Of a stretch of 64,000 bases of DNA, positions 1 to 64,000 are shown piece after piece. The translations under genes were made by a program, and so were the position numbers. The stretch is from Caulobacteraceae bacterium (lineage in GTDB: Bacteria; Pseudomonadota; Alphaproteobacteria; Caulobacterales; Caulobacteraceae). Positions within the stretch are counted from its first letter, which is position 1; each line of letters opens with the position of its first letter. The notes below the pieces were generated by a model that was not told where the DNA came from, did no database searches, and saw only the letters and a program-made list of their open reading frames with translations. Where the stretch lies: contig CANGCO010000001.1 of NCBI GenBank assembly GCA_947452365.1, positions 1 through 64,000 of the forward strand. Reading direction: 5' to 3'.

Positions 1-58
1 ACAATTCGACGCCCCCAGCCTTGCTGCAAGCCGTAGTTTTTTGTAACAAGGCCCCAAC

Positions 59-149
59 GGAGACGTGGCCGAGAGGCTGAAGGCACCGCTTTGCTAAAGC
101 GGCGTACCCCTCAAGGGTACCCAGGGTTCGAATCCCTGCGTCTCCGCCA
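59..149 (+). tRNA. tRNA-Ser(GCT), CCA encoded
   Basis: A full class II tRNA folds here. The acceptor stem GGAGACG (59-65) pairs perfectly with CGTCTCC (139-145). The anticodon stem CCGCT/AGCGG (86-90/98-102) encloses the loop TT-GCT-AA, so it reads serine AGC/AGU codons. A long variable arm (GTACCCCTCAAGGGTAC) and the T-loop GGTTCGAATCC are present. The discriminator G at 146 is followed by genomically encoded CCA (147-149). The decayed site-specific recombinase downstream suggests this gene is, or was, an integration target for the adjoining island. Confidence 0.97.
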
Positions 150-325
150 CCCAGTCCGCCGCCTTTTGCACCTTTGCAGCATCGGCCCAAATATCCCTAT
201 TAAATCCGTAAATTACACCGATCCGGAGACTTAAATTCTGGCTCTGTTTTTCGCATTATTTCGATTTTCGGCGCCCAAATTGGCGCAAATCTCCGCGCGC
301 GGCGACGCGGTTCGTTTTGCCTTTA
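150..325. other. Intergenic stretch with no recognised gene
   Basis: Between the tRNA-Ser 3' end and the CAGGGAATT motif cluster I see no ORF with a plausible start and no RNA gene. It is more AT-rich than the core of the window. If an island is integrated at the tRNA gene, one of its ends would lie here. I did not find a second copy of the tRNA 3' end in the first 8 kb that would mark the other end. Confidence 0.5.
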
Positions 326-531
326 AATTCCCTGTTTTGAGGGGTTATCAGGGAATTTTTTGATTTTGGGCGGGGGCCTTGACGCTGTCGGGTCGGGCTA
401 TCCCTTATGCAATAAGGGCTTGAGCGAGCTATGCTGCAGTTTTGGCAGCCAAATTAACAGGGAATTTGATTGTTCAGAATAGGGAAGGCCGATGCGCCGA
501 ACAGGGAATTACCGGACCACGATCAGGGAAT
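326..531. repeat. Cluster of CAGGGAATT motifs near a recombinase remnant
   Basis: CAGGGAATT occurs at 349-357, 458-466 and 502-510, CAGGGAAT at 524-531, and the inverted form AATTCCCTG at 326-334. The first two form an inverted repeat with 10-bp arms (AAATTCCCTG / CAGGGAATTT) around a 14-nt spacer. Five copies of a 9-mer in about 200 bp are unlikely by chance. The cluster lies just beyond the 3' end of the recombinase remnant, so it may be recombinase binding sites or part of the element's end. That role is inference. Confidence 0.6.
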
Positions 532-590
532 AAATCTAGCGCCGACGGAAGGGTTTTAGGCAGACTTTGGACGCATTTAGGCCGATTAAC

Positions 591-1265
591 CTAGCCGCGA
601 TAAAGCTGGCGCTGGATATTCCAATCGAGCGGCACATCAGCGGTCATAATGGCCTGTAGCGACAGATTGACCGGTTGGGTGCCGTCAAGAATAGCGGACT
701 TTAGGTCCGGTGCTAAAAAGGCGGTGCGCAGGATGCGCGATACATAATTGGCCGTTACGCCCTCTTGGCGGGCAATATCATTTAAGGTCTTGGCCTGGCC
801 CGATAACAGGGCCCGCTTCCAGGCCTCGGCCCGGATTAGGGCACCCGATAGGGCTGCATCCGACCTAGGCTACAGGACAGCGTGATCACCGTTGGGGCCG
901 GTGGCCTGGGTCACACCGCCGCGTTTTTGGAAGGCTAGGGCAATGATGAGGCTGGTGTGGTCGCCGTCTTGGACCAAGCGATCGTCTTGGCCGATCTGCT
1001 TTGCCAGAACCGCGGCGCCGCCCAGACGCTCGACCGTGGCGGCCGCAAGGCCCAGACGCAGGCCGTTTGGCCAGACCTCAATCCGGTCAAGATGGCGGCG
1101 GATCTCGGCCCAGTCTGGGTCTTGCACAGCGCAATTGATGAGGCCCAGGGCCTTGAATCGCTGAACAATCAGGTTCTCGATCAGGCAGGCCGGCACCCGG
1201 GCCAAGGCCCCTGCCCGGTTGGGCTGGCCAGATTGCAGCACGCGCGCTTGAATGCAACATCGTGC
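591..1265 (-). pseudogene. Serine site-specific recombinase remnant, 5'-truncated with in-frame TAG
   Basis: Reading leftward, one frame is open from 1265 to a TAG stop at 593-591, broken only by a TAG at 872-870. Before the break it resembles the linker region of large serine recombinases (...RVPACLIENLIVQRF... and HLDRIEVWPNGLRLGL). After it comes the typical C-terminal helix-turn-helix (EAWKRALLSGQAKTLNDIAR, EGVTANYVSRILRTAFLAPD, then PLDWNIQRQLY). The catalytic resolvase domain with its serine is missing: the frame meets TGA at 1268-1266 and nothing recognisable lies upstream. It was presumably the integrase of the element beside tRNA-Ser. Family assignment is by remembered motif similarity only. 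Confidence 0.82.
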
Positions 1266-1409
1266 TCATGAAGCGGCACAGAACATGATTGTTTCATAAG
1301 GCGTTTCCGGAGGAAAAACTTATCTTAATGACGATAATTTATATTTTTACAAATTAGCCTGTTGCTGATTAAACGACACCACAGCAGAATTTTTAGGGTC
1401 AATTTTTAG

Positions 1410-2882
1410 ATGATTACGAATTCTATTTACAATTTTGCGAAATCTCAAAGTAAATCGCCCGCCGTTATATGTGACGGTGCCGTGGTTGATTATGGAACTT
1501 TCCACAGAGCGATTCAGGCGACGGCGCGTTATTTCGATAGTGTCGAGTGCTCCAAAAAGCAGACGGCAGTTGTGTTAACGATCAATCTTTTTGATACATG
1601 GCTTGCCATTATTTCTTTGCGAAGCCTAGGTTTTACAACCATATCCATTGGCAATTTAGAACAATTAGACCAACTCAATATTTCTAATGTGTCTTTTATA
1701 GTAACCACGGAAGGCGAGCACGGATTACATGATTTTCAGGCCGTCCTGAGGTCGGGCATCCCGGTCGTTACCGTTCCCGGGGCAGTGTATTGTAATATTT
1801 TGGATACCGAATTGGCCCCGCCGGTCCAGTATGGGCCAATTGGCGACCATGTGGTCTATTCCTCCGGAACCACCGGTAACTACAAAAAATTGCGTATTCC
1901 CTACAGCACAGAGACGCCGCGACTCAAGCATCGGAAAAACACCTGGGTCATGAATGAAACGACCCGCTGCCACTGTTTTGATTTTGGCACCTGGACGGCC
2001 ATTGGCTATAATACCCCCCAATTGGTTTGGCAGCAGGGCGGCTGCGTCATTTTCGATCAAACATCGCAAAAACATTCCAATTTCTTCAAACTTCGGATCA
2101 CCGATATGGTGTGTGTCGCGCCCATGGCCCAACAATTGGTGCAGCGGTTTTCGACCCCTGGCGGACCCCAAGGGAGACAGTTTCAAAAGTTGCGCAAAAT
2201 CTTCATCGCTGGCAGCTTCGTCAACCAAGACGTTGCACAAAGTGTTGTAGACAAGCTCACAGACAATCTAACGATCGCTTATGGTTCGACCGAGCTTTGC
2301 GGTCCTATATTGGCAAGTCACTACAAAAACACTGATGATTTGATCTGGCTGAAAATCCAAGAAAACTGTCTCGTTGAGGTGGTCAATACGGACGGGCAGG
2401 CCTGTGCAGCGGGCGAAGAAGGCGACCTGCGCGTTAAAATATCCGACCGCGATTGCCATGAATATCTAGATGACCTTGAGACAACCGCTAGGTTTTTCAA
2501 GGATGGTTATTTTTATCCAGGCGACATGGCTGTAACGGCCGAAGACGGCAGGGTACGGGTGCTTGGGCGGGTATCCGACGTGCTAACGGTTGGTGCGCAT
2601 AAGCTGGCCGTTGCGCCGATAGAGCGAGATCTTGAAGCGGCGTTAGGCGTCCAGGAGGTGTGCGTTTTCTCTGGTCTAACTTCCGATGGCATACATGAAT
2701 TGGTCATTGCCATTCGCTCACCCACTGCGCCTAAGCCCGCTCAACAAGCGCTAGTCAGGAAGCGGTTTTCAATGTTTAAGGCCGTCCGATTTATAACCTT
2801 GCCAGCCTTCCCTCTTACGACCAACGGGATGATGAAGACAAACCGCGTCGAATTACGAAAATCCTTGTTCGCGGATACCTAA
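1410..2882 (+). CDS. ANL-superfamily adenylate-forming enzyme (acyl-CoA synthetase / adenylation domain)
   Basis: A 490-residue protein with the ANL core motifs in order: phosphate loop VVYSSGTTGNYKKL (about 149-162), the A5-type AYGSTELCG (about 290), the hinge region GDMAVTAEDGRVRVLGRVSD (about 371-390), and a C-terminal NGMMKTNR carrying the likely catalytic lysine. It should activate a carboxylic acid with ATP to an acyl-adenylate; the substrate is unknown. No carrier protein, condensation domain or thioesterase lies beside it, so its pathway is unclear. Base composition is clearly lower in GC than the core genes, with codons such as TTT, ATT and AAA, which suggests transfer with the island. 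It ends 21 nt before an IS6-like remnant but appears complete. Confidence 0.85.
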   Translation: MITNSIYNFAKSQSKSPAVICDGAVVDYGTFHRAIQATARYFDSVECSKKQTAVVLTINLFDTWLAIISLRSLGFTTISIGNLEQLDQLNISNVSFIVTTEGEHGLHDFQAVLRSGIPVVTVPGAVYCNILDTELAPPVQYGPIGDHVVYSSGTTGNYKKLRIPYSTETPRLKHRKNTWVMNETTRCHCFDFGTWTAIGYNTPQLVWQQGGCVIFDQTSQKHSNFFKLRITDMVCVAPMAQQLVQRFSTPGGPQGRQFQKLRKIFIAGSFVNQDVAQSVVDKLTDNLTIAYGSTELCGPILASHYKNTDDLIWLKIQENCLVEVVNTDGQACAAGEEGDLRVKISDRDCHEYLDDLETTARFFKDGYFYPGDMAVTAEDGRVRVLGRVSDVLTVGAHKLAVAPIERDLEAALGVQEVCVFSGLTSDGIHELVIAIRSPTAPKPAQQALVRKRFSMFKAVRFITLPAFPLTTNGMMKTNRVELRKSLFADT

Positions 2883-2903
2883 ATATCAAGGCGGCGCCAG
2901 CCC

Positions 2904-3255
2904 GGTATTGTCCGAGCAAAATTGACGATGGTCGCCAATGGCATATTTTGTGCCGGTTGGCCCAGCCCAAACGCCCATTTCGGTATTTCAATTCGCCGCC
3001 CGGGATCATCCGGCGCGTGATCATGATGTAGGTGCAATACCCTCTGTCGCTGCGAAACCTTGAGGATCTCCTGGCTGAGCGCGGCATCGACATCTGCCAC
3101 GAGACTGTGCGGTTTTGGTCGAACCGGTTCGGGCCAATGTTCGCCGCTGAAATCCGCCGCCTTAGCTGAGTGGAAGTTGCTCATGGCCTGAGGCCAGAAG
3201 CGCCCTGCCCTTGATCCGCAAAGCGCAGACACTTTCGCATTGGTCTGACAGCACC
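2904..3255 (+). mobile_element. IS6-family-like remnant, copy 1 (internally deleted)
   Basis: The ends form an imperfect inverted repeat: GGTATTGTCCGAGCAA at 2904 against GGTGCTGTCAGACCAA read inward from 3255, 12 of 16 matching. Inside, a forward frame from TTG 2957 to TGA 3169 reads AQPKRPFRYFNSPP, then YPLSLRNLEDLLAERGID and CHETVRFWSNRFGPMFAAEI, which is the N-terminal part of IS6/IS26-type DDE transposases. It is interrupted by a TAG at 3029-3031 where the family usually has an aromatic residue. The catalytic DDE half is absent. Its left 100 bp is repeated in direct orientation at 6893. Confidence 0.85.
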
Positions 3256-3422
3256 GTCGGCGGGGCTTAGGAATTTTGGACCTGCTGGTGCAGGATCGCC
3301 CACCGCCCCGCCCGCCGTTAGGCTTGCACTAGATGTCGCAATCTACCCTGGTCATTGGATCCATCCTCCCGGCTGTTAGTCAACAGCATGAATGATGTCC
3401 CGTAAGTCCGTACAGTCTACAA

Positions 3423-4772
3423 CTAATCCTGGTCAAATACGACCAGGCTTTGCCGCAGGTCCGTAATTTTTGGGTTGAGAAACTGCGCGCTCACCATAGC
3501 TATCTTAGCCTCCAATGGTCGGCCCAGGCCCAAATAAGCCCTAGATATTTCTCTTAGCATGGCGGGGGTGTAAAAGCCCGCCTTGAAGCCAGCCCGCAAT
3601 ATCTTAAGGGCCGTGCCTTGCATCCCATTGCGGTTCAATGCCCGCGCATAATTAACGATCGGCGTTGAGAACGGTCGCCGGGTATACTCCTGCTTGGCCA
3701 ATACCAAGGCCTCCACCGGATCCCCATAAGCCATCAGGTGCTCTGCATAATGTGTACTATAGGCCTCAGGTAGGGCTGCAACACGTTTTTGCCAGACGAT
3801 TGTCGCGGCCCGCCGCCAATGATCAGCCTCGGTCTTATCCCCCTGCGCCTCCAGTACCCGCGTAAGTCCATCTAAGACATCAGGATTGCCCGTTCGCTGA
3901 GCCAATACTTCATAGCGGCGACGCGCCTCTTTAAGGTTGCCCTCCAGCGCAAATTGTTGGGCCAAATAGCTTTCGGCCAACCAAGACCCAGGGAAGGCAC
4001 GGTTTGCGGCCCTCACCCATCGACCAGAGGCCTCCCAATCACCACGCGAAAGCGCAATAGAGGCACGCTGAAGCTCTATCGATGAAAGGGTCGAGGGTGA
4101 GTATTTTTTCGCCCGCAAAACCTCATCAATCTCTACCATTGCAAGCGCTGTATTGCCCTGCTTTGCATAGATGTTGGCGCGACGCAGTCGAATACCGAGA
4201 TTATTACCAGTCGCGCATAAATTATATGCCTCACTCAGCCGTCCACGCTGAAAAGCAATCTCGCACTCCATGGAACGTGCCTCGTCTAGGTCTTCGATTT
4301 CCGGTGGCATGACCGAGGCGTACAAACGTCGGAGCGCTGATTGTGACAGGTCGAGCTTATGCAGATACAGAGCCTCACTTGCCCGTGAAAGCGCCGGTCC
4401 CGCGGGCCAGGGGCTAATAGCGATGGCACGGGCTAAGACTTGATCTGCTTCAATAAGGTCGCGGGTATCACCGGTCAGTCGGGCGCGCGACAGCAGGGCA
4501 TGCGACAGGCCCTCCAAATACAGCCAGTCCGAAGGAAAATAGCGAACACGCTCGCGCTTTACCGCGAGCCGACTGTCTGCACGCTGAAGGGCGTCCTCGA
4601 AGGTTTTGGGACCATAGCCTGACCGTAGGGCCGCGGGATCAATCAACGGCGCCTGGCCTATTGGCCCATACCGATTTAGCGCTATGCTGGCACAGACGAC
4701 CAAGGGAACCAGCACGCAAAGGGCAGATATCCACACGGCCTTATGAGACATATTTCCGGCGGGCTTGCCCAT
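3423..4772 (-). CDS. Membrane-anchored TPR-repeat protein
   Basis: A 449-residue protein with an N-terminal signal anchor (about residues 12-31, AVWISALCVLVPLVVCASIA) followed by tetratricopeptide-type helical repeats, for example LIEADQVLARAIAISPWPAG, RANIYAKQGNTALAMVEIDE and ALEGNLKEARRRYEVLAQRT. The repeats should face the periplasm and act as a protein-protein scaffold. ATG at 4772 is preferred: it overlaps the upstream stop as TGATG, so translation is probably coupled to the DUF4331 lipoprotein gene. An in-frame GTG lies one codon upstream. It is the last gene of a three-gene operon. Specific function unknown. Confidence 0.8.
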   Translation of the reverse strand: MGKPAGNMSHKAVWISALCVLVPLVVCASIALNRYGPIGQAPLIDPAALRSGYGPKTFEDALQRADSRLAVKRERVRYFPSDWLYLEGLSHALLSRARLTGDTRDLIEADQVLARAIAISPWPAGPALSRASEALYLHKLDLSQSALRRLYASVMPPEIEDLDEARSMECEIAFQRGRLSEAYNLCATGNNLGIRLRRANIYAKQGNTALAMVEIDEVLRAKKYSPSTLSSIELQRASIALSRGDWEASGRWVRAANRAFPGSWLAESYLAQQFALEGNLKEARRRYEVLAQRTGNPDVLDGLTRVLEAQGDKTEADHWRRAATIVWQKRVAALPEAYSTHYAEHLMAYGDPVEALVLAKQEYTRRPFSTPIVNYARALNRNGMQGTALKILRAGFKAGFYTPAMLREISRAYLGLGRPLEAKIAMVSAQFLNPKITDLRQSLVVFDQD

Positions 4773-5458
4773 CACTTATTCCGAGAACAAAGTTTTAGGC
4801 CCAGCGCGTATAGATCGTCCCCAATCGCCACATGCAACTTGTCCAGCGTGTGCACCTGTTCATCCGTATAGGTCCCCGCCATGTCCGCCGTAGGATCGGC
4901 ATCATTATAGTCTGTCTTACGGGTAGAACCGATTAAGGTGGTCGCAATAGCGGGCTGTCCCATCCTATCAATGCGAACATAGGCACTCTCCGGATCGCTC
5001 CGGAAGTCAAACCGAGTGCCGGTTGTCGCAGCCCTCATCGGGTTCCCTTGAGGTGATGCCAAATAAGGAAATTCGCTGCTAAACGGAATATCATTGCCGG
5101 GAGGATTTAAAGGCAGGTTTGCCAACGTCATTGGCCCCTGCCCGGTAACCTTGAAATCTAAAAACAAGAATGACAACAAAATATCGATCACCGGATCTTC
5201 TAGTCGTCGACCGTTTGGAAATCCGGGCGGCCGAGCTAGGTCGAGCTTCAGTGTATCCGGAACGATCAGTGTTCTTAAGGAGTTGCCGCCCGATCCGGGG
5301 ATAATTTGGTCAAAACAATTAGAAGAATCAAAGCTGGTCGGCGCTGCCGGGACGACCGGGGTTGGCGTAGCAATCGTGGTTGATCCGCCCCCGCCGCCAC
5401 AACCGGCAAGGCTCGCCGCACCGACCATGGCCAAAAGACTCCAACTAAATTTTTGCAT
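4772..5458 (-). CDS. DUF4331-like lipoprotein (C-terminal half of the family)
   Basis: A 228-residue protein with a lipoprotein signal: MQKF, a hydrophobic stretch, then LAGC (lipobox) followed by a glycine run. The mature part has the features of the C-terminal part of DUF4331 proteins: TLIVPDTLKLDL, RPPGFPNGRRLEDPVIDI and EFPYLASPQGNP. The start is ATG 5458, which overlaps the upstream stop as TGATG; an earlier in-frame start would place 12 residues before the signal peptide. DUF4331 proteins are usually one exported polypeptide. Here the family is divided over two genes, this one lipidated and its partner (5458-6114) with an ordinary signal peptide. Function unknown. Confidence 0.8.
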   Translation of the reverse strand: MQKFSWSLLAMVGAASLAGCGGGGGSTTIATPTPVVPAAPTSFDSSNCFDQIIPGSGGNSLRTLIVPDTLKLDLARPPGFPNGRRLEDPVIDILLSFLFLDFKVTGQGPMTLANLPLNPPGNDIPFSSEFPYLASPQGNPMRAATTGTRFDFRSDPESAYVRIDRMGQPAIATTLIGSTRKTDYNDADPTADMAGTYTDEQVHTLDKLHVAIGDDLYALGLKLCSRNK

Positions 5459-6114
5459 CAGATCTGCCCCCCAAATCGTGATGTCACAGCCCATATACCC
5501 AAGGGGGTCGTTGCAGTACTAAATCGCTCTTTGGGGATTTCGATAACAATTGCCGTATCGTTTGCCTTGGCGAAGAAATTCCTCGACCGGTCGAACCGGA
5601 TCAAGCCCATTGACCGGGTTTCTCGAAATCCAACCAGATCAAAAAAGAACGGCTCATCAAACATCCCGGCCCTAACCTTGACCCCGTCCTTAACAAGGTC
5701 CGTATCGACCGAACCTTCAAGCGCGCCAGTCACACCCGGAAGCCCAGCAACCCGCACGCCCCATTCATTCGCATTGGCACCGGGGCCAAACTGGGCGGTT
5801 ATAACTGTATCGGCAGTATCGGCAGGCAATGCGGAGGAGATATTAATCTTATAAAGCACATCCCGATCAAAGGCGGCGGAAGCGGTCAATGCTGCAGGTC
5901 CACCAAATGTTACGATGATGATCACCGACTTGTCAGTTTGCCATGCAAACACATCATCAATATCTGACGCAAGATCCGGCGACGCATCGACCCCGGGATC
6001 TGTCCGGCCGGGAGGGTCTAGATGATCAGCGCTAAATGTCGAAGATCCTGATAATATTCCCACAGCAAAACAAATAAACACTATTTTCAAAAATATCGGC
6101 AATTTAATCTTCAT
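5458..6114 (-). CDS. DUF4331-like exported protein (N-terminal half of the family)
   Basis: A 218-residue protein with a cleavable-looking signal peptide (LPIFLKIVFICFAVGILSG..STFS), then SADHLDPPGRTDPGVDASPD, DIDDVFAW and later FDEPFFFDLVGFRETRS, which match the N-terminal part of DUF4331 proteins. ATG at 6114 is chosen, with GGAAAA about 7 nt upstream; GTG lies one codon earlier. It is first in an operon with the DUF4331 C-half lipoprotein and the TPR protein, each junction a TGATG overlap. The two DUF4331 halves probably form one complex in the envelope. Whether the split arose by division of a single ancestral gene or is normal for this subfamily cannot be judged here. Confidence 0.8.
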   Translation of the reverse strand: MKIKLPIFLKIVFICFAVGILSGSSTFSADHLDPPGRTDPGVDASPDLASDIDDVFAWQTDKSVIIIVTFGGPAALTASAAFDRDVLYKINISSALPADTADTVITAQFGPGANANEWGVRVAGLPGVTGALEGSVDTDLVKDGVKVRAGMFDEPFFFDLVGFRETRSMGLIRFDRSRNFFAKANDTAIVIEIPKERFSTATTPLGIWAVTSRFGGQI

Positions 6115-6117
6115 CAC

Positions 6118-6892
6118 TTAATTTTCCTATAGTTTTTAAATTAACCAATTTTGTAAATGAATTGCATAATTTACCTATTGTTGATATTCTAAAAAATCAA
6201 TAATAAAATTAGCTCACGGGCCTTGATTCTAGTCAATCTACAAAAATATGATAAATCTAATTGAAAATTTTTACTAAAAATATTTTATTTAATACTAAAA
6301 TTTTAATTGATTAAAAAATCACTTTTCTTTTGTGAAAACCACCGAATTTTTAGCAATTATCGGTAAATCTTGCAACAAAAAATATATGTTAAATGACAAA
6401 CTATTAAAATATATATTCATATTTTCGGTTTTGATCTTAGTATCACCCGTTAGCGCTTCGGACATTGTGTATAAATTTGCAAAACCTTAGTTAAGTAAGT
6501 AATGCTCTGGTGATTTTACTTGTTAGAACTTCATAATGCTGAAATGATAATAAAAATAAATTTCAAAAAAATTGAATTATATTTAAAAGATAATGAGATT
6601 ATAAAGAAAAATTCAGTATTAAATAAATTTCCGACCAATTTTCGGTGTTGCAGATATTCTAAACTCGCTCAAGAATTAACCGAAAATCTATTTTCTGGAA
6701 ACTCCTATCGCGGTACGTTTACTTTAGACTGAACTACAATTTCATACAAAAAACACTCGGTGAAATAGAATTGTCCATCAATGATGGGGCGGGCGGGTTG
6801 ACGGGAATTGTTATTCCAGTCGCTGCCTTCAAATTCTGCTGATATTTCGTGCCCTCGGCCTGATCGAAATATTGGGCTTAATATTTGTCGCG
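6118..6892. other. Very AT-rich spacer upstream of the DUF4331 operon
   Basis: This stretch is strikingly AT-rich (long runs such as AAATATTTTATTTAATAC) compared with the GC-rich core. It must hold the promoter of the leftward DUF4331 operon. The only frame of note is 6520-6732 on the plus strand (70 codons, TTG start, Lys/Asn/Ile-rich), whose composition is what random AT-rich DNA would give. I do not call it a gene. The stretch ends at the second IS6-like remnant. It looks like horizontally acquired DNA. Confidence 0.6.
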
Positions 6893-7150
6893 GGTGTTGT
6901 CAGAGCAAAATTGACGACGGTCGCCAACGGCATAATCTTTAGCGGATGACCCAGCCCAAAAGCCCATTCCGGTATTTCAACTCATCGCCCGAGGTGATCG
7001 TGACCGATGGTCTAAAGTCCTACCCGGCAGCGCTGACAGAAATCGGGGCGATCGGAAAACAGGTGAATGGGCGTCGATAGAACAACAGAGTCAAGAATTC
7101 ACACCTCCCCTTCCGACGACGAGAACGCGCCATGCGCCGGTTCCGGCGGA
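6893..7150 (+). mobile_element. IS6-family-like remnant, copy 2 (internal deletion joins N- and C-terminal parts)
   Basis: The left end GGTGTTGTCAGAGCAA matches copy 1 and matches copy 1's right-end repeat at 14 of 16 positions. From ATG 6946 the frame reads MTQPKSPFRYFNSSPEV, as in copy 1, then passes directly in frame into the C-terminal DDE region (IVTDGLKSYPAALTEIG), meets TAG at 7078-7080, and continues in the same frame as NNRVKNSHLPFRRRERAMRR. The middle of the transposase is deleted. I see no right terminal repeat, so the 3' boundary is approximate. Both copies point the same way and bracket the DUF4331-TPR operon. Confidence 0.82.
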
Positions 7151-7319
7151 TGAGGTTAGGTTTTGTGCGGCCACGACCTCCAGATCACAATTCACCATTG
7201 CACACGAACGGCTCAAGGGTTCGCTGGAAGTCGGTCAGCAGGGTGGGCATGGATCTAGCAAGACAATAGGCCAATTTACGGTGTCCTCCCTACCCACTCT
7301 GTTCCCAAATGGACCTTGC

Positions 7320-7844
7320 ATGGATCCATCCCCCGCTCCCAAAGACCGCCTAGCCCTATTGGCCCGACTCGAGCCCTATTGGATGATGGAGGCGGCCAAT
7401 GTGGTTTTGGTGCCGCTTTTTGTGCTCGGGATAAGCCGAGGCCGGATCGGACTGATAACCTTGGCAGCATTAGTGCCCGTCAGTGTGCTTTTGGCAATCG
7501 GCGCGGCCTATTGGCGGGGCAAGGTCTTGCAGCTAAAGCGCCAGCGCCCCAATCTGGCCGCCTTGATGAAGCAGATTGCCGTCTGGAAGCGGCCCAGTCA
7601 GGGCCTAACCCTTGTCGCCATAGCGGCCGCCTTAGCGGGCTGGCTTAAGCCAGACTGGTCCATTGGTATGGCGGACCAGATTGCCGCCTCGGCCTGCGCG
7701 GTCCTAGCGGTCCTCGAATACGTCAATTACTACCACCGCCAGCTGCAACATTTCGATAATTGGGCCGATTTCAAGCGGCTGATTGCTGGGAAAGGCTTTC
7801 GCAAGTCCTGGATGGCGCGTGATCTGGAGGCCCTGAAAGGCTAG
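7320..7844 (+). CDS. Uncharacterised membrane protein
   Basis: A 174-residue protein with about four hydrophobic segments: ANVVLVPLFVLGIS, IGLITLAALVPVSVLLAIGA, GLTLVAIAAALAGWL and a C-terminal AASACAVLAVLEYVNYY. The last runs into a charged tail (FKRLIAGKGFRKSWMARD). I do not recognise the family. ATG 7320 is preferred over an in-frame GTG at 7281 because the extra residues (SSLPTLFPNGPC) look non-coding; neither has a strong ribosome binding site. It is the first core-like gene right of the island, and its TAG stop shares CTAG with the stop of the convergent oxidoreductase gene. Confidence 0.65.
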   Translation: MDPSPAPKDRLALLARLEPYWMMEAANVVLVPLFVLGISRGRIGLITLAALVPVSVLLAIGAAYWRGKVLQLKRQRPNLAALMKQIAVWKRPSQGLTLVAIAAALAGWLKPDWSIGMADQIAASACAVLAVLEYVNYYHRQLQHFDNWADFKRLIAGKGFRKSWMARDLEALKG

Positions 7845-9478
7845 TCCCCAAGCCCAACACTGCCGCCCACCATAGCCGCCGCCACGGCCTCTGCCACCTT
7901 GATGCCGTCGACGGCGGCCGAGAGGATGCCGCCGGCATAGCCTGCGCCTTCGCCGGCGGGATAGAGGCCGGGTGTGTTTAGGCTTTGGAATGTCTTGTCG
8001 CGGGTGATGCGGATGGGCGATGAGGTGCGGGTCTCGACGCCGGTCAAGACAGCGTCTGGATTATCAAAGCCGGGAATCTGGCGGCCAAACACCGGCAGGG
8101 CCTCGCGCATGGCCGCAATCGCAAAATCGGGCAGGCAGGCCGACAGGTCGGTGGGCTTGACGCCCGGCTGATAGGAGGGCGCAACCTGGCCAAGCTGGGT
8201 CGAGGGGCGACCCGCCAAAAAGTCGCCAAGCCTTTGGCCCGGGGCGGTATAGTCGCTGCCGCCCGCCAAAAAGGCCTGTTCCTCCCAATGCCTTTGCAAG
8301 GCAATGCCGGCCAGGGGGTGGCCGGGAAAGTCCTTTTCCGGGGTGACATCGACGACCATACCAGCATTGGCATTGCGCTCTTTTCGCGAATACTGGCTCA
8401 TGCCATTGGTCACCAACCTGCCCGGCTCTGAGGCCGCAGCCACGACCGTGCCGCCCGGACACATGCAAAAGCTATAGACGGTGCGGCCATTGGCACAGGC
8501 ATGCGACAGCTTGTAATCGGCCGCGCCCAGATCGGGATGCTTGGCAAAGGTGCCAAACCGGGCCTGGTCGATCAGGGACTGGGGGTGTTCGATGCGAAAA
8601 CCGATAGAAAAGGGCTTGGCCTCGATATGGACACCGCGATCATACAGCATTTCAAACGTGTCGCGGGCGCTGTGGCCTATGGCCAGAACAATATGATCGG
8701 ACATAAGGCGTTCGCCGCCGTCTAGGGCCACGCCAACGGTCTTGCGGGTCCCGGATGGCGCGGTCTCGATCAAGAGGTCGGTGACCTTGCTTTGAAACCG
8801 GTATTCACCGCCTAGGGCCTCAATCGACCCACGCAGGCTCTCAACCATCGAGACCAGCCGAAATGTGCCAATATGGGGATGGGCCTCGGTCAAGATTTCG
8901 GGCGGTGCCCCGGCCTTGACGAACTCGGTCAAGACCTTGCGGCCTAGGTGGCGCGGGTCCTTGATCTGGCTATAGAGCTTGCCATCGGAAAAGGTCCCAG
9001 CCCCGCCCTCGCCATATTGGACATTGGATTCTGGGTTCAAGACCTTGCCGCGCCATAGGCCCCAGGTATCTTTTGTTCGTTCACGGACGACCTTGCCACG
9101 ATCAAGTATGATCGGGCGAAACCCCATCTGGGCTAGGATCAGACCGGCAAACAGACCGCAAGGCCCGGTGCCAATGACGATGGGACGGCTGGTCTCACGG
9201 CCCGTCGCTTTGGCGGTAAAGTGATAGGCCTGATCTGGCGCCGGACGCACCCGAATATCATCAGAACAGCGGGCCAACACCGCCGCCTCGTCCTTGACCG
9301 CCACATCGACCGAATAGACCATCAGGATTGCTGATTTTCGCCGCGCATCATGGGCACGGCGCGCAATCTTAAAATCGAGGACCTGATCAGGCCTAAGGCC
9401 CAACCGCTCACAAATCGCGGCGCTCAAGGCGTGCGGGTCATGATCAAGGGGCAGGCGAATTTCGGTTAGTCTCAGCAT
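7841..9478 (-). CDS. FAD-dependent dehydrogenase, COG2509-like
   Basis: A 545-residue soluble flavoprotein. After an N-terminal region of about 95 residues comes the dinucleotide fold PIVIGTGPCGLFAGLILAQM, then EGGAGTFSDGKLYSQIKD, and near the C-terminus TGVETRTSSPIRITRD and GLYPAGEGAGYAGGILSAA, a second FAD-contact region. This order and length fit the widespread uncharacterised FAD-dependent dehydrogenase family (COG2509). The substrate is unknown. ATG start at 9478. The gene stands alone, convergent with the membrane protein gene, and the two stop codons overlap in the palindrome CTAG (7841-7844). Confidence 0.88.
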   Translation of the reverse strand: MLRLTEIRLPLDHDPHALSAAICERLGLRPDQVLDFKIARRAHDARRKSAILMVYSVDVAVKDEAAVLARCSDDIRVRPAPDQAYHFTAKATGRETSRPIVIGTGPCGLFAGLILAQMGFRPIILDRGKVVRERTKDTWGLWRGKVLNPESNVQYGEGGAGTFSDGKLYSQIKDPRHLGRKVLTEFVKAGAPPEILTEAHPHIGTFRLVSMVESLRGSIEALGGEYRFQSKVTDLLIETAPSGTRKTVGVALDGGERLMSDHIVLAIGHSARDTFEMLYDRGVHIEAKPFSIGFRIEHPQSLIDQARFGTFAKHPDLGAADYKLSHACANGRTVYSFCMCPGGTVVAAASEPGRLVTNGMSQYSRKERNANAGMVVDVTPEKDFPGHPLAGIALQRHWEEQAFLAGGSDYTAPGQRLGDFLAGRPSTQLGQVAPSYQPGVKPTDLSACLPDFAIAAMREALPVFGRQIPGFDNPDAVLTGVETRTSSPIRITRDKTFQSLNTPGLYPAGEGAGYAGGILSAAVDGIKVAEAVAAAMVGGSVGLGD

Positions 9479-9554
9479 GCGCGCTTATATCACGGCTTTT
9501 GGGTCAAGCACGCCCCCCGCCACGTTTTGCGGGCTTGGCGATGAGTGACGTTGC

Positions 9555-10547
9555 CTATTGCGCCGCGCTTGGTACCGATACCTCGGCGCCTTGCGCCTTT
9601 AGCCGGTCGAGGACGCCGCCGGAGCGCAAGAGGAATTTCAGATCAATAATCGCAACCGTCTTGCCGGGCTTGGCAAGCGCGGCGTCAATGGCCTCAACCG
9701 ACTGGCGCGTACCATGGTCGAGCAGGGCCGTGGCACTGGGCATTTGCAACAGGCACTGATCAAGCAGGTTGGCCGTAATCCCGCCCCTGACGGTCGCTAG
9801 ATCTCCATCCGCCCATGCCCTAGCGAGGGGACGGGCGCGGGCAGCCTCGGCGTCCAGATCATTAAGGGCGGCGGTCAGGCAGGCCTCATGGGCGGGGCCC
9901 TTCATGGTGCTGGCCGACTTGACCATGGCCCCCCAACTCACATCGGCCATGGGCTGAATCTTGACCCCCAAGGCCTTGGCGCGGCGCATGACGGTGGTGG
10001 TCGGCTTGCCGGTCGAGAGGCCATATTTCTCGCGAAAATCGGCAATCAGCAAGAAGCCGGCAATGGCTGGTTTCCAGTGCGCATAACGGCCCGGCCCAAT
10101 GCCAAGCCCCTCGCGCGTTCGCGCAAACCGCTCGCGCAGGGCTGGCGACAGGTCTGCTTCCAGCTTATGCCCCAAGGGCTGGCGCAGACTGGCCATGCGC
10201 AGGGCAAGGCCCGGCAACTCAGTGACGTGCACCGCGTCTTGCGGCGGCACCAAGAGGCGATTGGCACCGATCAGGGCCCGGTCCAGACGCGGCGACGACC
10301 ATTGCAGCATATGTGGCAGGGGGGTCAGACCGCCCAATATAACCACCTCAGACTCGCCGCGCCTAACCCGCCACAGCGCCGGCCCGGGCGCAATGCCGGT
10401 CACGGTTAGTTCCTCGACCACCGCGCTGGTATCAGGGGGCGCTTCAATAGCGGCCATGGCAGGCATAGGCGCAATAGACACCAAGGCCCAGGCCACCAGG
10501 CAAATCCCGCCCATACCAACCCATAGAGACCTAAACGAAAGGGCCAT
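9555..10547 (-). CDS. TraB/GumN family protein
   Basis: A 330-residue exported protein. The N-terminus has a signal peptide (SLWVGMGGICLVAWALVSIA..PAMA). The mature start PALWRVRRGESEVVILGG is the hallmark opening of TraB/GumN proteins, and the C-terminal KTVAIIDLKFLLRSGGVLDR corresponds to the conserved end of the family, where a V-x-GxxHL-type motif usually lies. These proteins have been proposed to be metalloprotease-like, with unproven activity. ATG 10547 is chosen because it places the signal peptide at the terminus; a GTG at 10616 would add 23 residues. The gene is transcribed alone. Confidence 0.82.
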   Translation of the reverse strand: MALSFRSLWVGMGGICLVAWALVSIAPMPAMAAIEAPPDTSAVVEELTVTGIAPGPALWRVRRGESEVVILGGLTPLPHMLQWSSPRLDRALIGANRLLVPPQDAVHVTELPGLALRMASLRQPLGHKLEADLSPALRERFARTREGLGIGPGRYAHWKPAIAGFLLIADFREKYGLSTGKPTTTVMRRAKALGVKIQPMADVSWGAMVKSASTMKGPAHEACLTAALNDLDAEAARARPLARAWADGDLATVRGGITANLLDQCLLQMPSATALLDHGTRQSVEAIDAALAKPGKTVAIIDLKFLLRSGGVLDRLKAQGAEVSVPSAAQ

Positions 10548-10734
10548 TACCGAGTCCAAAAAAGACAACCATCCTGATCCGCATTTAGCCCGTCGCAGTG
10601 CCGATGACCGAATCACGTATTTTATACCTTAAATTGTATTATATTTAGCAGGCCAAAAGTGACCTAATGACTACAAGATTTAGAATTCTAGCCCTAGTAT
10701 CTGCAGTGCGCATGGCGCGCAGGATCTTAGGTAC

Positions 10735-11130
10735 ATGTCGGCCATTCTGAACCTGATCTGGTTTATCCTTGGCGGATTTGCCGCCGGATGCGCATGGCTG
10801 CTTGCGGCCCTGATCCTAGGGCTTACAATTGTCGGCCTGCCCTGGGCCATGGCGGCGGGGCGGATTGGTCTGTTCAGCTTTTTCCCGTTTGGCAGCAAGG
10901 TGGTTGACCGCTCCAGCATGACGGGACGTCAGGACCTAGGTACGGGCGGATTTGGATTTTTGCTAAATCTGGTCTGGTTTATTCTGGGCGGCTGGTATGT
11001 GGCGCTCGTGCATCTGGTGGTCGGGGCCTTGCTCCTTTTACCCGTCGTCACTATTCCGTTTGCCCTGCAGCATTTCAAACTCGCAGGCATTGCCATGGCC
11101 CCGGTGGGCAAGACTGTGGTCCCGGCTTGA
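10735..11130 (+). CDS. yccF: YccF domain inner-membrane protein
   Basis: A 131-residue protein made of two copies of the YccF unit: LNLIWFILGGFAAG near the start and LNLVWFILGGWYVA from about residue 79. Each is followed by a hydrophobic stretch ending in a G(L/I)P or TIPF turn. About four membrane segments are expected. The family is common in bacteria, but its function is not established. The gene starts a rightward pair with arfB only 3 nt downstream, so they are probably co-transcribed. Confidence 0.88.
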   Translation: MSAILNLIWFILGGFAAGCAWLLAALILGLTIVGLPWAMAAGRIGLFSFFPFGSKVVDRSSMTGRQDLGTGGFGFLLNLVWFILGGWYVALVHLVVGALLLLPVVTIPFALQHFKLAGIAMAPVGKTVVPA

Positions 11131-11133
11131 GCC

Positions 11134-11556
11134 ATGATCCCGGTTACAGACATACTCAGTCTTCAGGACGATGAACTGGACATCAGCTTTATCCGCGCCT
11201 CGGGCCCCGGCGGGCAGAATGTCAATAAGGTCTCATCGGCGGTGCAATTACGCTTTGATGCGCGCCGGTCCCGGTCCCTGCCCAATGATGTCAGTATAAG
11301 GCTTCAGGCCTTGGCCGGCAGCCGCCTAACCCTGGACGGGGTGATTGTGATTACAGCCGATCGCCATCGCACCCAGGAACGTAACCGCGCCGATGCGATT
11401 GCCAGGCTCGTAGACCTGATCGCCAAGGCTGCCTATCGCCCGCCTGTGCGCCGGGCAACCAAGCCGACCAAGGCCTCAAAGGTGCGCAGACTGGATTCTA
11501 AGGCCAAGCGCGGTGATATAAAATCCGGTCGCGGCCGCCCCTCGACCTCAGACTAG
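11134..11556 (+). CDS. arfB: Alternative ribosome-rescue factor / peptidyl-tRNA hydrolase ArfB
   Basis: A 140-residue protein with the class-I release-factor-like domain. The catalytic GGQ sits in RASGPGGQNVNKVSSAVQLR (about residues 23-42), and the C-terminal tail is rich in Lys and Arg (RRATKPTKASKVRRLDSKAK), as in ArfB/YaeJ, whose basic tail occupies the empty mRNA channel. It releases nascent chains from ribosomes stalled without a stop codon. The length is normal for the family. It begins 3 nt after yccF and probably depends on that gene's transcript. Confidence 0.93.
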   Translation: MIPVTDILSLQDDELDISFIRASGPGGQNVNKVSSAVQLRFDARRSRSLPNDVSIRLQALAGSRLTLDGVIVITADRHRTQERNRADAIARLVDLIAKAAYRPPVRRATKPTKASKVRRLDSKAKRGDIKSGRGRPSTSD

Positions 11557-11622
11557 GCTTGCCAATCGCTGGCATTGGGCTAGCTTCCGGCCCGAACCCA
11601 TACTCGCCCTAGGAGCCCGACC

Positions 11623-12129
11623 TTGCGCACGCCCCTCGCCCTTCTGACCGCCGCCAGCCTGAGCCTCTTGACTGTTGCCTGCAGCAAGCCCGCTGCGGCG
11701 CCTGAGGCCTCGGCCGATATGGCTACCCCCACGGCGGTGGCGGCCGGTGAACCCAGCGATCACGAAAAAGCCGAATTGCTGGCCTCACTGCCCGCCCCCT
11801 ACAACACGGGCGACCTAGAAAATGGTAAGCGCAAATTTGCCATGTGCCGCTCGTGCCACACCATCAATCAAGGCGGTCCAAACATGACCGGCCCCAACCT
11901 CTATGGCGTCTTTGGCCGCAAGGCAGGCTCGGTTGAAGGCTTTGCCTATTCCGACGCCGTCAAGGCCGCTGGCTTTATTTGGGATGCAGACCATCTGGAC
12001 AAATGGCTGGCCGATCCCCGCGGGTTTATGCCTGGTACCAAGATGAGCTTTATGGGCCTAAAAGAGCCCAAGGACCGGATCGATGTCATCGCCTATCTGA
12101 AAGTCGAGACCGGCTATAAGCCTAAATAG
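11623..12129 (+). CDS. Class I cytochrome c lipoprotein (c2-like)
   Basis: A 168-residue protein with a lipoprotein signal (LLTVAC, Cys about 20), a low-complexity Ala/Pro linker, then one c-type cytochrome domain with the haem site CRSCH (about 75-79) and the probable axial methionine in MPGTKMSF. The fold TGPNLYGVFGRKAG..AYSDA resembles cytochrome c2/c550. It is likely an electron carrier tethered to a membrane on its periplasmic side. The start codon is TTG at 11623, supported by AGGAG at 11611-11615 seven nt upstream. It needs the Ccm haem-ligation system, which is not in this window. Confidence 0.9.
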   Translation: MRTPLALLTAASLSLLTVACSKPAAAPEASADMATPTAVAAGEPSDHEKAELLASLPAPYNTGDLENGKRKFAMCRSCHTINQGGPNMTGPNLYGVFGRKAGSVEGFAYSDAVKAAGFIWDADHLDKWLADPRGFMPGTKMSFMGLKEPKDRIDVIAYLKVETGYKPK

Positions 12130-12147
12130 GCACGGACCAGTTCAAGC

Positions 12148-12168
12148 CCTCCCCCGAACCGGGGGAGG
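12148..12168. repeat. CCTCCCCC hairpin between convergent genes
   Basis: A perfect 8-bp stem CCTCCCCC/GGGGGAGG with loop GAACC lies between the convergent cytochrome c and tatC genes. There is no T-tract, so it is not a typical intrinsic terminator. The same CCTCCCCC...GGGGGAGG theme recurs at 17692-17800, so it is better read as an interspersed palindromic repeat, which may still stabilise 3' ends. Confidence 0.6.
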
Positions 12169-12184
12169 CAGGTCTGCAAACCCC

Positions 12185-13072
12185 TTAGGCCAGAGCCTCA
12201 GCCTCAGCTTGCGCCTTGATGCGCCTGCGCTCAATCAGCCAGACACACCAAATCGAGACCTCATAAAGCAGGATAATCGGTATGGCCAAGGTGATCTGGC
12301 TAATCGGATCTGGCGGCGTCACCACAGCCGCGACAATGAATATGCCCAAGATCGCATAGCGCCGGCCTGACCTGAGCATTTTGGATCCCACCACCCCGGC
12401 CTGACCCAGCAGGGTCAGGACCACGGGCAGTTGGAAACACAGGCCAAAAGCCAAAAGCAAGGTGGTGACCAAGGTCAGATAGTCAGACACCTTGGGCAAG
12501 AGCTCGACACTGATATTACCCGCGCCAAAGATCTGTTGGGACAAGGAAAACCACAGCACAAACGGCAGCATGACAAAATAAACAAGGGCCGCGCCCGCCG
12601 TAAACAGAATGGGTGAGGCGATCAAGAATGGCAAAAACGCGCGTCGCTCCTTGGCATAAAGGCCCGGCGCGACAAAGCGATAGAGCTGCCAGGCCAGCAC
12701 AGGAAAGGTCACTATGACCGCGCCAAAGCCTGCCACCTTAAGCTGGGTGAAAAAGAATTCCAAAGGCGCAGTAAAGACCAGCTTTAAGCCATGCCCAGCC
12801 ATGCTGGGGGCCTTGTGTACACCGGTTAGAACCAAAAGAAGGTCAAAATAGCCGTGCTTACCCCCGGCCGCATTTTGCGCCGCCAGCAAACCGGCTGCGA
12901 CCTCAAACGGATGCAGCAAGAACAGATAGATTTGTTTGGCAAAGGCAAAACAGACGCCGAACCCAATCATCAGGGCGGCGACACATACGATCAAGCGCTG
13001 CCTTAGCTCAATCAGATGCTCCATCAAGGGCGCCCGCGACGCCTCGATATGGGCTTCATCGCGCGGCGGCAT
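12185..13072 (-). CDS. tatC: Sec-independent protein translocase subunit TatC
   Basis: A 295-residue polytopic membrane protein. The N-terminal motif PLMEHLIELRQRL is the TatC signature that contacts the twin-arginine signal, and F..PVLAWQLYRFVAPGLYAKERR is the conserved second loop. Six membrane segments are expected. It recognises twin-arginine precursors with TatB and recruits TatA to move folded proteins across the inner membrane. An insertion of about 30 residues after the first membrane segment (LLAAQNAAGGKHGYFDLLLV) is longer than in E. coli. Its ATG overlaps the tatB stop as TGATG, so the two are translationally coupled. Confidence 0.97.
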   Translation of the reverse strand: MPPRDEAHIEASRAPLMEHLIELRQRLIVCVAALMIGFGVCFAFAKQIYLFLLHPFEVAAGLLAAQNAAGGKHGYFDLLLVLTGVHKAPSMAGHGLKLVFTAPLEFFFTQLKVAGFGAVIVTFPVLAWQLYRFVAPGLYAKERRAFLPFLIASPILFTAGAALVYFVMLPFVLWFSLSQQIFGAGNISVELLPKVSDYLTLVTTLLLAFGLCFQLPVVLTLLGQAGVVGSKMLRSGRRYAILGIFIVAAVVTPPDPISQITLAIPIILLYEVSIWCVWLIERRRIKAQAEAEALA

Positions 13073-13500
13073 CAGGACTCACCCTCCGGCTTGACCTTTG
13101 GCTTGCGCGGCGCCCGTGGCTTGGGACTTGGCTTGACCGCAGGCTCGGCTTCGGGCTCAGGCGCCGCGGCTACCATGCCCATGGGGTGGAACTGGACACC
13201 ATGATTGGGATCATTCAGCACCTGGTCGATCTCTTGCATAATCGGGCTTGGGCTGGCGTCTGGTAAAACATCGGCTAGCCGGGCATTGCGCATGGCCTCA
13301 ACCTCGCGGCGCAGATCGTCCAGCTCGGACTGACGGGCCATGTCTTCGAAACTGGCGCGAAACTCATTGGCCATGCCGCGCAGCTTGGCCAGAAACTGCC
13401 CGGCCTTGCGCATCAGGGCCGGCAAATCTTTTGGACCGACCACGATCAAGGCGACCGCCGCAATCACCAGCAGTTCGGTAGCACCGACCTCAGGCAGCAT
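13072..13500 (-). CDS. tatB: Sec-independent protein translocase subunit TatB
   Basis: A 142-residue protein with one N-terminal membrane helix (GATELLVIAAVALIVVGPKD), the conserved GPK(D)LP turn, an amphipathic helix (LMRKAGQFLAKLRGMANEFR) and a disordered Pro/Lys-rich tail. It binds twin-arginine signal peptides together with TatC. ATG 13500 is chosen; a GTG lies one codon upstream. Gene order tatA-tatB-tatC is the usual one, with the TatB stop inside TGATG at 13072. Confidence 0.95.
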   Translation of the reverse strand: MLPEVGATELLVIAAVALIVVGPKDLPALMRKAGQFLAKLRGMANEFRASFEDMARQSELDDLRREVEAMRNARLADVLPDASPSPIMQEIDQVLNDPNHGVQFHPMGMVAAAPEPEAEPAVKPSPKPRAPRKPKVKPEGES

Positions 13501-13558
13501 CACTCATTACCTTGTAAAAAAACTAGAGCCAGACCTTGGCTGCCATTGGCCAGCTTGG

Positions 13559-13771
13559 CTAGTGGCGCGCCTCATCCTTATCGGTTCGCGGCAAGGGGGT
13601 CGCCGCAGGCTCAGCAGGCTTTGGCGCATCTTCGCCCTTTAGACCGTCACGAAAGGCGCGAATGCCCTTGGCCGCATCGCCCATCAAGGCAGACAACTTG
13701 CCGCCACCGCCAAACAAAACGGCCCCAACGCCGATAACAATCAACCAATGCACCCAACTCATCGAACCCAT
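13559..13771 (-). CDS. tatA: Sec-independent protein translocase subunit TatA
   Basis: A 70-residue protein with a single N-terminal helix ([20 protein letters not shown]), the glycine-rich turn and an amphipathic helix ([20 protein letters not shown]), as in TatA/E. TatA oligomers form the transport pore or weaken the membrane once TatBC has bound a substrate. ATG 13771 is preferred, with GAGG six nt upstream inside GTGAGGCGCGCC; GTG 13783 would add four residues. It is first of tatABC; the promoter should lie in 13772-13889. Confidence 0.94.
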
Positions 13772-13889
13772 GGCGCGCCTCACTAAAATTTAAAATCCCG
13801 TTTCTGCAACGGAATACCATTGATGGGAGCCAATATAGGCCATATCGCGGCGCGTCGCCAGAAAAGCGACATCAGACAGCGCAAAATGA

Positions 13890-15254
13890 CTAGGCGGCCT
13901 TAGAGATAACCTGATTGCGCCCAGCGGCCTTGGCTTCATAGAGGGCCAAATCGGCGCGCTTAAGCACCGCGTCCATCTGGTCACTCGCCCCCAATGTGGC
14001 CGCGACGCCGATTGAAACCGTGACGGCCAGTTGCTCCTGGCCTTCGCCAAGCGCGTAAGGCTCCCCGGCCAAATAGATCCTGAGCCGATCCGCGATCTGG
14101 TGGGCATCCTCAAGCCCTGTATTGGGCATAAGGACGACAAACTCTTCGCCCCCTGCCCGGCAGGCTATGTCCATGGCTCGCACATGGGTGGACATGTGCC
14201 GGGCAAATTGGGCCAAGACGGCGTCGCCGACATCATGGCCAAATCGGTCATTGACCGCTTTAAAATGATCAAGATCGACCATTAACAGGGCCATAGGCTC
14301 GCCGCCCATCGCCGCCCGCGCCACCAGAGCGCCTAGCTTTTGCAGCATGAACCGGCGGTTATGCAGGCCTGTCAGTTGATCGGTCACAGCCAATTCGAAT
14401 GAATGGTCCAGATTATCCCGCAATAGATCGCCATACCGCTTGTGCCGGATCTGGGTACGAACCCGCGCGGATAATTCCAGTGGATCAATCGGCCGCGCCA
14501 AGATATCATTGGCACCAAGCTCAATTGCCTTGACCAGTTTTTGCCTCTGGTCGGTATCCATTACCGCCAAAATAGGCAGGTGGCGGGTGGCTTCGTCCGA
14601 GCGCAAGGCGGCCACTACCCTAAGCCCATCATATTCTGCGCTGTCCAGATTGATAATGATCAGGTCCATGGCCGCCTTGGCAGCAGCATGGGCGAGGCCT
14701 GGCGACTGCTCGAGCACCGGCCTGTGCTCGGCTTGAAGCACAGACTCAATCTTCTCGGCTTGGCGCGCATTATCATCAAGGATCAGCACCCGCCCGCCAC
14801 CGCCCGCAAGCCGCGCCGCTGAACTTGCAATCACGCCAATGCGCCGCCCTGAAGCCTCGCGTAGCCGCAATTCATCAACAGCCATTTTCAGCCGTGTCAG
14901 CCCCCGAACCCTTGCCAGCAGCATGGCTTCATCAATCGGCTTGGTCAAAAACTCGTCCGCCCCGGCCTCTAGTCCGGCCACGCGGTCGGCGCGGCCATCT
15001 AGGGCCGTGACCAATACGATCGGAATATGCTGTGTCGCTTGATCATCCTTCAAGCGGCGGCAAACCTCAAACCCGCTTAGCCCAGGCATCATGACATCGA
15101 GCAAGATTATGTCTGGCGACGAGGTGCGCGCCATGGCCAAGGCCGTCTCGCCGTCACAAGCCGTGATTACCTCGAAATATTCAGCCCTGAGCTTGGCCTC
15201 CAGCAACCGAAGATTGGCCTCGATATCGTCGATAACCAGAATACGGGCGCTCAT
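13890..15254 (-). CDS. pleD: PleD-like response regulator with diguanylate cyclase domain
   Basis: A 454-residue protein, the same length as Caulobacter PleD. REC1 covers about 1-120 with phospho-acceptor Asp53 (IILLDVMMPG). A second receiver-like domain spans about 155-270. The C-terminal GGDEF domain has active site GGEEF, preceded by the allosteric c-di-GMP inhibition motif RxxD (RAMDIACRAGGEEF). It makes c-di-GMP when phosphorylated and in Caulobacter directs the swarmer-to-stalked transition. ATG 15254 is preferred over an earlier in-frame start because MSARILVIDD is the normal N-terminus and GAGG lies just upstream. It follows divK by 10 nt, forming a divK-pleD operon. Confidence 0.95.
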   Translation of the reverse strand: MSARILVIDDIEANLRLLEAKLRAEYFEVITACDGETALAMARTSSPDIILLDVMMPGLSGFEVCRRLKDDQATQHIPIVLVTALDGRADRVAGLEAGADEFLTKPIDEAMLLARVRGLTRLKMAVDELRLREASGRRIGVIASSAARLAGGGGRVLILDDNARQAEKIESVLQAEHRPVLEQSPGLAHAAAKAAMDLIIINLDSAEYDGLRVVAALRSDEATRHLPILAVMDTDQRQKLVKAIELGANDILARPIDPLELSARVRTQIRHKRYGDLLRDNLDHSFELAVTDQLTGLHNRRFMLQKLGALVARAAMGGEPMALLMVDLDHFKAVNDRFGHDVGDAVLAQFARHMSTHVRAMDIACRAGGEEFVVLMPNTGLEDAHQIADRLRIYLAGEPYALGEGQEQLAVTVSIGVAATLGASDQMDAVLKRADLALYEAKAAGRNQVISKAA

Positions 15255-15264
15255 GACCTCGCCC

Positions 15265-15630
15265 TCAAGCCAGCAGTCTACGAATTGTTTCGAGAAAGGC
15301 GGAAACCGAGATGGGCTTGGAGACATAGGCCTCACACCCGCCCTCACGAATGCGCTCCTCGTCACCCTTCATGGCAAAGGCCGTTACCGCCACCACCGGA
15401 ATGTGACACAGCTCGTCATCTTCTTTCAGCCATTTGGTGACCTCCAGGCCCGAAATTTCCGGCAGCTGTATATCCATCAAAATGAGGTCAGGCCGGTGCA
15501 TACGCGCCAGACCCAAGGCCTGCAGACCTTCGCGGGTCTGCAAGGTCTCATAGCCCTGGGCATCAAGCAGATCATGAAACAGTTTCATGTTCAGCTCATT
15601 GTCCTCGACGATCAGGACCTTTTTGGTCAT
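15265..15630 (-). CDS. divK: Single-domain cell-cycle response regulator DivK
   Basis: A 121-residue stand-alone receiver domain. It has the acidic pocket VEDN, phospho-acceptor Asp53 in [13 protein letters not shown], the conserved Thr/Ala switch ([15 protein letters not shown]) and Lys in VSKPIS. DivK is phosphorylated by DivJ, dephosphorylated by PleC and acts through DivL and CckA to lower CtrA activity. Adjacent pleD in the same operon is the Caulobacter arrangement and is the firmest basis for assigning DivK rather than another small CheY-like protein. A TTAA-N7-TTAG element lies upstream. Confidence 0.95.
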
Positions 15631-15712
15631 CTTGAACCTAACATCTGGGCAAAGGACGATCCTGAAACCTCAGGATCACTCTTTATCACCATACTTGTTC
15701 ACACAAATATCC

Positions 15713-15727
15713 TTAAGCCTCCGTTAG
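15713..15727. promoter_or_regulatory. Candidate CtrA site upstream of divK
   Basis: TTAAGCCTCCGTTAG fits TTAA-N7-TTAA with one mismatch in the last base. It lies 83-97 bp upstream of the divK ATG and 9-23 bp upstream of the divergent HAD gene start. CtrA controls many cell-cycle genes in Caulobacterales through this motif. A single short match carries limited weight. Confidence 0.4.
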
Positions 15728-15735
15728 CTGCGAGT

Positions 15736-16401
15736 ATGACCCTGACCGCCACCTCATCCAACCTGATCCCCGCCGATCTGCAATCGGCCAAGATCGATAG
15801 CCACCGGCCCCTTCTTATTGTCGATGTCGACGAGGTTCTGGCCCTATTTATGGCAGGATTTCAACGCTTTGTGGAAAGACATGGCTTTGAGATGCGCCTG
15901 ACCAAATTTGCCTTGTTCCAGAATATCTATGCCAAGGGCGAGGACAATCACATTGACATGCTGGTTGGGAAAACCTTGTTTGATGATTTCTTTATGAGCG
16001 GCGGCAAGGATATGGATCCGGCACCGGGCGCGGCGGACGCCCTGGCCAATCTGTCGAATCAGGCAGGCATTGTGATTCTGACCAATGCGCCTGAACATGG
16101 TCGCGATGAGCGGGCGCGGTGGCTGAAGCGCCACGGTATGGATTATCCGCTGGTGATTAATTCCGGCCTCAAGGGGCCCGCCGCGGCCAATTTGGCGGCG
16201 CGAACCCAAAAGGCTTCGGCCTTTATTGATGACCTCTTGCCCAATCTCAGCTCAGTGGCCGCCGATGCGCCGCAGGTCAAGACCTTCCAGATGGTGGCCG
16301 ATCCGCGCCTGCGCCCCCTGGCCCCCAGTGATCCCGACAACCATACCCGCATTGATGACTGGACCTTGCTGCACCCGGCCTTGGAACAGCATTTCACCTA
16401 G
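15736..16401 (+). CDS. HAD-superfamily hydrolase-like protein
   Basis: A 221-residue protein with haloacid-dehalogenase motifs: motif I LLIVDVDEVLALF (nucleophile and acid-base Asp, about 28-33), motif II VILTNAPEHG, and motif IV SAFIDDLLPNLSSV. It is probably a phosphatase of unknown substrate. ATG 15736 is chosen; the frame stays open far to the left, but that DNA is antisense to divK and pleD. The dinB start is only 6 nt downstream, so the two are likely one transcript. Confidence 0.78.
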   Translation: MTLTATSSNLIPADLQSAKIDSHRPLLIVDVDEVLALFMAGFQRFVERHGFEMRLTKFALFQNIYAKGEDNHIDMLVGKTLFDDFFMSGGKDMDPAPGAADALANLSNQAGIVILTNAPEHGRDERARWLKRHGMDYPLVINSGLKGPAAANLAARTQKASAFIDDLLPNLSSVAADAPQVKTFQMVADPRLRPLAPSDPDNHTRIDDWTLLHPALEQHFT

Positions 16402-16407
16402 GGACCC

Positions 16408-17667
16408 ATGACCGCCCTTTGCCGCGATTGCCTTTGGATGGGACAGGACCCGCCGTCGCGGCGGTGCCCGGCCTGCGCCTCACCAAGGCTGGTCGTGCAT
16501 GCGCACCTAGCAGACCTCTCCATCGCCCATATGGACTGCGACGCCTTTTATGCCTCGGTCGAAAAGCGCGACCGGCCAGAGCTTCGCGATGTGCCCGTGA
16601 TTGTTGGCGGCGGCCACAGGGGCGTGGTCACCACCTGTTGTTACATTGCCCGCATGTCGGGGGTGCGCTCAGCCATGCCCATGTTTACGGCCTTGAAACT
16701 CTGCCCCAAGGCCACGGTCATTTTTCCAGACTTTGCCAAATATAAGACCGCCAGCAATGCTATTTTTGCCAAGGTCCGCGCCCTAACCCCTTTGGTTCAG
16801 CCCCTGTCTTTGGACGAGGCCTGGATTGATTTGAGTGGCACAGATGCCCTGAATGGCGGCTGCCCGGCCAAGATCTTGGCGCGGCTGCAAAACGAGATCG
16901 AGCGAGATGTGGGCCTGACGGTTTCGATTGGCCTATCGGCCAATAAGTTCCTCGCCAAGATTGCCTCCGACCTCGACAAGCCACGCGGCTTTGCCGTGAT
17001 TGGCCAAAAGGAAGCGCAAGCCTTTTTGGCCCCAAAGCCGGTATCCATCCTGCCCGGCGTTGGCCCTGCCCTGGCTCTGTCATTGGAAAAGGCGGGTCAC
17101 CGTACGGTTGGTGATCTGGCGCGGGCCGATGCCAAGGACCTAACCCGCCGGTTTGGCACCTATGGCCTGAGGCTTTGGCAATTGGCGCAAGGCCAGGACA
17201 GCCGCCCAGTTAACCCTGATCAGGTGCGCAAAAGTGTCAGCGCCGAAACCACATTTTCAACCGATCTTAGCCGCCTAGACGACCTAACCGGCGCGCTCTG
17301 GCACCTGTGCGAGAAGGTGGCGCGCCAGATGCGGGCCGCCGCCATTACCGGCCGGGTCGCGACCGTAAAACTCAAGACCGCCGACTTTAAACTGGTGACC
17401 CGGCGCAAGACCCTGGCTGTGCCCTGCCAGACCGCCAAGATGTTGTTCGCTGCCGGGCGCGAGCTTTTAGCCGCCGAGGTTCGCGGCGAAACCTATCGCC
17501 TGATCGGAATTGGCCTGTCGGATCTGGTCGATGCCAGCAATGCCCCGACCGATTTCTTTGCCGACGAAGAGCAACAGGCCCGAACCACCGAGCGGGTCAT
17601 TGACGATCTGCGCACCCGCTTTGGTAAGACCGCCGTCGTCACGGGCCGAAGCCTGAAGCCGCAATAG
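16408..17667 (+). CDS. dinB: DNA polymerase IV with N-terminal zinc-ribbon
   Basis: A 419-residue Y-family polymerase. Catalytic motifs are MDCDAFYASVE (about 45-55) and SLDEAWIDLSG with the SxDE acidic pair. A helix-hairpin-helix follows (ILPGVGPALALSLEKAGHRT), then the little-finger domain. Before the polymerase sits a short segment with two CxxC pairs (CRDC and CPAC), a likely Zn ribbon absent from E. coli DinB but seen in alphaproteobacterial homologues. It copies past damaged bases at low fidelity. I found no LexA-type GTTC-N7-GTTC element directly upstream, and it may be transcribed with the HAD gene. Confidence 0.93.
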   Translation: MTALCRDCLWMGQDPPSRRCPACASPRLVVHAHLADLSIAHMDCDAFYASVEKRDRPELRDVPVIVGGGHRGVVTTCCYIARMSGVRSAMPMFTALKLCPKATVIFPDFAKYKTASNAIFAKVRALTPLVQPLSLDEAWIDLSGTDALNGGCPAKILARLQNEIERDVGLTVSIGLSANKFLAKIASDLDKPRGFAVIGQKEAQAFLAPKPVSILPGVGPALALSLEKAGHRTVGDLARADAKDLTRRFGTYGLRLWQLAQGQDSRPVNPDQVRKSVSAETTFSTDLSRLDDLTGALWHLCEKVARQMRAAAITGRVATVKLKTADFKLVTRRKTLAVPCQTAKMLFAAGRELLAAEVRGETYRLIGIGLSDLVDASNAPTDFFADEEQQARTTERVIDDLRTRFGKTAVVTGRSLKPQ

Positions 17668-17689
17668 GGTCGGGCTGGGGTGGGGGTCT

Positions 17690-17805
17690 GCCTCCCCCCT
17701 TCCGTTAGCTATCGCGGGTACGTCCCCCTGAGGGGGAAGATTATCACCGCTCCAAATCCTCCCCCCCGGGGGAGGGGGACCACGAAGTGGTGGAGGGGGC
17801 CGCGG
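17690..17805. repeat. Interspersed CCTCCCCC palindromic repeat
   Basis: The spacer between dinB and the RidA gene contains CCTCCCCCCTTCCG, GTCCCCCTGAGGGGGAAGAT and CCTCCCCCCCGGGGGAGGGG, followed by the small palindrome CCACGAAGTGG. These nested palindromes resemble the repeats common between genes in Caulobacter-type genomes. The related hairpins at 12148-12168 and around 45240-45260 support a dispersed family. The RidA promoter should lie in the remaining bases up to 17881. Confidence 0.6.
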
Positions 17806-17881
17806 CGTCGAGGTCGCAAACAGGTCTTGGGTCTGCCCACCAACCGCGTTAGGCTAAACCAACACAATCGGGGAGTTCATC

Positions 17882-18343
17882 ATGTCAGCCGTTGAAGCGC
17901 GCCTATCCGCCCTTGGGATCAGCCTGCCCGCCCCAGTGGCGCCCGTGGCTAATTATGTGCCCTTTGTTCGCACCGGTAATCTCATTCACATTTCGGGTCA
18001 GGTGTCCCTCGACGCCAATGGCGGCATCAAGGGCACGGTCGGCACCGAGGTCGATATGGATACAGCCGTTGCCGCCGCGCGGCTTTGCGGGATCAATCTT
18101 CTGGCCCAGATGAAGATGGCGACCGGCGGCGATCTGGACAAGGTGGTTCGGGTGGTCAAGCTGGGCGGGTTTGTTCAGGCCGGGCCAGAATTTTTTGCCA
18201 TTCCTCAAGTGGTCAATGGCTGTTCTGATCTTATGGTCGCCGCGTTCGGTGATGCGGGACGACACGCCCGCTCTGCAGTCGGGGTCTATCGCCTGCCGCT
18301 GAACTTTTCGGTAGAGGTCGATGCGGTGGTGGAAGTGTCATGA
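17882..18343 (+). CDS. RidA (YjgF/YER057c/UK114) family protein
   Basis: A 153-residue protein of the Rid family: YVPFVRTGNLIHISGQVSLD near the N-terminus, then DLDKVVRVVKLGGFVQAGPE and a C-terminal SAVGVYRLPLNFSVEVDAVV. True RidA deaminases use an arginine in the motif R(S/T)xVGVxxLP; here the residues before VGVYRLP are RHARSA, so the arginine appears present. Rid proteins hydrolyse reactive enamine/imine intermediates. The length and N-terminus fit the longer subgroup (YjgH/UK114-like COG0251). The start has GGGGAG seven nt upstream. Its stop overlaps the next gene (ATGA). Confidence 0.87.
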   Translation: MSAVEARLSALGISLPAPVAPVANYVPFVRTGNLIHISGQVSLDANGGIKGTVGTEVDMDTAVAAARLCGINLLAQMKMATGGDLDKVVRVVKLGGFVQAGPEFFAIPQVVNGCSDLMVAAFGDAGRHARSAVGVYRLPLNFSVEVDAVVEVS

Positions 18344-19092
18344 AGAACCCATTTGGTGCGGCCTGGGAGCATTTGTTCGCGCCGCACATCGCCCATCGCG
18401 GCCTTTGGTCCCCAGACGGCGCGCCAGAAAACTCACTGGCCGCATTTCAGGCCGCCAGCAAGGCCGGCTATGCCATTGAGCTGGACGTACACCTAACCGC
18501 CGATGGCGAGGCGGTCGTGTTCCATGACGCGACACTTGAGCGGATGACCGGCACGCAGGGGCGTCTGCGTGACCATAAGGCCGCTGATCTGGCGACCCTC
18601 AGGCTTAAAGATACGGACGAGACCATACCGACCCTAGCCGAGGTCTTGGCCCTGATCGGGCACCGGGCCATGGTGCATATTGAGCTGAAAACCCCATTTG
18701 GCGAGGTCGGGCCTTTGGAGCATAGGGTGTCGGACATATTGGTCGACCATAATGGCCCAACCTGTATTATTGGCTTTAATCCCTATTCCCATGCCTGGTT
18801 TGCCCAGCACCACCCCCAGATCCTGCGCGGCCTAAACAGCTATTCCTATACGGGCGAGCATGCCGCAACGGTCGCGCCCGAACAGCGCCGCGCCTTTGCC
18901 GCCCTTGAGCATGTCGCCTTGGCCAAGCCGCATTTTCTAGCCCTCGGCCTAGACCTCTTGCCCAGCAAAAAGGCCGATACAATGCGCAAGGAGGGCATGC
19001 CCGTTATTGCCTGGACCGTGCGCAAACCGCAGGACTGGGACGCGGTCAAGGCCCATTGCGACAATATGGTATTCGAGGGCTTTTTGGCGTGA
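18340..19092 (+). CDS. Glycerophosphodiester phosphodiesterase
   Basis: A 250-residue cytoplasmic GDPD. IAHRGLWSPDGAPENSLAAF carries the catalytic His and the metal-binding Glu, ELDVHLTADGEAVVFHD carries the remaining ligands and second His, and the C-terminal PVIAWTVRKPQDWD is the usual strand 8. It hydrolyses glycerophosphodiesters to glycerol-3-phosphate and an alcohol, recycling phospholipid head groups. No signal peptide, so it is UgpQ-like rather than GlpQ-like. Its ATG overlaps the RidA stop by 4 nt, suggesting a two-gene operon. Confidence 0.92.
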   Translation: MKNPFGAAWEHLFAPHIAHRGLWSPDGAPENSLAAFQAASKAGYAIELDVHLTADGEAVVFHDATLERMTGTQGRLRDHKAADLATLRLKDTDETIPTLAEVLALIGHRAMVHIELKTPFGEVGPLEHRVSDILVDHNGPTCIIGFNPYSHAWFAQHHPQILRGLNSYSYTGEHAATVAPEQRRAFAALEHVALAKPHFLALGLDLLPSKKADTMRKEGMPVIAWTVRKPQDWDAVKAHCDNMVFEGFLA

Positions 19093-19129
19093 AGGCTCGC
19101 CCTGCCCATTGATCGGATCAGACTTTAAG

Positions 19130-19145
19130 TTATACTAAAATATAA
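19130..19145. promoter_or_regulatory. Candidate antitoxin operator, TTATA-N6-TATAA
   Basis: An inverted repeat TTATA CTAAAA TATAA lies 14-29 bp upstream of the antitoxin ATG. AbrB-type antitoxins repress their own promoter through AT-rich palindromes in this position. It could also simply be part of the -10 region; no experiment is implied. Confidence 0.45.
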
Positions 19146-19158
19146 TTTGGAGTGGACC

Positions 19159-19413
19159 ATGTATACGACAAGCCTGCGCAAGGTTGGGGGATCGGTCATG
19201 CTGGCCGTGCCGCCAGCCATACTGGAACTGCTCAAAATGCAGGCGGGCACGGCCGTTGGCGTATCCATTTCCGGCGATTGCCTGGTGGTGACTGCCCAGC
19301 CTAGACCACAATACGCGCTGGAAGACCTGCTCGCACAATCCGATTATGATGCGCCGCTATCGGCTGAAGACCGCGAATGGCTGGACGCGCCAAGCTTGGG
19401 CCGCGAGCCTTGA
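19159..19413 (+). CDS. AbrB/SpoVT-type antitoxin (MazE/PemI/ChpS-like)
   Basis: An 84-residue protein. The N-terminal swapped-hairpin DNA-binding domain is visible as TTSLRKVGGSVMLAVPPAIL and GTAVGVSISGDCLVV. The C-terminal part (ALEDLLAQSDYDAPLSAEDR, EWLDAP) is the acidic segment that usually wraps the toxin. It should neutralise the downstream nuclease and repress the operon. ATG 19159 has GGAG six nt upstream; an in-frame TTG lies at 19147. Its TGA stop overlaps the toxin start as TTGA, so toxin translation depends on antitoxin translation. Confidence 0.87.
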   Translation: MYTTSLRKVGGSVMLAVPPAILELLKMQAGTAVGVSISGDCLVVTAQPRPQYALEDLLAQSDYDAPLSAEDREWLDAPSLGREP

Positions 19414-19736
19414 AGCGAGGCGAGATTTATCTGGTGCGCCTAGATCCAACGGAAGGGCGCGAACAACAGGGATTTCGGCCGGTACTGATTATTTCTCCAA
19501 CGGCCTTTAATCAGGCCACACAATTGCCCATTGTCCTACCCATCACCACTGGCGGCGATTTTGCACGGAAGATCGGTTTTAGCGTTACGATTTCTGGGAT
19601 AAGCACCACGGGGATTATCCGCTGCGACCAGCCGAGGGTGCTGGACCTCGAGGCCAGAAATGGACGAAAGATCGATGACCTATTGCCTGCCCAGATCGAT
19701 GACGTCCTGGCCAAGCTCGCCACCCTGCTGGGCTAG
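19410..19736 (+). CDS. PemK/MazF/ChpB-type endoribonuclease toxin
   Basis: A 108-residue toxin with the family start KRGEIYLVRLDPTEGREQQG and RPVLIISPTAFNQ, then VLPITTGGDFARKIGFSV and the conserved GIIRCDQPRVLD, which carries the catalytic region. It would cut mRNA at specific short sites when free of antitoxin. The start is TTG 19410, overlapping the antitoxin stop (TTGA); starting further upstream would add residues with no family match. The next gene starts 3 nt after its stop, so that gene may be read through from the toxin-antitoxin promoter. Confidence 0.88.
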   Translation: MKRGEIYLVRLDPTEGREQQGFRPVLIISPTAFNQATQLPIVLPITTGGDFARKIGFSVTISGISTTGIIRCDQPRVLDLEARNGRKIDDLLPAQIDDVLAKLATLLG

Positions 19737-19739
19737 GCC

Positions 19740-20906
19740 ATGATCGCCCTAAAGTCTGAGGTTCGCGTCCATCGCCGGATTGCTGAGATTGGCCAGACGG
19801 GCTGGGATGCCTGTGCTACCAATCCGGCCTATCAGGCCAATCCATTTGTCAGTTTTGCCTTTCTCGATGCTTTGGAACAGTCCGGCTGCGCGGTGGCCCA
19901 GACCGGCTGGGCGCCGCATCATCTGGCCGTCGAGGATGAGACCGGGGCGATTGCCGCGGTGATGCCGCTCTATCTGAAATCTCATTCCCAGGGCGAATAT
20001 GTGTTCGACCATTCCTGGGCCCAGGCCTATGAGCGCGCCGGGGGGCGGTATTATCCCAAGCTCCAATGCGCCGCCCCGTTTTCGCCGGTGACGGGCCCTC
20101 GCCTCTTGGTCCGCGCCGATATTGACCCGGTCGTCGCAAGGCGCACCCTCTTGGGCGGCGCTGTGTCCTTGGCGGAACGACTAGAAGCCTCTTCTTTGCA
20201 CATAACATTTCCTTCCCAAGACGACTGGACGTTTTTGGGCGATGAGGGCCTGTTACAGCGCCAAGACCAGCAATATCACTGGCACAATGCTGGCTATGCG
20301 AGCTTTGACGATTTTCTGGGGGCCCTATCCTCCAATCGGCGCAAGACCATCCGGCGCGAACGGCGCGATGCCCAGGCGGGCCTTGAGATTATTGGCCTGA
20401 CGGGCGAGACCCTGACCGAAGAGGCGTGGGACGCGTTTTACCAATTCTATGAAGACACGGGCGCACGCAAATGGGGCCGCCCCTATCTGAATCGGCAATT
20501 TTTTAGCCGGCTTGGCCAGACGCTTGGCGACCGGGTCTTGCTGGTCATGGCCAAGCGCGGCGATCGCTATATTGCCGGGGCGCTCAACCTGCTGGGCGAT
20601 GACTGTATTTATGGGCGCAATTGGGGCGCGGTCGAGGACGTACCCTTCTTGCATTTCGAGCTGTGTTATTATCAAGCCATAGACCATGCCATCCGCCTTG
20701 GCCTGCCCAGGGTCGAGGCCGGGGCGCAAGGTCAGCACAAGATTGCCCGCGGATATCTGCCAGCGCCGGTCTTTTCGGCCCACTTTATCGCTGACCCTGC
20801 CCTGCGCGAACCTGTGCGCCGCTATCTGGACCAGGAGCGCGCGGCGGTTCAAAATGAGATGGACTGGCTGGCCGAGGAATATTCACCCTTCAAGGCCGCA
20901 AACTGA
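19740..20906 (+). CDS. GNAT/FemAB-like N-acyltransferase (DUF482 type)
   Basis: A 388-residue protein. N-terminal NPFVSFAFLDALEQSGCAV and GWAPHHLAVEDETGAIAAVM, central SSNRRKTIRRERRDA, and C-terminal EAGAQGQHKIARGYLP are typical of the COG3146 (DUF482) acyltransferases related to FemAB peptidyltransferases. Members are widespread in alphaproteobacteria; the reaction is not known, though a cell-wall or aminoacyl-transfer role has been guessed. No signal peptide. ATG at 19740 follows the toxin stop closely. HIT follows 21 nt downstream, so these may form a short operon. Confidence 0.85.
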   Translation: MIALKSEVRVHRRIAEIGQTGWDACATNPAYQANPFVSFAFLDALEQSGCAVAQTGWAPHHLAVEDETGAIAAVMPLYLKSHSQGEYVFDHSWAQAYERAGGRYYPKLQCAAPFSPVTGPRLLVRADIDPVVARRTLLGGAVSLAERLEASSLHITFPSQDDWTFLGDEGLLQRQDQQYHWHNAGYASFDDFLGALSSNRRKTIRRERRDAQAGLEIIGLTGETLTEEAWDAFYQFYEDTGARKWGRPYLNRQFFSRLGQTLGDRVLLVMAKRGDRYIAGALNLLGDDCIYGRNWGAVEDVPFLHFELCYYQAIDHAIRLGLPRVEAGAQGQHKIARGYLPAPVFSAHFIADPALREPVRRYLDQERAAVQNEMDWLAEEYSPFKAAN

Positions 20907-20927
20907 CCCTGATTAAAGGACGAGCCC

Positions 20928-21362
20928 ATGAGCCTGACTGGCACTTATGACGAGGCCAATATCTTTGCCAAGATTATTCGCGGCGAGATCCCGGCGGTAA
21001 AAATCTATGAGGACGCCGAAGTTTTGGCCTTTATGGACGTGTTCCCGCAGTCGCCGGGTCACTGCTTGGTGATTTCTAAGACCGCCAAGGCGCGAAACCT
21101 TTTTGATATAGCCCCGCAGGACCTGACCACCGTCATGCTGGCCGTCCACAAGGTCGCTGGCGCTGTGAATGACAGCTTAAAGCCAGACGGGGTGGTGATT
21201 ACCCAGTTTAATGGCGCGCCAGCGGGACAGACCGTATTTCACCTGCACGTCCATATCATCCCCCGTTATGAGGGCGTCGGCCTCAAGGGCCATGGCCATG
21301 GTCAGATGGCCGATATGGACGACTTAAAAGCCACCGCCAGCAAGATTGCCGCGGCGCTTTAA
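20928..21362 (+). CDS. HIT-family nucleotide hydrolase
   Basis: A 144-residue protein of the Hint branch: IFAKIIRGEIPAVKIYEDAE at the start and the histidine triad HLHVHIIPR (about 104-112), whose middle His forms the nucleotidyl intermediate. Such enzymes hydrolyse AMP from small-molecule phosphoramidates. ATG 20928 with GGACGAG just upstream. Its TAA stop is separated from the stop of the convergent coq4 gene by one base. Confidence 0.93.
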   Translation: MSLTGTYDEANIFAKIIRGEIPAVKIYEDAEVLAFMDVFPQSPGHCLVISKTAKARNLFDIAPQDLTTVMLAVHKVAGAVNDSLKPDGVVITQFNGAPAGQTVFHLHVHIIPRYEGVGLKGHGHGQMADMDDLKATASKIAAAL

Positions 21363-21363
21363 G

Positions 21364-22146
21364 CTAGGCGGCGCGCTTGCCCAAAACCCCGTCGCGCTGG
21401 TGCGCGGGGATGGAGTCATAAATGGTCGGGCTGGCGATGTTCAATCGCGCGCGAGCCGCGTCCAAGGGCTCAGCGAACAGGCGCTCATAGTCTTGCCCTG
21501 GCAACCAGGCCGCCTTGGCGCCATTGCGCCAGGCCTGATAGACCGCCTTGCCAAACGGGATGCCGGACTTGGCGCTTTCCAGCTGCAAGGCCGCGCCTGC
21601 ACCGATAAAGCCAAAGCCCAGGGACTTGGTCTGGGCAAAGGAAAACGACACCACGCAGGCCTCGCCAAGGGCATCCGTGCTATAGCCGCTTAAAACATGC
21701 CAGATATCGTGCACATCGCGCAGGCGGCGGCCATACCAGGCCAAGGGATGCTGGGCATCCATCTCGCCCGAAACCTTGCGGCTCTCCTCGGCCAGGCCAT
21801 AGGCGGTCAAGCCGCGCGGTGCGATAAAGTCCTTATAGGCGGCCCCAACCGTGCCGGGCGCAAAGCTGGCAACCCAGTCGCGGTCCTGCAACTTGTCGGC
21901 CAGTTCCAGATGTTGATAGGCCTGCCGTCCACCTTCTGGAGACTGTAATAGGCGCTGATAGCCATTGGGCAAGGACCGGCCCGACAAGGCCTGCATGATC
22001 ACAAACACCTGCTCGGTGTCTTCCTTATTGGCAATCAGCTTGCGAAAGGCGCGCAGGGCCGCAAGCGGGCGCAGGCGATAGTCATGCGGCTGTGCCACCG
22101 GAGCGGCATCCAGATCGATATCCATGGCAAAATCGGCAACAGACAT
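21364..22146 (-). CDS. coq4: Coq4-family ubiquinone biosynthesis protein
   Basis: A 260-residue Coq4 homologue. The metal motif HDxxHx11E is intact in VHDIWHVLSGYSTDALGE. Other family features are LSGRSLPNGYQRLL and ESRKVSGEMDAQHPLAWYGR. Coq4 is needed for late ubiquinone ring modification and assembly of the biosynthetic complex in mitochondria; alphaproteobacterial homologues are presumed equivalent. ATG 22146 is preferred, with GGGAG upstream; an earlier in-frame start would add 35 residues without family match. It is divergent from a small ribbon-helix-helix gene. Confidence 0.9.
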   Translation of the reverse strand: MSVADFAMDIDLDAAPVAQPHDYRLRPLAALRAFRKLIANKEDTEQVFVIMQALSGRSLPNGYQRLLQSPEGGRQAYQHLELADKLQDRDWVASFAPGTVGAAYKDFIAPRGLTAYGLAEESRKVSGEMDAQHPLAWYGRRLRDVHDIWHVLSGYSTDALGEACVVSFSFAQTKSLGFGFIGAGAALQLESAKSGIPFGKAVYQAWRNGAKAAWLPGQDYERLFAEPLDAARARLNIASPTIYDSIPAHQRDGVLGKRAA

Positions 22147-22209
22147 GCTATTCACTCCCAGCGATGCGATAAACTTGACGCATCCGTCATTTTTGTCAAG
22201 AGGCCAGTA

Positions 22210-22425
22210 TTGAGCACATTGCGCAAACGCTCGATCAATCTGTCCGGCCATGCCACATCCTTGGCCCTAGAGCCAGAATTCTGGGCGGTTCTTGAGACCA
22301 TGGCGGCAGAAACGGGCTCGAGCCTGGCCGGATTGATTGGTACAATAGATCAGGCCCGGCCCGGCCAATTATTGGCCTCGGCCTGCCGCTTGGCGGTATT
22401 GGCCCATCTCCAGTCGCGGGGATAA
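22210..22425 (+). CDS. Small ribbon-helix-helix protein (RHH_4 type), TTG start
   Basis: A 71-residue protein. KRSINLSGHATSLALEPEFW followed by ETMAAETGSSLAGLIGTID and ASACRLAVLAHLQSRG matches the short alphaproteobacterial ribbon-helix-helix proteins that begin K-R-S/T-hydrophobic-x-GHxTS-hydrophobic-LEPEFW. The frame is open further upstream, but that DNA is antisense to the coq4 start, and no ATG fits. TTG 22210 has AAGAGG six nt upstream (22198-22203). It is probably DNA-binding, but no target is known. It lies between divergent coq4 and rightward uvrD. Confidence 0.78.
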   Translation: MSTLRKRSINLSGHATSLALEPEFWAVLETMAAETGSSLAGLIGTIDQARPGQLLASACRLAVLAHLQSRG

Positions 22426-22503
22426 TTTGCACGCCGCCTTCAGGCGGGGAGAATTTGTGCTAGATTCGTTCTCTATTGCGACCCAAGAATCGAGTTTTGC
22501 CTC

Positions 22504-24849
22504 TTGACCGACAGCCCGTTTGAAACGCCCGAAGTGCGGATTAGCGACCTTGCTAGGGCCGATCGCACGCCCATGACCGGTCCGGGCGGCTATTTGGAAG
22601 GGCTAAACACTGAGCAAAAGCAGGCGGTTGAGGCCTTGGACGGCCCTGTCTTGGTGCTGGCCGGCGCAGGCACGGGCAAGACGCGGGTCCTGACCACCCG
22701 CCTGACGCATATCTTAAACCAAAACAAGGCACGGCCCTGGGAAATCCTGGCCGTGACCTTTACCAACAAGGCCGCCCGGGAAATGCGTGAGCGCATCACC
22801 CATATGATTGGCCCCCAGGCCGAGGGCCTGCGCTGGCTTGGCACCTTCCACGCCATTGCCGCCCAGATTCTGCGCCGCCACCCTGAACTGGTCGGCCTCA
22901 AATCCACCTTCACCATATTGGATACGGACGATCAGGAGCGCCTGATCAAGCAGGTGCTGGAATCGCAAAACATCGACACTAAGCGCTGGCCGCCCAAGCT
23001 GATGTCTGGCCTGATTGATCAATGGAAGAACCGCGGTTGGACCCCCAAAAAGGTTCCCGCTGGCGAAAGCGCCCAATTTGGCAATAATCAGGGCCAAGCG
23101 ATCTATGCCCAATATCAGGACCGTTTGCGCGTCCTAAACGCCTGCGATTTTGGCGATCTCTTGCTCCATAATCTGAGCATATTTACCGAGCATCCGGACG
23201 TGCTGGCCGATTATCAGAACCGGTTTCGCTATATTCTGGTCGATGAATACCAGGACACCAATACGGCCCAATATTTGTGGCTAAGGCTGCTGGCCCAGGC
23301 GCGGCAGAATGTTTGCTGCGTCGGCGATGATGACCAGTCCATCTATGGCTGGCGCGGCGCTGAGGTGGATAATATCTTGCGGTTTGAGCGCGATTTTCCC
23401 GGCGCGACCGTGATCCGGCTGGAGCGCAATTACCGTTCGACCGAACACATCCTGGCCGCCGCCAGCGGCCTGATCCGCGCCAATAAGGACCGCCTAGGCA
23501 AGACGCTTTGGACGGACGCTAAGGGCGGCGAAAAAGTGCGGGTGCGCGGGGTCTGGGACGGCGAGGCCGAAAGCCGTCTGATCGCCGAAGACATTGAGGC
23601 CTGGCGCCGGTCTGGCCGCAAGCTGAAGGAATGTGCTATCCTGGTGCGCGCGTCATTCCAGATGCGGGCCTTTGAAGAGCGGTTCGTGCTCTTGTCCCTG
23701 CCCTATACGGTCATTGGCGGGCCAAGATTCTTTGAGCGGGCGGAAATCCGCGATGCGCATGCCTATCTGCGCCTGGTCCAGTCGCCGGATGATGACCTGG
23801 CCTTTGAGCGGATCGTCAATACGCCCAAGCGCGGCATTGGCGACACGTCTGTGTCCAAACTCTTGCAGATTGCCCGTCTGACCGGGGTATCGGCCATGAC
23901 GGCCGCTCGCCAGATTATCAGCACGGACGAGTTGCCAGCCCGCACCCGCACAGCGCTTTCAACCTTTATCCGCGATATGGATCGTTGGCGCGACGAGCGC
24001 GCCGGGGCCGACCATCAACGCCTGCTCGAGACCATTCTCGAAGAAAGCGGCTATACCGACGCCCTGCGCGCCGATAAGGGCCCACAAAGCCAGACAAGGC
24101 TGGATAACTTAAAAGAACTTGTCCAGTCCATGAGCGCGTTTGACACCCTACAATCCTATCTGGAACACGTCTCTTTGGTCATGGATCTGGACCGGGGCGC
24201 AGGGGATGATGCCATCCAGATCATGACCCTGCACGGGGCCAAGGGGCTGGAATTTCCGCTTGTCTTCCTGCCGGGCTGGGAAGAAGGCGTTTTTCCGTCT
24301 CAGCGGTCTATGGACGACAAGGGCGAAAAGGGCCTCGAGGAAGAACGCCGCCTCGCCTATGTCGGCATAACAAGGGCGCGCGAACAGGCCCGCGTCTCGT
24401 TTGTGGCCAATCGTCAGGTCTATGGCCGCTGGACCTCGCAATTGCCCAGCCGTTTTGTTGATGAATTGCCGCTGGCCCATGTCGAGGCCTCTAGCGAAAC
24501 CGGCTATTATAGCGGCGGGCCGGGTATGCAGCAGCCAACGAGCAGCCGCTGGGACGATAGCTCCAGCTTTGGCTCGGGCTATACCTCGCCCGGCTGGAGA
24601 CGCGCCCAGGAAAACAGCCGCGAACGGCCCCAGGCCGGCAAGATGCGCAGTCCGGTGATCGAGGGTCAGGGCCGACTGGTTGCCAGTTCTGATTCGGCCA
24701 ATACCAGCCGCTTTAGTCGGGGCGAGCGAGTATTTCACCAAAAGTTTGGCTATGGTCAGGTCCTGCTCGCCGAGGGCAATAAATTGACCGTAAGCTTTGA
24801 CAAGGCTGGTGAGAAAAAGGTTATCGACAGTTTTCTTGAGGCGGGCTGA
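22504..24849 (+). CDS. uvrD: UvrD/PcrA-type ATP-dependent DNA helicase
   Basis: A 781-residue SF1A helicase: Walker A AGAGTGKTRVLTTRL (about 58-72), motif II ILVDEYQDTNTAQYLWLRL, motif III CCVGDDDQSIYGWRGAEV, motif IV VIRLERNYRSTE, motif V IMTLHGAKGLEFP and motif VI AYVGITRAREQA. The C-terminal tail VFHQKFGYGQVLLAEGNKL is the Tudor-like domain typical of PcrA. It unwinds DNA 3'-to-5' in excision and mismatch repair and removes stalled RNA polymerase. TTG 22504 is the apparent start; ATG codons lie downstream before the Q-motif (YLEGLNTEQKQAVEA), so a shorter form is possible. Transcribed alone. Confidence 0.95.
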   Translation: MTDSPFETPEVRISDLARADRTPMTGPGGYLEGLNTEQKQAVEALDGPVLVLAGAGTGKTRVLTTRLTHILNQNKARPWEILAVTFTNKAAREMRERITHMIGPQAEGLRWLGTFHAIAAQILRRHPELVGLKSTFTILDTDDQERLIKQVLESQNIDTKRWPPKLMSGLIDQWKNRGWTPKKVPAGESAQFGNNQGQAIYAQYQDRLRVLNACDFGDLLLHNLSIFTEHPDVLADYQNRFRYILVDEYQDTNTAQYLWLRLLAQARQNVCCVGDDDQSIYGWRGAEVDNILRFERDFPGATVIRLERNYRSTEHILAAASGLIRANKDRLGKTLWTDAKGGEKVRVRGVWDGEAESRLIAEDIEAWRRSGRKLKECAILVRASFQMRAFEERFVLLSLPYTVIGGPRFFERAEIRDAHAYLRLVQSPDDDLAFERIVNTPKRGIGDTSVSKLLQIARLTGVSAMTAARQIISTDELPARTRTALSTFIRDMDRWRDERAGADHQRLLETILEESGYTDALRADKGPQSQTRLDNLKELVQSMSAFDTLQSYLEHVSLVMDLDRGAGDDAIQIMTLHGAKGLEFPLVFLPGWEEGVFPSQRSMDDKGEKGLEEERRLAYVGITRAREQARVSFVANRQVYGRWTSQLPSRFVDELPLAHVEASSETGYYSGGPGMQQPTSSRWDDSSSFGSGYTSPGWRRAQENSRERPQAGKMRSPVIEGQGRLVASSDSANTSRFSRGERVFHQKFGYGQVLLAEGNKLTVSFDKAGEKKVIDSFLEAG

Positions 24850-24982
24850 CGCAACGCCCACAATGACTTGCTTACCGCATATTGTGTTTTGACGCTTTTG
24901 GGACTATAAGCTTTACCCCGATCGATAAGGCCCGCGGTCGGAACCTTTCATTTTCTTGGGCGCATCTGAGCAAAAATCCATT

Positions 24983-25456
24983 ATGGAAAAAGTGCCTATG
25001 ACCGCCGAGGGCTACCAAGCCCTTGACGCGGAATTGAAGCGTTTGAAGACCCAGGAACGGCCCAGCGTGATTGCGGCGATTTCTGAGGCGCGTAGCCATG
25101 GGGACCTGTCCGAAAACGCCGAATATCATGCCGCCAAAGAGCGTCAGGGCTTTATTGAGGGCCGCATTGCCGAGATCGAGGACAAGATTGCTCGCGCTCA
25201 GGTGATTGACGTGTCCAAGCTGTCTGGAAAGCAGGTCAAGTTTGGCGCAACCGTCAGCCTGATCGATGAAGATACCGAGGAAGAGTCGCGCTATCAGATC
25301 GTCGGCGAGCATGAGGCCGATGTGAAGATGGGCCGCATCTCGATCACCGCGCCCTTGGCACGGGTCATGATCGGCAAAGAGGTTGGCGATATTCTCGAAG
25401 TGATCACGCCGGGTGGGGTCAAGGCCTATGAGGTTATGAAGGTTGAGTGGGTCTAG
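24983..25456 (+). CDS. greA: Transcription elongation factor GreA
   Basis: A 157-residue protein. The N-terminal coiled coil carries the tip acids in [17 protein letters not shown], and the C-terminal FKBP-like domain contains [18 protein letters not shown]. GreA enters the RNA polymerase secondary channel and promotes cleavage of backtracked transcripts. ATG 24983 gives [14 protein letters not shown], the usual alphaproteobacterial N-terminus; a start 27 nt upstream is possible but unlikely. The last 14 nt overlap the start of the ELM1 gene. Confidence 0.96.
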
Positions 25457-26486
25457 CGCCCAAGCGGCGTCATCCCTAGAGGCCGCACCCTTGGCCTGTG
25501 ACCAGCCCCTCGTGATTTGGGCGGTTTCGGATGGCCGCGCCGGTATCCAGACCCAGGCCCTAGGTCTGGCCGAGGCCTTGGTGCGGGCCTGCGAGGCTAA
25601 GGGCCGCAAGGCCGAAATCGTGCTCAAGACTGTCGGCTGGAAGGGCAATATTGGCCGCCTGCCGGCCGTATTGAACCTGTTACCGCGCCGTTGGGTTACG
25701 CCGGAGTCTGAAATGACCCCGCCCTGGCCAGATGTCTGGATTGCTGCGGGCCGCGCCACCCTGCCCCTTTCGGTGCGCATGCGGACCTGGTCCGGCGGCA
25801 AGACCTTCGTCGTCCAGATTCAAGACCCGCGCATGCCCTTGAACAGTTTTGACCTGGTCATCCCACCTAAACATGACCGTCTGAGCGGCGATAATGTGCT
25901 GTCGATCATTGGGTCGCCGCACCGGGTGACGCCCGAAAAGTTGGCCAGCGAAGTGGCGCGGTTTTCAGACCAGATCGATGCCCTGCCCCATCCTCGAGTG
26001 GCGGTTTTGGTTGGCGGCCGCTCCAAGGCATTTGATCTGAGCCCCGAGCGCGCCTCGGCCATGGCCCACGCCATAGAGGACGCAATTCGCCATGAGGGCG
26101 GAAGCCTGCTGATGACGTTTTCGCGCCGCACACCGGATAAGGCCCGTGCCCTATTAACGGCGCGCCTGCGCCACCTGCCCGGCCTGATCTGGAATGGCAA
26201 CGGCGAAAACCCTTATTTCGCGCTTCTGGGGGCGGCCGATCATATTTTGGTTACCGAAGATTCCACCAATATGGCCACAGAGGCAGCCTCAACCGGCAAG
26301 CCTGTGTTCATTTTGAAAATGGATGGCAGCAGCCTGAAATTTGGCCTTTTCCATTCCGTGCTCGAAGGGCTCGGCGCGACCCGGCCGTATGACGGCGTGT
26401 TGCGGCGCTGGTCCTATGAGCCCGTGCGCGAGACCCAAAGGGCCGCCGCCGCTATTCTTGAGCGACTGACGGCCTCAAAAGCCTAA
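25443..26486 (+). CDS. ELM1-like (mitochondrial fission ELM1 family) protein
   Basis: A 347-residue protein of the ELM1/DUF1022 family: [20 protein letters not shown] at the N-terminus, [36 protein letters not shown] and [20 protein letters not shown]. The last resembles the GT-B glycosyltransferase donor loop, so these may be glycosyltransferases. Plant ELM1 recruits a dynamin; the bacterial role is unproven. TTG 25443 inside the greA 3' end is the apparent start, with GAGG upstream; no ATG is available before the conserved core. Likely co-transcribed with greA. Confidence 0.85.
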
Positions 26487-26492
26487 AAGCAA

Positions 26493-26984
26493 CTATCGCT
26501 CGCCCAGCGTAGCGCGCAGCATCCAGGCATGCTTTTCGTGCGCATCGAGCCGCTGGGTAATCAGATCCATGCTGGCCTGATCATTGGCCGCCTCAGCCGC
26601 TGGAAACGCCGAACGGGCCGTGGCGATCAAGATATCTTGATCGGCCTTAAGCTCGGCCACCATGGCCTCCCAGTCCTTTTCGCCGTCGCCATCGCGAATG
26701 GCCGTCAGATTGCCAAACGCGCCATAGCCCTGGGGCGCAATATCGCCTAGCGCACGAATACGCTCAGCCAAGGTGTCGATCGCCAGCCACATCTCGTTAT
26801 ACTGATCACTGAACAAGACGTGCAGGGAGGCAAAATTGGGGCCACGTACATTCCAGTGATAGCCATGGGTCTTCAAATAGAGCGAATAGGTATCGGCCAA
26901 TAAGGCCTTTAAGCCCGCCACGATTTCGGCGCGACTGGAAGCGGTTAAGCTCTTGCCGGGTATGGTGGAGAGGGAAGACGACAT
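26493..26984 (-). CDS. dps: Dps-family DNA-binding ferritin-like protein
   Basis: A 163-residue protein with the ferroxidase signature YLKTHGYHWNVRGPNFASLH and FSDQYNEMWLAIDTLAERIR (ligands His, Asp and Glu at the subunit interface). It should form a dodecamer that stores iron and protects DNA from peroxide damage. ATG 26984 follows a strong ribosome binding site (AAAGGAG, seven nt). Transcribed alone, diverging from nadA. I see no clear OxyR or Fur site, and the 273-nt gap to nadA should hold both promoters. Confidence 0.93.
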   Translation of the reverse strand: MSSSLSTIPGKSLTASSRAEIVAGLKALLADTYSLYLKTHGYHWNVRGPNFASLHVLFSDQYNEMWLAIDTLAERIRALGDIAPQGYGAFGNLTAIRDGDGEKDWEAMVAELKADQDILIATARSAFPAAEAANDQASMDLITQRLDAHEKHAWMLRATLGER

Positions 26985-27143
26985 GAACGGGCTCCTTTGG
27001 CTTAGGATCTAGATGGGGACGACCAGACCCGAGACCAAGGCCCCAATCCAAACCGTGCACAATGTTTTCAAACAATCGTGACCCGACGATTGAAAAAAAC
27101 CCTTTCACGCTGCCTAAGACAGGTTTATGACAATCTCACCACT

Positions 27144-27162
27144 TATGCTCAAATCAAGCAAA
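27144..27162. promoter_or_regulatory. Upstream degenerate copy of the nad operator
   Basis: TATGCTCAAATCAAGCAAA repeats the left half (ATGCTCA) of the palindrome at 27214-27230 with a poorer right half. Together with the flanking CTTATGCTCAAAT it is the reverse complement of the motif ATTTTGAGCATAAG at 27219-27232. Two spaced sites, one strong and one weak, suggest cooperative binding of one regulator over about 70 bp. Confidence 0.5.
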
Positions 27163-27213
27163 AGGGGTTTCGTCGGCAGCACTTCGCGGTCGGCGCTTTT
27201 TCGGGGCCTTGTA

Positions 27214-27230
27214 ATGCTCATTTTGAGCAT
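27214..27230. promoter_or_regulatory. Palindromic operator upstream of nadABC (NadQ-like)
   Basis: ATGCTCATTTTGAGCAT is a perfect 7-3-7 palindrome ending 28 bp before the nadA ATG. Alphaproteobacterial nad operons are known to be controlled by regulators such as NadQ and NrtR. The position next to nadA, with a second half-matching copy 70 bp upstream, makes an operator for an NAD-responsive repressor likely. That the repressor is NadQ is inferred; its gene is not in this window. Confidence 0.65.
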
Positions 27231-27257
27231 AAGCCTATCCGGGAATGGAGACAGACC

Positions 27258-28343
27258 ATGGCTGATGGATTTGCCAGTTTTGAATATACCCCCGAGGTCG
27301 AGGCGCAAACGCGTCCCCTTTGGGAAAAGGTCAAGGCGCGGGTAACGCCGCTGGAATGGCGCCTTCAGGCCCCGCTGATCGCGGCGATCAACCAGCTCAA
27401 GGCTGAAAAGAACGCTGTTATCCTGGCGCATAACTATATGACGCCGGAAATTTTTCACGGGGTGGGTGATTTTGTCGGCGACAGCCTAGGCCTTGCCCGC
27501 GAGGCTGCACGCTGTGATGCCAAGATCATTGTTCAGGCGGGCGTGCACTTTATGGCCGAAACCTCCAAGATCCTTGCCCCAGAAAAGACCGTCCTGATCC
27601 CTGACCTATTGGCGGGCTGTTCGCTGGCCTCTTCGATCACGGGCGCAGACGTGCGCCTGATCAAGCAGCGCTATCCGGGCATCCCAGTGGTCACCTATGT
27701 CAATACCACCGCCGATGTGAAGGCCGAAACCGATATCTGCTGTACCTCGGCCAATGCGGTCCAGGTGGTAGAGCATGCTGCGCGCGAATGGGGCGTCGAC
27801 CGGGTCATTCTGATCCCCGACGAGTTCCTAGCCCGCAATGTCGCCCGCCAGACCGATATCAAGATCATTGCCTGGCAGGGCCGGTGCGAGGTGCATGAGC
27901 GCTTTACCGCAGAGGATATTCTCGAGCTCAAGGCCGCCTATCCGCAGGCCCAGATCCTAGCCCATCCGGAATGCCCTGCCGAGGTGCTCGAAGTCTCTGA
28001 CTTTGCCGGATCGACCGCGGCCATGTCCGACTTTGTCATGCTGCGCAAGCCCAAGCAGGTGGTTCTGATCACCGAATGCTCCATGGCCGACAATGTCGCC
28101 TGCGACGCGCCCGAAACCGAATTTATCCGCCCCTGCAATCTGTGCCCGCACATGAAGCGCATCAGCCTCGAAAACATCTATGAGGCCCTGCTGCATGACC
28201 GCTATGAGGTCAAGGTTGAGGCCGATGTCGCCGCAAGCGCGCGGCTGGCCGTCCAGCGCATGATCGACATGCCGCCGCTGGCTATTCCGGCGCGTTATGA
28301 TCTGGTCAAGGCCCGTCATCATGTCGATGTCGAACTGATCTAG
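27258..28343 (+). CDS. nadA: Quinolinate synthase
   Basis: A 361-residue enzyme. Motifs ILAHNYMTPEIF, AGVHFMAETSKILAP, DLLAGCSLASSI, CCTSANAVQVVEHA and IRPCNLCPHMKRIS contain the cysteines that bind the [4Fe-4S] cluster. It condenses iminoaspartate with dihydroxyacetone phosphate to quinolinate, the second step of de novo NAD synthesis. ATG 27258 is chosen with GGAG seven nt upstream; the frame stays open upstream through the operator region, which is regulatory rather than coding. First gene of nadA-nadB-nadC. Confidence 0.97.
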   Translation: MADGFASFEYTPEVEAQTRPLWEKVKARVTPLEWRLQAPLIAAINQLKAEKNAVILAHNYMTPEIFHGVGDFVGDSLGLAREAARCDAKIIVQAGVHFMAETSKILAPEKTVLIPDLLAGCSLASSITGADVRLIKQRYPGIPVVTYVNTTADVKAETDICCTSANAVQVVEHAAREWGVDRVILIPDEFLARNVARQTDIKIIAWQGRCEVHERFTAEDILELKAAYPQAQILAHPECPAEVLEVSDFAGSTAAMSDFVMLRKPKQVVLITECSMADNVACDAPETEFIRPCNLCPHMKRISLENIYEALLHDRYEVKVEADVAASARLAVQRMIDMPPLAIPARYDLVKARHHVDVELI

Positions 28344-28349
28344 GTCAAG

Positions 28350-29870
28350 ATGGCCAAGCCCGCCTCCCCCGTGCTTGTGATCGGTGCCGGCCTTGCAGGC
28401 CTGTGCGCTGCCATTGCCGCTGAGCCCCGCCGCGTGATTGTGCTGTGCGCGGGCACGATTGGTCAGGACTGCGCCTCGGCCTGGGCGCAGGGTGGAATTG
28501 CGGCGGCCTTGTCGGACGGCGATGACCCCAGCCAACACGCTGCCGATACAATCGCGGCCGGGGCAGGACTGGTCGATGCCGATATGGCGGCCCTTCTCAC
28601 CACAGAAGGCCCAGATGTAGTGCGCGCCCTCGCTGCGCTCGGCGCACCCTTTGACCGCGATGCCCAAGGCGGCTTTGCCCAGAGCCTGGAAGCGGCCCAT
28701 TCGCGGGCCAGGGTTGCCCGGGTTAAGGGCGATCAGGCTGGGCGAGAAATCCTGCGCGCTGTGATTGCCAAGGCCTTGAGCTGTCCCTGGATCGAGGTGC
28801 GCCAGAACGCGCGGGTTCAGGCCTTGCTGCAAGATGCTGGCGGTCAGGTGCGCGGCGCATTGGTCGAACACGACGGTCAGGTTCGCCCGCTCCTGGCCAG
28901 CGCCGTGATCATGGCAGCGGGCGGCCTTGGTGGGCTCTATGCCGTCACCACCAATCCGCGTCAGGTCCGCGGCGAGGCCATGGCCTTGGCCGCCTTGGCG
29001 GGGGCCAAGATTGCCGATCCTGAATTTGTTCAATTTCACCCGACCGCAATCGATATTGGCCTTGATCCGGCACCCCTCGCGACCGAGGCCTTGCGCGGTG
29101 AAGGCGCCAAACTGATCGATGCTGAGGAGCGCGCCTTTATGGCAGACTATCACCCCATGGGTGATCTTGCACCGCGCGATATTGTTGCCCGTGCCATCCA
29201 TGCCGAGCGGCAGGCGGGGCGGGGCGCATTTTTGGATGCGCGCCAAGCCGTGGGCGAGGCGTTTCCGGAAGAATTCCCAACCGTATTTGCGGCCTGCCTA
29301 GGCGGCGGACTAGACCCGCGCCACCAGCCCATCCCAATCGCGCCCGCAGCGCACTATCATATGGGCGGCATCTGGACCGATGCTAACGGTCAAACCAGCT
29401 TGCCGGGCCTTTATGCCGTCGGCGAATGTGCCGCCACCGGTGTACATGGGGCCAATCGTCTGGCCTCCAACTCCCTGCTTGAGGCGGCGGTGTTTGGTGT
29501 GCGGGCCGGCAAGGCGGCGGCCTATTGCCTTGATCCTCAGACCCCGGCCCTGCCAATAAAGGCCCGTCCTGACCTTGATGACGAGGCCATGCAGACCCTG
29601 CGCCTCGCCATGGACCGCGATGCTGGCGTGGTGCGCGACCAGGTCGGCCTGACTCGGCTACTGGCCTTGATTGATAGGCTAGAAGCGCGCCATGGCCAGG
29701 CCCTACCCCTCGTGGCGGCCCGGCTTGTCGCGGCAAGTGCCTTGGCCCGGACCGAAAGCCGCGGCGGCCATAGTCGTTCGGATTATCCGCAAACCGATGC
29801 GCTTGCCCGCCATACCTATACCACTCTGGCCGAGCTCATGGCCCGTCGCCCTATTGAAGTTGCTGCCTGA
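28350..29870 (+). CDS. nadB: L-aspartate oxidase
   Basis: A 506-residue flavoprotein related to succinate dehydrogenase. The FAD fold is VIGAGLAGLCAAIAAEP, followed by ASAWAQGGIAAALSDGDDPS, the active-site region PEFVQFHPTAID and GEGAKLIDAEER, then HYHMGGIWTDANGQTSLPGL and NRLASNSLLEAAVFG. It oxidises aspartate to iminoaspartate for NadA. It begins 6 nt after nadA, and its TGA overlaps the nadC ATG (TGATG), so the operon is tightly coupled. Confidence 0.96.
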   Translation: MAKPASPVLVIGAGLAGLCAAIAAEPRRVIVLCAGTIGQDCASAWAQGGIAAALSDGDDPSQHAADTIAAGAGLVDADMAALLTTEGPDVVRALAALGAPFDRDAQGGFAQSLEAAHSRARVARVKGDQAGREILRAVIAKALSCPWIEVRQNARVQALLQDAGGQVRGALVEHDGQVRPLLASAVIMAAGGLGGLYAVTTNPRQVRGEAMALAALAGAKIADPEFVQFHPTAIDIGLDPAPLATEALRGEGAKLIDAEERAFMADYHPMGDLAPRDIVARAIHAERQAGRGAFLDARQAVGEAFPEEFPTVFAACLGGGLDPRHQPIPIAPAAHYHMGGIWTDANGQTSLPGLYAVGECAATGVHGANRLASNSLLEAAVFGVRAGKAAAYCLDPQTPALPIKARPDLDDEAMQTLRLAMDRDAGVVRDQVGLTRLLALIDRLEARHGQALPLVAARLVAASALARTESRGGHSRSDYPQTDALARHTYTTLAELMARRPIEVAA

Positions 29871-30718
29871 TGATTGCGCCCCTGCCCGACCTCTTGATCA
29901 ATCCCATCATATTGGCCGCCCTGGCCGAGGATTTGGGCCGAGCGGGCGATGTGACGGCAGCGGCCTGTATCGCCCCTGATGCGCGCCTGTCGGTGGCTTT
30001 TCGCGCCAGGCAAGACGGTCGTCTGGCGGGCCTGGACTGCGCGCGCCTCGCCATTGCTGCCCTTGATCCCCGCGCCAGTTTTATCATCGATATCAGCGAC
30101 GGTGAGGCCATCAAGGCTGGCCAGACCCTGGCCCGCGCTGAAGGCGGCGCACGCGCGATCTTATCGGCCGAGCGGGTTGGCTTAAACCTCCTGGGCCGTC
30201 TTAGCGGCATTGCCAGCCTAACCGCCCAATATGTCGGTGCGATCAAGGGCACAGGCGCCAAGATCACCTGCACGCGCAAGACCACGCCGGGCCTGCGTAT
30301 TTTGGAAAAATATGCCGTGCGCTGCGGCGGCGCGATCAATCACCGGTTCGGGCTAGATGACGCCATATTGATTAAGGACAATCATGTCGCGGCCTGTGGC
30401 GGGGTCGGCAAGGCGCTGGAGCGGGCCCGCGCCCATGCTGGCCACCTGATGAAGATCGAGGTCGAGATTGATCACCTAGACCAGCTCGAGGAGGCTCTGG
30501 CCCATGGTCCCGATGTGATCATGTTGGATAATTTCAGCCTGAGCGATCTGGTCACTGCCGTGGCACGCGCCAAGGGCAAGGTGGTTTTGGAAGCCTCTGG
30601 CGGGGTCAATCTGACGACTGTGCGGGCGATTGCGGAGACCGGCGTGGATGTCATATCCGTTGGCGCCCTCACCCATTCTGCACCCGTACTCGATATTGGT
30701 CTGGATGCTATAGGCTAG
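29870..30718 (+). CDS. nadC: Nicotinate-nucleotide pyrophosphorylase (carboxylating)
   Basis: A 282-residue type II phosphoribosyltransferase. KTTPGLRILEKYAVRCGGAI, NHRFGLDDAILIKDNHV, IEVEIDHLDQLEEAL and VLEASGGVNLTTVRAIAETG are the conserved substrate-binding segments. It converts quinolinate and PRPP to nicotinic acid mononucleotide, CO2 and pyrophosphate. The start is the ATG of the TGATG overlap with nadB. It closes the NAD operon. Confidence 0.96.
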   Translation: MIAPLPDLLINPIILAALAEDLGRAGDVTAAACIAPDARLSVAFRARQDGRLAGLDCARLAIAALDPRASFIIDISDGEAIKAGQTLARAEGGARAILSAERVGLNLLGRLSGIASLTAQYVGAIKGTGAKITCTRKTTPGLRILEKYAVRCGGAINHRFGLDDAILIKDNHVAACGGVGKALERARAHAGHLMKIEVEIDHLDQLEEALAHGPDVIMLDNFSLSDLVTAVARAKGKVVLEASGGVNLTTVRAIAETGVDVISVGALTHSAPVLDIGLDAIG

Positions 30719-30808
30719 TTCAGGCGCACGGGGGCGGCTCGCCATCTAGCGGGGCCCAAGGCTCGTAACTATCTAGCCGCTATAAACTCCTGAACGAGGG
30801 CCTGCCCC

Positions 30809-31579
30809 ATGCCAACCCTGCCAACCGTATTTCTAGGCCATGGCTCGCCCATGAATGCGATTGAAGACAATGTGTTTCATCAAGCTTGGCAGACCTTGGG
30901 CCAGCTCCTGCCCCGCCCTAGGGCCATATTGTGTGTGTCCGCCCACTGGGAGACGATCGGGGTACAGATCGGCGGGGCGTTAAAGCCCGAAACCATCCAT
31001 GACTTTGGCGGCTTTCCCCAAGCCCTGTTTGATGTGCAATATCCGGCATCCGGCTCACACTGGCTTACCGAGCGCGCGGCCCAGATTTTGGCCCGTCACT
31101 ATCCCAGTATTGACCAAAAACGCGGACTCGATCACGGGGCCTGGGGTGTCTTGACCGCCCTCTATCCCAAGGCCGACATACCCGTGGTCCAACTCAGCCT
31201 CGATATGAGCCGCCCGGCATCCGAGCACTTCAAGCTTGGCCAAGCCTTGCGGCCCTTGCGCGATGAGGGAGTCTTGATCCTAGCCAGCGGCAATATTGTC
31301 CATAATCTGCGCGCCGCCGATTTTCGAGACCCAAGGCCGGTCGACTGGGCAATCCGATTTATAGACCAGGCCAAGGGCCTGATTGAGGCCGGCGATTATG
31401 AGCGCCTTGCAGACCTCGCCAGTCTTGGTCCGGATGCGGCCCTGGCCATTAATAGCGCCGAGCACTATCTGCCCCTCCTCTATACGCTTGGGGCGAGTGA
31501 CAAGGGTGAGACCATCCGGTTCATAACCGACGAGACCGTGGCTGCCATCGCCATGACCGGCCTGATTATCGGTGAATAA
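30809..31579 (+). CDS. ygiD: DODA-type extradiol dioxygenase (YgiD-like)
   Basis: A 256-residue member of the LigB/4,5-DOPA dioxygenase family. The metal-site motifs are FLGHGSPMNAIED (about 8-20), CVSAHWETIG and a third in SGNIVHNLRAADF, with a further conserved His in LDHGAWGVL. E. coli YgiD opens the DOPA ring; the physiological substrate is often unknown. ATG 30809 after GAGGG. It is transcribed alone and convergent with queF 6 nt away. Confidence 0.88.
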   Translation: MPTLPTVFLGHGSPMNAIEDNVFHQAWQTLGQLLPRPRAILCVSAHWETIGVQIGGALKPETIHDFGGFPQALFDVQYPASGSHWLTERAAQILARHYPSIDQKRGLDHGAWGVLTALYPKADIPVVQLSLDMSRPASEHFKLGQALRPLRDEGVLILASGNIVHNLRAADFRDPRPVDWAIRFIDQAKGLIEAGDYERLADLASLGPDAALAINSAEHYLPLLYTLGASDKGETIRFITDETVAAIAMTGLIIGE

Positions 31580-31585
31580 GCGACC

Positions 31586-32041
31586 CTAGCCGCGCCCGCG
31601 ATAGGGGGCAACGCCCGGGTCTGGCAGCCACAGCCCCTCAGGGGGCGAGCCCGTCTGATAGAATACATCAATGGGTATGCCGCCGCGCGGATACCAATAG
31701 CCGCCAATCCTGAGCCAGAGCGGGGCTGCGATCTCAACAATCTTTTTGGCAATCGCCACGGTACAGGCCTCGTGAAAGGCGCCGTGATTGCGATAACTGC
31801 CCAGATAGAGTTTCAGCGATTTGGACTCAATCAGCCAGTCCTGAGGCGCATAATCAATGACCAGATGGGCAAAATCAGGCTGGCCTGTCACCGGACACAG
31901 CGAGGTGAATTCCGGCACGGCAAACCGCGCCAAATAAAGCGCATCGGGGTGCGGATTGGGCACGCGCTCGAGTACCGCCGTTTCGGGACGATCGAAACCG
32001 CGCACTTCGCGGCCTAGCTGGGTAAGGTCAAGTTCACTCAT
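31586..32041 (-). CDS. queF: NADPH-dependent 7-cyano-7-deazaguanine reductase
   Basis: A 151-residue short-form QueF. The nucleophilic Cys is in [14 protein letters not shown], and the family motif [20 protein letters not shown] carries the NADPH-side residues. It reduces preQ0 to preQ1 for queuosine tRNA modification. ATG 32041 is preferred because [10 protein letters not shown] is the usual start; a TTG 45 nt upstream has no ribosome binding site. No other queuosine genes are adjacent, and I see no preQ1 riboswitch in the short upstream gap. Confidence 0.92.
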
Positions 32042-32139
32042 GCGCCCACAGGTAACGTCAGGGCCGGGTTTCGTAAAGCGAGACAAGCCGATCGATCGCC
32101 GCTATCAGGGTTAAAACGAAAATTGATCAGGGAAACACC

Positions 32140-32943
32140 ATGTCGGGACGAGATTTTGCAGGATCTGTGATTGTTGTAACCGGTGCGTCTACCGGCCTTG
32201 GCCGGGCGATCGCCGTCGAGACGGCCAGCCGCGGTGCCCAGGCTGTGGTGATCAATTATGCCAGCAGCCAAGACGAGGCCGAGCATACGGCGCGCCTCGT
32301 CACCGATGCTGGCGCCGAAGCCATTCTGGTCCAGGCCAATGTTGGCGAAGAAGACGGCTGTAAGGCGATTGTCGCGGCCGCGGCCCGGTTTGGCAGGATT
32401 GATGCCCTGTTCAATAATGCCGGTATCACCAAGTTTGCACCAAAACACGAAGATCTGGACGCCGTATCGGCCGAGGATTTTTTGCGCCTCTATCAGGTCA
32501 ATGTCGTCGGGGCCTTTTTGATGGTGCGGGCGGCGCGCAGCTTGCTCGAAGCCGGGCCAGAAGCGGGATCGGTCGTGAACACATCCTCAATCGCGGCCGT
32601 GACCGGGATTGGCTCATCCGTGCCCTATGCCGCCTCAAAAGGGGCCTTGACCACCATGACCTTGTCGCTAGCCCGCGCGCTTGCGCCCAAGATTCGGGTC
32701 AATGCCGTATGCCCCGGCTTTATCGACACGCCGTGGTTTGAAAAAGGTATTCCTGCCCAGACGGTGGAGCGCATGCGCCAGGGTGTTGCCGAATCCACTC
32801 CGCTGAAAGTAGCGTCTACAGCCGAAGACATTGCCGGCGCGGCCGTATTCTTTGCGTCGCGTGCCGCCCGTCACGTCACCGGCGAGACCTTGCTCGTCGA
32901 TGCGGGCACTCATTTAGGCTTTGCCAGCCTAAGCATGCGCTAG
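32140..32943 (+). CDS. Short-chain dehydrogenase/reductase
   Basis: A 267-residue classical SDR: cofactor loop TGASTGLGRAIAVE, NNAGIT, catalytic Ser in NTSSIAAVTG, YAASKGALTTM with the Tyr-x3-Lys pair, and C-terminal VTGETLLVDAGTHLGF. Substrate unknown. It lies divergent from queF with about 100 nt between them and is transcribed alone. Confidence 0.9.
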   Translation: MSGRDFAGSVIVVTGASTGLGRAIAVETASRGAQAVVINYASSQDEAEHTARLVTDAGAEAILVQANVGEEDGCKAIVAAAARFGRIDALFNNAGITKFAPKHEDLDAVSAEDFLRLYQVNVVGAFLMVRAARSLLEAGPEAGSVVNTSSIAAVTGIGSSVPYAASKGALTTMTLSLARALAPKIRVNAVCPGFIDTPWFEKGIPAQTVERMRQGVAESTPLKVASTAEDIAGAAVFFASRAARHVTGETLLVDAGTHLGFASLSMR

Positions 32944-32994
32944 GCGGCAGGGGTTTAGAGGCAGAGGGGGAAGGCAGAGGCAGGGGTGGCAGAT

Positions 32995-33444
32995 CTAGGC
33001 CACGCCTCTGATCGACCCTGAACGTTTTCGCTCCTTGTCTCTCAACCGGATAAGACGCGCCAAGGCGACCTCGAAAGCCTCGGGCCTATATTCGACACCC
33101 ATCAACCACCAAGATTCAGAGCCACCAACCCATTCAATCGCTGCACCATCCTCGCGGTGAAGAAGGCCGTCAATATACCACCAGTGATCACCTTCGGCAT
33201 ATTCGATCGCTGGACCATCCTCCCGGTGGCGCACCCCATTCTTGTACCAATGCATAGACCCATTGGGGCGGACAATGGCGGGGCCGTTTTCACGATGCCG
33301 GAGGCCATGGATGAACCAATGCCGACTGCCATTGGCCAATATAATCGCCGGGCCGTCTTCGCGGTGGCGCTTGCCATCGAGATACCAGTGCGACCCGCCA
33401 TGTTCATCATCAATCTGGACCACATCAGAACCGGCTTTTGACAT
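32995..33444 (-). CDS. HREDGPA-repeat protein (MORN-like beta-hairpin repeats)
   Basis: A 149-residue protein built of four near-identical units of about 23 residues and a fifth degenerate one. The unit is GS-x-HWY-x-x-G-x-x-HRE(D/N)GPA: HWYLDGKRHREDGPA, HWFIHGLRHRENGPA, HWYKNGVRHREDGPA, WWYIDGLLHREDGAA and finally WWLMGVEYRPEAFEV. Similar repeats occur in phage, giant-virus and scattered bacterial proteins and resemble MORN motifs; I know of no defined function. There is no signal peptide or membrane segment, and the C-terminus is basic. ATG 33444 is preferred over a TTG 15 nt upstream. It stands alone between an SDR and the TorF porin. Confidence 0.8.
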   Translation of the reverse strand: MSKAGSDVVQIDDEHGGSHWYLDGKRHREDGPAIILANGSRHWFIHGLRHRENGPAIVRPNGSMHWYKNGVRHREDGPAIEYAEGDHWWYIDGLLHREDGAAIEWVGGSESWWLMGVEYRPEAFEVALARLIRLRDKERKRSGSIRGVA

Positions 33445-33952
33445 TATACCCAAGCTCAAACTTTAAACCTGACACCCAATCCATAGGGCATCAAACTGCC
33501 AAATTGGTCGGTCCGATTCAAGCGAGGCCGCGCCAATCCGCCTGAGACAATCGCGCATATCCACACCTTTAGGATGCGCGATAACGGCGCCTCACCAGCG
33601 TCCGGGCCGTGACTTTTTCATCACGCACGGTGATACATTTTCGTTAGTCACTACCAATGCGGCACCCTTCTTCAATAAAAATCCTAGATTGCAAAACGTA
33701 AAAATGTGCAAAATTTGATCAATAATCATTTTTTTGCGCGCACTTGATCGCGCCAAGCTAAGTTATGCATAAAATTTAGGCAATAATTACAGAGTATTCT
33801 GAATAGCGCTCATCGAGATTGCCCCTGATCGGATAAGCGCCCAGCCTCCTGCAGGTCTGGCGGTCCTTGCAAGGGTCACGGTTCCGTCATTATTAAGACG
33901 TTGGTGATAGAGGCAAGGCTCATCAAGAGCTGTACTCCATAGGGGATAGACT
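33445..33952. other. Long AT-rich leader/promoter region of the TorF porin gene
   Basis: About 500 nt with no plausible gene. The stretch around 33660-33800 is AT-rich in contrast to the coding DNA. It contains GTGCAAAATTTGATCAAT, but I could not fit it convincingly to FNR/FixK, NtrC or sigma-54 consensus. The porin promoter and possibly a long 5' leader lie here. Confidence 0.5.
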
Positions 33953-34690
33953 ATGAAAACTTTGAAAATCGCGCTTTGTGCCGCTGCGGCTAGCTTGGCC
34001 TTTGGATCGATGGCCTTGGCCGAAGGTATGGCTGCGCCAACCGTGTCTTATAATGTAGCGGTCAGCTCCGACTATATCTTCCGTGGCCTTAGCCAAACCA
34101 GCGGTAAAGCCGCCGTGTCCGGTGGCATCGATGCCGCTTCGGGCATGGCCTATGCCGGCGCTTGGGTGTCCAATGTCGATTTTGGCGCAACCGGTGGCGA
34201 CCCAGAAAACAAGACTAATATTGAGTATGACCTCTATGCTGGCGTTAAGCCTGTCTTGGAAGGTGTTAATCTCGATATCGGCGTGATCCGTTATGGTTAT
34301 GCCAGCTCACCCTCGGAAGCAAATTACACCTATTGGGAAGGCAAGATCCTAGCCTCCAAGGCGATTGGGGACGCCACCATTGGCGGCGCGTTCTATTATA
34401 GCCCTGAGTATTTCGGCAAGGTCGGTGCGGCCTATTATTACGAAGCCAATGCGGCCTATATCCTGCCCGCTAAGGCCACGGTTTCTGGCGCGATCGGTTA
34501 TCAGGACCTAGAAGAAGCCAAGGCGGGCATCACTGGCTACACCACATGGAACCTTGGCCTGACCTATCCGCTGAACGAACATTTCGGTGTTGATGTGCGT
34601 TATTCCGGCACGGATTCGAAGGCGAAGGCCTTCTATACGGACAAGTTTGCAGGCGACCGCTTCACGGCCAGCCTGAAGGCCGCGTTCTAA
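33953..34690 (+). CDS. TorF-family putative porin (Gcw_chp type)
   Basis: A 245-residue outer-membrane protein. The Sec signal peptide ends ALAEG (cleavage near residue 23). The mature N-terminus SYNVAVSSDYIFRGLSQTSG is the hallmark of the TorF/Gcw_chp family, followed by alternating beta strands rich in Tyr and Gly and a terminal Phe (TASLKAAF), as expected for a barrel inserted by BAM. It is likely a diffusion channel; such genes often respond to nutrient or nitrogen status, but its substrate is unknown. AGGGG lies seven nt before ATG. A strong terminator follows. Confidence 0.9.
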   Translation: MKTLKIALCAAAASLAFGSMALAEGMAAPTVSYNVAVSSDYIFRGLSQTSGKAAVSGGIDAASGMAYAGAWVSNVDFGATGGDPENKTNIEYDLYAGVKPVLEGVNLDIGVIRYGYASSPSEANYTYWEGKILASKAIGDATIGGAFYYSPEYFGKVGAAYYYEANAAYILPAKATVSGAIGYQDLEEAKAGITGYTTWNLGLTYPLNEHFGVDVRYSGTDSKAKAFYTDKFAGDRFTASLKAAF

Positions 34691-34714
34691 ACCTCAAATC
34701 TATTGCACAAATGA

Positions 34715-34747
34715 GGCCGTCACCCCCTAAAGGTGGCGGCCTTTTTC
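34715..34747 (+). terminator. Rho-independent terminator after the TorF porin gene
   Basis: Stem GGCCGTCACC (34715-34724) pairs with GGTGGCGGCC (34732-34741), with one G-U-type pair, a loop CCCTAAA and a following CTTTTT tract. It sits 25 nt after the porin stop and before the tRNA-Leu gene, which is read from the other strand. Confidence 0.9.
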
Positions 34748-34772
34748 GTGAAACTAGATGTCTTTAAGTGAA

Positions 34773-34857
34773 TGGTGGGGACGCCGGGAATCGAACCCGG
34801 ACGACCGAAATCAACGGATTTTAAGTCCGGCGCGTCTACCAGTTCCGCCACGTCCCC
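34773..34857 (-). tRNA. tRNA-Leu(TAA), CCA encoded
   Basis: Read on the minus strand, acceptor GGGGACG (34857-34851) pairs with CGTCCCC next to the 3' A-CCA (34776-34773). The anticodon loop CT-TAA-AA sits in the stem CGGA/TCCG, so it reads UUA/UUG. The variable arm is long (class II), and the T-arm GGGTTCGATTCCC is standard. It lies between the porin terminator and the SPOR protein gene. Confidence 0.96.
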
Positions 34858-35056
34858 GCCGCAACCCACGCCTTAGGAGGTTGAGGAGCGGATGGTCTAT
34901 CAGAAGTCGGGGTCAAGTCCAGTTGGCAGCGACAATACCGCCAATCTTTTCGCCTAATCGGTTCCAGAGGATGAACTTGGCTTGAAGCGGCTCGACGAAA
35001 CGGTGCAAAGCAGTTTAAGGCTAGGGCTTGTGTATGAACCGGCCGGGAGCCAGGTA

Positions 35057-35968
35057 ATGATGGGTTATGGACGCCAGCTGAGTACCGCTCCACGTCTTTC
35101 AAGTCGTCTTGGTGCTGTGATGGTTGGACTATGCATCTGCGCATTTGCAGCGACGGGTGCCAGCGCACAAAACTCAATCTCCGGCGAAACGGTAAAAACC
35201 AGCGATATTGATCCAAACGGTACCTATCCCGCCGCGCCGACTGCGGCAGCGATCTCGGAATGGTTACGCAGTAATACCAATATATCACCCGCGGCCGCGA
35301 TTGCGGTCGGGTCGGACATGGTGGTTTCAATTGCCCGATTCGGAACGCCTGATCAGGCAACGGGCACGATTAAGGACGTCACACTGCGCGGAGAGGCGAT
35401 CAGCCCTAAGTTTGCCGACCTGATCCGTGGGCGCTCGACCATGGTGGCTATGGATGTGGACTGCGACAAGTCGATGATCCTGATCCATCAGACGGATGTT
35501 TATCCCCAGAGCAATCTTGTCGGCACGGCCAGGGTCCTGCCCGGCAGTAAGCAATGGATTAAACCGGTCGGTACGGCCTATTTAGCGGACACGATTACGG
35601 CGGTTTGTAAGGCAAGGGGCCCCTCCACGGTGCGTGCCGCTGAACAGGCACCTGAGCCTGCGCCGCCAAGCGCACCGCCGCCGCCGCAACCCCAGCCCGC
35701 CGCACCTTCCTATACCACGGCCGCGGCATCCGGCGTCGAGGTGCAGATCGTTGCGGCCGGAAGTGCAGAGGCCGCAGAGGCCGCGCTTAACGCCGTCCGC
35801 GGTGCCCTGCCCGGCCAGACCGGTGCCTATCGCAGCCGCATTCAGGCGATTGAGGTTGGGGGTAGAACCTTTTATCGCGCCCTCTTCACAGGCTTTGCCG
35901 ATCGCGGCGCGGCCATGACGCTTTGCAACACGCTAAAAGCCTCGGGCCGCAACTGCCTGGTGCGTTAG
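35057..35968 (+). CDS. SPOR-domain exported protein
   Basis: A 303-residue protein with a signal sequence (RLGAVMVGLCICAFAATGAS, AQ), a central region of unknown fold containing two widely spaced cysteines (DVDCDKSMIL and AVCKARGP), a Pro-rich linker (PEPAPPSAPPPPQPQP) and a C-terminal SPOR domain (VEVQIVAAGSAEAAEAALNA ... FYRALFTGFADRGAAM). SPOR domains bind denuded peptidoglycan at the septum, so it may act in division or wall remodelling. ATG 35057 with GGGAG seven nt upstream is preferred to a TTG at 34982. Separated from the convergent CinA-like gene by 3 nt. Confidence 0.85.
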   Translation: MMGYGRQLSTAPRLSSRLGAVMVGLCICAFAATGASAQNSISGETVKTSDIDPNGTYPAAPTAAAISEWLRSNTNISPAAAIAVGSDMVVSIARFGTPDQATGTIKDVTLRGEAISPKFADLIRGRSTMVAMDVDCDKSMILIHQTDVYPQSNLVGTARVLPGSKQWIKPVGTAYLADTITAVCKARGPSTVRAAEQAPEPAPPSAPPPPQPQPAAPSYTTAAASGVEVQIVAAGSAEAAEAALNAVRGALPGQTGAYRSRIQAIEVGGRTFYRALFTGFADRGAAMTLCNTLKASGRNCLVR

Positions 35969-35971
35969 GGC

Positions 35972-36739
35972 CTAGCCAAGCGGATCAACTGGAACAGCGC
36001 CCTTGACGCCAGCGGTTTCAAGGGCCGAGATCAGTTCGATGACCACTGCGTCAACCTCGATCGGATCGCGCCCGCGAATGACGAGGTTTGAGCCATATTG
36101 CTCGTTTGAAAAGAACGGATAGGAGCCCAAGGACAAGGCAGGATGGGCCTTGGCGACGGCCTCGAGCGGGGCCGCTAGCGTGCCCTCTCCTGTTCCCTCG
36201 ACCCGCACAGTGCGCGACACCACCACTGCCCCACCCTTGAGCCGCCAGCCAATGTCTTCGAGCATGCCGCGCATGATCTGCGGTACGCCCGCCATGACAA
36301 AAACATTGCCAATCTGAAAGCCGGGCGGGCCGTTAACCGGATTCTTGATCAAGGTACCACCCTCCGGCACCCGGGCCATGCGGCGACGCGCGGCATTGAG
36401 TTGATCGCCAAACCGTCCGGTCAAGAGCGCCATGATCTCTGGGTGCTCGTAAAGCTTTACGCCAAACGCATCGGCAACACAGTCGGCGGTGATATCGTCA
36501 TGGGTCGGGCCAATGCCGCCCGTGGTGAACACATAATCATAGCGCCCCCGCAAATGGTTAAGCGTGGTGATAATCTCTTCGGGTATGTCACCCACCACCC
36601 GGGCCTCGGCCAGATCGACGCCATAGGTGCCGATATAGCGGGCAATCGCGGCTAGGTTTGTGTCCTGGGTGCGGCCCGACAAGATCTCATCGCCAATAAT
36701 CAGCACAGCCGCCGTCACTCGATCGCCATTTGCCAACAT
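35972..36739 (-). CDS. CinA/MoaB-type molybdopterin-binding domain protein
   Basis: A 255-residue protein starting with AAVLIIGDEILSGRTQDTNL, then YDYVFTTGGIGPTHDDITAD and GVPQIMRGMLED, the conserved segments of the MoCF/CinA-N domain. It lacks the C-terminal nicotinamide-nucleotide amidase domain of full-length CinA, as is common in alphaproteobacteria. Such proteins may have ADP-ribose or FAD pyrophosphatase activity. ATG 36739 with GGATG upstream. Confidence 0.88.
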   Translation of the reverse strand: MLANGDRVTAAVLIIGDEILSGRTQDTNLAAIARYIGTYGVDLAEARVVGDIPEEIITTLNHLRGRYDYVFTTGGIGPTHDDITADCVADAFGVKLYEHPEIMALLTGRFGDQLNAARRRMARVPEGGTLIKNPVNGPPGFQIGNVFVMAGVPQIMRGMLEDIGWRLKGGAVVVSRTVRVEGTGEGTLAAPLEAVAKAHPALSLGSYPFFSNEQYGSNLVIRGRDPIEVDAVVIELISALETAGVKGAVPVDPLG

Positions 36740-36896
36740 TGGTCACATCCCTGCACGTGTCTGGAGCCTGTCTATCGACTAGGCGTCTAACCGGATGACT
36801 GCAAGTCCCTAGCGACTTCTAGAGTAATCGCCACAATCGATGGACACGAGGTCGCTATCCAAGCACTCTGGTAAAAACATCAAAAAAGGCTCGCCC

Positions 36897-37847
36897 ATGT
36901 CCCTCACCCGCATCCCCACCTCGGCCTTCACCAAAATCGCGATTGGCATTGATCGGCCCGAAGATGTTGTAGTGGGCAAGGACGGACGGGTTTTTGCCTC
37001 GGACCATCAAAGCGCCGTGGCCGAAATCTTCCCTGATGGGTCTTTCAAACGCATGGGCCCACAAATGGGCGCGCCCAATGGCATTAACATGGACCCGCAA
37101 GGCCGGATTATCATCGCCAATTTTGGCATTTATGATGGCCAAGCCGGACCGTTAGAACGTTTTGATCCGGCCACGGGCAAGCGCGAGACCTTGCTGGCCG
37201 AGGTCGGCGGGAAAACCTTAACCGCGTCCAATTATCCTGTGTTGGATCGGGCCGGCAATATCTGGTGTGCCAATTCCACCCATGCCGCGACCTGGCCAGA
37301 GGCCCTAGACGGGCGACCCGATGGCTTCTTGTTTGTCCTTCGCCCCGATGGCACCAGCCAGATCGTCGCCGAGGGCCTGTGTTTTCCTAATGGCCTGGCC
37401 CTGTCGGCCGATGAGCAATACCTGTTCTGCGCCCAGACCAGCGCCGGTGATGTCCTGCGTTTTCCCATCCTAGCGGGCGCAATCCTTGGCAAGGGCGAGC
37501 GCTATGGTCCAAAGCTTGGCCTAGTCGCCAAGCGCAAACTGAACCCCAATATCCACCTGCCCGGCTTTATCCAGAGCCGCCTTGGCTATACGGACGGGGT
37601 CGGCCTAGACGTCGATGGCAATGTCTGGGTCTGCCTGCCCGCCGCCAATAAGGTGGTGGCCATTACCCCAAAGGGTCGCAAGGTGACTGTGATCCATGAT
37701 CCAAGCGGCGACGTGGTCAATCACCCAACCAATGTCACCTGGGGCGGGCCGGAATTGCGCGACCTTTATATTGGCTCAATCCGGGCCGATTATGTGCTCA
37801 AGGCCAAAAGCCCGGTTGCGGGACTGGCCCTCATTCACCAATTATGA
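36897..37847 (+). CDS. SMP-30/gluconolactonase-like beta-propeller hydrolase
   Basis: A 316-residue protein with repeated blades of the SMP-30/LRE type: RPEDVVVGKDGRVFASDHQ, APNGINMDPQGRIIIANFG, FPNGLALSADEQYLFCAQ, YTDGVGLDVDGNVWVCLPAA and HPTNVTWGGPELRDLYIGSI. The conserved Asn/Asp residues at blade starts bind the catalytic calcium in lactonases. It probably hydrolyses a lactone or ester. ATG 36897 is preferred over an upstream ATG that adds 19 low-quality residues. The aldehyde dehydrogenase follows 103 nt downstream on the same strand. Confidence 0.85.
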   Translation: MSLTRIPTSAFTKIAIGIDRPEDVVVGKDGRVFASDHQSAVAEIFPDGSFKRMGPQMGAPNGINMDPQGRIIIANFGIYDGQAGPLERFDPATGKRETLLAEVGGKTLTASNYPVLDRAGNIWCANSTHAATWPEALDGRPDGFLFVLRPDGTSQIVAEGLCFPNGLALSADEQYLFCAQTSAGDVLRFPILAGAILGKGERYGPKLGLVAKRKLNPNIHLPGFIQSRLGYTDGVGLDVDGNVWVCLPAANKVVAITPKGRKVTVIHDPSGDVVNHPTNVTWGGPELRDLYIGSIRADYVLKAKSPVAGLALIHQL

Positions 37848-37950
37848 TTTGCTTGAACACAACCCCTTGTCCATGATCAATGATCACTAGATAAAACCCA
37901 AGAAGGCCAGACCCGTTGGCCCGGCAGGACGAACGCCTCAGGAGAGAAAA

Positions 37951-39390
37951 ATGCGCGAATACACCAAGTTTTATATAGACGGCCAATGGGTCGAGCCCGC
38001 CAAGGCCAAGACCCTCGACGTCATCAATCCAGCCAATGAAGAAGTTTGCGGCAAGATCAGCATGGGCAGCGCCACTGATGTGGACCATGCTGCCAAGGCC
38101 GCCCGCAAGGCTTTTGCCAGCTTTTCGCTGACCACACGCGAACAGCGCATTGACCTGCTCGAGCGCATCGCGGTCGAGTATCAAAAGCGCTATGCCGATA
38201 TGGCCGCTGCGATTACCGAAGAAATGGGTGCGCCCGGCTGGCTGGCCCAACGCGCCCAGGCCGCTATGGGCATTGGTCACATCCAGACCGCGATTGAAGT
38301 GCTCAAGACCTATAAGTTCGAAGACCTGCGCGGCTCGACCCTGCTGGTCAAGGAACCTATCGGGGTTTGCGGTTTCATCACGCCCTGGAACTGGCCGGTC
38401 AATCAGATCGCCTGTAAGGTCGCTCCGGCCCTGGCCACGGGCTGCACCATGGTACTGAAGCCTTCAGAAATCGCCCCCTTCTCGGGCTATATCTGGGCCG
38501 AGATCATGCATGCGGCTGGCGTGCCAGCAGGCGTGTTCAACCTCGTCAATGGGGATGGCCCCGAAGTCGGCGCGGCGATTTCGTCGCACCCCGAAATCGA
38601 TATGGTGTCCTTTACCGGCTCGACCCGCGCCGGGATTGAGGTGGCCAAGAATGCCGCCCCAACCGTCAAGCGCGTGCACCAGGAGCTGGGCGGCAAATCG
38701 CCAAACATCATTCTGGAAGACGCTGATTTTGCCTCGGCCGTGGCCGGCGGCATCCGCTCGGTCATGATGAATTCCGGCCAGTCCTGCAATGCTCCGACCC
38801 GCATGCTGGTCCCCGGCAAGAAGATGGACGAGGTCATTGCCATCGCCAAGGAAACCGCCGACAGCCACACAGTCGGTGATCCTAATGGCAATGCCCAGCT
38901 TGGCCCGGTGATTTCCGAGACCCAGTGGAACAAGATCCAAGGCTTGATTCAAACCGGCATTGATGAGGGCGCAACCTTGGTCTCTGGTGGCACCGGACGT
39001 CCCGAAGGTCTGGACAAGGGCTATTATGTCAAGCCAACCGTGTTCGCCAATGTCACCGGTGACATGACCATTGCCAAGGAAGAGATTTTTGGCCCCGTGG
39101 TCGCCATTCTTGGCTATGACACGGTCGATCAGGCCGTCGATATGGGTAATGATACCGAATACGGTCTCGCCGCCTATATTTCCGGCAAGGATATGAATCA
39201 GGTCAAGGCCGTGGCCGCGCGCCTGCGTGCCGGTCAGGTTAATTTGAACCAGGCCGCGCCTGACATGATGGCGCCGTTTGGCGGCTTCAAAATGTCGGGC
39301 AATGGTCGCGAATGGGGTGACCACGCCTTTGGTGAGTTCCTCGAGGTCAAGGCGATTTTGGGCTATGCACCCAAGGCCGCTGCTGAATAA
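37951..39390 (+). CDS. NAD(P)-dependent aldehyde dehydrogenase
   Basis: A 479-residue ALDH. FITPWNWPVNQIACKVAPAL is the cofactor/anion-hole segment, SFTGSTRAGIEVAKNAAPTV the NAD loop, HQELGGKSPNIIL contains the general-base Glu, and MNSGQSCNAPTRM the catalytic Cys. It oxidises an aldehyde to an acid. A good ribosome binding site (AGGAGAG) precedes ATG 37951. It ends at a clear terminator, and an acyl-CoA synthetase follows, so an alcohol/aldehyde-to-acyl-CoA route is possible. Confidence 0.95.
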   Translation: MREYTKFYIDGQWVEPAKAKTLDVINPANEEVCGKISMGSATDVDHAAKAARKAFASFSLTTREQRIDLLERIAVEYQKRYADMAAAITEEMGAPGWLAQRAQAAMGIGHIQTAIEVLKTYKFEDLRGSTLLVKEPIGVCGFITPWNWPVNQIACKVAPALATGCTMVLKPSEIAPFSGYIWAEIMHAAGVPAGVFNLVNGDGPEVGAAISSHPEIDMVSFTGSTRAGIEVAKNAAPTVKRVHQELGGKSPNIILEDADFASAVAGGIRSVMMNSGQSCNAPTRMLVPGKKMDEVIAIAKETADSHTVGDPNGNAQLGPVISETQWNKIQGLIQTGIDEGATLVSGGTGRPEGLDKGYYVKPTVFANVTGDMTIAKEEIFGPVVAILGYDTVDQAVDMGNDTEYGLAAYISGKDMNQVKAVAARLRAGQVNLNQAAPDMMAPFGGFKMSGNGREWGDHAFGEFLEVKAILGYAPKAAAE

Positions 39391-39403
39391 ATTGAACTAA
39401 AAT

Positions 39404-39456
39404 AACCGCCCTCCTTGTCTTGCTGCGCCCGCGGCGAAATGAGGGGGGCGGTTTTT
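39404..39456 (+). terminator. Rho-independent terminator after the aldehyde dehydrogenase gene
   Basis: AACCGCCC (39404-39411) pairs with GGGCGGTT (39446-39453), extended by further G/C pairing toward a long loop, and is followed by GGTTTTTGTTT. It lies just after the ALDH stop and before the acyl-CoA synthetase start. Confidence 0.8.
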
Positions 39457-39513
39457 GTTTGTCGGACCTGTGCCAGCATAAGTGTGGGCCGACCTTTTGG
39501 GCAGGACCGCATC

Positions 39514-41073
39514 ATGACCGACTTCACCACCATTGCCGATATTCCCCGCATTCAGGCCCGACAAAGGCCAAACGATATTGCGCTTTGGTTTGAAGGCCGG
39601 ACCACCACCTATGCCCAGCTGGATGCAGCCTCTAATCGTTGCGCCCATGCCCTGATAGCGGCTGGCGTCAAGCCCGGCGACCGGGTTGCCTGTATGGCCA
39701 AGAATGACGATGAGTTCTTCACCTATTGGATGGGCGCCGCCAAGGCCCGCGCCTGTCTAGCGCCGGTCAATTGGCGGCTCGCCCCGCCTGAGGCAGCCTT
39801 TGTCATTAATGACACCGATGCCACGGTGATGATTTGCGGCCAGGCCTTTGTCGATGTGATCGATTCCATTCTTGGCGACTGCCCCAGCCTCAAGCACCTA
39901 GTCCAGGTCGAGCCGGGTCACCCAAGCTGGCCGTCCTTGCAAGGCTGGATTAGCGACTATCCCGCCACCGATCCGGGCCTAAAAGCGCTGGAGGATGACG
40001 ATGTCATTCAGCTCTATACCTCAGGCACCACCGGCCTGCCCAAGGGCGTTCAGCTGACCAACCAGAATTACAACGTCCTGTTCACTTGCGGGGTTGAGGC
40101 CGGTTGGGCGCAGTACGAGATCGGCGATGTCTTGCTGGCCGCCATGCCGCTCTTCCATGTCGCCGGGTGTAATCTGGGCGCACTGGGCCTTTTGCAAGGC
40201 ACCAAGGTGGTTGTCTTGCGCGAAATTGATCCTGCCGTGATCCTGAAACTAATCCCCGAGCACAAGGTCAATCATGCCTTCTTAGCGCCCGTCGTGATCA
40301 ATATGGTCCTGCAGGCGCCGGGCTGTAAGGAGACCGATTTCTCTAGCCTGCGCCGGATATTCTATGGTGCATCGCCGATATCCGAGGCGGTCTTGCTGGC
40401 CGCCAAGGCGCAATTTGGCTGTTCGTTTACCCAACTCTATGGCCTGACCGAGACGATTGGCGGCGGCTGCGTCCTGACGCCCGAAGATCACGATAACCGC
40501 CCCGACAAGCTGCGCGCCTGTGGCCAGCCCTGGCCCGGCTTTGAGGTGCGCATTCGCAATGGCGATAAGCCTGCCGCGGTCATGGAGGTCGGCGAGATTG
40601 AGATCCGCTCGGCCGGTGTCATGAAGGGCTATTGGAAACGCCCTGAGGCCACGGCTGAAGCGATTGATGCCGAGGGCTGGTTCAAGAGCGGCGATGCTGG
40701 CTATTTCGATGCCGATGGCTACTTATTTATCCATGACCGGGTCAAGGACATGATCGTGACCGGCGGTGAAAACGTCTATCCCGCCGAGGTCGAAAACGCC
40801 GTCTATAGCCATCCCAGCGTTGCAGATGCCGCCGTGATTGGCGTGCCGGACGACAAGTGGGGTGAAGCGGTCAAGGCCGTCGTCGTGCTGCGCCCCGGCT
40901 TTGAGCCCGATGCCGCCGGGATCATCGCTCACTGCCGCGGCCTGATTGCCGGCTATAAGGTGCCCAAGAGCGTCGATTTCGCTGAGACCCTGCCCCGCAA
41001 CCCATCCGGCAAGGTCCTACGCCGCGAACTGCGCAAGACGTTTTGGGAGGGCCGGTCAAGAATGGTGGGTTAG
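39514..41073 (+). CDS. Acyl-CoA synthetase (AMP-forming, FadD-like)
   Basis: A 519-residue ANL enzyme: P-loop LYTSGTTGLPKGVQLT, A5 YGLTETIGGG, the hinge and A8 region DGYLFIHDRVKDMIVTGGEN followed by VYPAEVE, and the catalytic lysine in NPSGKVLRRELR. It activates a carboxylic acid as acyl-CoA, probably a fatty or aromatic acid. ATG 39514 gives the usual N-terminus (TTIADIPRIQARQRPNDIAL); the frame is open through the preceding terminator, which cannot be coding. Unlike the ANL gene in the island at 1410-2882, its codon use matches the core. Confidence 0.92.
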   Translation: MTDFTTIADIPRIQARQRPNDIALWFEGRTTTYAQLDAASNRCAHALIAAGVKPGDRVACMAKNDDEFFTYWMGAAKARACLAPVNWRLAPPEAAFVINDTDATVMICGQAFVDVIDSILGDCPSLKHLVQVEPGHPSWPSLQGWISDYPATDPGLKALEDDDVIQLYTSGTTGLPKGVQLTNQNYNVLFTCGVEAGWAQYEIGDVLLAAMPLFHVAGCNLGALGLLQGTKVVVLREIDPAVILKLIPEHKVNHAFLAPVVINMVLQAPGCKETDFSSLRRIFYGASPISEAVLLAAKAQFGCSFTQLYGLTETIGGGCVLTPEDHDNRPDKLRACGQPWPGFEVRIRNGDKPAAVMEVGEIEIRSAGVMKGYWKRPEATAEAIDAEGWFKSGDAGYFDADGYLFIHDRVKDMIVTGGENVYPAEVENAVYSHPSVADAAVIGVPDDKWGEAVKAVVVLRPGFEPDAAGIIAHCRGLIAGYKVPKSVDFAETLPRNPSGKVLRRELRKTFWEGRSRMVG

Positions 41074-41097
41074 GCGGTGGACAAGGCGGCTATAGAA

Positions 41098-41109
41098 TTG
41101 TACATACAA
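41098..41109. promoter_or_regulatory. Candidate BrnA operator
   Basis: TTGTACATACAA is a near-palindrome (TTGTA-CA-TACAA) 18-29 bp upstream of the brnT start, within an AT-rich promoter-like stretch. BrnA antitoxins repress their own operon by binding such palindromes. The assignment is positional. Confidence 0.5.
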
Positions 41110-41127
41110 ATTGCATGTTAAACTGCG

Positions 41128-41412
41128 ATGATGTATGCGTGGGACCCGTCAAAGGCCAAGGCCAATATCGCAAAACACGGGGTTAGTTTTGAAACCGCGA
41201 TTGGCATATTCGATGGCCTGGTTCTGTCGTACCAAGACAATCGCCAAGACTATGGCGAGGTGCGTGAGATCAGCATTGGGGCCGTGGGAGGTGTCGTCAT
41301 CCTTGCGGTCGTGCATACGGACCGAGCGGGGATAAGGCGGATCATCTCAGCCAGACCGGCAACGCGGCGCGAAAGAGCTCGATATGAAACCGAGATACAG
41401 CAAAGAACTTAG
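41128..41412 (+). CDS. brnT: BrnT-type ribonuclease toxin
   Basis: A 94-residue RelE-fold toxin: WDPSKAKANIAKHGVSFETA at the start, VREISIGAVGGVVILAVVHT in the middle and IRRIISARPATRRERARYE at the end, which are the BrnT hallmarks. It inhibits translation by RNA cleavage. Toxin precedes antitoxin, as is standard for brnTA. The brnA start lies 29 nt inside this gene in another frame. Confidence 0.93.
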   Translation: MMYAWDPSKAKANIAKHGVSFETAIGIFDGLVLSYQDNRQDYGEVREISIGAVGGVVILAVVHTDRAGIRRIISARPATRRERARYETEIQQRT

Positions 41413-41647
41413 CCTAGAGGCCCTAGCCACCTTGCCAGATGAGGCGATTGATACATCTGACATCCCAGAACTTGACGACCACTTTTGGCAAAATGCGCGA
41501 CTGGTCGAACCCGACCGGACAGAGCCGGTTACGCTTAGGGTCAAAAAATCTGTGCTGGATGCGTTTAAGGCGCAAGGCAAGGGCTACCAAACCCGGATGA
41601 ATGCGGTTTTAGAGTCCTATATTCGCGCGACAGGAACACGGTCCTGA
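41384..41647 (+). CDS. brnA: BrnA-type antitoxin
   Basis: An 87-residue protein. The N-terminal part (DTSDIPELDDHFWQNARLVE) is the toxin-binding segment, and the C-terminal part (VTLRVKKSVLDAFKAQGKGY, QTRMNAVLESYI) is a ribbon-helix-helix DNA-binding domain. It should neutralise BrnT and repress the operon. It overlaps the 3' end of brnT, giving co-translation. Confidence 0.93.
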   Translation: MKPRYSKELSLEALATLPDEAIDTSDIPELDDHFWQNARLVEPDRTEPVTLRVKKSVLDAFKAQGKGYQTRMNAVLESYIRATGTRS

Positions 41648-41666
41648 TTTGATAGTTTAACGCCCC

Positions 41667-42914
41667 CTAGCCCGTTGCCATCACATGCTCGGCTAGGGCC
41701 TGATAGGCGGGCAAGGAGACCTTGTCCAAGACGCTATTGCCATTGCCCGCTATGGGGTGAGATGCATAGCGCGCTATGACCAGATCGGCGGCGGGCGCGA
41801 TCCACAGGGCCTGGCCGTGTATGCCCCGGGCGCTATAGGCCCCCAAATTATTGTGCGAGACCCACCACATATTGCGATAGGACCAGCCCGGCAAGGTTGC
41901 GACGCCGGCCTTGGCAAAATGCTCCCGATCCGCGCCGCCACGAATATCATCGACCACCGAGCGCGGGAGGATTTGCTGGCCATTATAGACCCCGTCCAGC
42001 CGCATCATTTCGCCAATACGGGCTAGGTCGCGCAAGGTGGTATTGAGCCCGCCGCCCGCCATGGCCACAGCAATGGAGTCCACCTGCACATAGGCGTCTT
42101 CTTCGGCCCCGAGCTTTTGCCAGATCCGATCTGAAACCAGGCTAGCAAAGGACTGACCCGTAATCCGCTGGATCACCCAGCTCAAGACCTCGGTATTGCA
42201 GGTCTTATAGGCAAAGGCCTGACCGTGCTCGCCCTCCTTTTGCAGCCCCTGCAGGAAGGCAAATATGGTGCGCGGGCCATCATAGCCGGGCGGCAGGGGC
42301 GACATGCCCGCCGCCCGGCTATAGGCCCAGACATCCGCCTTAGGATCAGTATAGAGCTCCGAATACTTGACCCCAATCGTCATATCCATGACCTGGCGCA
42401 CAGTGGCATCGCCATAGGCTGTGCCTGCCAGTTCCGGAACATAGGTCGGCACCAGGGCCTCTGGATCGAGCAGGGCCTCGGCCTGCAACAGGGCGGCCAA
42501 TAGGCCAACAAACGACTTGGTCACCGAAAACGCCAAATGCGGCATGTGCGGCTCAAGCGCCCCAAGATAGCGCTCATAAATCACGGCGCCCTTATGCAGC
42601 ACGACAATACCGTCGGTATAATTGGCCGCCAAGGACTGGCCCCAATCCATGGCTTGGCCATCCATGCTGGTAAAGGCCACAGCATCGAGATCATCGCGCA
42701 GGGCATAGGGCAGGACACTGGCCGTTCCCGGTCCGCGCCGCACCACGCTCGTTGGGGTCATTTCTCTTTGGTGGCTAAAGCTCCAGCGCGTATTAGGCCA
42801 GCGGCGGCTGTCGCTGCGCAAAAGGTCCAGGGTCTTGTCCGGCGCAGGCGGAAACCCCTGCATGAGGCCAAGCCTTGCAGGATCGGTGGCAAGGGCGTCT
42901 GGGGTCTCGGTCAT
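41667..42914 (-). CDS. Serine hydrolase, class C beta-lactamase / NylB-like
   Basis: A 415-residue enzyme. The nucleophile motif is SVTK (AFSVTKSFVGLLAALL, about residue 130), the second motif is in FAYKTCNTEVLSWVIQRITG, and a C-terminal GIHGQALWIAPAADL occupies the place of the KTG box. The pattern FxYxxxNTxVLxW is that of 6-aminohexanoate-dimer hydrolase (NylB)-like carboxylesterases rather than true beta-lactamases. No signal peptide is visible. Substrate unknown. It is convergent with brnTA. Confidence 0.88.
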   Translation of the reverse strand: MTETPDALATDPARLGLMQGFPPAPDKTLDLLRSDSRRWPNTRWSFSHQREMTPTSVVRRGPGTASVLPYALRDDLDAVAFTSMDGQAMDWGQSLAANYTDGIVVLHKGAVIYERYLGALEPHMPHLAFSVTKSFVGLLAALLQAEALLDPEALVPTYVPELAGTAYGDATVRQVMDMTIGVKYSELYTDPKADVWAYSRAAGMSPLPPGYDGPRTIFAFLQGLQKEGEHGQAFAYKTCNTEVLSWVIQRITGQSFASLVSDRIWQKLGAEEDAYVQVDSIAVAMAGGGLNTTLRDLARIGEMMRLDGVYNGQQILPRSVVDDIRGGADREHFAKAGVATLPGWSYRNMWWVSHNNLGAYSARGIHGQALWIAPAADLVIARYASHPIAGNGNSVLDKVSLPAYQALAEHVMATG

Positions 42915-42986
42915 GATCGGGGCTCACTTGCAGGTTTCAAGGGCAAACAGTGTCCCCAGCCCCAGCCCCCGTCAATCACCGATGCG

Positions 42987-43697
42987 TCAGATCAGGCCCA
43001 AGGACTTGAAACTAGCCACCCCATCGCGGCCCACGACGAGGTGATCATGGATCGAGATACGCAAGGACCGGCCCGCCTCAATAATCTGTTTGGTCATGTC
43101 GATATCGGCCTGTGACGGGCTGGGATCGCCTGAAGGGTGGTTATGCACCAAGATTAAAGACGAGGCCGACAATTCCAGCGCCCGGCGCATGACCTCGCGC
43201 GGATAGACAGGCGCATGATCGACCGTGCCGTGGCCCAGTTGCTCATCGGCAATCAGTTGGTTCTTCTTATCGAGGAAGAGCACGCGAAACTGCTCGCGCA
43301 CCTCGCTGGCCAGCATGACCCGTACATAGCCAAGCAAGGCCGTCCAGGACGAGATCACAGTGCGCTGGCGCAGGCCCGCCCGCCCCTGGCGGATTGCGGC
43401 CTCATGCAACAGCTTGAGATCCAGCGCCGCCGCCTCACCAATCCCGGCCACCCCCTGCAGGTCCTCGAGCGAGGCCCCGAGCACCCCTGCCATATCGCCA
43501 AACCGGGCCAGCAAGGCCTTGGCCTTGGGCTTTACATCGCCGCGCGAAAAGGTGCGAAATAGAAAGAGTTCCAGCAGCTCATAATCGGGAATAGCCTCGA
43601 GCCCGCCCTTACGCGCCCGCTGTCTTAGCCGATCACGATGGCCAAGCAGGTCAGAGCCTGCAACCGCATCCTCAAACCCTTTTTCCCCGCCCGGCAT
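42987..43697 (-). CDS. radC: RadC family JAB-domain protein
   Basis: A 236-residue protein with the N-terminal helix-hairpin-helix region ([20 protein letters not shown]) and the C-terminal JAMM metalloprotease-like domain: [36 protein letters not shown] and [20 protein letters not shown]. RadC is widespread; a DNA repair role has been questioned and the true function is unclear. It begins 11 nt after map and is probably co-transcribed. Confidence 0.94.
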
Positions 43698-43708
43698 GGC
43701 CCCATACC

Positions 43709-44530
43709 CTAGACCGCGGCCACCGGCCGAAACAGGCCCTTGGGCGAGGCGGTAAACACCTCATAGCCCGTCTCGGTGACGCCAATCGAGTGTTCGCATT
43801 GGGCCGATAGGGACTTGTCACGGGTGACCGCCGTCCAACCATCGGACAGGACCTTGACCTGGGGCTTGCCCAGATTGACCATGGGCTCGATGGTAAAGAA
43901 CATGCCGGGCTTGAGCACCTCGCCCTCACCCTTGCGGCCAAAATGCAAGATATTGGGATTGTCGTGAAACACCTGGCCAAGGCCATGGCCACAGAAATCC
44001 TGCACCACCGAACAGCGCATGGACTCGACATAGGACTGGATCGCCCAGCCAATATCGCCAAGTCTGGCACCCGGCTTAACCGCCTTCATACCCCGGTCCA
44101 TGGCCTCATAGGTCACATCGACTAGGCGCTGAGCACGCGGCGCAACCGTGCCGACCGGATACATGCGACTGGTATCGCCATGCCAGCCATCAACAATCAC
44201 CGTCACATCAATATTGACTATATCACCATCCCGAATGGCCTTTGGCCCCGGAATGCCATGGCAAACCACGTGATTGGGCGAGATACAGACCGTCTTGGAA
44301 TAGCCGCGATAATAAAGGCAAGCGGGCAAGGCCCCGTGATCAAGCACAAATTCGCGCGCCAGCTTGTCCAGATCATCCGTGATCGCGCCCGCCACCACAT
44401 AGGGCGTCAGCATGTCCAGACATTCCGCCGCCAGCCGCCCAGCCCGCCGCATGCCCTCAAAATCCGCCTGGCTATGAATCTTGATCGCCGAGGTGCGCAT
44501 CTGGGTCTGCAACAGGTCTAGCTCAGTCAT
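43709..44530 (-). CDS. map: Methionine aminopeptidase, type I
   Basis: A 273-residue type I MetAP. Metal ligands are in [19 protein letters not shown] (two Asp), [12 protein letters not shown] (His), TIEPMVNLG (Glu) and [11 protein letters not shown] (Glu). It removes the initiator methionine from nascent proteins. ATG 44530 has GGAG six nt upstream and gives [10 protein letters not shown]; a GTG six codons upstream is possible. It leads an apparent map-radC operon. Confidence 0.95.
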
Positions 44531-44643
44531 GGTCGGCTCCGTCGCCACCCATCCGAGTGGACTTCACATCTTACGAGCGACCATAGCACAAAACATCAAG
44601 CTCAAGCCAAGGGTTTAGCGGGCCCTAGCCACAGCGCCCGCGC

Positions 44644-45114
44644 CTACCAGTCCGGATGCGGCGGCACCTGGCCTAAGGCCTCCAAGATGCGGCGGCGTGT
44701 GGCGTCGGTCACACCCTCTGGCAAAGCATCGGGCGCAAACCAGTCCATGGCGTGGATCTCGCCGCGCGACGTCGCCTGCCCCTGCGCCCAGGCCTCGATA
44801 TGGTAATAGAGCACATGGTCACCCTTGTGCCGCGCATGGTTGGAATGCACGGATAAGAGCTTGGGCCGGCCTTGGGCTATAATCCCCACCTCCTCGACCA
44901 ATTCGCGCATCATGGCCGCCTCTGCCGCCTCGCCCGGATCGACCCCGCCGCCGGGCAGATACCAGCCGCGCACATAGGTATGCTGGATCAAGAGCACGTG
45001 CCCCCGCGCATCCAAAACCAGCCCCCGCACGCCCAAGGTCATGCCCCGGCTAAGCCGAAACCAAAAATGAAACAAAGGCCGCAGGATCGGCTCTAGGGAC
45101 TGACGCCAAAGCAT
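44644..45114 (-). CDS. Nudix hydrolase
   Basis: A 156-residue protein with a Nudix box running from GGGVDPGEAAEAAMMRELV to EEVGI, matching Gx5Ex7REUxEExGU. The N-terminal LFHFWFRLSRGMTLGVRGLV and YVRGWYLPGGGVDPG fit the ADP-ribose/nucleoside-diphosphate-X branch. It removes a nucleotide from a diphosphate-linked compound of unknown identity. No partner gene. Confidence 0.92.
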   Translation of the reverse strand: MLWRQSLEPILRPLFHFWFRLSRGMTLGVRGLVLDARGHVLLIQHTYVRGWYLPGGGVDPGEAAEAAMMRELVEEVGIIAQGRPKLLSVHSNHARHKGDHVLYYHIEAWAQGQATSRGEIHAMDWFAPDALPEGVTDATRRRILEALGQVPPHPDW

Positions 45115-45311
45115 GGGGCGAGGTTAGCGCATTTGACCGGAGGGGTCACGAGGCTTACCGGATTAATCGTCAGGGTAGATTATGGGGGTGGGCTGATTTA
45201 GCCCATCCCGGTGGCCAACAAACCGGCAGCGGGTCGAATCTTTCCCCTCTGGGGGAATTACCGGCGACAGCTAAGGGATGGGTGCCACATCCCCTCACCC
45301 TCCCCCGCCTT

Positions 45312-45327
45312 CCCCGCGAAGGCGGGG
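45312..45327. repeat. CCCCGCGAAGGCGGGG palindromic repeat, copy 1
   Basis: A perfect stem CCCCGC/GCGGGG around GAAG, in the context TTCCCCGCGAAGGCGGGGAT. The same hairpin recurs at 45373-45388. Repeats of this kind (CCTTCCCCGCGAAGGCGGGGATCCA) are common between genes in Caulobacterales genomes. Confidence 0.75.
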
Positions 45328-45372
45328 ATCCAGAGCGTGGATTACAGGGCGTGGGAAACAGTCTGGGTCCCT

Positions 45373-45388
45373 CCCCGCGAAGGCGGGG
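45373..45388. repeat. CCCCGCGAAGGCGGGG palindromic repeat, copy 2
   Basis: Identical 16-mer to 45312-45327, in the same orientation (the motif is palindromic apart from the GAAG loop). Two copies 61 bp apart are consistent with an interspersed repeat, not with a CRISPR array. Confidence 0.75.
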
Positions 45389-45540
45389 ACTGCGCGGGGA
45401 AGGCGGATGGGGGAGCGGTTCGCAGGCCCGTTTAATCGCTCCGGACCAAGGATTGATACCTTGCCGCACCACCCCCACCTTGCCCTCGCGCCCCGGCCTC
45501 GTTAAAGCGGGGCTGTTGCTAACCTAATCGGAGACGGACC

Positions 45541-45621
45541 ATGATTGCGCTTTTGACCGTTGCTATTTTTATTGGTGCGCTGTTTGCGCTAAATCTGTTT
45601 GAGTTTGGCCGTCCGGACTAG
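45541..45621 (+). CDS. 26-residue single-pass membrane microprotein
   Basis: ATG 45541 to TAG 45621 encodes 26 residues: a hydrophobic helix (MIALLTVAIFIGALFALN) and the polar tail LFEFGRPD. GGAG seven nt upstream (ggagacggaccATG) is a good ribosome binding site. I recall alphaproteobacterial small proteins with a similar ending (N-L-x-E-F/K-G-R-x-D), but I cannot name a family. The pteridine-reductase-like gene starts 15 nt after its stop, so they are probably co-transcribed. Too short for ordinary gene callers. Function unknown. Confidence 0.7.
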   Translation: MIALLTVAIFIGALFALNLFEFGRPD

Positions 45622-45636
45622 GACGCGTCTAGGCTG

Positions 45637-46401
45637 ATGGTGGCTGTGGCCCCTCGCGGCGTCGCGCTTGTTACGGGCGGGGCTAGACGGATTGGCCGGG
45701 CCTTGTGCTTGGCTGTGGCCCAGGCTGGCTATGATGTGGCGATTCATCATCGTAGCGCGGGTCAAGACGCCAAGACCCTTGCCGACGAGATCACTGCGAT
45801 GGGTCGCAAGGCCGAAGCGTTTGTCGCTGACCTGTCGCAAGAAGACGAGGCCCAGGGCCTGATCCCGGCTGTGGCCGCCCGTATGGGCAGCGTGACCTTG
45901 CTGATCAATAATGCCTCGCTGTTTGAGGATGACCGGGTCGGTAGTCTTGGCCGGGCGTCATGGGACGCGCACATGCAGACCAATCTGCGCGCGCCCCTGG
46001 TGCTCGCTGAGGCCCTAGCGGCGCAATTGCCGCCGGGCCAGGACGGGCAGATTATCAATCTGCTCGATCAGCGCGTGCTCAAGCCCAATCCGCAGTTTTT
46101 CACCTATGGCCTGACCAAGGCCGCGCTTTGGCACGCGACCAAGACCCTGGCCCAGGCGCTTGCCCCGCATATCCGGGTCAATGGGGTGGGGCCTGGGCCG
46201 ACCCTGGCCTCGATCCATCAGGACGCCAGCGAATTTGCCACCGAGGCAGCCCATACCCTGTTGCAAAAACCCGCCGATCCGCAGCAGATTGCGCAGGCTG
46301 TGCTCTATCTGATTGACGCCGCCTCGGTCACTGGCCAGATGATTGCGGTCGATGGGGGCCAGCACCTGGCCTGGCGCACCCCGGACATAATTGGCGATTG
46401 A
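45637..46401 (+). CDS. Pteridine-reductase-like SDR (FolM/PTR1 type)
   Basis: A 254-residue SDR. The cofactor loop is TGGARRIGRALC with the Arg-rich TGxxRRxG variant seen in pteridine reductases, instead of the classical TGxxxGIG. Then come LLINNASLFEDDRVGSL, NLLDQRVLKPNPQFFTY and YGLTKAALWHATKTLAQALA, with catalytic Tyr and Lys. It lies 20 nt before folB on the same strand, which supports a role in pterin/folate metabolism (dihydropteridine or dihydromonapterin reduction). The exact substrate is inferred. Confidence 0.82.
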   Translation: MVAVAPRGVALVTGGARRIGRALCLAVAQAGYDVAIHHRSAGQDAKTLADEITAMGRKAEAFVADLSQEDEAQGLIPAVAARMGSVTLLINNASLFEDDRVGSLGRASWDAHMQTNLRAPLVLAEALAAQLPPGQDGQIINLLDQRVLKPNPQFFTYGLTKAALWHATKTLAQALAPHIRVNGVGPGPTLASIHQDASEFATEAAHTLLQKPADPQQIAQAVLYLIDAASVTGQMIAVDGGQHLAWRTPDIIGD

Positions 46402-46421
46402 GCTAGAATAGAAAGCCTGAC

Positions 46422-46841
46422 GTGACCGCTACTGCCCCCCTGCCCCTGTCCTTGGCCGCCCAAGGCGCCTATCGCACCAGCGCCCTAAAGGTGGTTGTGC
46501 GCGGCCTGCATATGGCGGTCGAGATTGGTATTCACGCGCACGAGCATGGCCGCCATCAGCCCCTGATTATTGATGTCGAGCTCGATGTCCTGCCCGATCT
46601 TGGCCTGACCGGGTTTGAGCATATTCACGACACGGTCAATTATGAGGCCGTCTTGACCAAGGCGCGCGCGGTGGCCGCAGCCGGTCACATCTTGCTGGTC
46701 GAGGCCTTTGCCCAAAGACTGGCCCAGGCCTGCCTTGAGGATAACCGCGTCCTGCGCGCCAAGGTCAGGGTCGACAAGCCCGAAGCCCTGGCGCCCGATG
46801 CCCAGGCCGCCAGCGTCGAAATTGTCGTCGAACGCGCCTAG
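46422..46841 (+). CDS. folB: Dihydroneopterin aldolase
   Basis: A 139-residue protein: VVVRGLHMAVEIGIHAHEHG is the N-terminal strand with the active-site region, DTVNYEAVLTKARAVA the substrate loop, and LLVEAFAQRLAQACL the helix with catalytic Glu. The family converts dihydroneopterin to 6-hydroxymethyl-dihydropterin in folate synthesis. GTG start at 46422; the first 20 residues (TATAPLPLSLAAQGAYR) look like an extension. It forms an operon with the pteridine-reductase-like SDR. Confidence 0.9.
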   Translation: MTATAPLPLSLAAQGAYRTSALKVVVRGLHMAVEIGIHAHEHGRHQPLIIDVELDVLPDLGLTGFEHIHDTVNYEAVLTKARAVAAAGHILLVEAFAQRLAQACLEDNRVLRAKVRVDKPEALAPDAQAASVEIVVERA

Positions 46842-46915
46842 GCTTTGGGTTTAACTATACCCGTATGGGTGGGAATGCCCTTGCAGCGCCTCTGATAGAT
46901 ACCAAAAGAGTAAAC

Positions 46916-49543
46916 ATGACCATGACCGTGACCGCCCCTATCCTGTTGTCTGACTATCAGGCCCCGGCCTTTATCATCGATCAGGTGGCGCTGGATTTTC
47001 AGCTTGAGCCGGGCGCAACCCGGGTGCGCAATGTTATGCAGGTGCGCCGCTCAGAAGCCGGCTCTGGCCATGCCCTGCGGCTAGATGGTGTGCGCCTGAA
47101 ACTCATCAGCATACAGATTGATGACCGGGAATTGACGACTGACGACTATGTCCTAACCGCCGAGACCTTGACGCTCAGCCACCTGCCCGACCAGTTCGTC
47201 CTGACCACAGAGGTCGAGATCGACCCAGCCGCCAATGTCGCGCTGGAGGGGCTCTATATGTCCGGCGGCCGGTTTTGCACCCAGTGCGAGGCCGAGGGCT
47301 TTCGCAAGATCACCTATTGCCTCGACCGGCCCGATGTCTTGTCACGCTATACGGTGCGGATGGAGGCCGATGCCTCCGCCTTCCCGCGCCTTTTGTGCAA
47401 TGGCAATCTGGTTGAGCACGGCGCGGCGGCGAATGGGCGGCATTTTGCGGTCTGGAATGATCCCTTCCCCAAGCCCTGCTATCTGTTTGCCTTAGTGGCG
47501 GGGGAGTTGGACGAACTGGCTGGTCATTTTGTCACCATGACCGGGCGCAAGATTGATCTGCGCATCTATGTCGATACCGGCCAGGCCTCGCGGGCGGCCT
47601 ATGCCATGGACGCGCTGAAACGCTCCATGGCCTGGGACGAACAGGCTTATGGGCGCGAATATGATCTGGACTTGTTCATGATCGTGGCGGTGCGCGACTT
47701 CAATTTTGGGGCGATGGAAAACAAGGGCCTGAACATATTCAATTCGTCGCTATTGCTGGCCGAGCCGCAAACCGCGACCGATTTTGACTATGAGCGGATC
47801 GAAAGCGTGGTCGCGCACGAATATTTCCATAACTGGACGGGCAACCGCATTACCTGCCGCGACTGGTTCCAGCTGTGTCTGAAAGAGGGCCTGACCGTTT
47901 ATCGCGACCAGACCTTCTCGGCCGATATGCGCGGCGCGGCCGTGCAAAGGATCAAGGATGTCAAGGCCCTGCGCGCGCGCCAATTTGCCGAGGATGCCGG
48001 ACCGCTGGCCCATCCGGTGCGGCCGGAAGCCTATGTCAAGATCGACAATTTCTATACTGCGACCATTTATGAAAAAGGCTCCGAACTGATCCGGATGCTG
48101 CATACCCTATTGGGTGCACAGACCTTTCGGGCCGCCACCGACCTTTATTTCGAGCGTTGGGATGGCCATGCCACCACGGTTGAAGCCTTTATTACCTGTT
48201 TCAGCGATGCTTCGGGCCAGGACCTGAGCGCCTTTTTCCAATGGTATAGCCAGGCCGGTACGCCGCAGCTTGAGCTGAAGGCCGATTATGATGCCATGGC
48301 CAAGACCCTGGCCGTCAGCCTGAGCCAGACCACTGCCGCCACGCCCGGCCAGGCCAATAAACAGCCCCTGCCCGTGCCGGTTCGCCTTGGCCTGCTCGAT
48401 GCAGACGGCCGCACCCAGGGGTTTGTGCCCGAAGGCTTTGACACGCCTGTGGATGAGACCGTCCTAGTCCTTACAAATGATCAACAGACCTTTGTGCTGA
48501 CCCATGTGCAATCAGAGCCAATCCTTTCGGCCCTGCGCGGGTTTTCCGCGCCTGTGCATCTGCGCTCCGATACGCCGCCATCTGACCGTTATGTGCTTTT
48601 AGGTTCTGACAGCGACCTGTTTAATCGCTGGGAGGCCGGACAAGGCCTGGCGGCGGACCTGATCAAGGCCAGGGTGCGCGGTGAGGCCGATACCGATGGC
48701 GAGACACGGTTTGCCAAGGCCTTAAGCCAGGCCCTCGGCGATCAAGAGGCCGATCTGGCCTTTAAGGCCTTGCTGATCACCCTGCCCAGCGAGCCGGATT
48801 TGGCCATGAGCATGTTGCCCGCCGATCCCGCCGCCATTCACCAGGCCCGCGAAGGCCTGCGCGCCAGCCTGGCGGCGGCCTTGGGTCAGACCTTAAGCGC
48901 CCTGCATGACCAACTGGCCTCCGACGGCGCATTCAGCCCCGATGCCGCCGGGGCCGGTCGCCGGGCCCTGCGCAATGCCGCCCTTGACCTGTTAACCGCC
49001 GAGCCTAGCCAAGACGTGATCGCGCGGGCGCAAGACCATTACCGCTCTTCCAGCAATATGACTGAGGCCATGGGCGGGCTAAATGCCCTGCTTAGTCTGG
49101 GAGGGGATGCGCTAGATACCGCCTTGGCCGACTTTTACGCACGCTGGCAGGACGAGCCGCTGGTGATCGATAAATGGTTCGCCCTCCAGGCCCGCAATCC
49201 AGCAGTGAATGCCCTACAAAGGGTCAAGGCCCTGACCGCGCACCCGGCCTTTGACGCCAAAAATCCCAACCGCCTGCGCGCCCTGATTCAGACCTTTGCC
49301 TCGGCCAATCCGGCTCGGTTCCATGCCCCCGATGGCGCGGCCTATAGCTTCTTGGCCGACCAGATCCTGGCGGTAGACCGCTTCAACCCCATGACCGCAG
49401 CGCGCCTGATCGAACCGCTCGGCAGTTGGCAGCGCTATGAGGCTGAGCTTGGAAAAATGATGAAGGCCCAGCTTGAACGTATCAAGACCCATCCAGGCCT
49501 TTCGAAAAATGTTACAGAATTAGCAGGCAAGGCAGTAATATAA
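46916..49543 (+). CDS. pepN: Aminopeptidase N (M1 family)
   Basis: An 875-residue M1 metallopeptidase. The exopeptidase motif is GAMEN (FNFGAMENKGLNIFNSSL), and the zinc motif HEYFHNWTGNRITCRDWFQL continues to LKEGLTVYRDQ, giving HExxHx18E. The first 180 residues are the N-terminal beta domain. It removes N-terminal residues from peptides in the cytoplasm. ATG 46916 with AAGAG upstream matches the E. coli PepN start; ATG 46865 would add 17 residues. The 164-nt AT-rich gap after it leads to the sensor kinase gene. Confidence 0.96.
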   Translation: MTMTVTAPILLSDYQAPAFIIDQVALDFQLEPGATRVRNVMQVRRSEAGSGHALRLDGVRLKLISIQIDDRELTTDDYVLTAETLTLSHLPDQFVLTTEVEIDPAANVALEGLYMSGGRFCTQCEAEGFRKITYCLDRPDVLSRYTVRMEADASAFPRLLCNGNLVEHGAAANGRHFAVWNDPFPKPCYLFALVAGELDELAGHFVTMTGRKIDLRIYVDTGQASRAAYAMDALKRSMAWDEQAYGREYDLDLFMIVAVRDFNFGAMENKGLNIFNSSLLLAEPQTATDFDYERIESVVAHEYFHNWTGNRITCRDWFQLCLKEGLTVYRDQTFSADMRGAAVQRIKDVKALRARQFAEDAGPLAHPVRPEAYVKIDNFYTATIYEKGSELIRMLHTLLGAQTFRAATDLYFERWDGHATTVEAFITCFSDASGQDLSAFFQWYSQAGTPQLELKADYDAMAKTLAVSLSQTTAATPGQANKQPLPVPVRLGLLDADGRTQGFVPEGFDTPVDETVLVLTNDQQTFVLTHVQSEPILSALRGFSAPVHLRSDTPPSDRYVLLGSDSDLFNRWEAGQGLAADLIKARVRGEADTDGETRFAKALSQALGDQEADLAFKALLITLPSEPDLAMSMLPADPAAIHQAREGLRASLAAALGQTLSALHDQLASDGAFSPDAAGAGRRALRNAALDLLTAEPSQDVIARAQDHYRSSSNMTEAMGGLNALLSLGGDALDTALADFYARWQDEPLVIDKWFALQARNPAVNALQRVKALTAHPAFDAKNPNRLRALIQTFASANPARFHAPDGAAYSFLADQILAVDRFNPMTAARLIEPLGSWQRYEAELGKMMKAQLERIKTHPGLSKNVTELAGKAVI

Positions 49544-49623
49544 TTTATATTATCGCCAACGTCTTTTATTATAAAAAAACTCTTCAAATCTACGGCCGCC
49601 GCTTTGTTTCGCCACATCAGTTT

Positions 49624-49641
49624 TAGGTAATTATTTACCTA
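49624..49641. promoter_or_regulatory. Perfect palindrome upstream of the sensor kinase gene
   Basis: TAGGTAATTATTTACCTA is a perfect 7-4-7 inverted repeat 67 bp before the kinase start. It has no T-tract and an AT-rich stem, so it is a poor terminator and a better fit to a dimeric regulator site. The regulator is unknown. Confidence 0.5.
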
Positions 49642-49707
49642 GACAATCCTAACATCTGACCCGTTACCCGCAAGGTCTTAGCCTGGGCGGATCGGGAGGA
49701 TCCAAGA

Positions 49708-50997
49708 TTGGCAAATCGTGGGGGCCAAAGACAAGACCATTTGCCAAGCTGGGCCCTAGGCCTATCGTCGCAATTATCCACCGGGCTCGGTCGCCGCCGT
49801 TCACGTAACAAGCAGGACCGACTTGCCACGGCCTTGCAAGAAGCCCTTGAATGTATCCCCGAAGCCTTTGCCCTGTGGGACGCCGCCGGCAATATGATCT
49901 TGTTCAACCAAAACTATGCGGATGTGCATGGCCTGGATACAGCACAACTGACCCAATTCAGCGACCAGGTCAGTTTACGGCAACACTTGTCAAACATGAT
50001 GGTCCATCAGCAGGCCTGCGCCGATGGTCAGGCTGGCGATATCGAGGCCGAACTTAAGGATGGCCGTTGGCTGCGTGTATCTGAGCGCCGCACCCGTGAC
50101 GGCGGCTGGGTCGTGACTGCCTTTGATATAACCGCCGCCATGGCCAAGAAGGAAATTGATCGTCAGAACGAAGATGCCCTGCGCCGTGCCGTCGAGGGCC
50201 TTGAAAAAAGCCAAGGCCAGCTGGCGGATTTGGCCCATAAATACGCCGCCGAAAAGGTAAGGGCGGAGGGTTCCAACAGGGCCAAGAGTGAGTTTTTGGC
50301 CAATATGAGCCACGAACTGCGCACACCCCTAAACGCCATTATTGGATTTTCCGAGATTATGGCGGCGCAGATGTATGGCCCGCTCGGTGACAAGCGCTAT
50401 CACGATTATGCGCATGACATATTGGGTTCGGGCCAGCATCTGCTCGCCTTGATCAATGATATTCTTGACATGTCCAAGATTGAGGCCGGCAAGCTGAACC
50501 TGCGCTTTGAACCCATTCATCTTGAAGATGTGATCGAGGACGCAGCGCGATTGGTGCGCAAAAATGCCCAGGCTGCAGGCCTAGATCTCAATCTTGACCT
50601 TGAAGACCTGCCCGAGACCGAGGCGGATTATCGGGCGATCAAACAGGTCCTGCTTAATCTGCTTTCAAACGCCATAAAGTTCACCCCGCGCAATGGGACC
50701 GTGACGGTTAAGGCTAGGGCAGAGTCCAGCCCCAATGGTGGCCGGGTCAAGTTTAGTGTTATCGATACGGGCATCGGCATATTCGCTGAAGACCTGCAGC
50801 GTCTGGCTCAGCCGTTCGAACAAATCGAGAGCCAATTGGCTAAGACCCAACAGGGCTCAGGCCTTGGCCTTGCCCTAACCAAGTCCCTGATCGAATTACA
50901 TAGGGGCAGCCTGACCATTGATAGCCATCCCGGCGAGGGCACCGCGGTCACGGTAACCCTGCCGGTTCGACAAGCCAAGATCGCCAGCGCCGCCTAG
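49708..50997 (+). CDS. PAS-domain sensor histidine kinase, PleC/DivJ-like
   Basis: A 429-residue kinase without obvious membrane segments. A PAS-like sensor covers about 44-150 (ECIPEAFALWDAAGNMILFN). A coiled linker is followed by the dimerisation box EFLANMSHELRTPLNAIIGF with phospho-acceptor His202. The ATPase domain has the N box LLNLLSNAIKFTP, G1 DTGIGI and G2 GSGLGLALTKSLIE. The stretch from SHELRTPLNAIIGFSEIM to ILDMSKIEAGKL is of the PleC/DivJ type, kinases of DivK and PleD, both encoded 35 kb away. The start is TTG 49708 with GGGAGG eight nt upstream. Its stop shares CTAG with that of eipA. Confidence 0.88.
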   Translation: MANRGGQRQDHLPSWALGLSSQLSTGLGRRRSRNKQDRLATALQEALECIPEAFALWDAAGNMILFNQNYADVHGLDTAQLTQFSDQVSLRQHLSNMMVHQQACADGQAGDIEAELKDGRWLRVSERRTRDGGWVVTAFDITAAMAKKEIDRQNEDALRRAVEGLEKSQGQLADLAHKYAAEKVRAEGSNRAKSEFLANMSHELRTPLNAIIGFSEIMAAQMYGPLGDKRYHDYAHDILGSGQHLLALINDILDMSKIEAGKLNLRFEPIHLEDVIEDAARLVRKNAQAAGLDLNLDLEDLPETEADYRAIKQVLLNLLSNAIKFTPRNGTVTVKARAESSPNGGRVKFSVIDTGIGIFAEDLQRLAQPFEQIESQLAKTQQGSGLGLALTKSLIELHRGSLTIDSHPGEGTAVTVTLPVRQAKIASAA

Positions 50998-51611
50998 AAC
51001 GGCCAGAAGGTCGATTTGCGACTATAGCTGAGATAGCCAACATTAGCGCCCAGTCTCAGACCAAAGCCGGCGCGTACCGGCGCCAATGTAATACCATCCG
51101 CCCGCTGATAATTTACGCCAAGCCCACCGATCAGATAGCCAGACCCCTCAACCCCGGGGAAACGCCGATAGACCATGTCCGGATAGTGCAGATTATAAAC
51201 GAGGGTAAACACACGGCTGACATTACCGCCGACATCCCAGCCCACAGATGGCCCTTGCCAAGCAATGTCTTGGGGTGGATGCCCCTTCATATATAGCAGC
51301 CCTCGCCCATAACGCAGCCCAAGGCCCAAGGCACCAGAGCCTTCCTCGCCAGCAATATAGGCCGTCGGCAGGCCATTATCGCGAAATAGCCTCTGGATCG
51401 CGGCCCCGGCGCTTTCAGCGGTCACACCCAGATAATCTGACACCGTGTGCACCAGCTCGTCGCTATTATAGGTTTGTGGCGCGGCATAATCGGCATGCTG
51501 GCCGGGATCAGGCAGTTCCGAGATCGGCCTCTCTTGAGCAAACGCGCTGCCCGCAAGGCTTGCGCCCCCAAGGCTAGCCAATCCAGAAACAATCAAGGTG
51601 CGGCGGTCCAT
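50994..51611 (-). CDS. eipA: DUF1134 envelope integrity protein EipA
   Basis: A 205-residue exported protein. The signal peptide is RRTLIVSGLASLGGASLAGS, ending at AFA. The mature domain ELVHTVSDYLGVTAESAGAA, LYMKGHPPQDIAWQGPSVGW and DMVYRRFPGVEGSGYLIGG matches the DUF1134 family; EipA of Brucella is a periplasmic small beta-barrel needed for envelope integrity. ATG 51611 with AGGAG upstream is preferred over an earlier in-frame ATG. Convergent with the kinase gene, with stop codons overlapping at 50994-50997. Confidence 0.92.
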   Translation of the reverse strand: MDRRTLIVSGLASLGGASLAGSAFAQERPISELPDPGQHADYAAPQTYNSDELVHTVSDYLGVTAESAGAAIQRLFRDNGLPTAYIAGEEGSGALGLGLRYGRGLLYMKGHPPQDIAWQGPSVGWDVGGNVSRVFTLVYNLHYPDMVYRRFPGVEGSGYLIGGLGVNYQRADGITLAPVRAGFGLRLGANVGYLSYSRKSTFWPF

Positions 51612-51769
51612 GGTAATCTCCTGCTTGGGCTTTCGAGCCGATAAACGCATTCCCACTCCATTGCGGCCTGTTTGAGGCCAGTGACGTTAAGGTTAGGTTA
51701 ACCAGTTCTTCAAATCTGACCACACCGGGACTGTGGCAAGAGCGCGCGAATATGCTAGAGGCTGACCCT

Positions 51770-53578
51770 ATGAGCACGACTCCCCTTTCCCATATCCGCA
51801 ACTTTTCCATTGTCGCCCATATCGACCATGGCAAGTCCACCCTATCCGACCGCCTGATTCAGGAAACCGGGGGCCTGACCGCCCGGGAAATGAAGGAACA
51901 GGTCCTCGATTCTATGGATATCGAGCGCGAGCGGGGCATTACCATCAAGGCCCAAACCGTGCGGCTCAATTACCGCGCCGATGATGGTCAAGACTATGTC
52001 TTGAACCTTATGGACACACCGGGCCATGTCGACTTTGCCTATGAGGTGTCGCGCTGTCTTGCGGCCTGCGAGGGCTCGATCCTGGTGGTCGATGCCAGCC
52101 AGGGCGTCGAGGCCCAGACCCTGGCCAATGTCTATCAAGCCATCGATAATAATCACGAGATCGTGCCGGTCCTGAACAAGATCGACCTGCCTGCGGCCGA
52201 GCCCGAGCGTATCCGCGCCCAGATCGAGGATGTGATCGGGATTGATGCGTCGGACGCCGTGCTGTGCTCAGCCAAGAGCGGCATTGGCATTCATGATGTG
52301 CTTGAGGCCGTGGTGAAACGCCTGCCTGCGCCCAAGGGCGACCTGGAAGCGCCGCTCAAGGCCCTGCTGGTCGATGCCTGGTATGACCCCTATCTCGGCG
52401 TGGTCGTGCTGGTGCGGGTTTTTGATGGCAGCATGAAGCGCGGCCAAAAGGTCAAGATGATGCAGACCGGGGCCGTCTATACCCTAGAAAAGCTCGGCGT
52501 CTTCCAGCCCAAGGCTACGGATGTTGAATCGCTAAGCGCTGGCGAGGTCGGCTTTTTCACCGCCTCAATCAAGGAGGTCGCCGATGCTGCCGTCGGAGCC
52601 ACCATTACCGATGATCGCCGTCAAACCACCTCGCCCCTAATTGGCTTTAAAGAAGTGCAGCCGGTTGTGTTCTGCGGCCTGTTTCCCGTCGATGCGGCCG
52701 ATTTTGAGGATCTACGCGCCGCTGTTGGCCGCCTGCGGCTCAATGATGCTAGCTTTACCTTCGAGATGGAAACCTCAGCGGCGCTTGGCTTTGGCTTTCG
52801 CTGCGGGTTCTTAGGGCTGCTGCATCTGGAAATCATCCAGGAGCGCTTGCAGCGCGAGTTCAATCTTGACCTGATCGCCACCGCGCCAAGCGTGATCTAT
52901 AAGATCAGCCTGTTGAATGGTGACGTGGTCGAGCTGCATAATCCCGCCGACATGCCCGACCCGGTCAAGATCGCCTCGATTGCCGAGCCCTGGATCAAGG
53001 CCACCATATTCACGCCAGATGAATATCTCGGCTCGGTGATCAAGCTGTGCCAGGACCGGCGCGGCCAACAGCGTGAACTGTCCTATGTCGGCACCCGCGC
53101 CATGCTGGTCTATGATCTGCCCCTGAACGAGGTGGTGTTCGATTTTTACGACCGGCTAAAATCCATCTCCAAGGGCTATGCTAGCTTTGATTATCAGATC
53201 GAGGATTACCGCACCGGTGATCTGGTCAAGATGTCGATCCTGGTCAATGCTGAGCCGGTGGATGCCCTGTCCATGCTGGTGCACCGTGACCGGGCCGAGC
53301 AGCGTGGCCGCGGCATGTGCGAGAAGATGAAGGACCTGATCCCTCAGCACCTGTTCGTCATCCCGATCCAGGCTGCCATCGGTGGACGCATTATTGCCCG
53401 CGAAACCGTCCGCGCCCTGCGCAAGGACGTGACCGCCAAATGCTATGGCGGCGACCTGTCGCGCAAACGCAAACTGCTCGACAAGCAAAAGGAGGGCAAG
53501 AAAAAGATGCGTCAGTTCGGAAAGGTCGAAATCCCGCAAGAAGCATTTATTGCAGCACTAAAGATGGATGCAGATTAG
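51770..53578 (+). CDS. lepA: Elongation factor 4 (LepA)
   Basis: A 602-residue translational GTPase. G1 is [15 protein letters not shown]2 [15 protein letters not shown]3 MDTPGHVDF and G4 [10 protein letters not shown]. Domains II and III follow, and the LepA-specific C-terminus ends [20 protein letters not shown], then [16 protein letters not shown]. It binds ribosomes and affects initiation or assembly under stress. ATG 51770 has AGAGG upstream; an ATG six codons earlier lacks a site. Convergent with the GH84-like gene. Confidence 0.97.
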
Positions 53579-53585
53579 CCCCTCC

Positions 53586-54665
53586 CTATTGCGCCATAAT
53601 GGCCTCAAGGCTGGTTTGATACTCGCCCGCCAGCCAGGCCAAGATTTCGCGGGCGGCGGGGTGGTCGAGATCGGCATAACGGCCACGTAGGCGGTCCCGG
53701 GCAGCGCTGTCGAGGCGGGACAGGCCGTCTGCGGTCAGGCTGTTAAAGTCCTTGCGCAAGCGGGCGGCCAAGGCTGGATCGACCGTCTGAACAAGAGCAT
53801 GCTCAAACGCCTGGCCATAGCGATAGTCTGGCCCCTTGGCATAGGCCTCGACCAAGGTCAGGGCCGGGATGCAGGACAGAATAGGCTGCAGGGCGGGATT
53901 AATGGCGTGGCCGGTCAGATAGGCGCCATTGGCGGCGGGCCGGCCGGTAAAGGCACCAAGGTGCAGGTGATCGGCCATACGCGGGCTGTCATTGACCGGA
54001 TAATTGTCCCAAAGACAGACCTTGCGCCCCAGTCTTTGGCTAACATCCTTCAGGTGGCCCGGCGATATTTCGCGCGCGCAAACCTCTTCGCCCGTCCAAT
54101 AGATCTGGATTTGTCGGTCCAATAGGCGGCCTAGGTCCTCAAGATAATCGCGCGGCCGGTCACCAAACACCCGGTCAAGCACCGGATCATCAGTGTAATA
54201 ACTAGGACAGACATAGATCTGGGTGGCGCGCGTGTGATCAGCGCAAAAGGCGACAATCTCAGACTGACGCTGGGCAAGATCGGGCAAGTCGCCGCGCATA
54301 TCGTCAAACAATATGGCCAGGTCATCAATATCGACGCCGTTAATCTGGTCTAGCTTGCGCCTTAATTGATCCTTGGCCTCAGGCTCAAAGTCCAGATGCG
54401 CGCCATAGGGGCTAAGCCCGACCCCAAACCGAACCTGGTGATGACGACACTGCCAGGCAAACACGGCCAGGTCCTGGGTATGGCTAACCGGCATATCCTC
54501 GCGCCACTGGCGACGCAGATAGCTATCTGCCTTGGGCGCATAGTGAAAAAAGCTATACCCCGCGGGTGCTAGCCGCTTCAGTACCGCTTCGCGTGCGGCA
54601 AACGACCAAGGCTTGCCATAATAGCCTTCGATGATCCCAAGCGGCGGTATGATCCCCTCAGCCAT
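53586..54665 (-). CDS. GH84-like beta-N-acetylglucosaminidase domain protein
   Basis: A 359-residue protein. GIIEGYYGKPWS at the start is the first barrel strand of the GH84/hyaluronidase-O-GlcNAcase family, YAPKADSYLRRQWRE the next, and DDLAILFDDMRGDLPDL carries the double aspartate (Asp121-Asp122) that catalyses substrate-assisted hydrolysis. Later WDNYPVNDSPRMADHLHLG also fits. No signal peptide, so the enzyme seems cytosolic. ATG 54665 overlaps the end of the upstream cupin gene (ATGGCTGA), implying coupled translation; an earlier start would run further into the cupin gene. Substrate unknown. Confidence 0.87.
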   Translation of the reverse strand: MAEGIIPPLGIIEGYYGKPWSFAAREAVLKRLAPAGYSFFHYAPKADSYLRRQWREDMPVSHTQDLAVFAWQCRHHQVRFGVGLSPYGAHLDFEPEAKDQLRRKLDQINGVDIDDLAILFDDMRGDLPDLAQRQSEIVAFCADHTRATQIYVCPSYYTDDPVLDRVFGDRPRDYLEDLGRLLDRQIQIYWTGEEVCAREISPGHLKDVSQRLGRKVCLWDNYPVNDSPRMADHLHLGAFTGRPAANGAYLTGHAINPALQPILSCIPALTLVEAYAKGPDYRYGQAFEHALVQTVDPALAARLRKDFNSLTADGLSRLDSAARDRLRGRYADLDHPAAREILAWLAGEYQTSLEAIMAQ

Positions 54666-55014
54666 GCGCGGCGGGCTCCGGCAAGCGTATGACATAGGTC
54701 TTGGCCATGTCTTCAATCACGGTCCAAACGCCGTTAAAGCCGGGCTCGATGACAAAACTGTCGCCCGGGCCAAACAAGGTCGGCGCGCCACCGTCGGGGG
54801 TCAAGCTCATGCGGCCAGACAGGATGTGGCAATGCTCCCACTCGTCATAGCTTACGCGCCAAGCCCCGACCGTAGCCATCCATGTGCCACAAAAGGTTAG
54901 GCCATCGCTGCTCTCATAACCGTTCAAAGTCCGGGTCAGGGGGGTTCCTGAGACAATATTGTTCGGCGGCTCGGCAACCACCGTCGGGTCCTCGCCCGCC
55001 AGACGATGCAGCAT
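54658..55014 (-). CDS. Cupin-fold protein (DUF861 / ureidoglycine aminohydrolase-like cupin)
   Basis: A 118-residue single-domain cupin: GTWMATVGAWRVSYDEWEHC, HILSGRMSLTPDGG and FGPGDSFVIEPGFNGVWTVI are the two conserved cupin motifs. The HxE-type metal ligands are partly replaced (EWEHCHILSG). This is the DUF861 type, often fused or adjacent to sugar- or amine-modifying enzymes. ATG 55014 with AGGG upstream is preferred to a TTG six codons earlier. It precedes and overlaps the GH84-like gene, so the two probably act in one pathway. Confidence 0.85.
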   Translation of the reverse strand: MLHRLAGEDPTVVAEPPNNIVSGTPLTRTLNGYESSDGLTFCGTWMATVGAWRVSYDEWEHCHILSGRMSLTPDGGAPTLFGPGDSFVIEPGFNGVWTVIEDMAKTYVIRLPEPAAHG

Positions 55015-55092
55015 GTGACCCTGCCCCCCCAAATTCCCTAGCGCCTTAAAAACACTATCCTAGATACTCGGTCAATCACAGGCAGGCACCCG

Positions 55093-55614
55093 TTAGCATG
55101 GCTGTACCTGGCCCGCATAAGGCGGAAAACCCCCGACAAGCGGCTTGATCAAGACCCGCCGCGTATCGACAGGCCCGGGCAAGGTCACCTTTGCGGGGTC
55201 CACCGCCTCAAACCCAAATTTGGAAAAATAGGCCAGGTCACCGACCAGCAATACCGCATCCTCGCCCGCCTTGGCCGCCGCCTCGCAGGCCGCATGGATC
55301 AAGCGCGCCCCAAGACCAAGACTGCGCTGGGACGCATCGACCGCAAAAGGACCAAGAAACACCAAGCGCGCATCGCCGATTTGGATGGGCCAAAGCCGGA
55401 CGCAACCCACCAATTGCCCATCCTGTTCGGCGACAAATGAAAGGTCCATGATCGGGCGATTGCCTTCGCGCAGGCGCTCCGCCGTCTTGGCAAGGCGCCC
55501 CGGCCCAAATGCGCGCGCCACCAAGGCGTCTATGCCCGCCTGATCGGCTGGTCTTTCAGGCCGCAACTGGGCGGCGGTAGCGGGAAAGCGAACCGCGTCC
55601 GCAAGCTGGATCAT
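55093..55614 (-). CDS. GNAT-family N-acetyltransferase (YhbS-like)
   Basis: A 173-residue GNAT: QLRPERPADQAGIDALVARA at the start, LSFVAEQDGQLVGCVRLWPI, the acetyl-CoA loop SQRSLGLGARLIHAACEAA (Q/RxxGxG/A), and VLLVGDLAYFSKFGFEAVDP. It acetylates an unknown amine or protein N-terminus. ATG 55614 fits the usual family length; the frame stays open to 55755, where an upstream start would add 47 residues that I cannot assign. It is divergent from an MFS gene. Confidence 0.82.
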   Translation of the reverse strand: MIQLADAVRFPATAAQLRPERPADQAGIDALVARAFGPGRLAKTAERLREGNRPIMDLSFVAEQDGQLVGCVRLWPIQIGDARLVFLGPFAVDASQRSLGLGARLIHAACEAAAKAGEDAVLLVGDLAYFSKFGFEAVDPAKVTLPGPVDTRRVLIKPLVGGFPPYAGQVQPC

Positions 55615-55793
55615 ATCTGTCTTGTTTACCGATCCTACGGCGCCGCTAGGTCTGGCGCGATTATTTTCGGCGAGACCAATGGCCCAGACCTCGCCATCAA
55701 TCAAAACAAAACCGCAGGCGAGGCGAAAAAATCTCCCATCACGGGCCGCAGGCATTTGTAACCGGCGCGTGTCCGGTCCATGCTAACGGCCTG

Positions 55794-57065
55794 ATGACCC
55801 ATTCCAATGAACTTGAAAACGCCGCTGCGCCCGCTTCGGACGCTACAGCCGCCTTGATTAGCCAAAAGGCCTTTGTCCTGTTTTGGACAGCCAAATTTGT
55901 CGATGTCCTAGCCGTACAGGTCCAGGCCGTGGCCATTGCCTGGCAGGTCTATGCCCTGGCCCGTCAAAGCGTTGGCATTAGCGAGGCGGCCTTTATTGTC
56001 GGCATGATTGGCCTAGCCCAGTTCGTGGCCTTGCTCAGCCTGACCCTGTTTGCGGGCGAGGCGGCAGATCGGCACGACCGGCGGCTGATCATGATCGCGG
56101 CCCTGGTGGTCGAGATTGCCTGCGCGGGGGGCCTGTTCCTACTGGCGAGAGACGGCCACCCTGCCCTTTGGCCGATCATTGCCATGGCCCTGGTGTTTGG
56201 CGGCGCGCGCGCCTTTTTCTCGCCGGCCAGCGGCGCCATGGGGCCCATGCTGGTGCCAAGAGAACTCCTGCCCAAGGCGATCGCTTGGAACTCGCTGGCC
56301 TGGCAAAGCGCCTCGATCGTGGGGCCAGCCCTTGGCGGCATTTTGTGCGCGTTTTCGGCCGCCACGGCCTATGGCGCAGCCCTAGGCCTCTATGCCTTGG
56401 CCGTGGTCCTGCTTTTATGCATTCGCGCCGATACCCAGCCCAAGGTCCAGCCCGGTTCGCGCAAGGAACTGATCCTTGAGGGCCTATCCTATGTCTGGAC
56501 CAATAAGATCGTGCTGGGCGCGATCTCGCTAGACCTGTTTGCGGTTCTGCTGGGCGGGGCCACCGCCCTCTTGCCCGTCTATGCGCGCGACATCTTGCAT
56601 GTCGGCGCGTCCGGCTTTGGCATTTTGAAAGCCGCCCCGGCCATAGGCGCATCGAGCATGGCCATCCTCTTGGCCTTTGTCACCATTCGCAGGCGCGCAG
56701 GCCTTTATATGTTCAGCGCTGTGGCCGTCTTTGGCCTAGCCACCATCGTGTTTGGCCTTTCAAAGCTGCTTTGGCTGTCGGTAGCGGCGCTGGCCGTACT
56801 GGGCGCGGCGGATATGATCTCGGTCTATGTGCGTCAGACCCTGGTCCAGATCGTCACGCCCGACACCATGCGCGGCCGGGTTTCGGCCGTGTCTGGTCTG
56901 TTTATCGGGGCCTCTAATGAATTGGGCGAGTTTGAGAGTGGGCTTGCGGCCCGCCTTTTGGGGGCGGTTGGAGCAGCCGTATTTGGCGGCATTGGGGCCT
57001 TGGCGGTCACCGGAATCTGGGCAAGCCTGTTCCCAGACTTGCGCAAGGCCGATCGTCTCGCCTAG
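55794..57065 (+). CDS. MFS transporter (MFS_3 / EntS-like)
   Basis: A 423-residue carrier with about 12 hydrophobic segments. After a short polar N-terminus comes FWTAKFVDVLAVQVQAVAIA, the cytoplasmic motif A-like loop GEAADRHDRRLIMIAALVVE, and the second-half SKLLWLSVAALAVLGAADMI with YVRQTLVQIVTPDTMRGRVS, a sequence typical of the MFS_3 group that includes siderophore exporters. Substrate unknown. An SDR gene follows 37 nt downstream. Confidence 0.9.
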   Translation: MTHSNELENAAAPASDATAALISQKAFVLFWTAKFVDVLAVQVQAVAIAWQVYALARQSVGISEAAFIVGMIGLAQFVALLSLTLFAGEAADRHDRRLIMIAALVVEIACAGGLFLLARDGHPALWPIIAMALVFGGARAFFSPASGAMGPMLVPRELLPKAIAWNSLAWQSASIVGPALGGILCAFSAATAYGAALGLYALAVVLLLCIRADTQPKVQPGSRKELILEGLSYVWTNKIVLGAISLDLFAVLLGGATALLPVYARDILHVGASGFGILKAAPAIGASSMAILLAFVTIRRRAGLYMFSAVAVFGLATIVFGLSKLLWLSVAALAVLGAADMISVYVRQTLVQIVTPDTMRGRVSAVSGLFIGASNELGEFESGLAARLLGAVGAAVFGGIGALAVTGIWASLFPDLRKADRLA

Positions 57066-57102
57066 TTAAGGGCAGAACAACAAAAACCTCAGGAGCAGGA
57101 TA

Positions 57103-58020
57103 ATGGGTGTACTTCAGGGCAAGGTGGTCTTGGTAACCGGCGGCGGCCGCGGCATTGGCCGGGAATGTGCGCTGCTCGCGGCCAAGGAAGGGGCCAGCGT
57201 CGTGGTCAATGATCTGGGCGCATCCGTCGGCGGTGGTGACCTAGGCTCTGCTGGCCCTGCCGAAGAGGTTGCCGCTGAGATCCGCGCCATGGGCGGTCAG
57301 GCCGTCTCCAATTCCGATAGCGTCAGCGCCATGAATGGCGTCAAGGCCATGGTCGAACAAGCCATGGACACCTTTGGCGGCCTGCATTCGGTGGTCAATC
57401 CCGCCGGGATCTTGCGCGACGGTATGTTTCACAAGATGCCCGATGAAGACTGGGACGCTGTGATCGAGGTGCATTTGCGCGGTGCTTATAATGTCACCCG
57501 CGCCACGGTCGAGCATTTCCGCAATCAGGGCGAAGGCTCTTATGTCCTGTTCACCTCAACCTCTGGCCTGATCGGCAATATCGGCCAGGCCAATTATGCC
57601 GCCGCTAAGCTAGGCGTTATGGGCCTATCGCGCATCATCGCCATGGAGGGCGCAATCAAGTCAGTGCGCTCCAACATTATCGCGCCCTTTGCCTGGACCC
57701 GCATGATTGCGACCATCCCGGTCAAGGACGAGGCCTCAGCAGCCCGGGTGGAGCGGATGAAGAATGGCATGCGTGCCGATCAGGTGGCGCAATTGGCCGT
57801 CGCCCTGGCCTCACCCGAGGCTCATGCGGTGTCTGGCCAGGTGTTCGCTGTGCGCGGCAATGAGATTGTCCTGTTTGACCAACCCCGCCCCGTCCGGTCC
57901 GTCTCGCGCATAGAGGGCTGGAGCCCGGCAACCATCCTGGAACAGGCCGTCCCATCCATGGCCGCCAGCTTTACCGATCTTGGCGCCACCGCCTCAGTCT
58001 TCCCCTACGATCCGGTTTGA
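57103..58020 (+). CDS. SDR of the (3R)-hydroxyacyl-CoA dehydrogenase type
   Basis: A 305-residue SDR. VLVTGGGRGIGRECALLAAK, VVVNDLGASVGGGDLGSAGP, RDGMFHKMPDEDWDAVIEVH, LRGAYNVTRATVEHF and IGQANYAAAKLGVMGLSRII closely follow the dehydrogenase part of peroxisomal multifunctional enzyme type 2, which oxidises 3-hydroxyacyl-CoA esters. The conserved NNAG motif here reads NPAG (VVNPAGIL), an unusual change of the residue that normally stabilises the central sheet and catalytic relay. The remaining Ser, Tyr and Lys are intact. AGGAG precedes ATG. Confidence 0.88.
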   Translation: MGVLQGKVVLVTGGGRGIGRECALLAAKEGASVVVNDLGASVGGGDLGSAGPAEEVAAEIRAMGGQAVSNSDSVSAMNGVKAMVEQAMDTFGGLHSVVNPAGILRDGMFHKMPDEDWDAVIEVHLRGAYNVTRATVEHFRNQGEGSYVLFTSTSGLIGNIGQANYAAAKLGVMGLSRIIAMEGAIKSVRSNIIAPFAWTRMIATIPVKDEASAARVERMKNGMRADQVAQLAVALASPEAHAVSGQVFAVRGNEIVLFDQPRPVRSVSRIEGWSPATILEQAVPSMAASFTDLGATASVFPYDPV

Positions 58021-58028
58021 TCCAGACC

Positions 58029-58052
58029 GCCTTCCCCTCGACAGGGGAAGGC
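58029..58052. terminator. Bidirectional hairpin between convergent genes
   Basis: GCCTTCCCCT (58029-58038) and AGGGGAAGGC (58043-58052) form a perfect 10-bp stem with loop CGAC, exactly between the convergent SDR and GST genes. It lacks a T-tract on either side, so it is a weak intrinsic terminator or a 3'-end stabilising repeat. Confidence 0.6.
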
Positions 58053-58055
58053 GTC

Positions 58056-58676
58056 CTATACCGCCGCTTCCCATTCGAGAAATTCCGGCGTGCTGAGCAG
58101 GGTCTGGCTGTAAGCAGCCGCAAGCCCGTCATCGCCAAACTCGGCCAGATCAATGCCAAACGTGCGAAACCGCGTCGCGACGGGCGTGTAAAACGCGTCC
58201 GCAATTGACCAGGTGCCAAGCAGGAACGGGCCGGTCACTTGATACTGGCGACGCAATTGCAGCCAAAGACTGACAATCCGGCGAATATCGGCCTGGGCAT
58301 CGGCACTAAGATCCACGGTCCGCTTGGCATCAATCTCCATGGGGCATTCCTTGCGCAAGGCCACAAAGCCCGAATGCATTTCAGCCGCAGCACAGCGCGC
58401 CAAGGCCCTAGCCAGGGGGTCAGCGGGCCATAAGTGCAGGGCCGGAAACCGCTCGGCCAGATATTCGCAAATTGCCAAAGAATCCCAAAGGGTCAGACCA
58501 TTATCCTTCAGCACCGGCACCCGGCCCGACGGCGAGTGCTGGCCAATCGCCTCGCTGGTACCCTCCCAGCGCAGGGGCACAAGGGTCTCGGTAAAGCTCA
58601 CGCCCGCGCGTTTTAAGGCAAGCCAAGGGCGCAATGACCAACTCGACCAATTTTTTGTGCCAATAACGATTTCCAT
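58056..58676 (-). CDS. Glutathione S-transferase
   Basis: A 206-residue GST. The thioredoxin-fold N-terminus is GTKNWSSWSLRPWLALKRAG with the catalytic Ser/Tyr region, SGRVPVLKDNGLTLWDSLAI is the glutathione-binding cis-Pro and DS motif, and the rest is an all-helical C-terminal domain. The pattern TKNxSSWSLRPW is that of maleylacetoacetate isomerase-related bacterial GSTs with unknown substrates. ATG 58676; no signal peptide. Transcribed alone. Confidence 0.92.
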   Translation of the reverse strand: MEIVIGTKNWSSWSLRPWLALKRAGVSFTETLVPLRWEGTSEAIGQHSPSGRVPVLKDNGLTLWDSLAICEYLAERFPALHLWPADPLARALARCAAAEMHSGFVALRKECPMEIDAKRTVDLSADAQADIRRIVSLWLQLRRQYQVTGPFLLGTWSIADAFYTPVATRFRTFGIDLAEFGDDGLAAAYSQTLLSTPEFLEWEAAV

Positions 58677-58764
58677 AAACCGACCCGTTCTTGCTGGTGC
58701 GCCGATACAAACTGCGTCTAGACTGCAATCAATAACAAAAAGACCGACCTAGAGGGAAGCGTTC

Positions 58765-60195
58765 ATGACTGAGGCCACCGCCAAAGGCGACCTGAAAACA
58801 CCATCAAGACCCATTTTTTCAAACACTTATCGCGCTAGTGTCCTGGCCATATTGGTCATGGTTTATACCAGTAACTTTATCGATCGCACGATTATCGGCA
58901 CCCTTGGACAAGCCATTAAAGTCGATCTGAATATTGCGGACTGGCAATTGGGCGTCCTCGGCGGCATGGCCTTTGCCCTACTCTATACCGCGCTTGGCAT
59001 TCCCATTGCGCGATTGGCCGAGAAAAAGAGCCGGGTAAACATCATCACCATCTGTCTGGTGATCTGGTCTGGCTTTACCGCCCTTTGCGGTACGGCAACC
59101 AATTTCCTGCAACTCTTGCTGTTTCGGGTCGGGGTCGGGATTGGTGAGGCGGGCTGTTCGCCGCCTGCCCATTCTTTGATTTCCGACTATTATCCGCCCA
59201 AGCAAAGGGCCTCAGCCCTAGCGGTGTATTCGTTCGGTATTCCGCTTGGCACCATGATTGGCGCGGTCGCCGGCGGCTGGCTGGTTCAGCATATGGGCTG
59301 GCGCATTGCCTTCTTCATTGTTGGCGCGCCGGGCCTGATTATTGCCCTAATCGTCAAGCTGGTGATCAAGGAGCCACCCCGCGGCTATTCCGAAGAAGCC
59401 GGCGGCGTGGCCGAAGCGACCATGCAGGGCGAGGCCCCGTCCTTGATCGCCGTAACCAAGCGCCTGTTTCGAAGCGCCTCCTTTAGGCATATGACGGCCG
59501 GTGTCACTCTGGCCTCGTTTGCCAGCTATGGGTCCGGCTTCTTCGCCCAACCCTATTTCATCCGCAATTTTGATCTCAGCTATACCCAGGTTGGCCTAAT
59601 CTATGGCCTGATTGGCGGGATCTCGACCGGAGCGGGCACACTGATCGGCGGCTTTCTGACCGACTGGGTCGGTAAGCGCGATGGCAAATGGTATGCTCTG
59701 GTTCCGGCCATTGGTCTGGCCATTGCCATGCCGCTCTATCTGGCAGTCTATTCCAATCCAAACTGGACAGTCGCTGCAGCCCTCCTGCTGTTGCCGGGCA
59801 TATTCCATTACACCTATCTGGGCCCCACGTTTGGGGTCATGCATAATCTGGTCGAGCCACGCATGCGGGCCACGGCAACCGCGGTCTTGTTCTTTGTCCT
59901 AAACCTGATTGCGCTAGGCTTTGGCCCTCCGTTTACCGGCTTTGTCATTGACCTGTTTACCCAGCACCTGTTTGCCGCCCATGGCCTTGGCGACTTCTTG
60001 GCCATGTGTCCGGGGGGTAAGGCGGCCGTTGGGGCCAGCCTAGAGCTTGGCGCCGCCTGCAAGAGCGCAGGCGCCGTTGGGACCCGCTATGGCATGCTTG
60101 TAACCATACTGATCTATGCCTGGGCCGCCCTGCACTATCTGCTTGGCTCACGTACCCTGGCCGCGGACCTGAAACGCGCCGCAGCCGGCGAATAA
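58765..60195 (+). CDS. Spinster-type MFS transporter
   Basis: A 476-residue carrier with 12 predicted membrane segments. MVYTSNFIDRTIIGTLGQAI is the first segment with the usual NxxDR motif, GIPIARLAEKKSRVNIITIC the cytoplasmic loop, and GIGEAGCSPPAHSLISDYYP followed by KQRASALAVYSFGIPLGTM the spinster signature. Bacterial members may carry lipids or organic anions; the substrate is unknown. The start follows GAGGGAAG. Divergent from the GST gene with 88 nt between starts, so they may share a control region. Confidence 0.92.
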   Translation: MTEATAKGDLKTPSRPIFSNTYRASVLAILVMVYTSNFIDRTIIGTLGQAIKVDLNIADWQLGVLGGMAFALLYTALGIPIARLAEKKSRVNIITICLVIWSGFTALCGTATNFLQLLLFRVGVGIGEAGCSPPAHSLISDYYPPKQRASALAVYSFGIPLGTMIGAVAGGWLVQHMGWRIAFFIVGAPGLIIALIVKLVIKEPPRGYSEEAGGVAEATMQGEAPSLIAVTKRLFRSASFRHMTAGVTLASFASYGSGFFAQPYFIRNFDLSYTQVGLIYGLIGGISTGAGTLIGGFLTDWVGKRDGKWYALVPAIGLAIAMPLYLAVYSNPNWTVAAALLLLPGIFHYTYLGPTFGVMHNLVEPRMRATATAVLFFVLNLIALGFGPPFTGFVIDLFTQHLFAAHGLGDFLAMCPGGKAAVGASLELGAACKSAGAVGTRYGMLVTILIYAWAALHYLLGSRTLAADLKRAAAGE

Positions 60196-60320
60196 GACCA
60201 AGGGGGCTGTTTTCACGCGATTGATGCCAAACTTGCGATCCAAAGCCTTGACATCAGGGCCATACCGTTCGCATCCAAGCACCCACCGCGCTGAACACAC
60301 CCCCCATCGGACCCTTGATC

Positions 60321-61637
60321 ATGATCCCTCGTTATTCCCGCCCCGAATGCGCCGACCTTTGGTCGCCCGAGACCAAGTACAGCATCTGGTTCGAGATCGA
60401 GGCCCATGCCGCCGATGCCATGGCCGAGCTTGGCGTCATCCCCAAGGACGCCGCCCAAGCGATCTGGGAAAAGGGGCGCAATGTGGTCTGGAATGCCGAC
60501 CGCATTGACGAGATTGAGCGCGTGGTCAAACACGATGTCATCGCCTTTCTGACCCATGTCTCCGAAGTGGTTGGGCCCGAGGCGCGCTTCCTGCACCAGG
60601 GCATGACCTCATCGGATGTGCTCGATACCTGCCTAGCGGTCCAGCTTAGCCGCGCCAGCGATATGCTAATTGCCGATGTCGATATGGTGCTGGCCGCGCT
60701 CAAGCGCCGCGCCTTGGAGCACAAGTTCACCCCGACAGTCGGCCGCAGCCACGGTATCCATGCCGAGCCGACAACCTTTGGCCTAAAGCTGGCCGGGCAC
60801 TATGCCGAGTTCCAGCGCGCCAAGGAGCGTCTGGCCATGGCCCGGTTCGAAATCGCCACCTGCGCCATATCGGGTGCTGTTGGCACATTTGCCAATGTCG
60901 ACCCCCGCGTCGAGGCCCATGTCGCCGAGAAGATGGGCCTAAGCATTGAGCCGGTCTCAACCCAGGTCATTCCGCGCGATCGCCACGCCGCGTTTTTTGC
61001 CGCCCTCGCCGTGGTCGCCTCCTCGGTCGAGCGTCTGGCCACAGAGATCCGCCACCTGCAACGCACCGAGGTGCTGGAGGCCGAAGAGCCGTTTGATCCG
61101 GGCCAAAAGGGCTCATCCGCCATGCCGCATAAGCGCAATCCGATCCTAACGGAAAACCTGACCGGTCTTGCGCGTCTGGTACGCTCTGCCGTCATACCCG
61201 CCTTGGAAAATGTCGCCCTATGGCATGAGCGCGATATCAGCCATTCCAGTGTCGAGCGCGGCATAGCCCCCGATGCCACCATCCATCTGGACTTTGCCCT
61301 GCGCCGCCTAGCCGGTGTGATGGAGCGGTTGGTGATCTATCCCGAAAATATGATCAAGAATCTCGACCGGCTCGGCGGTCTGGTGCATTCACAGCGCGTC
61401 ATGCTGGCCTTGACGCAAAAGGGCATTGGCCGAGAGGTCGCCTATGCCGCTGTGCAGGGCGCATCCATGAAGGTCTGGCGCGGCGAGGCCAAGTTCCTGG
61501 ACCTGCTCAAGGCCGATCCAGACGTGCGCCCGCATCTGAGCGATGCCGAACTGGAAGACCTGTTTGACCTGAGCTATCACTTCAAACACGTCGATACGAT
61601 TTTTGACCGGGTGTTTGGGGTCAATAGTCCAGCCTAA
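60321..61637 (+). CDS. purB: Adenylosuccinate lyase
   Basis: A 438-residue fumarase/aspartase-superfamily enzyme. The signature GSSAMPHKRNPI is intact, with GMTSSDVLDTCLAVQ and a catalytic His in VGRSHGIHAEPTTFG. It acts twice in purine synthesis: SAICAR cleavage and adenylosuccinate cleavage to AMP. ATG 60321 (MIPRYSRPECADLW) is the usual start; TTG lies two codons upstream. It is convergent with a TetR-like gene, with stop codons overlapping by 4 nt (61634-61637). Confidence 0.97.
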   Translation: MIPRYSRPECADLWSPETKYSIWFEIEAHAADAMAELGVIPKDAAQAIWEKGRNVVWNADRIDEIERVVKHDVIAFLTHVSEVVGPEARFLHQGMTSSDVLDTCLAVQLSRASDMLIADVDMVLAALKRRALEHKFTPTVGRSHGIHAEPTTFGLKLAGHYAEFQRAKERLAMARFEIATCAISGAVGTFANVDPRVEAHVAEKMGLSIEPVSTQVIPRDRHAAFFAALAVVASSVERLATEIRHLQRTEVLEAEEPFDPGQKGSSAMPHKRNPILTENLTGLARLVRSAVIPALENVALWHERDISHSSVERGIAPDATIHLDFALRRLAGVMERLVIYPENMIKNLDRLGGLVHSQRVMLALTQKGIGREVAYAAVQGASMKVWRGEAKFLDLLKADPDVRPHLSDAELEDLFDLSYHFKHVDTIFDRVFGVNSPA

Positions 61638-62191
61638 AAGCCTGCCCCAAGCCTAGCCAATTGACGGCGCATGTCTTTCAAGCGTTGGTCGATCTCGGCC
61701 ATGGTGCGGTTAAGCGCGCCCTCATCATCGCGCCAGACCTGGATCACCCGGCCCCAGACCAGGCTCATGGCCGCAAGGCGCGCCGCGCCCTTCAGACCGC
61801 CTGTATCGAGGCCTGCGGTCTCTAGCAAGGCGCGGGCGGTGCGGGCAATGCGCGGTGCCATGGCGGCTGGCCCCTCATCGGCGGCAATGGCGATCAAGGC
61901 CGTGCGGTGCGGCTCCATGGCCTCAATCCTGGCCATGACCGCATCAAACAATCGATCATGCAGGTCGGTTTGGCTAGACTGTGCCGTTGCCATAGCCGCC
62001 TGATCAAACCCAGCCGAGACCAGATCCATGACGGCGCGCTTGCTGCTGGCCATGCCAAACAGCTCTGCAAACCCAATTTCCGCCTTGGCGGCAATATCGA
62101 GCAAGCTGATCTGCGACCATGGCCGGTCATGGGCAAGCTCAAGCGCGGCAAGCCCTGCGCGATCGGTGAGGGTGTTTGCGGTCTTTGTCAT
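61634..62191 (-). CDS. TetR-like transcriptional regulator
   Basis: A 185-residue protein. The N-terminal helix-turn-helix is recognisable in RAGLAALELAHDRPWSQISL followed by DIAAKAEIGFAELFGMASSK, with the rest helical (FDAVMARIEAMEPHRTALIA). This fits TetR architecture, though the third helix lacks the common YxxF motif; it also resembles COQ9-related proteins in the C-terminal half. ATG 62191 is preferred over a start 45 nt upstream. Ligand and targets unknown. The neighbouring efflux locus is a possible target. Confidence 0.7.
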   Translation of the reverse strand: MTKTANTLTDRAGLAALELAHDRPWSQISLLDIAAKAEIGFAELFGMASSKRAVMDLVSAGFDQAAMATAQSSQTDLHDRLFDAVMARIEAMEPHRTALIAIAADEGPAAMAPRIARTARALLETAGLDTGGLKGAARLAAMSLVWGRVIQVWRDDEGALNRTMAEIDQRLKDMRRQLARLGAGF

Positions 62192-62253
62192 AGGTAGCAA
62201 ATGGCGCGAATAGGTTGCCGCGGCAAGACCTGCCAAACACCCGCCTTAAAATC

Positions 62254-62457
62254 TTAGCGAAACGCAGTGCCCGGCCGAACGCCCAGCTTTTTGAAGACCA
62301 TGGCGGCCGGGCAAAAGCCGGTAAAGGCCGATTGCAACATATTGGCTCCCGCAAACGCCGACAGGGCCATCCAGTAAGGGTGAACAAAATAGGCTAGCAA
62401 GACACCGGTCAAAACAACCAATCCAGCAAAGGCCAGAACAGCGCGGTCTATGGTCAT
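62254..62457 (-). CDS. DUF2892 inner-membrane protein (YgaP-like)
   Basis: A 67-residue protein with two membrane helices (VLAFAGLVVLTGVLLAYFV and YWMALSAFAGANMLQSAFTG) ending FCPAAMVFKKLGVRPGTAFR, the DUF2892 hallmark seen in the membrane part of YgaP rhodanese. The conserved FCPA cysteine is present. ATG 62457 has a strong ribosome binding site (GAGGAG, about 8 nt). Such genes commonly sit next to ArsR-type regulators and RND efflux genes, as here: the efflux genes start divergently after a 192-nt gap. Confidence 0.88.
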   Translation of the reverse strand: MTIDRAVLAFAGLVVLTGVLLAYFVHPYWMALSAFAGANMLQSAFTGFCPAAMVFKKLGVRPGTAFR

Positions 62458-62603
62458 CGTGTCTCTCCTCATTCAGGGCCAAACCCGACCCACTCTATGA
62501 CAATGGCTCACGCAGGTGCCTAAGCTTGATCAAGGCGCGGGGTCCATCAGCGGTGAATATGGACTGCCAAGCCCGATGGCCTTGACCATGGGCGATTAGT
62601 ATC

Positions 62604-62625
62604 ATATTTGCGAATATGCGAATAT
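62604..62625. promoter_or_regulatory. Candidate ArsR/BigR-type operator for the efflux locus
   Basis: A 22-bp imperfect palindrome with outer arms ATATT/AATAT and inner GC/GC pairs (ATATTTGCGAA and TATGCGAATAT) lies 25 bp before the adaptor ATG. ArsR/SmtB sensors such as BigR and YgaV bind AT-rich palindromes of this size upstream of DUF2892 and efflux genes. The regulator gene itself is not visible nearby, so this is an inference. Confidence 0.5.
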
Positions 62626-62649
62626 AAAAAATTACAAGATGTGAGAGAC

Positions 62650-63684
62650 ATGATGCCGATGGCCAGAATGCCCGCTTTGATCGTCCTCATTATGGGTCTT
62701 GGCCTATTGACCGGTTGCAATGATGGCAAGGTCAAGGTCCCTTCCCCCGCCCCGATTACCAAGCCTGTCGGCCTAACGGTTCAGATCCAGTCCTTGGCGG
62801 ATTTCAAGCCGGTCTCGGCCATCATCACCTCACGCGACGAAGGTCTGGCTAAGGCGCGGATTAGCGGCACACTGGTGCGCCTCAACGTCAAGGAGGGCGA
62901 TACGGTTGAGCGCGGAGAGGTGCTGGGGGAAGTGCGTGACGACCGCCTGATCTATCAAACGGAGGCGCTCAATGCCCAGACCCGCGCGGTGGAGGCTGAG
63001 CTTGCGCACGCCGAGGCCGATCTGGCCCGTATCCAGACCCTGTATAATAGCGGCATCTATGCCAAGGCGCGGCTGGATCAGTCGCTGGCCGTCGCCAAGG
63101 CGGCCCGCGCCAACCTCGCTGCCGCAAAAGCCCAAGCCGCGTCAGGCGCGGAACTGGGTCGTCAGGGCGCGGTCCTAGCCCCCGCGAATGGCAAGGTACT
63201 GCATGCGCCCGTACCCGTCGGGACCGTGGTCATGGCCGGGCAAACCATTGTCGAGATCACAGCCGGGCCTATGATTGTGCGGCTAGATCTGCCCGAGGCC
63301 CAGGCCGCAAGCCTGAAAACCGGGGCCCTAGTGATGCTGGAGCCCAATGGCGCGTCGCCAGTCGAGGGCCGTATCTTGCAAGTCTATCCTTCGGTCACGG
63401 ACGGCCAGGTGCGCGCCGATATTGCAGCATCGGGCCTGGCTTCAGACCTAGCTGGGCAAAGCGTGCGGGCCTTGGTCAGGATTGGCGAGCGCCGGGCCAT
63501 CACCCTGCCCCGCGCCTATATCGCCAACCGGTATGGTCTAGATTTTGTCCGGGTGCTGGCCAAGGACGCCAAGGCCTCAGACGTCACCGTCCAGACCGCG
63601 CCAACGGGACTGCCCGGCCAGGTCGAGATCCTGTCGGGCCTTGCTCCGGGCGATCGGGTCCTGCCCGTGGAGGCGGCCCAATGA
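62650..63684 (+). CDS. RND efflux periplasmic adaptor (MFP) lipoprotein
   Basis: A 344-residue membrane-fusion protein. The signal ends in the lipobox LLTGC. A biotinyl/lipoyl half-motif (GTLVRLNVKEGDTVERGEVL), a coiled hairpin (LNAQTRAVEAELAHAEADLA), the second lipoyl half (APANGKVLHAPVPVGTVVMA) and beta-barrel segments follow. It links the inner-membrane pump to an outer-membrane channel. ATG 62650 is preferred; several in-frame starts exist within 21 codons. Its stop overlaps the pump start (ATGA). Confidence 0.9.
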   Translation: MMPMARMPALIVLIMGLGLLTGCNDGKVKVPSPAPITKPVGLTVQIQSLADFKPVSAIITSRDEGLAKARISGTLVRLNVKEGDTVERGEVLGEVRDDRLIYQTEALNAQTRAVEAELAHAEADLARIQTLYNSGIYAKARLDQSLAVAKAARANLAAAKAQAASGAELGRQGAVLAPANGKVLHAPVPVGTVVMAGQTIVEITAGPMIVRLDLPEAQAASLKTGALVMLEPNGASPVEGRILQVYPSVTDGQVRADIAASGLASDLAGQSVRALVRIGERRAITLPRAYIANRYGLDFVRVLAKDAKASDVTVQTAPTGLPGQVEILSGLAPGDRVLPVEAAQ

Positions 63685-64000
63685 AGCTGGGCCTGTCGGG
63701 CCGCTTGACCGCGGCAACCATTGGCTCGCCGCTCACGCCGCTTTTGCTGATCGCGGCCTTGGCCATAGGTCTGCTGGCCGCTGTCACCATACCGCGCGAA
63801 GAAGAGCCACAGATCAGCGTGCCCATGATCGATATCCAGGTCGCAGCACCCGGCCTGAAAGCAGCCGATGCGGTCGAACTGATCGGCAAGCCGCTTGAGA
63901 CCATCGTCAAGAGCATTAATGGTGTCGAGCACGTCTATACATTTGCCGATGATGATCAGGTCATGGTCACAGCAAGGTTCAAGGTCGGCGTCGACCCCGA
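63681..64000 (+). CDS. RND efflux transporter permease (5' part, continues past the window)
   Basis: The first 106 codons of an RND pump: RLTAATIGSPLTPLLLIAAL is the first membrane helix and cytoplasmic start, IPREEEPQISVPMIDIQVAA the periplasmic PN1 strand, then DAVELIGKPLETIVKSINGV and VYTFADDDQVMVTARFKVGV. The acid-rich PREEEPQI is common in this AcrB subfamily. It is incomplete only because the window ends. ATG 63681 overlaps the adaptor stop, so pump and adaptor are co-translated. Substrate unknown. Confidence 0.9.
   Translation, partial: MKLGLSGRLTAATIGSPLTPLLLIAALAIGLLAAVTIPREEEPQISVPMIDIQVAAPGLKAADAVELIGKPLETIVKSINGVEHVYTFADDDQVMVTARFKVGVDP

Follow-up and report, generated by a model that had tools for sequence, protein, structure and literature searches.

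A split DUF4331 operon between two IS6-family remnants

The DNA analysed here, referred to below as the window, is a 64,000-nucleotide stretch of a Caulobacteraceae genome. Its open reading frames place a minus-strand trio of genes, which we call A, B and C, at positions 3423-6114 (Table 1). As the original prediction had described, the three form an operon in which both the A/B and the B/C junctions are TGATG overlaps; a GTG at 6117 is an alternative start for A. Both A and B pass the gathering score of PF14224 (DUF4331; curated cut-off 27 bits), A over profile positions 160-236 and B in two stretches, the better of which spans 364-421, and the DUF4331 motifs that had been quoted for the locus are all found in them. 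The N-terminus of A resembles a signal peptide, C begins with a hydrophobic anchor, and the lipobox LAGC in B bears out the earlier reading of this protein as a lipoprotein. To our knowledge, DUF4331 has no assigned function, and a search of 5.39 million papers for DUF4331 by name or PF14224 by Pfam number returned no mention.

The trio does lie between two insertion sequence remnants, as had been proposed; both derive from the IS6 family and have the same orientation. The G+C content of the trio region is lower than that of the downstream DNA in the window. Upstream of A, positions 6000-7000 are very A+T-rich (27-38% G+C), and the IS6 remnant is the sole clear coding content there. On the other side, an intact-looking AMP-ligase-type gene (1410-2882), also low in G+C (48-49%), adjoins the first remnant and perhaps belongs to the same mobile island as the trio.

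Table 1. Coordinates of the trio and associated features in the window.
Feature	Position	Strand	Basis
Gene A (218 aa): exported N-terminal half of DUF4331, beta-sandwich	5458..6114	-	PF14224, 32.1 bits; 84 homologues; AF2 pLDDT 85
Gene B (228 aa): lipoprotein with the helical DUF4331 half, circularly permuted	4772..5458	-	PF14224, 49.4 bits, two stretches; two swapped domains against unpermuted-B profile
Gene C (449 aa): periplasmic TPR protein with membrane anchor	3423..4772	-	above cut-off for TPR_14 and TPR_19; homologues at the equivalent position
Predicted N-terminus of mature A, Ala-Asp-His (X-X-His, ATCUN-like)	6022..6030	-	-3/-1 rule
B residues 46-137: DUF4331 C-terminal segment (VPDTLKLDL...FPNGRRL...FPYLAS), first in order	5048..5323	-	101.2 bits to positions 122-204 of the unpermuted-B profile
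B residues 145-226: DUF4331 middle segment (YVRIDRMGQPAIATTLI...LGLKLC), second in order	4781..5026	-	84.9 bits to positions 42-121 of the unpermuted-B profile
Cys48 of B, start of permuted domain	5315..5317	-	invariant in 43 permuted B; next to its partner in unpermuted B
Cys224 of B, end of permuted domain	4787..4789	-	invariant in 43 permuted B
IS6-family transposase remnant (VQYPLSLRNLEDLLAERGIDICHETVRFW...)	~2926..3166	+	six-frame translation; family by peptide reading
IS6-family transposase remnant (VIVTDGLKSYPAALTEIGAIGKQ...NNRVKNSHLPFRRRERAM)	~6802..7170	+	six-frame translation; family by peptide reading

Conservation and transfer of the split operon

In a profile search, PF14224 matched in 18 of 149 genomes of the window's family, in single-chain as well as split forms. 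Three B proteins used as queries in a genome scan gave 80 loci from Sphingomonadales, Caulobacteraceae, Myxococcota, Planctomycetota MAGs and others. When A, B and C profiles were run on all open reading frames, 84 distinct A-B pairs emerged and A and B were separate genes in every one, a count that is uninformative on the frequency of the single-chain form, the queries of the scan having been split B proteins. C follows directly downstream of B in 69 of the 84 pairs, the window included, and lies elsewhere nearby in eight more (on the opposite strand in six, upstream in two). A soluble half A, a lipidated half B and an anchored TPR protein C recur throughout. The identity of A to its window counterpart ranges from 29 to 61% across lineages. 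Far from being confined to one strain, the combination of a split pair with a TPR gene is conserved in distant genomes, from Sphingomonadales to Myxococcota and Planctomycetota MAGs, which was a check that the original prediction had proposed. Occurrence is patchy, with B present in 22 of 296 genomes of the order Sphingomonadales and in 3 of 385 genomes of the class (the window genome among them), and with A present in one of seven genomes of the window's genus and in none of the six other members.

It could be argued that the split is simply the decay of a full-length DUF4331 gene through a frameshift near mobile elements, since IS6 remnants stand on both sides of the trio and the rest of the genus lacks it. 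However, the identical split in 84 loci, with separate export signals and a lipobox, and the start/stop overlap, which 60 of the 63 permuted pairs have kept, make this scarcely credible, and the conservation of the split leads us to reject a strain-specific decay. The overlap itself should not be read as a rule of the complex: it is frequent in pairs with a permuted B (see below) and rare in unpermuted ones (3 of 21), indicating a trait of lineage.

A sphingomonad is the probable horizontal source of the window copy, which lacks the permease discussed below. A, B and C are all closest to proteins of Novosphingobium lentum (61, 56 and 39% identity, respectively), although the genome is that of a Caulobacteraceae member, and the A tree groups the window A with that species (98/99). 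These affinities, the IS6 remnants and the lack of the trio in sister genomes together indicate transfer, toward which the lower G+C content relative to the surroundings also counts. Elsewhere in the window genome (contig C5, L124:5906-6055), a 50-residue remnant that shares 56% identity with the C-terminus of the window TPR protein reads as a decayed second copy of C.

Two complete trios stand tail to tail in the Phenylobacterium MAG G135, whereas a single trio is present in G107. Permuted and unpermuted trios lie tail to tail in one Phenylobacterium genome (L027 3026-9246 and L085 6276-11865), so that both forms of B coexist there. At L041:2088-2273, a solitary B fragment comprising the middle segment sits just upstream of A.

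Circular permutation of the lipoprotein half

Single-chain DUF4331 proteins and the window trio have segments, motifs, export and a predicted X-X-His end in common. However, the former are one chain of about 490 profile-matched residues with the order N, F (FFFD-type), M (RxGxP...) and C (PNGRR...FPYL), whereas in the window two genes share these segments and the last two are swapped. Instead of one uninterrupted domain that follows the profile from 1 to 421 in a single chain, there are two genes, and B has 364-421 before the middle segment; we therefore file the window as a split, permuted variant of the DUF4331 family. The original prediction had assigned N-terminal and C-terminal DUF4331 features to separate genes. 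The split stands, but B contains the middle segment as well, behind the C-terminal one, and rather than a plain C-terminal half it is a circular permutation.

A second kind of split operon retains the single-chain order. In Enhygromyxa, Polyangia, other Myxococcota and some Planctomycetota, as well as in the second trio of Phenylobacterium MAGs, the same three-gene unit with a lipoprotein B and an anchored TPR protein occurs. However, B there runs from lipobox and linker through M and a CxxxxC-type junction to C, in contrast to the window order of lipobox, linker, C, linker and M, and the genes usually lack the start/stop overlap. Against a profile of the unpermuted B, the window B yields two domains in swapped order (101 and 85 bits), which merge into one 181-bit domain when the protein is rotated in silico. 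The same operation on all 63 permuted B proteins, with cuts set at the profile's own domain borders, raised the score in every case, the median going from 105 to 215 bits. Pfam's own PF14224 profile also matches the B segments in swapped order in G135. B therefore has the properties of a circular permutant: a single copy of each segment, a swapped order, and a collinear alignment that rotation restores.

Could the swapped order be an alignment artefact or an internal duplication? The segments are short, at about 80-90 residues. However, exactly one copy of each is present in 63 of 63 permuted proteins, the score gain on rotation is large, the junction cysteines follow the old ends and the change has one origin on the A tree, so that we give practically no weight to this explanation. 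That tree was built from A alone and is independent of the trait, since A does not contain the B permutation. It places all 63 permuted members on one side of a single branch (100/95; recovered in all bootstrap trees), and the permutation thus arose once, in the sphingomonad/Caulobacteraceae lineage. We take the permuted order as derived because the single-chain proteins and the outer operons are both unpermuted. No permutation intermediate was found among the loci, but A-B units duplicated in tandem (L039 3916-8548 and L084 5206-9028) indicate that the duplication needed for such a change does happen. The architecture of the operon, its conservation and the permutation are well supported.

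The permutation would have brought the old C-terminal segment to the front, joined the old ends by a linker and opened the old junction. In most unpermuted B proteins a cysteine pair is nearly adjacent at this internal M-C junction, and in L100, an unpermuted B that lacks both, the two were lost together. Since these neighbouring cysteines of the old junction are found without exception at the two permuted ends, a retained disulfide is implied: the cysteines flanking the opened junction were kept, and a bond between Cys48 and Cys224 probably closes the ring of the permuted B.

The permuted B, the form that was modelled, is predicted to be mostly helical with moderate confidence (pLDDT 71), with a short strand near each cysteine-bearing end, and Foldseek found no match for it in the PDB. 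A is modelled by AF2, with good confidence, as a beta-sandwich. No Foldseek match of A in the PDB had an E-value below 0.001, and VIA-align gave Z-scores of up to 7.0 to many antibody domains; we do not take this as a sign of kinship, as the sandwich arrangement is common and the similarity generically Ig-like. Sequence searches of the PDB with A, B and the HupE partner described below returned nothing significant, and no single-chain DUF4331 relatives were found in viral contigs.

A candidate envelope complex for copper or nickel

The best explanation for these observations, to which we give an even chance of being right, is a two-chain DUF4331 envelope complex for the capture of copper or nickel. 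The exported A and the lipoprotein B represent the two portions of the single-chain form. They most likely come together again in the envelope, where the lipid of B and the anchored TPR protein C would hold the pair at the membrane. It is conceivable instead that A and B are independent proteins of one operon, the split having freed two domains that do not reassemble. The A-B interface is indeed something that we infer, and the models of A and B belong to different fold classes. However, A adjoins B in all 84 pairs, across lineages as divergent in A as noted above, and the single-chain family keeps both parts in one polypeptide, which makes independence improbable.

The case for a metal begins with the N-terminus of A. 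N-termini of the form X-X-His constitute the ATCUN motif for copper and nickel. The histidine is invariant in all 84 A proteins and the Asp before it is present in 83; by the simple -3/-1 rule, used here in place of a trained predictor, the cut that exposes X-X-His fits in 80 of 84 and a rival cut in 45. By the same reasoning the single-chain relatives would mature to Ser-Ser-His or Ser-Asp-His. The reassembled A-B pair would thus likely bind Cu2+ or Ni2+ in the periplasm through this predicted end.

The second element is a permease. HupE_UreJ_2 genes lie near the trio in 43 loci, and in all 33 with a readable start the first residue after the probable signal cleavage site is a histidine. TPR and HupE genes remain together even in rearranged operons, whether convergent or reordered, and a HupE/UreJ gene occurs within a few kb in two of the single-chain loci inspected (L033 and L035), both from Caulobacteraceae. 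A complete example is found on a Croceicoccus plasmid, where A, B, C and HupE are followed by sigma and anti-sigma genes, the annotation reading simply DUF4331, DUF4331, hypothetical, HupE/UreJ, sigma and anti-sigma. The single-chain genes of L033-L037 are directly followed by a gene for an 80-100 aa lipoprotein whose family is unassigned. Permeases of this anglerase type have lately been described, and one relative, RbAng-1a, binds Cu2+ (Kd 73.6 nM) and Ni2+ (220 nM) via its N-terminal histidine; the part of that work considered here makes no mention of DUF4331 partners (PMC12537917). The sphingomonad HupE_UreJ_2 resembles the Ang-1 HupE/UreJ-2 permeases in layout and in its mature N-terminal histidine; the window trio differs in having no adjacent permease.

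In many sphingomonads, then, an anglerase-type HupE/UreJ permease encoded in the operon would receive the metal. An operon-borne HupE_UreJ_2 with N-terminal histidine is found at many sphingomonad loci but not beside the window trio, the genome's only copy being on another contig and in another context, and clustering found no HupE beside the Myxococcota trios. Given these absences, the permease may be a regional partner outside the core function. HupE-type proteins can also serve metals other than copper and nickel. The complete version of the proposal, a previously undescribed two-chain periplasmic copper/nickel receptor with a circularly permuted chain, a disulfide-shut junction, delivery to HupE and a TPR scaffold, is tentative and, taken as a whole, rather unlikely.

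It is also possible, if doubtful, that A and B form a two-chain module for a non-metal ligand, such as a glycan, lipid or peptide, and that HupE/UreJ belongs to a wider envelope-stress regulon under the adjacent ECF sigma/RskA pair. ECF sigma and RskA-type anti-sigma genes are near the trio in 25-27 loci, mostly divergent upstream and, on the Croceicoccus plasmid, downstream in the same direction; TonB receptors are near in about 14. The sigma/RskA pair occurs in many Erythrobacteraceae loci, sometimes with a TonB receptor. The generic Ig-like similarity of the A sandwich, its only structural likeness, and the permease-free Myxococcota trios would fit such a module as well. However, this reading sits less easily with the linkage of TPR and HupE genes through operon rearrangement and with the presence of HupE/UreJ near single-chain DUF4331 loci.

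If copper or nickel capture is the correct interpretation, operon conservation, the predicted X-X-His end of A and a permease of anglerase type would together provide a first concrete, testable function for DUF4331. Permuted and unpermuted lipoproteins, sometimes in one genome, moreover offer a clean case for how a circular permutation becomes fixed in evolution.
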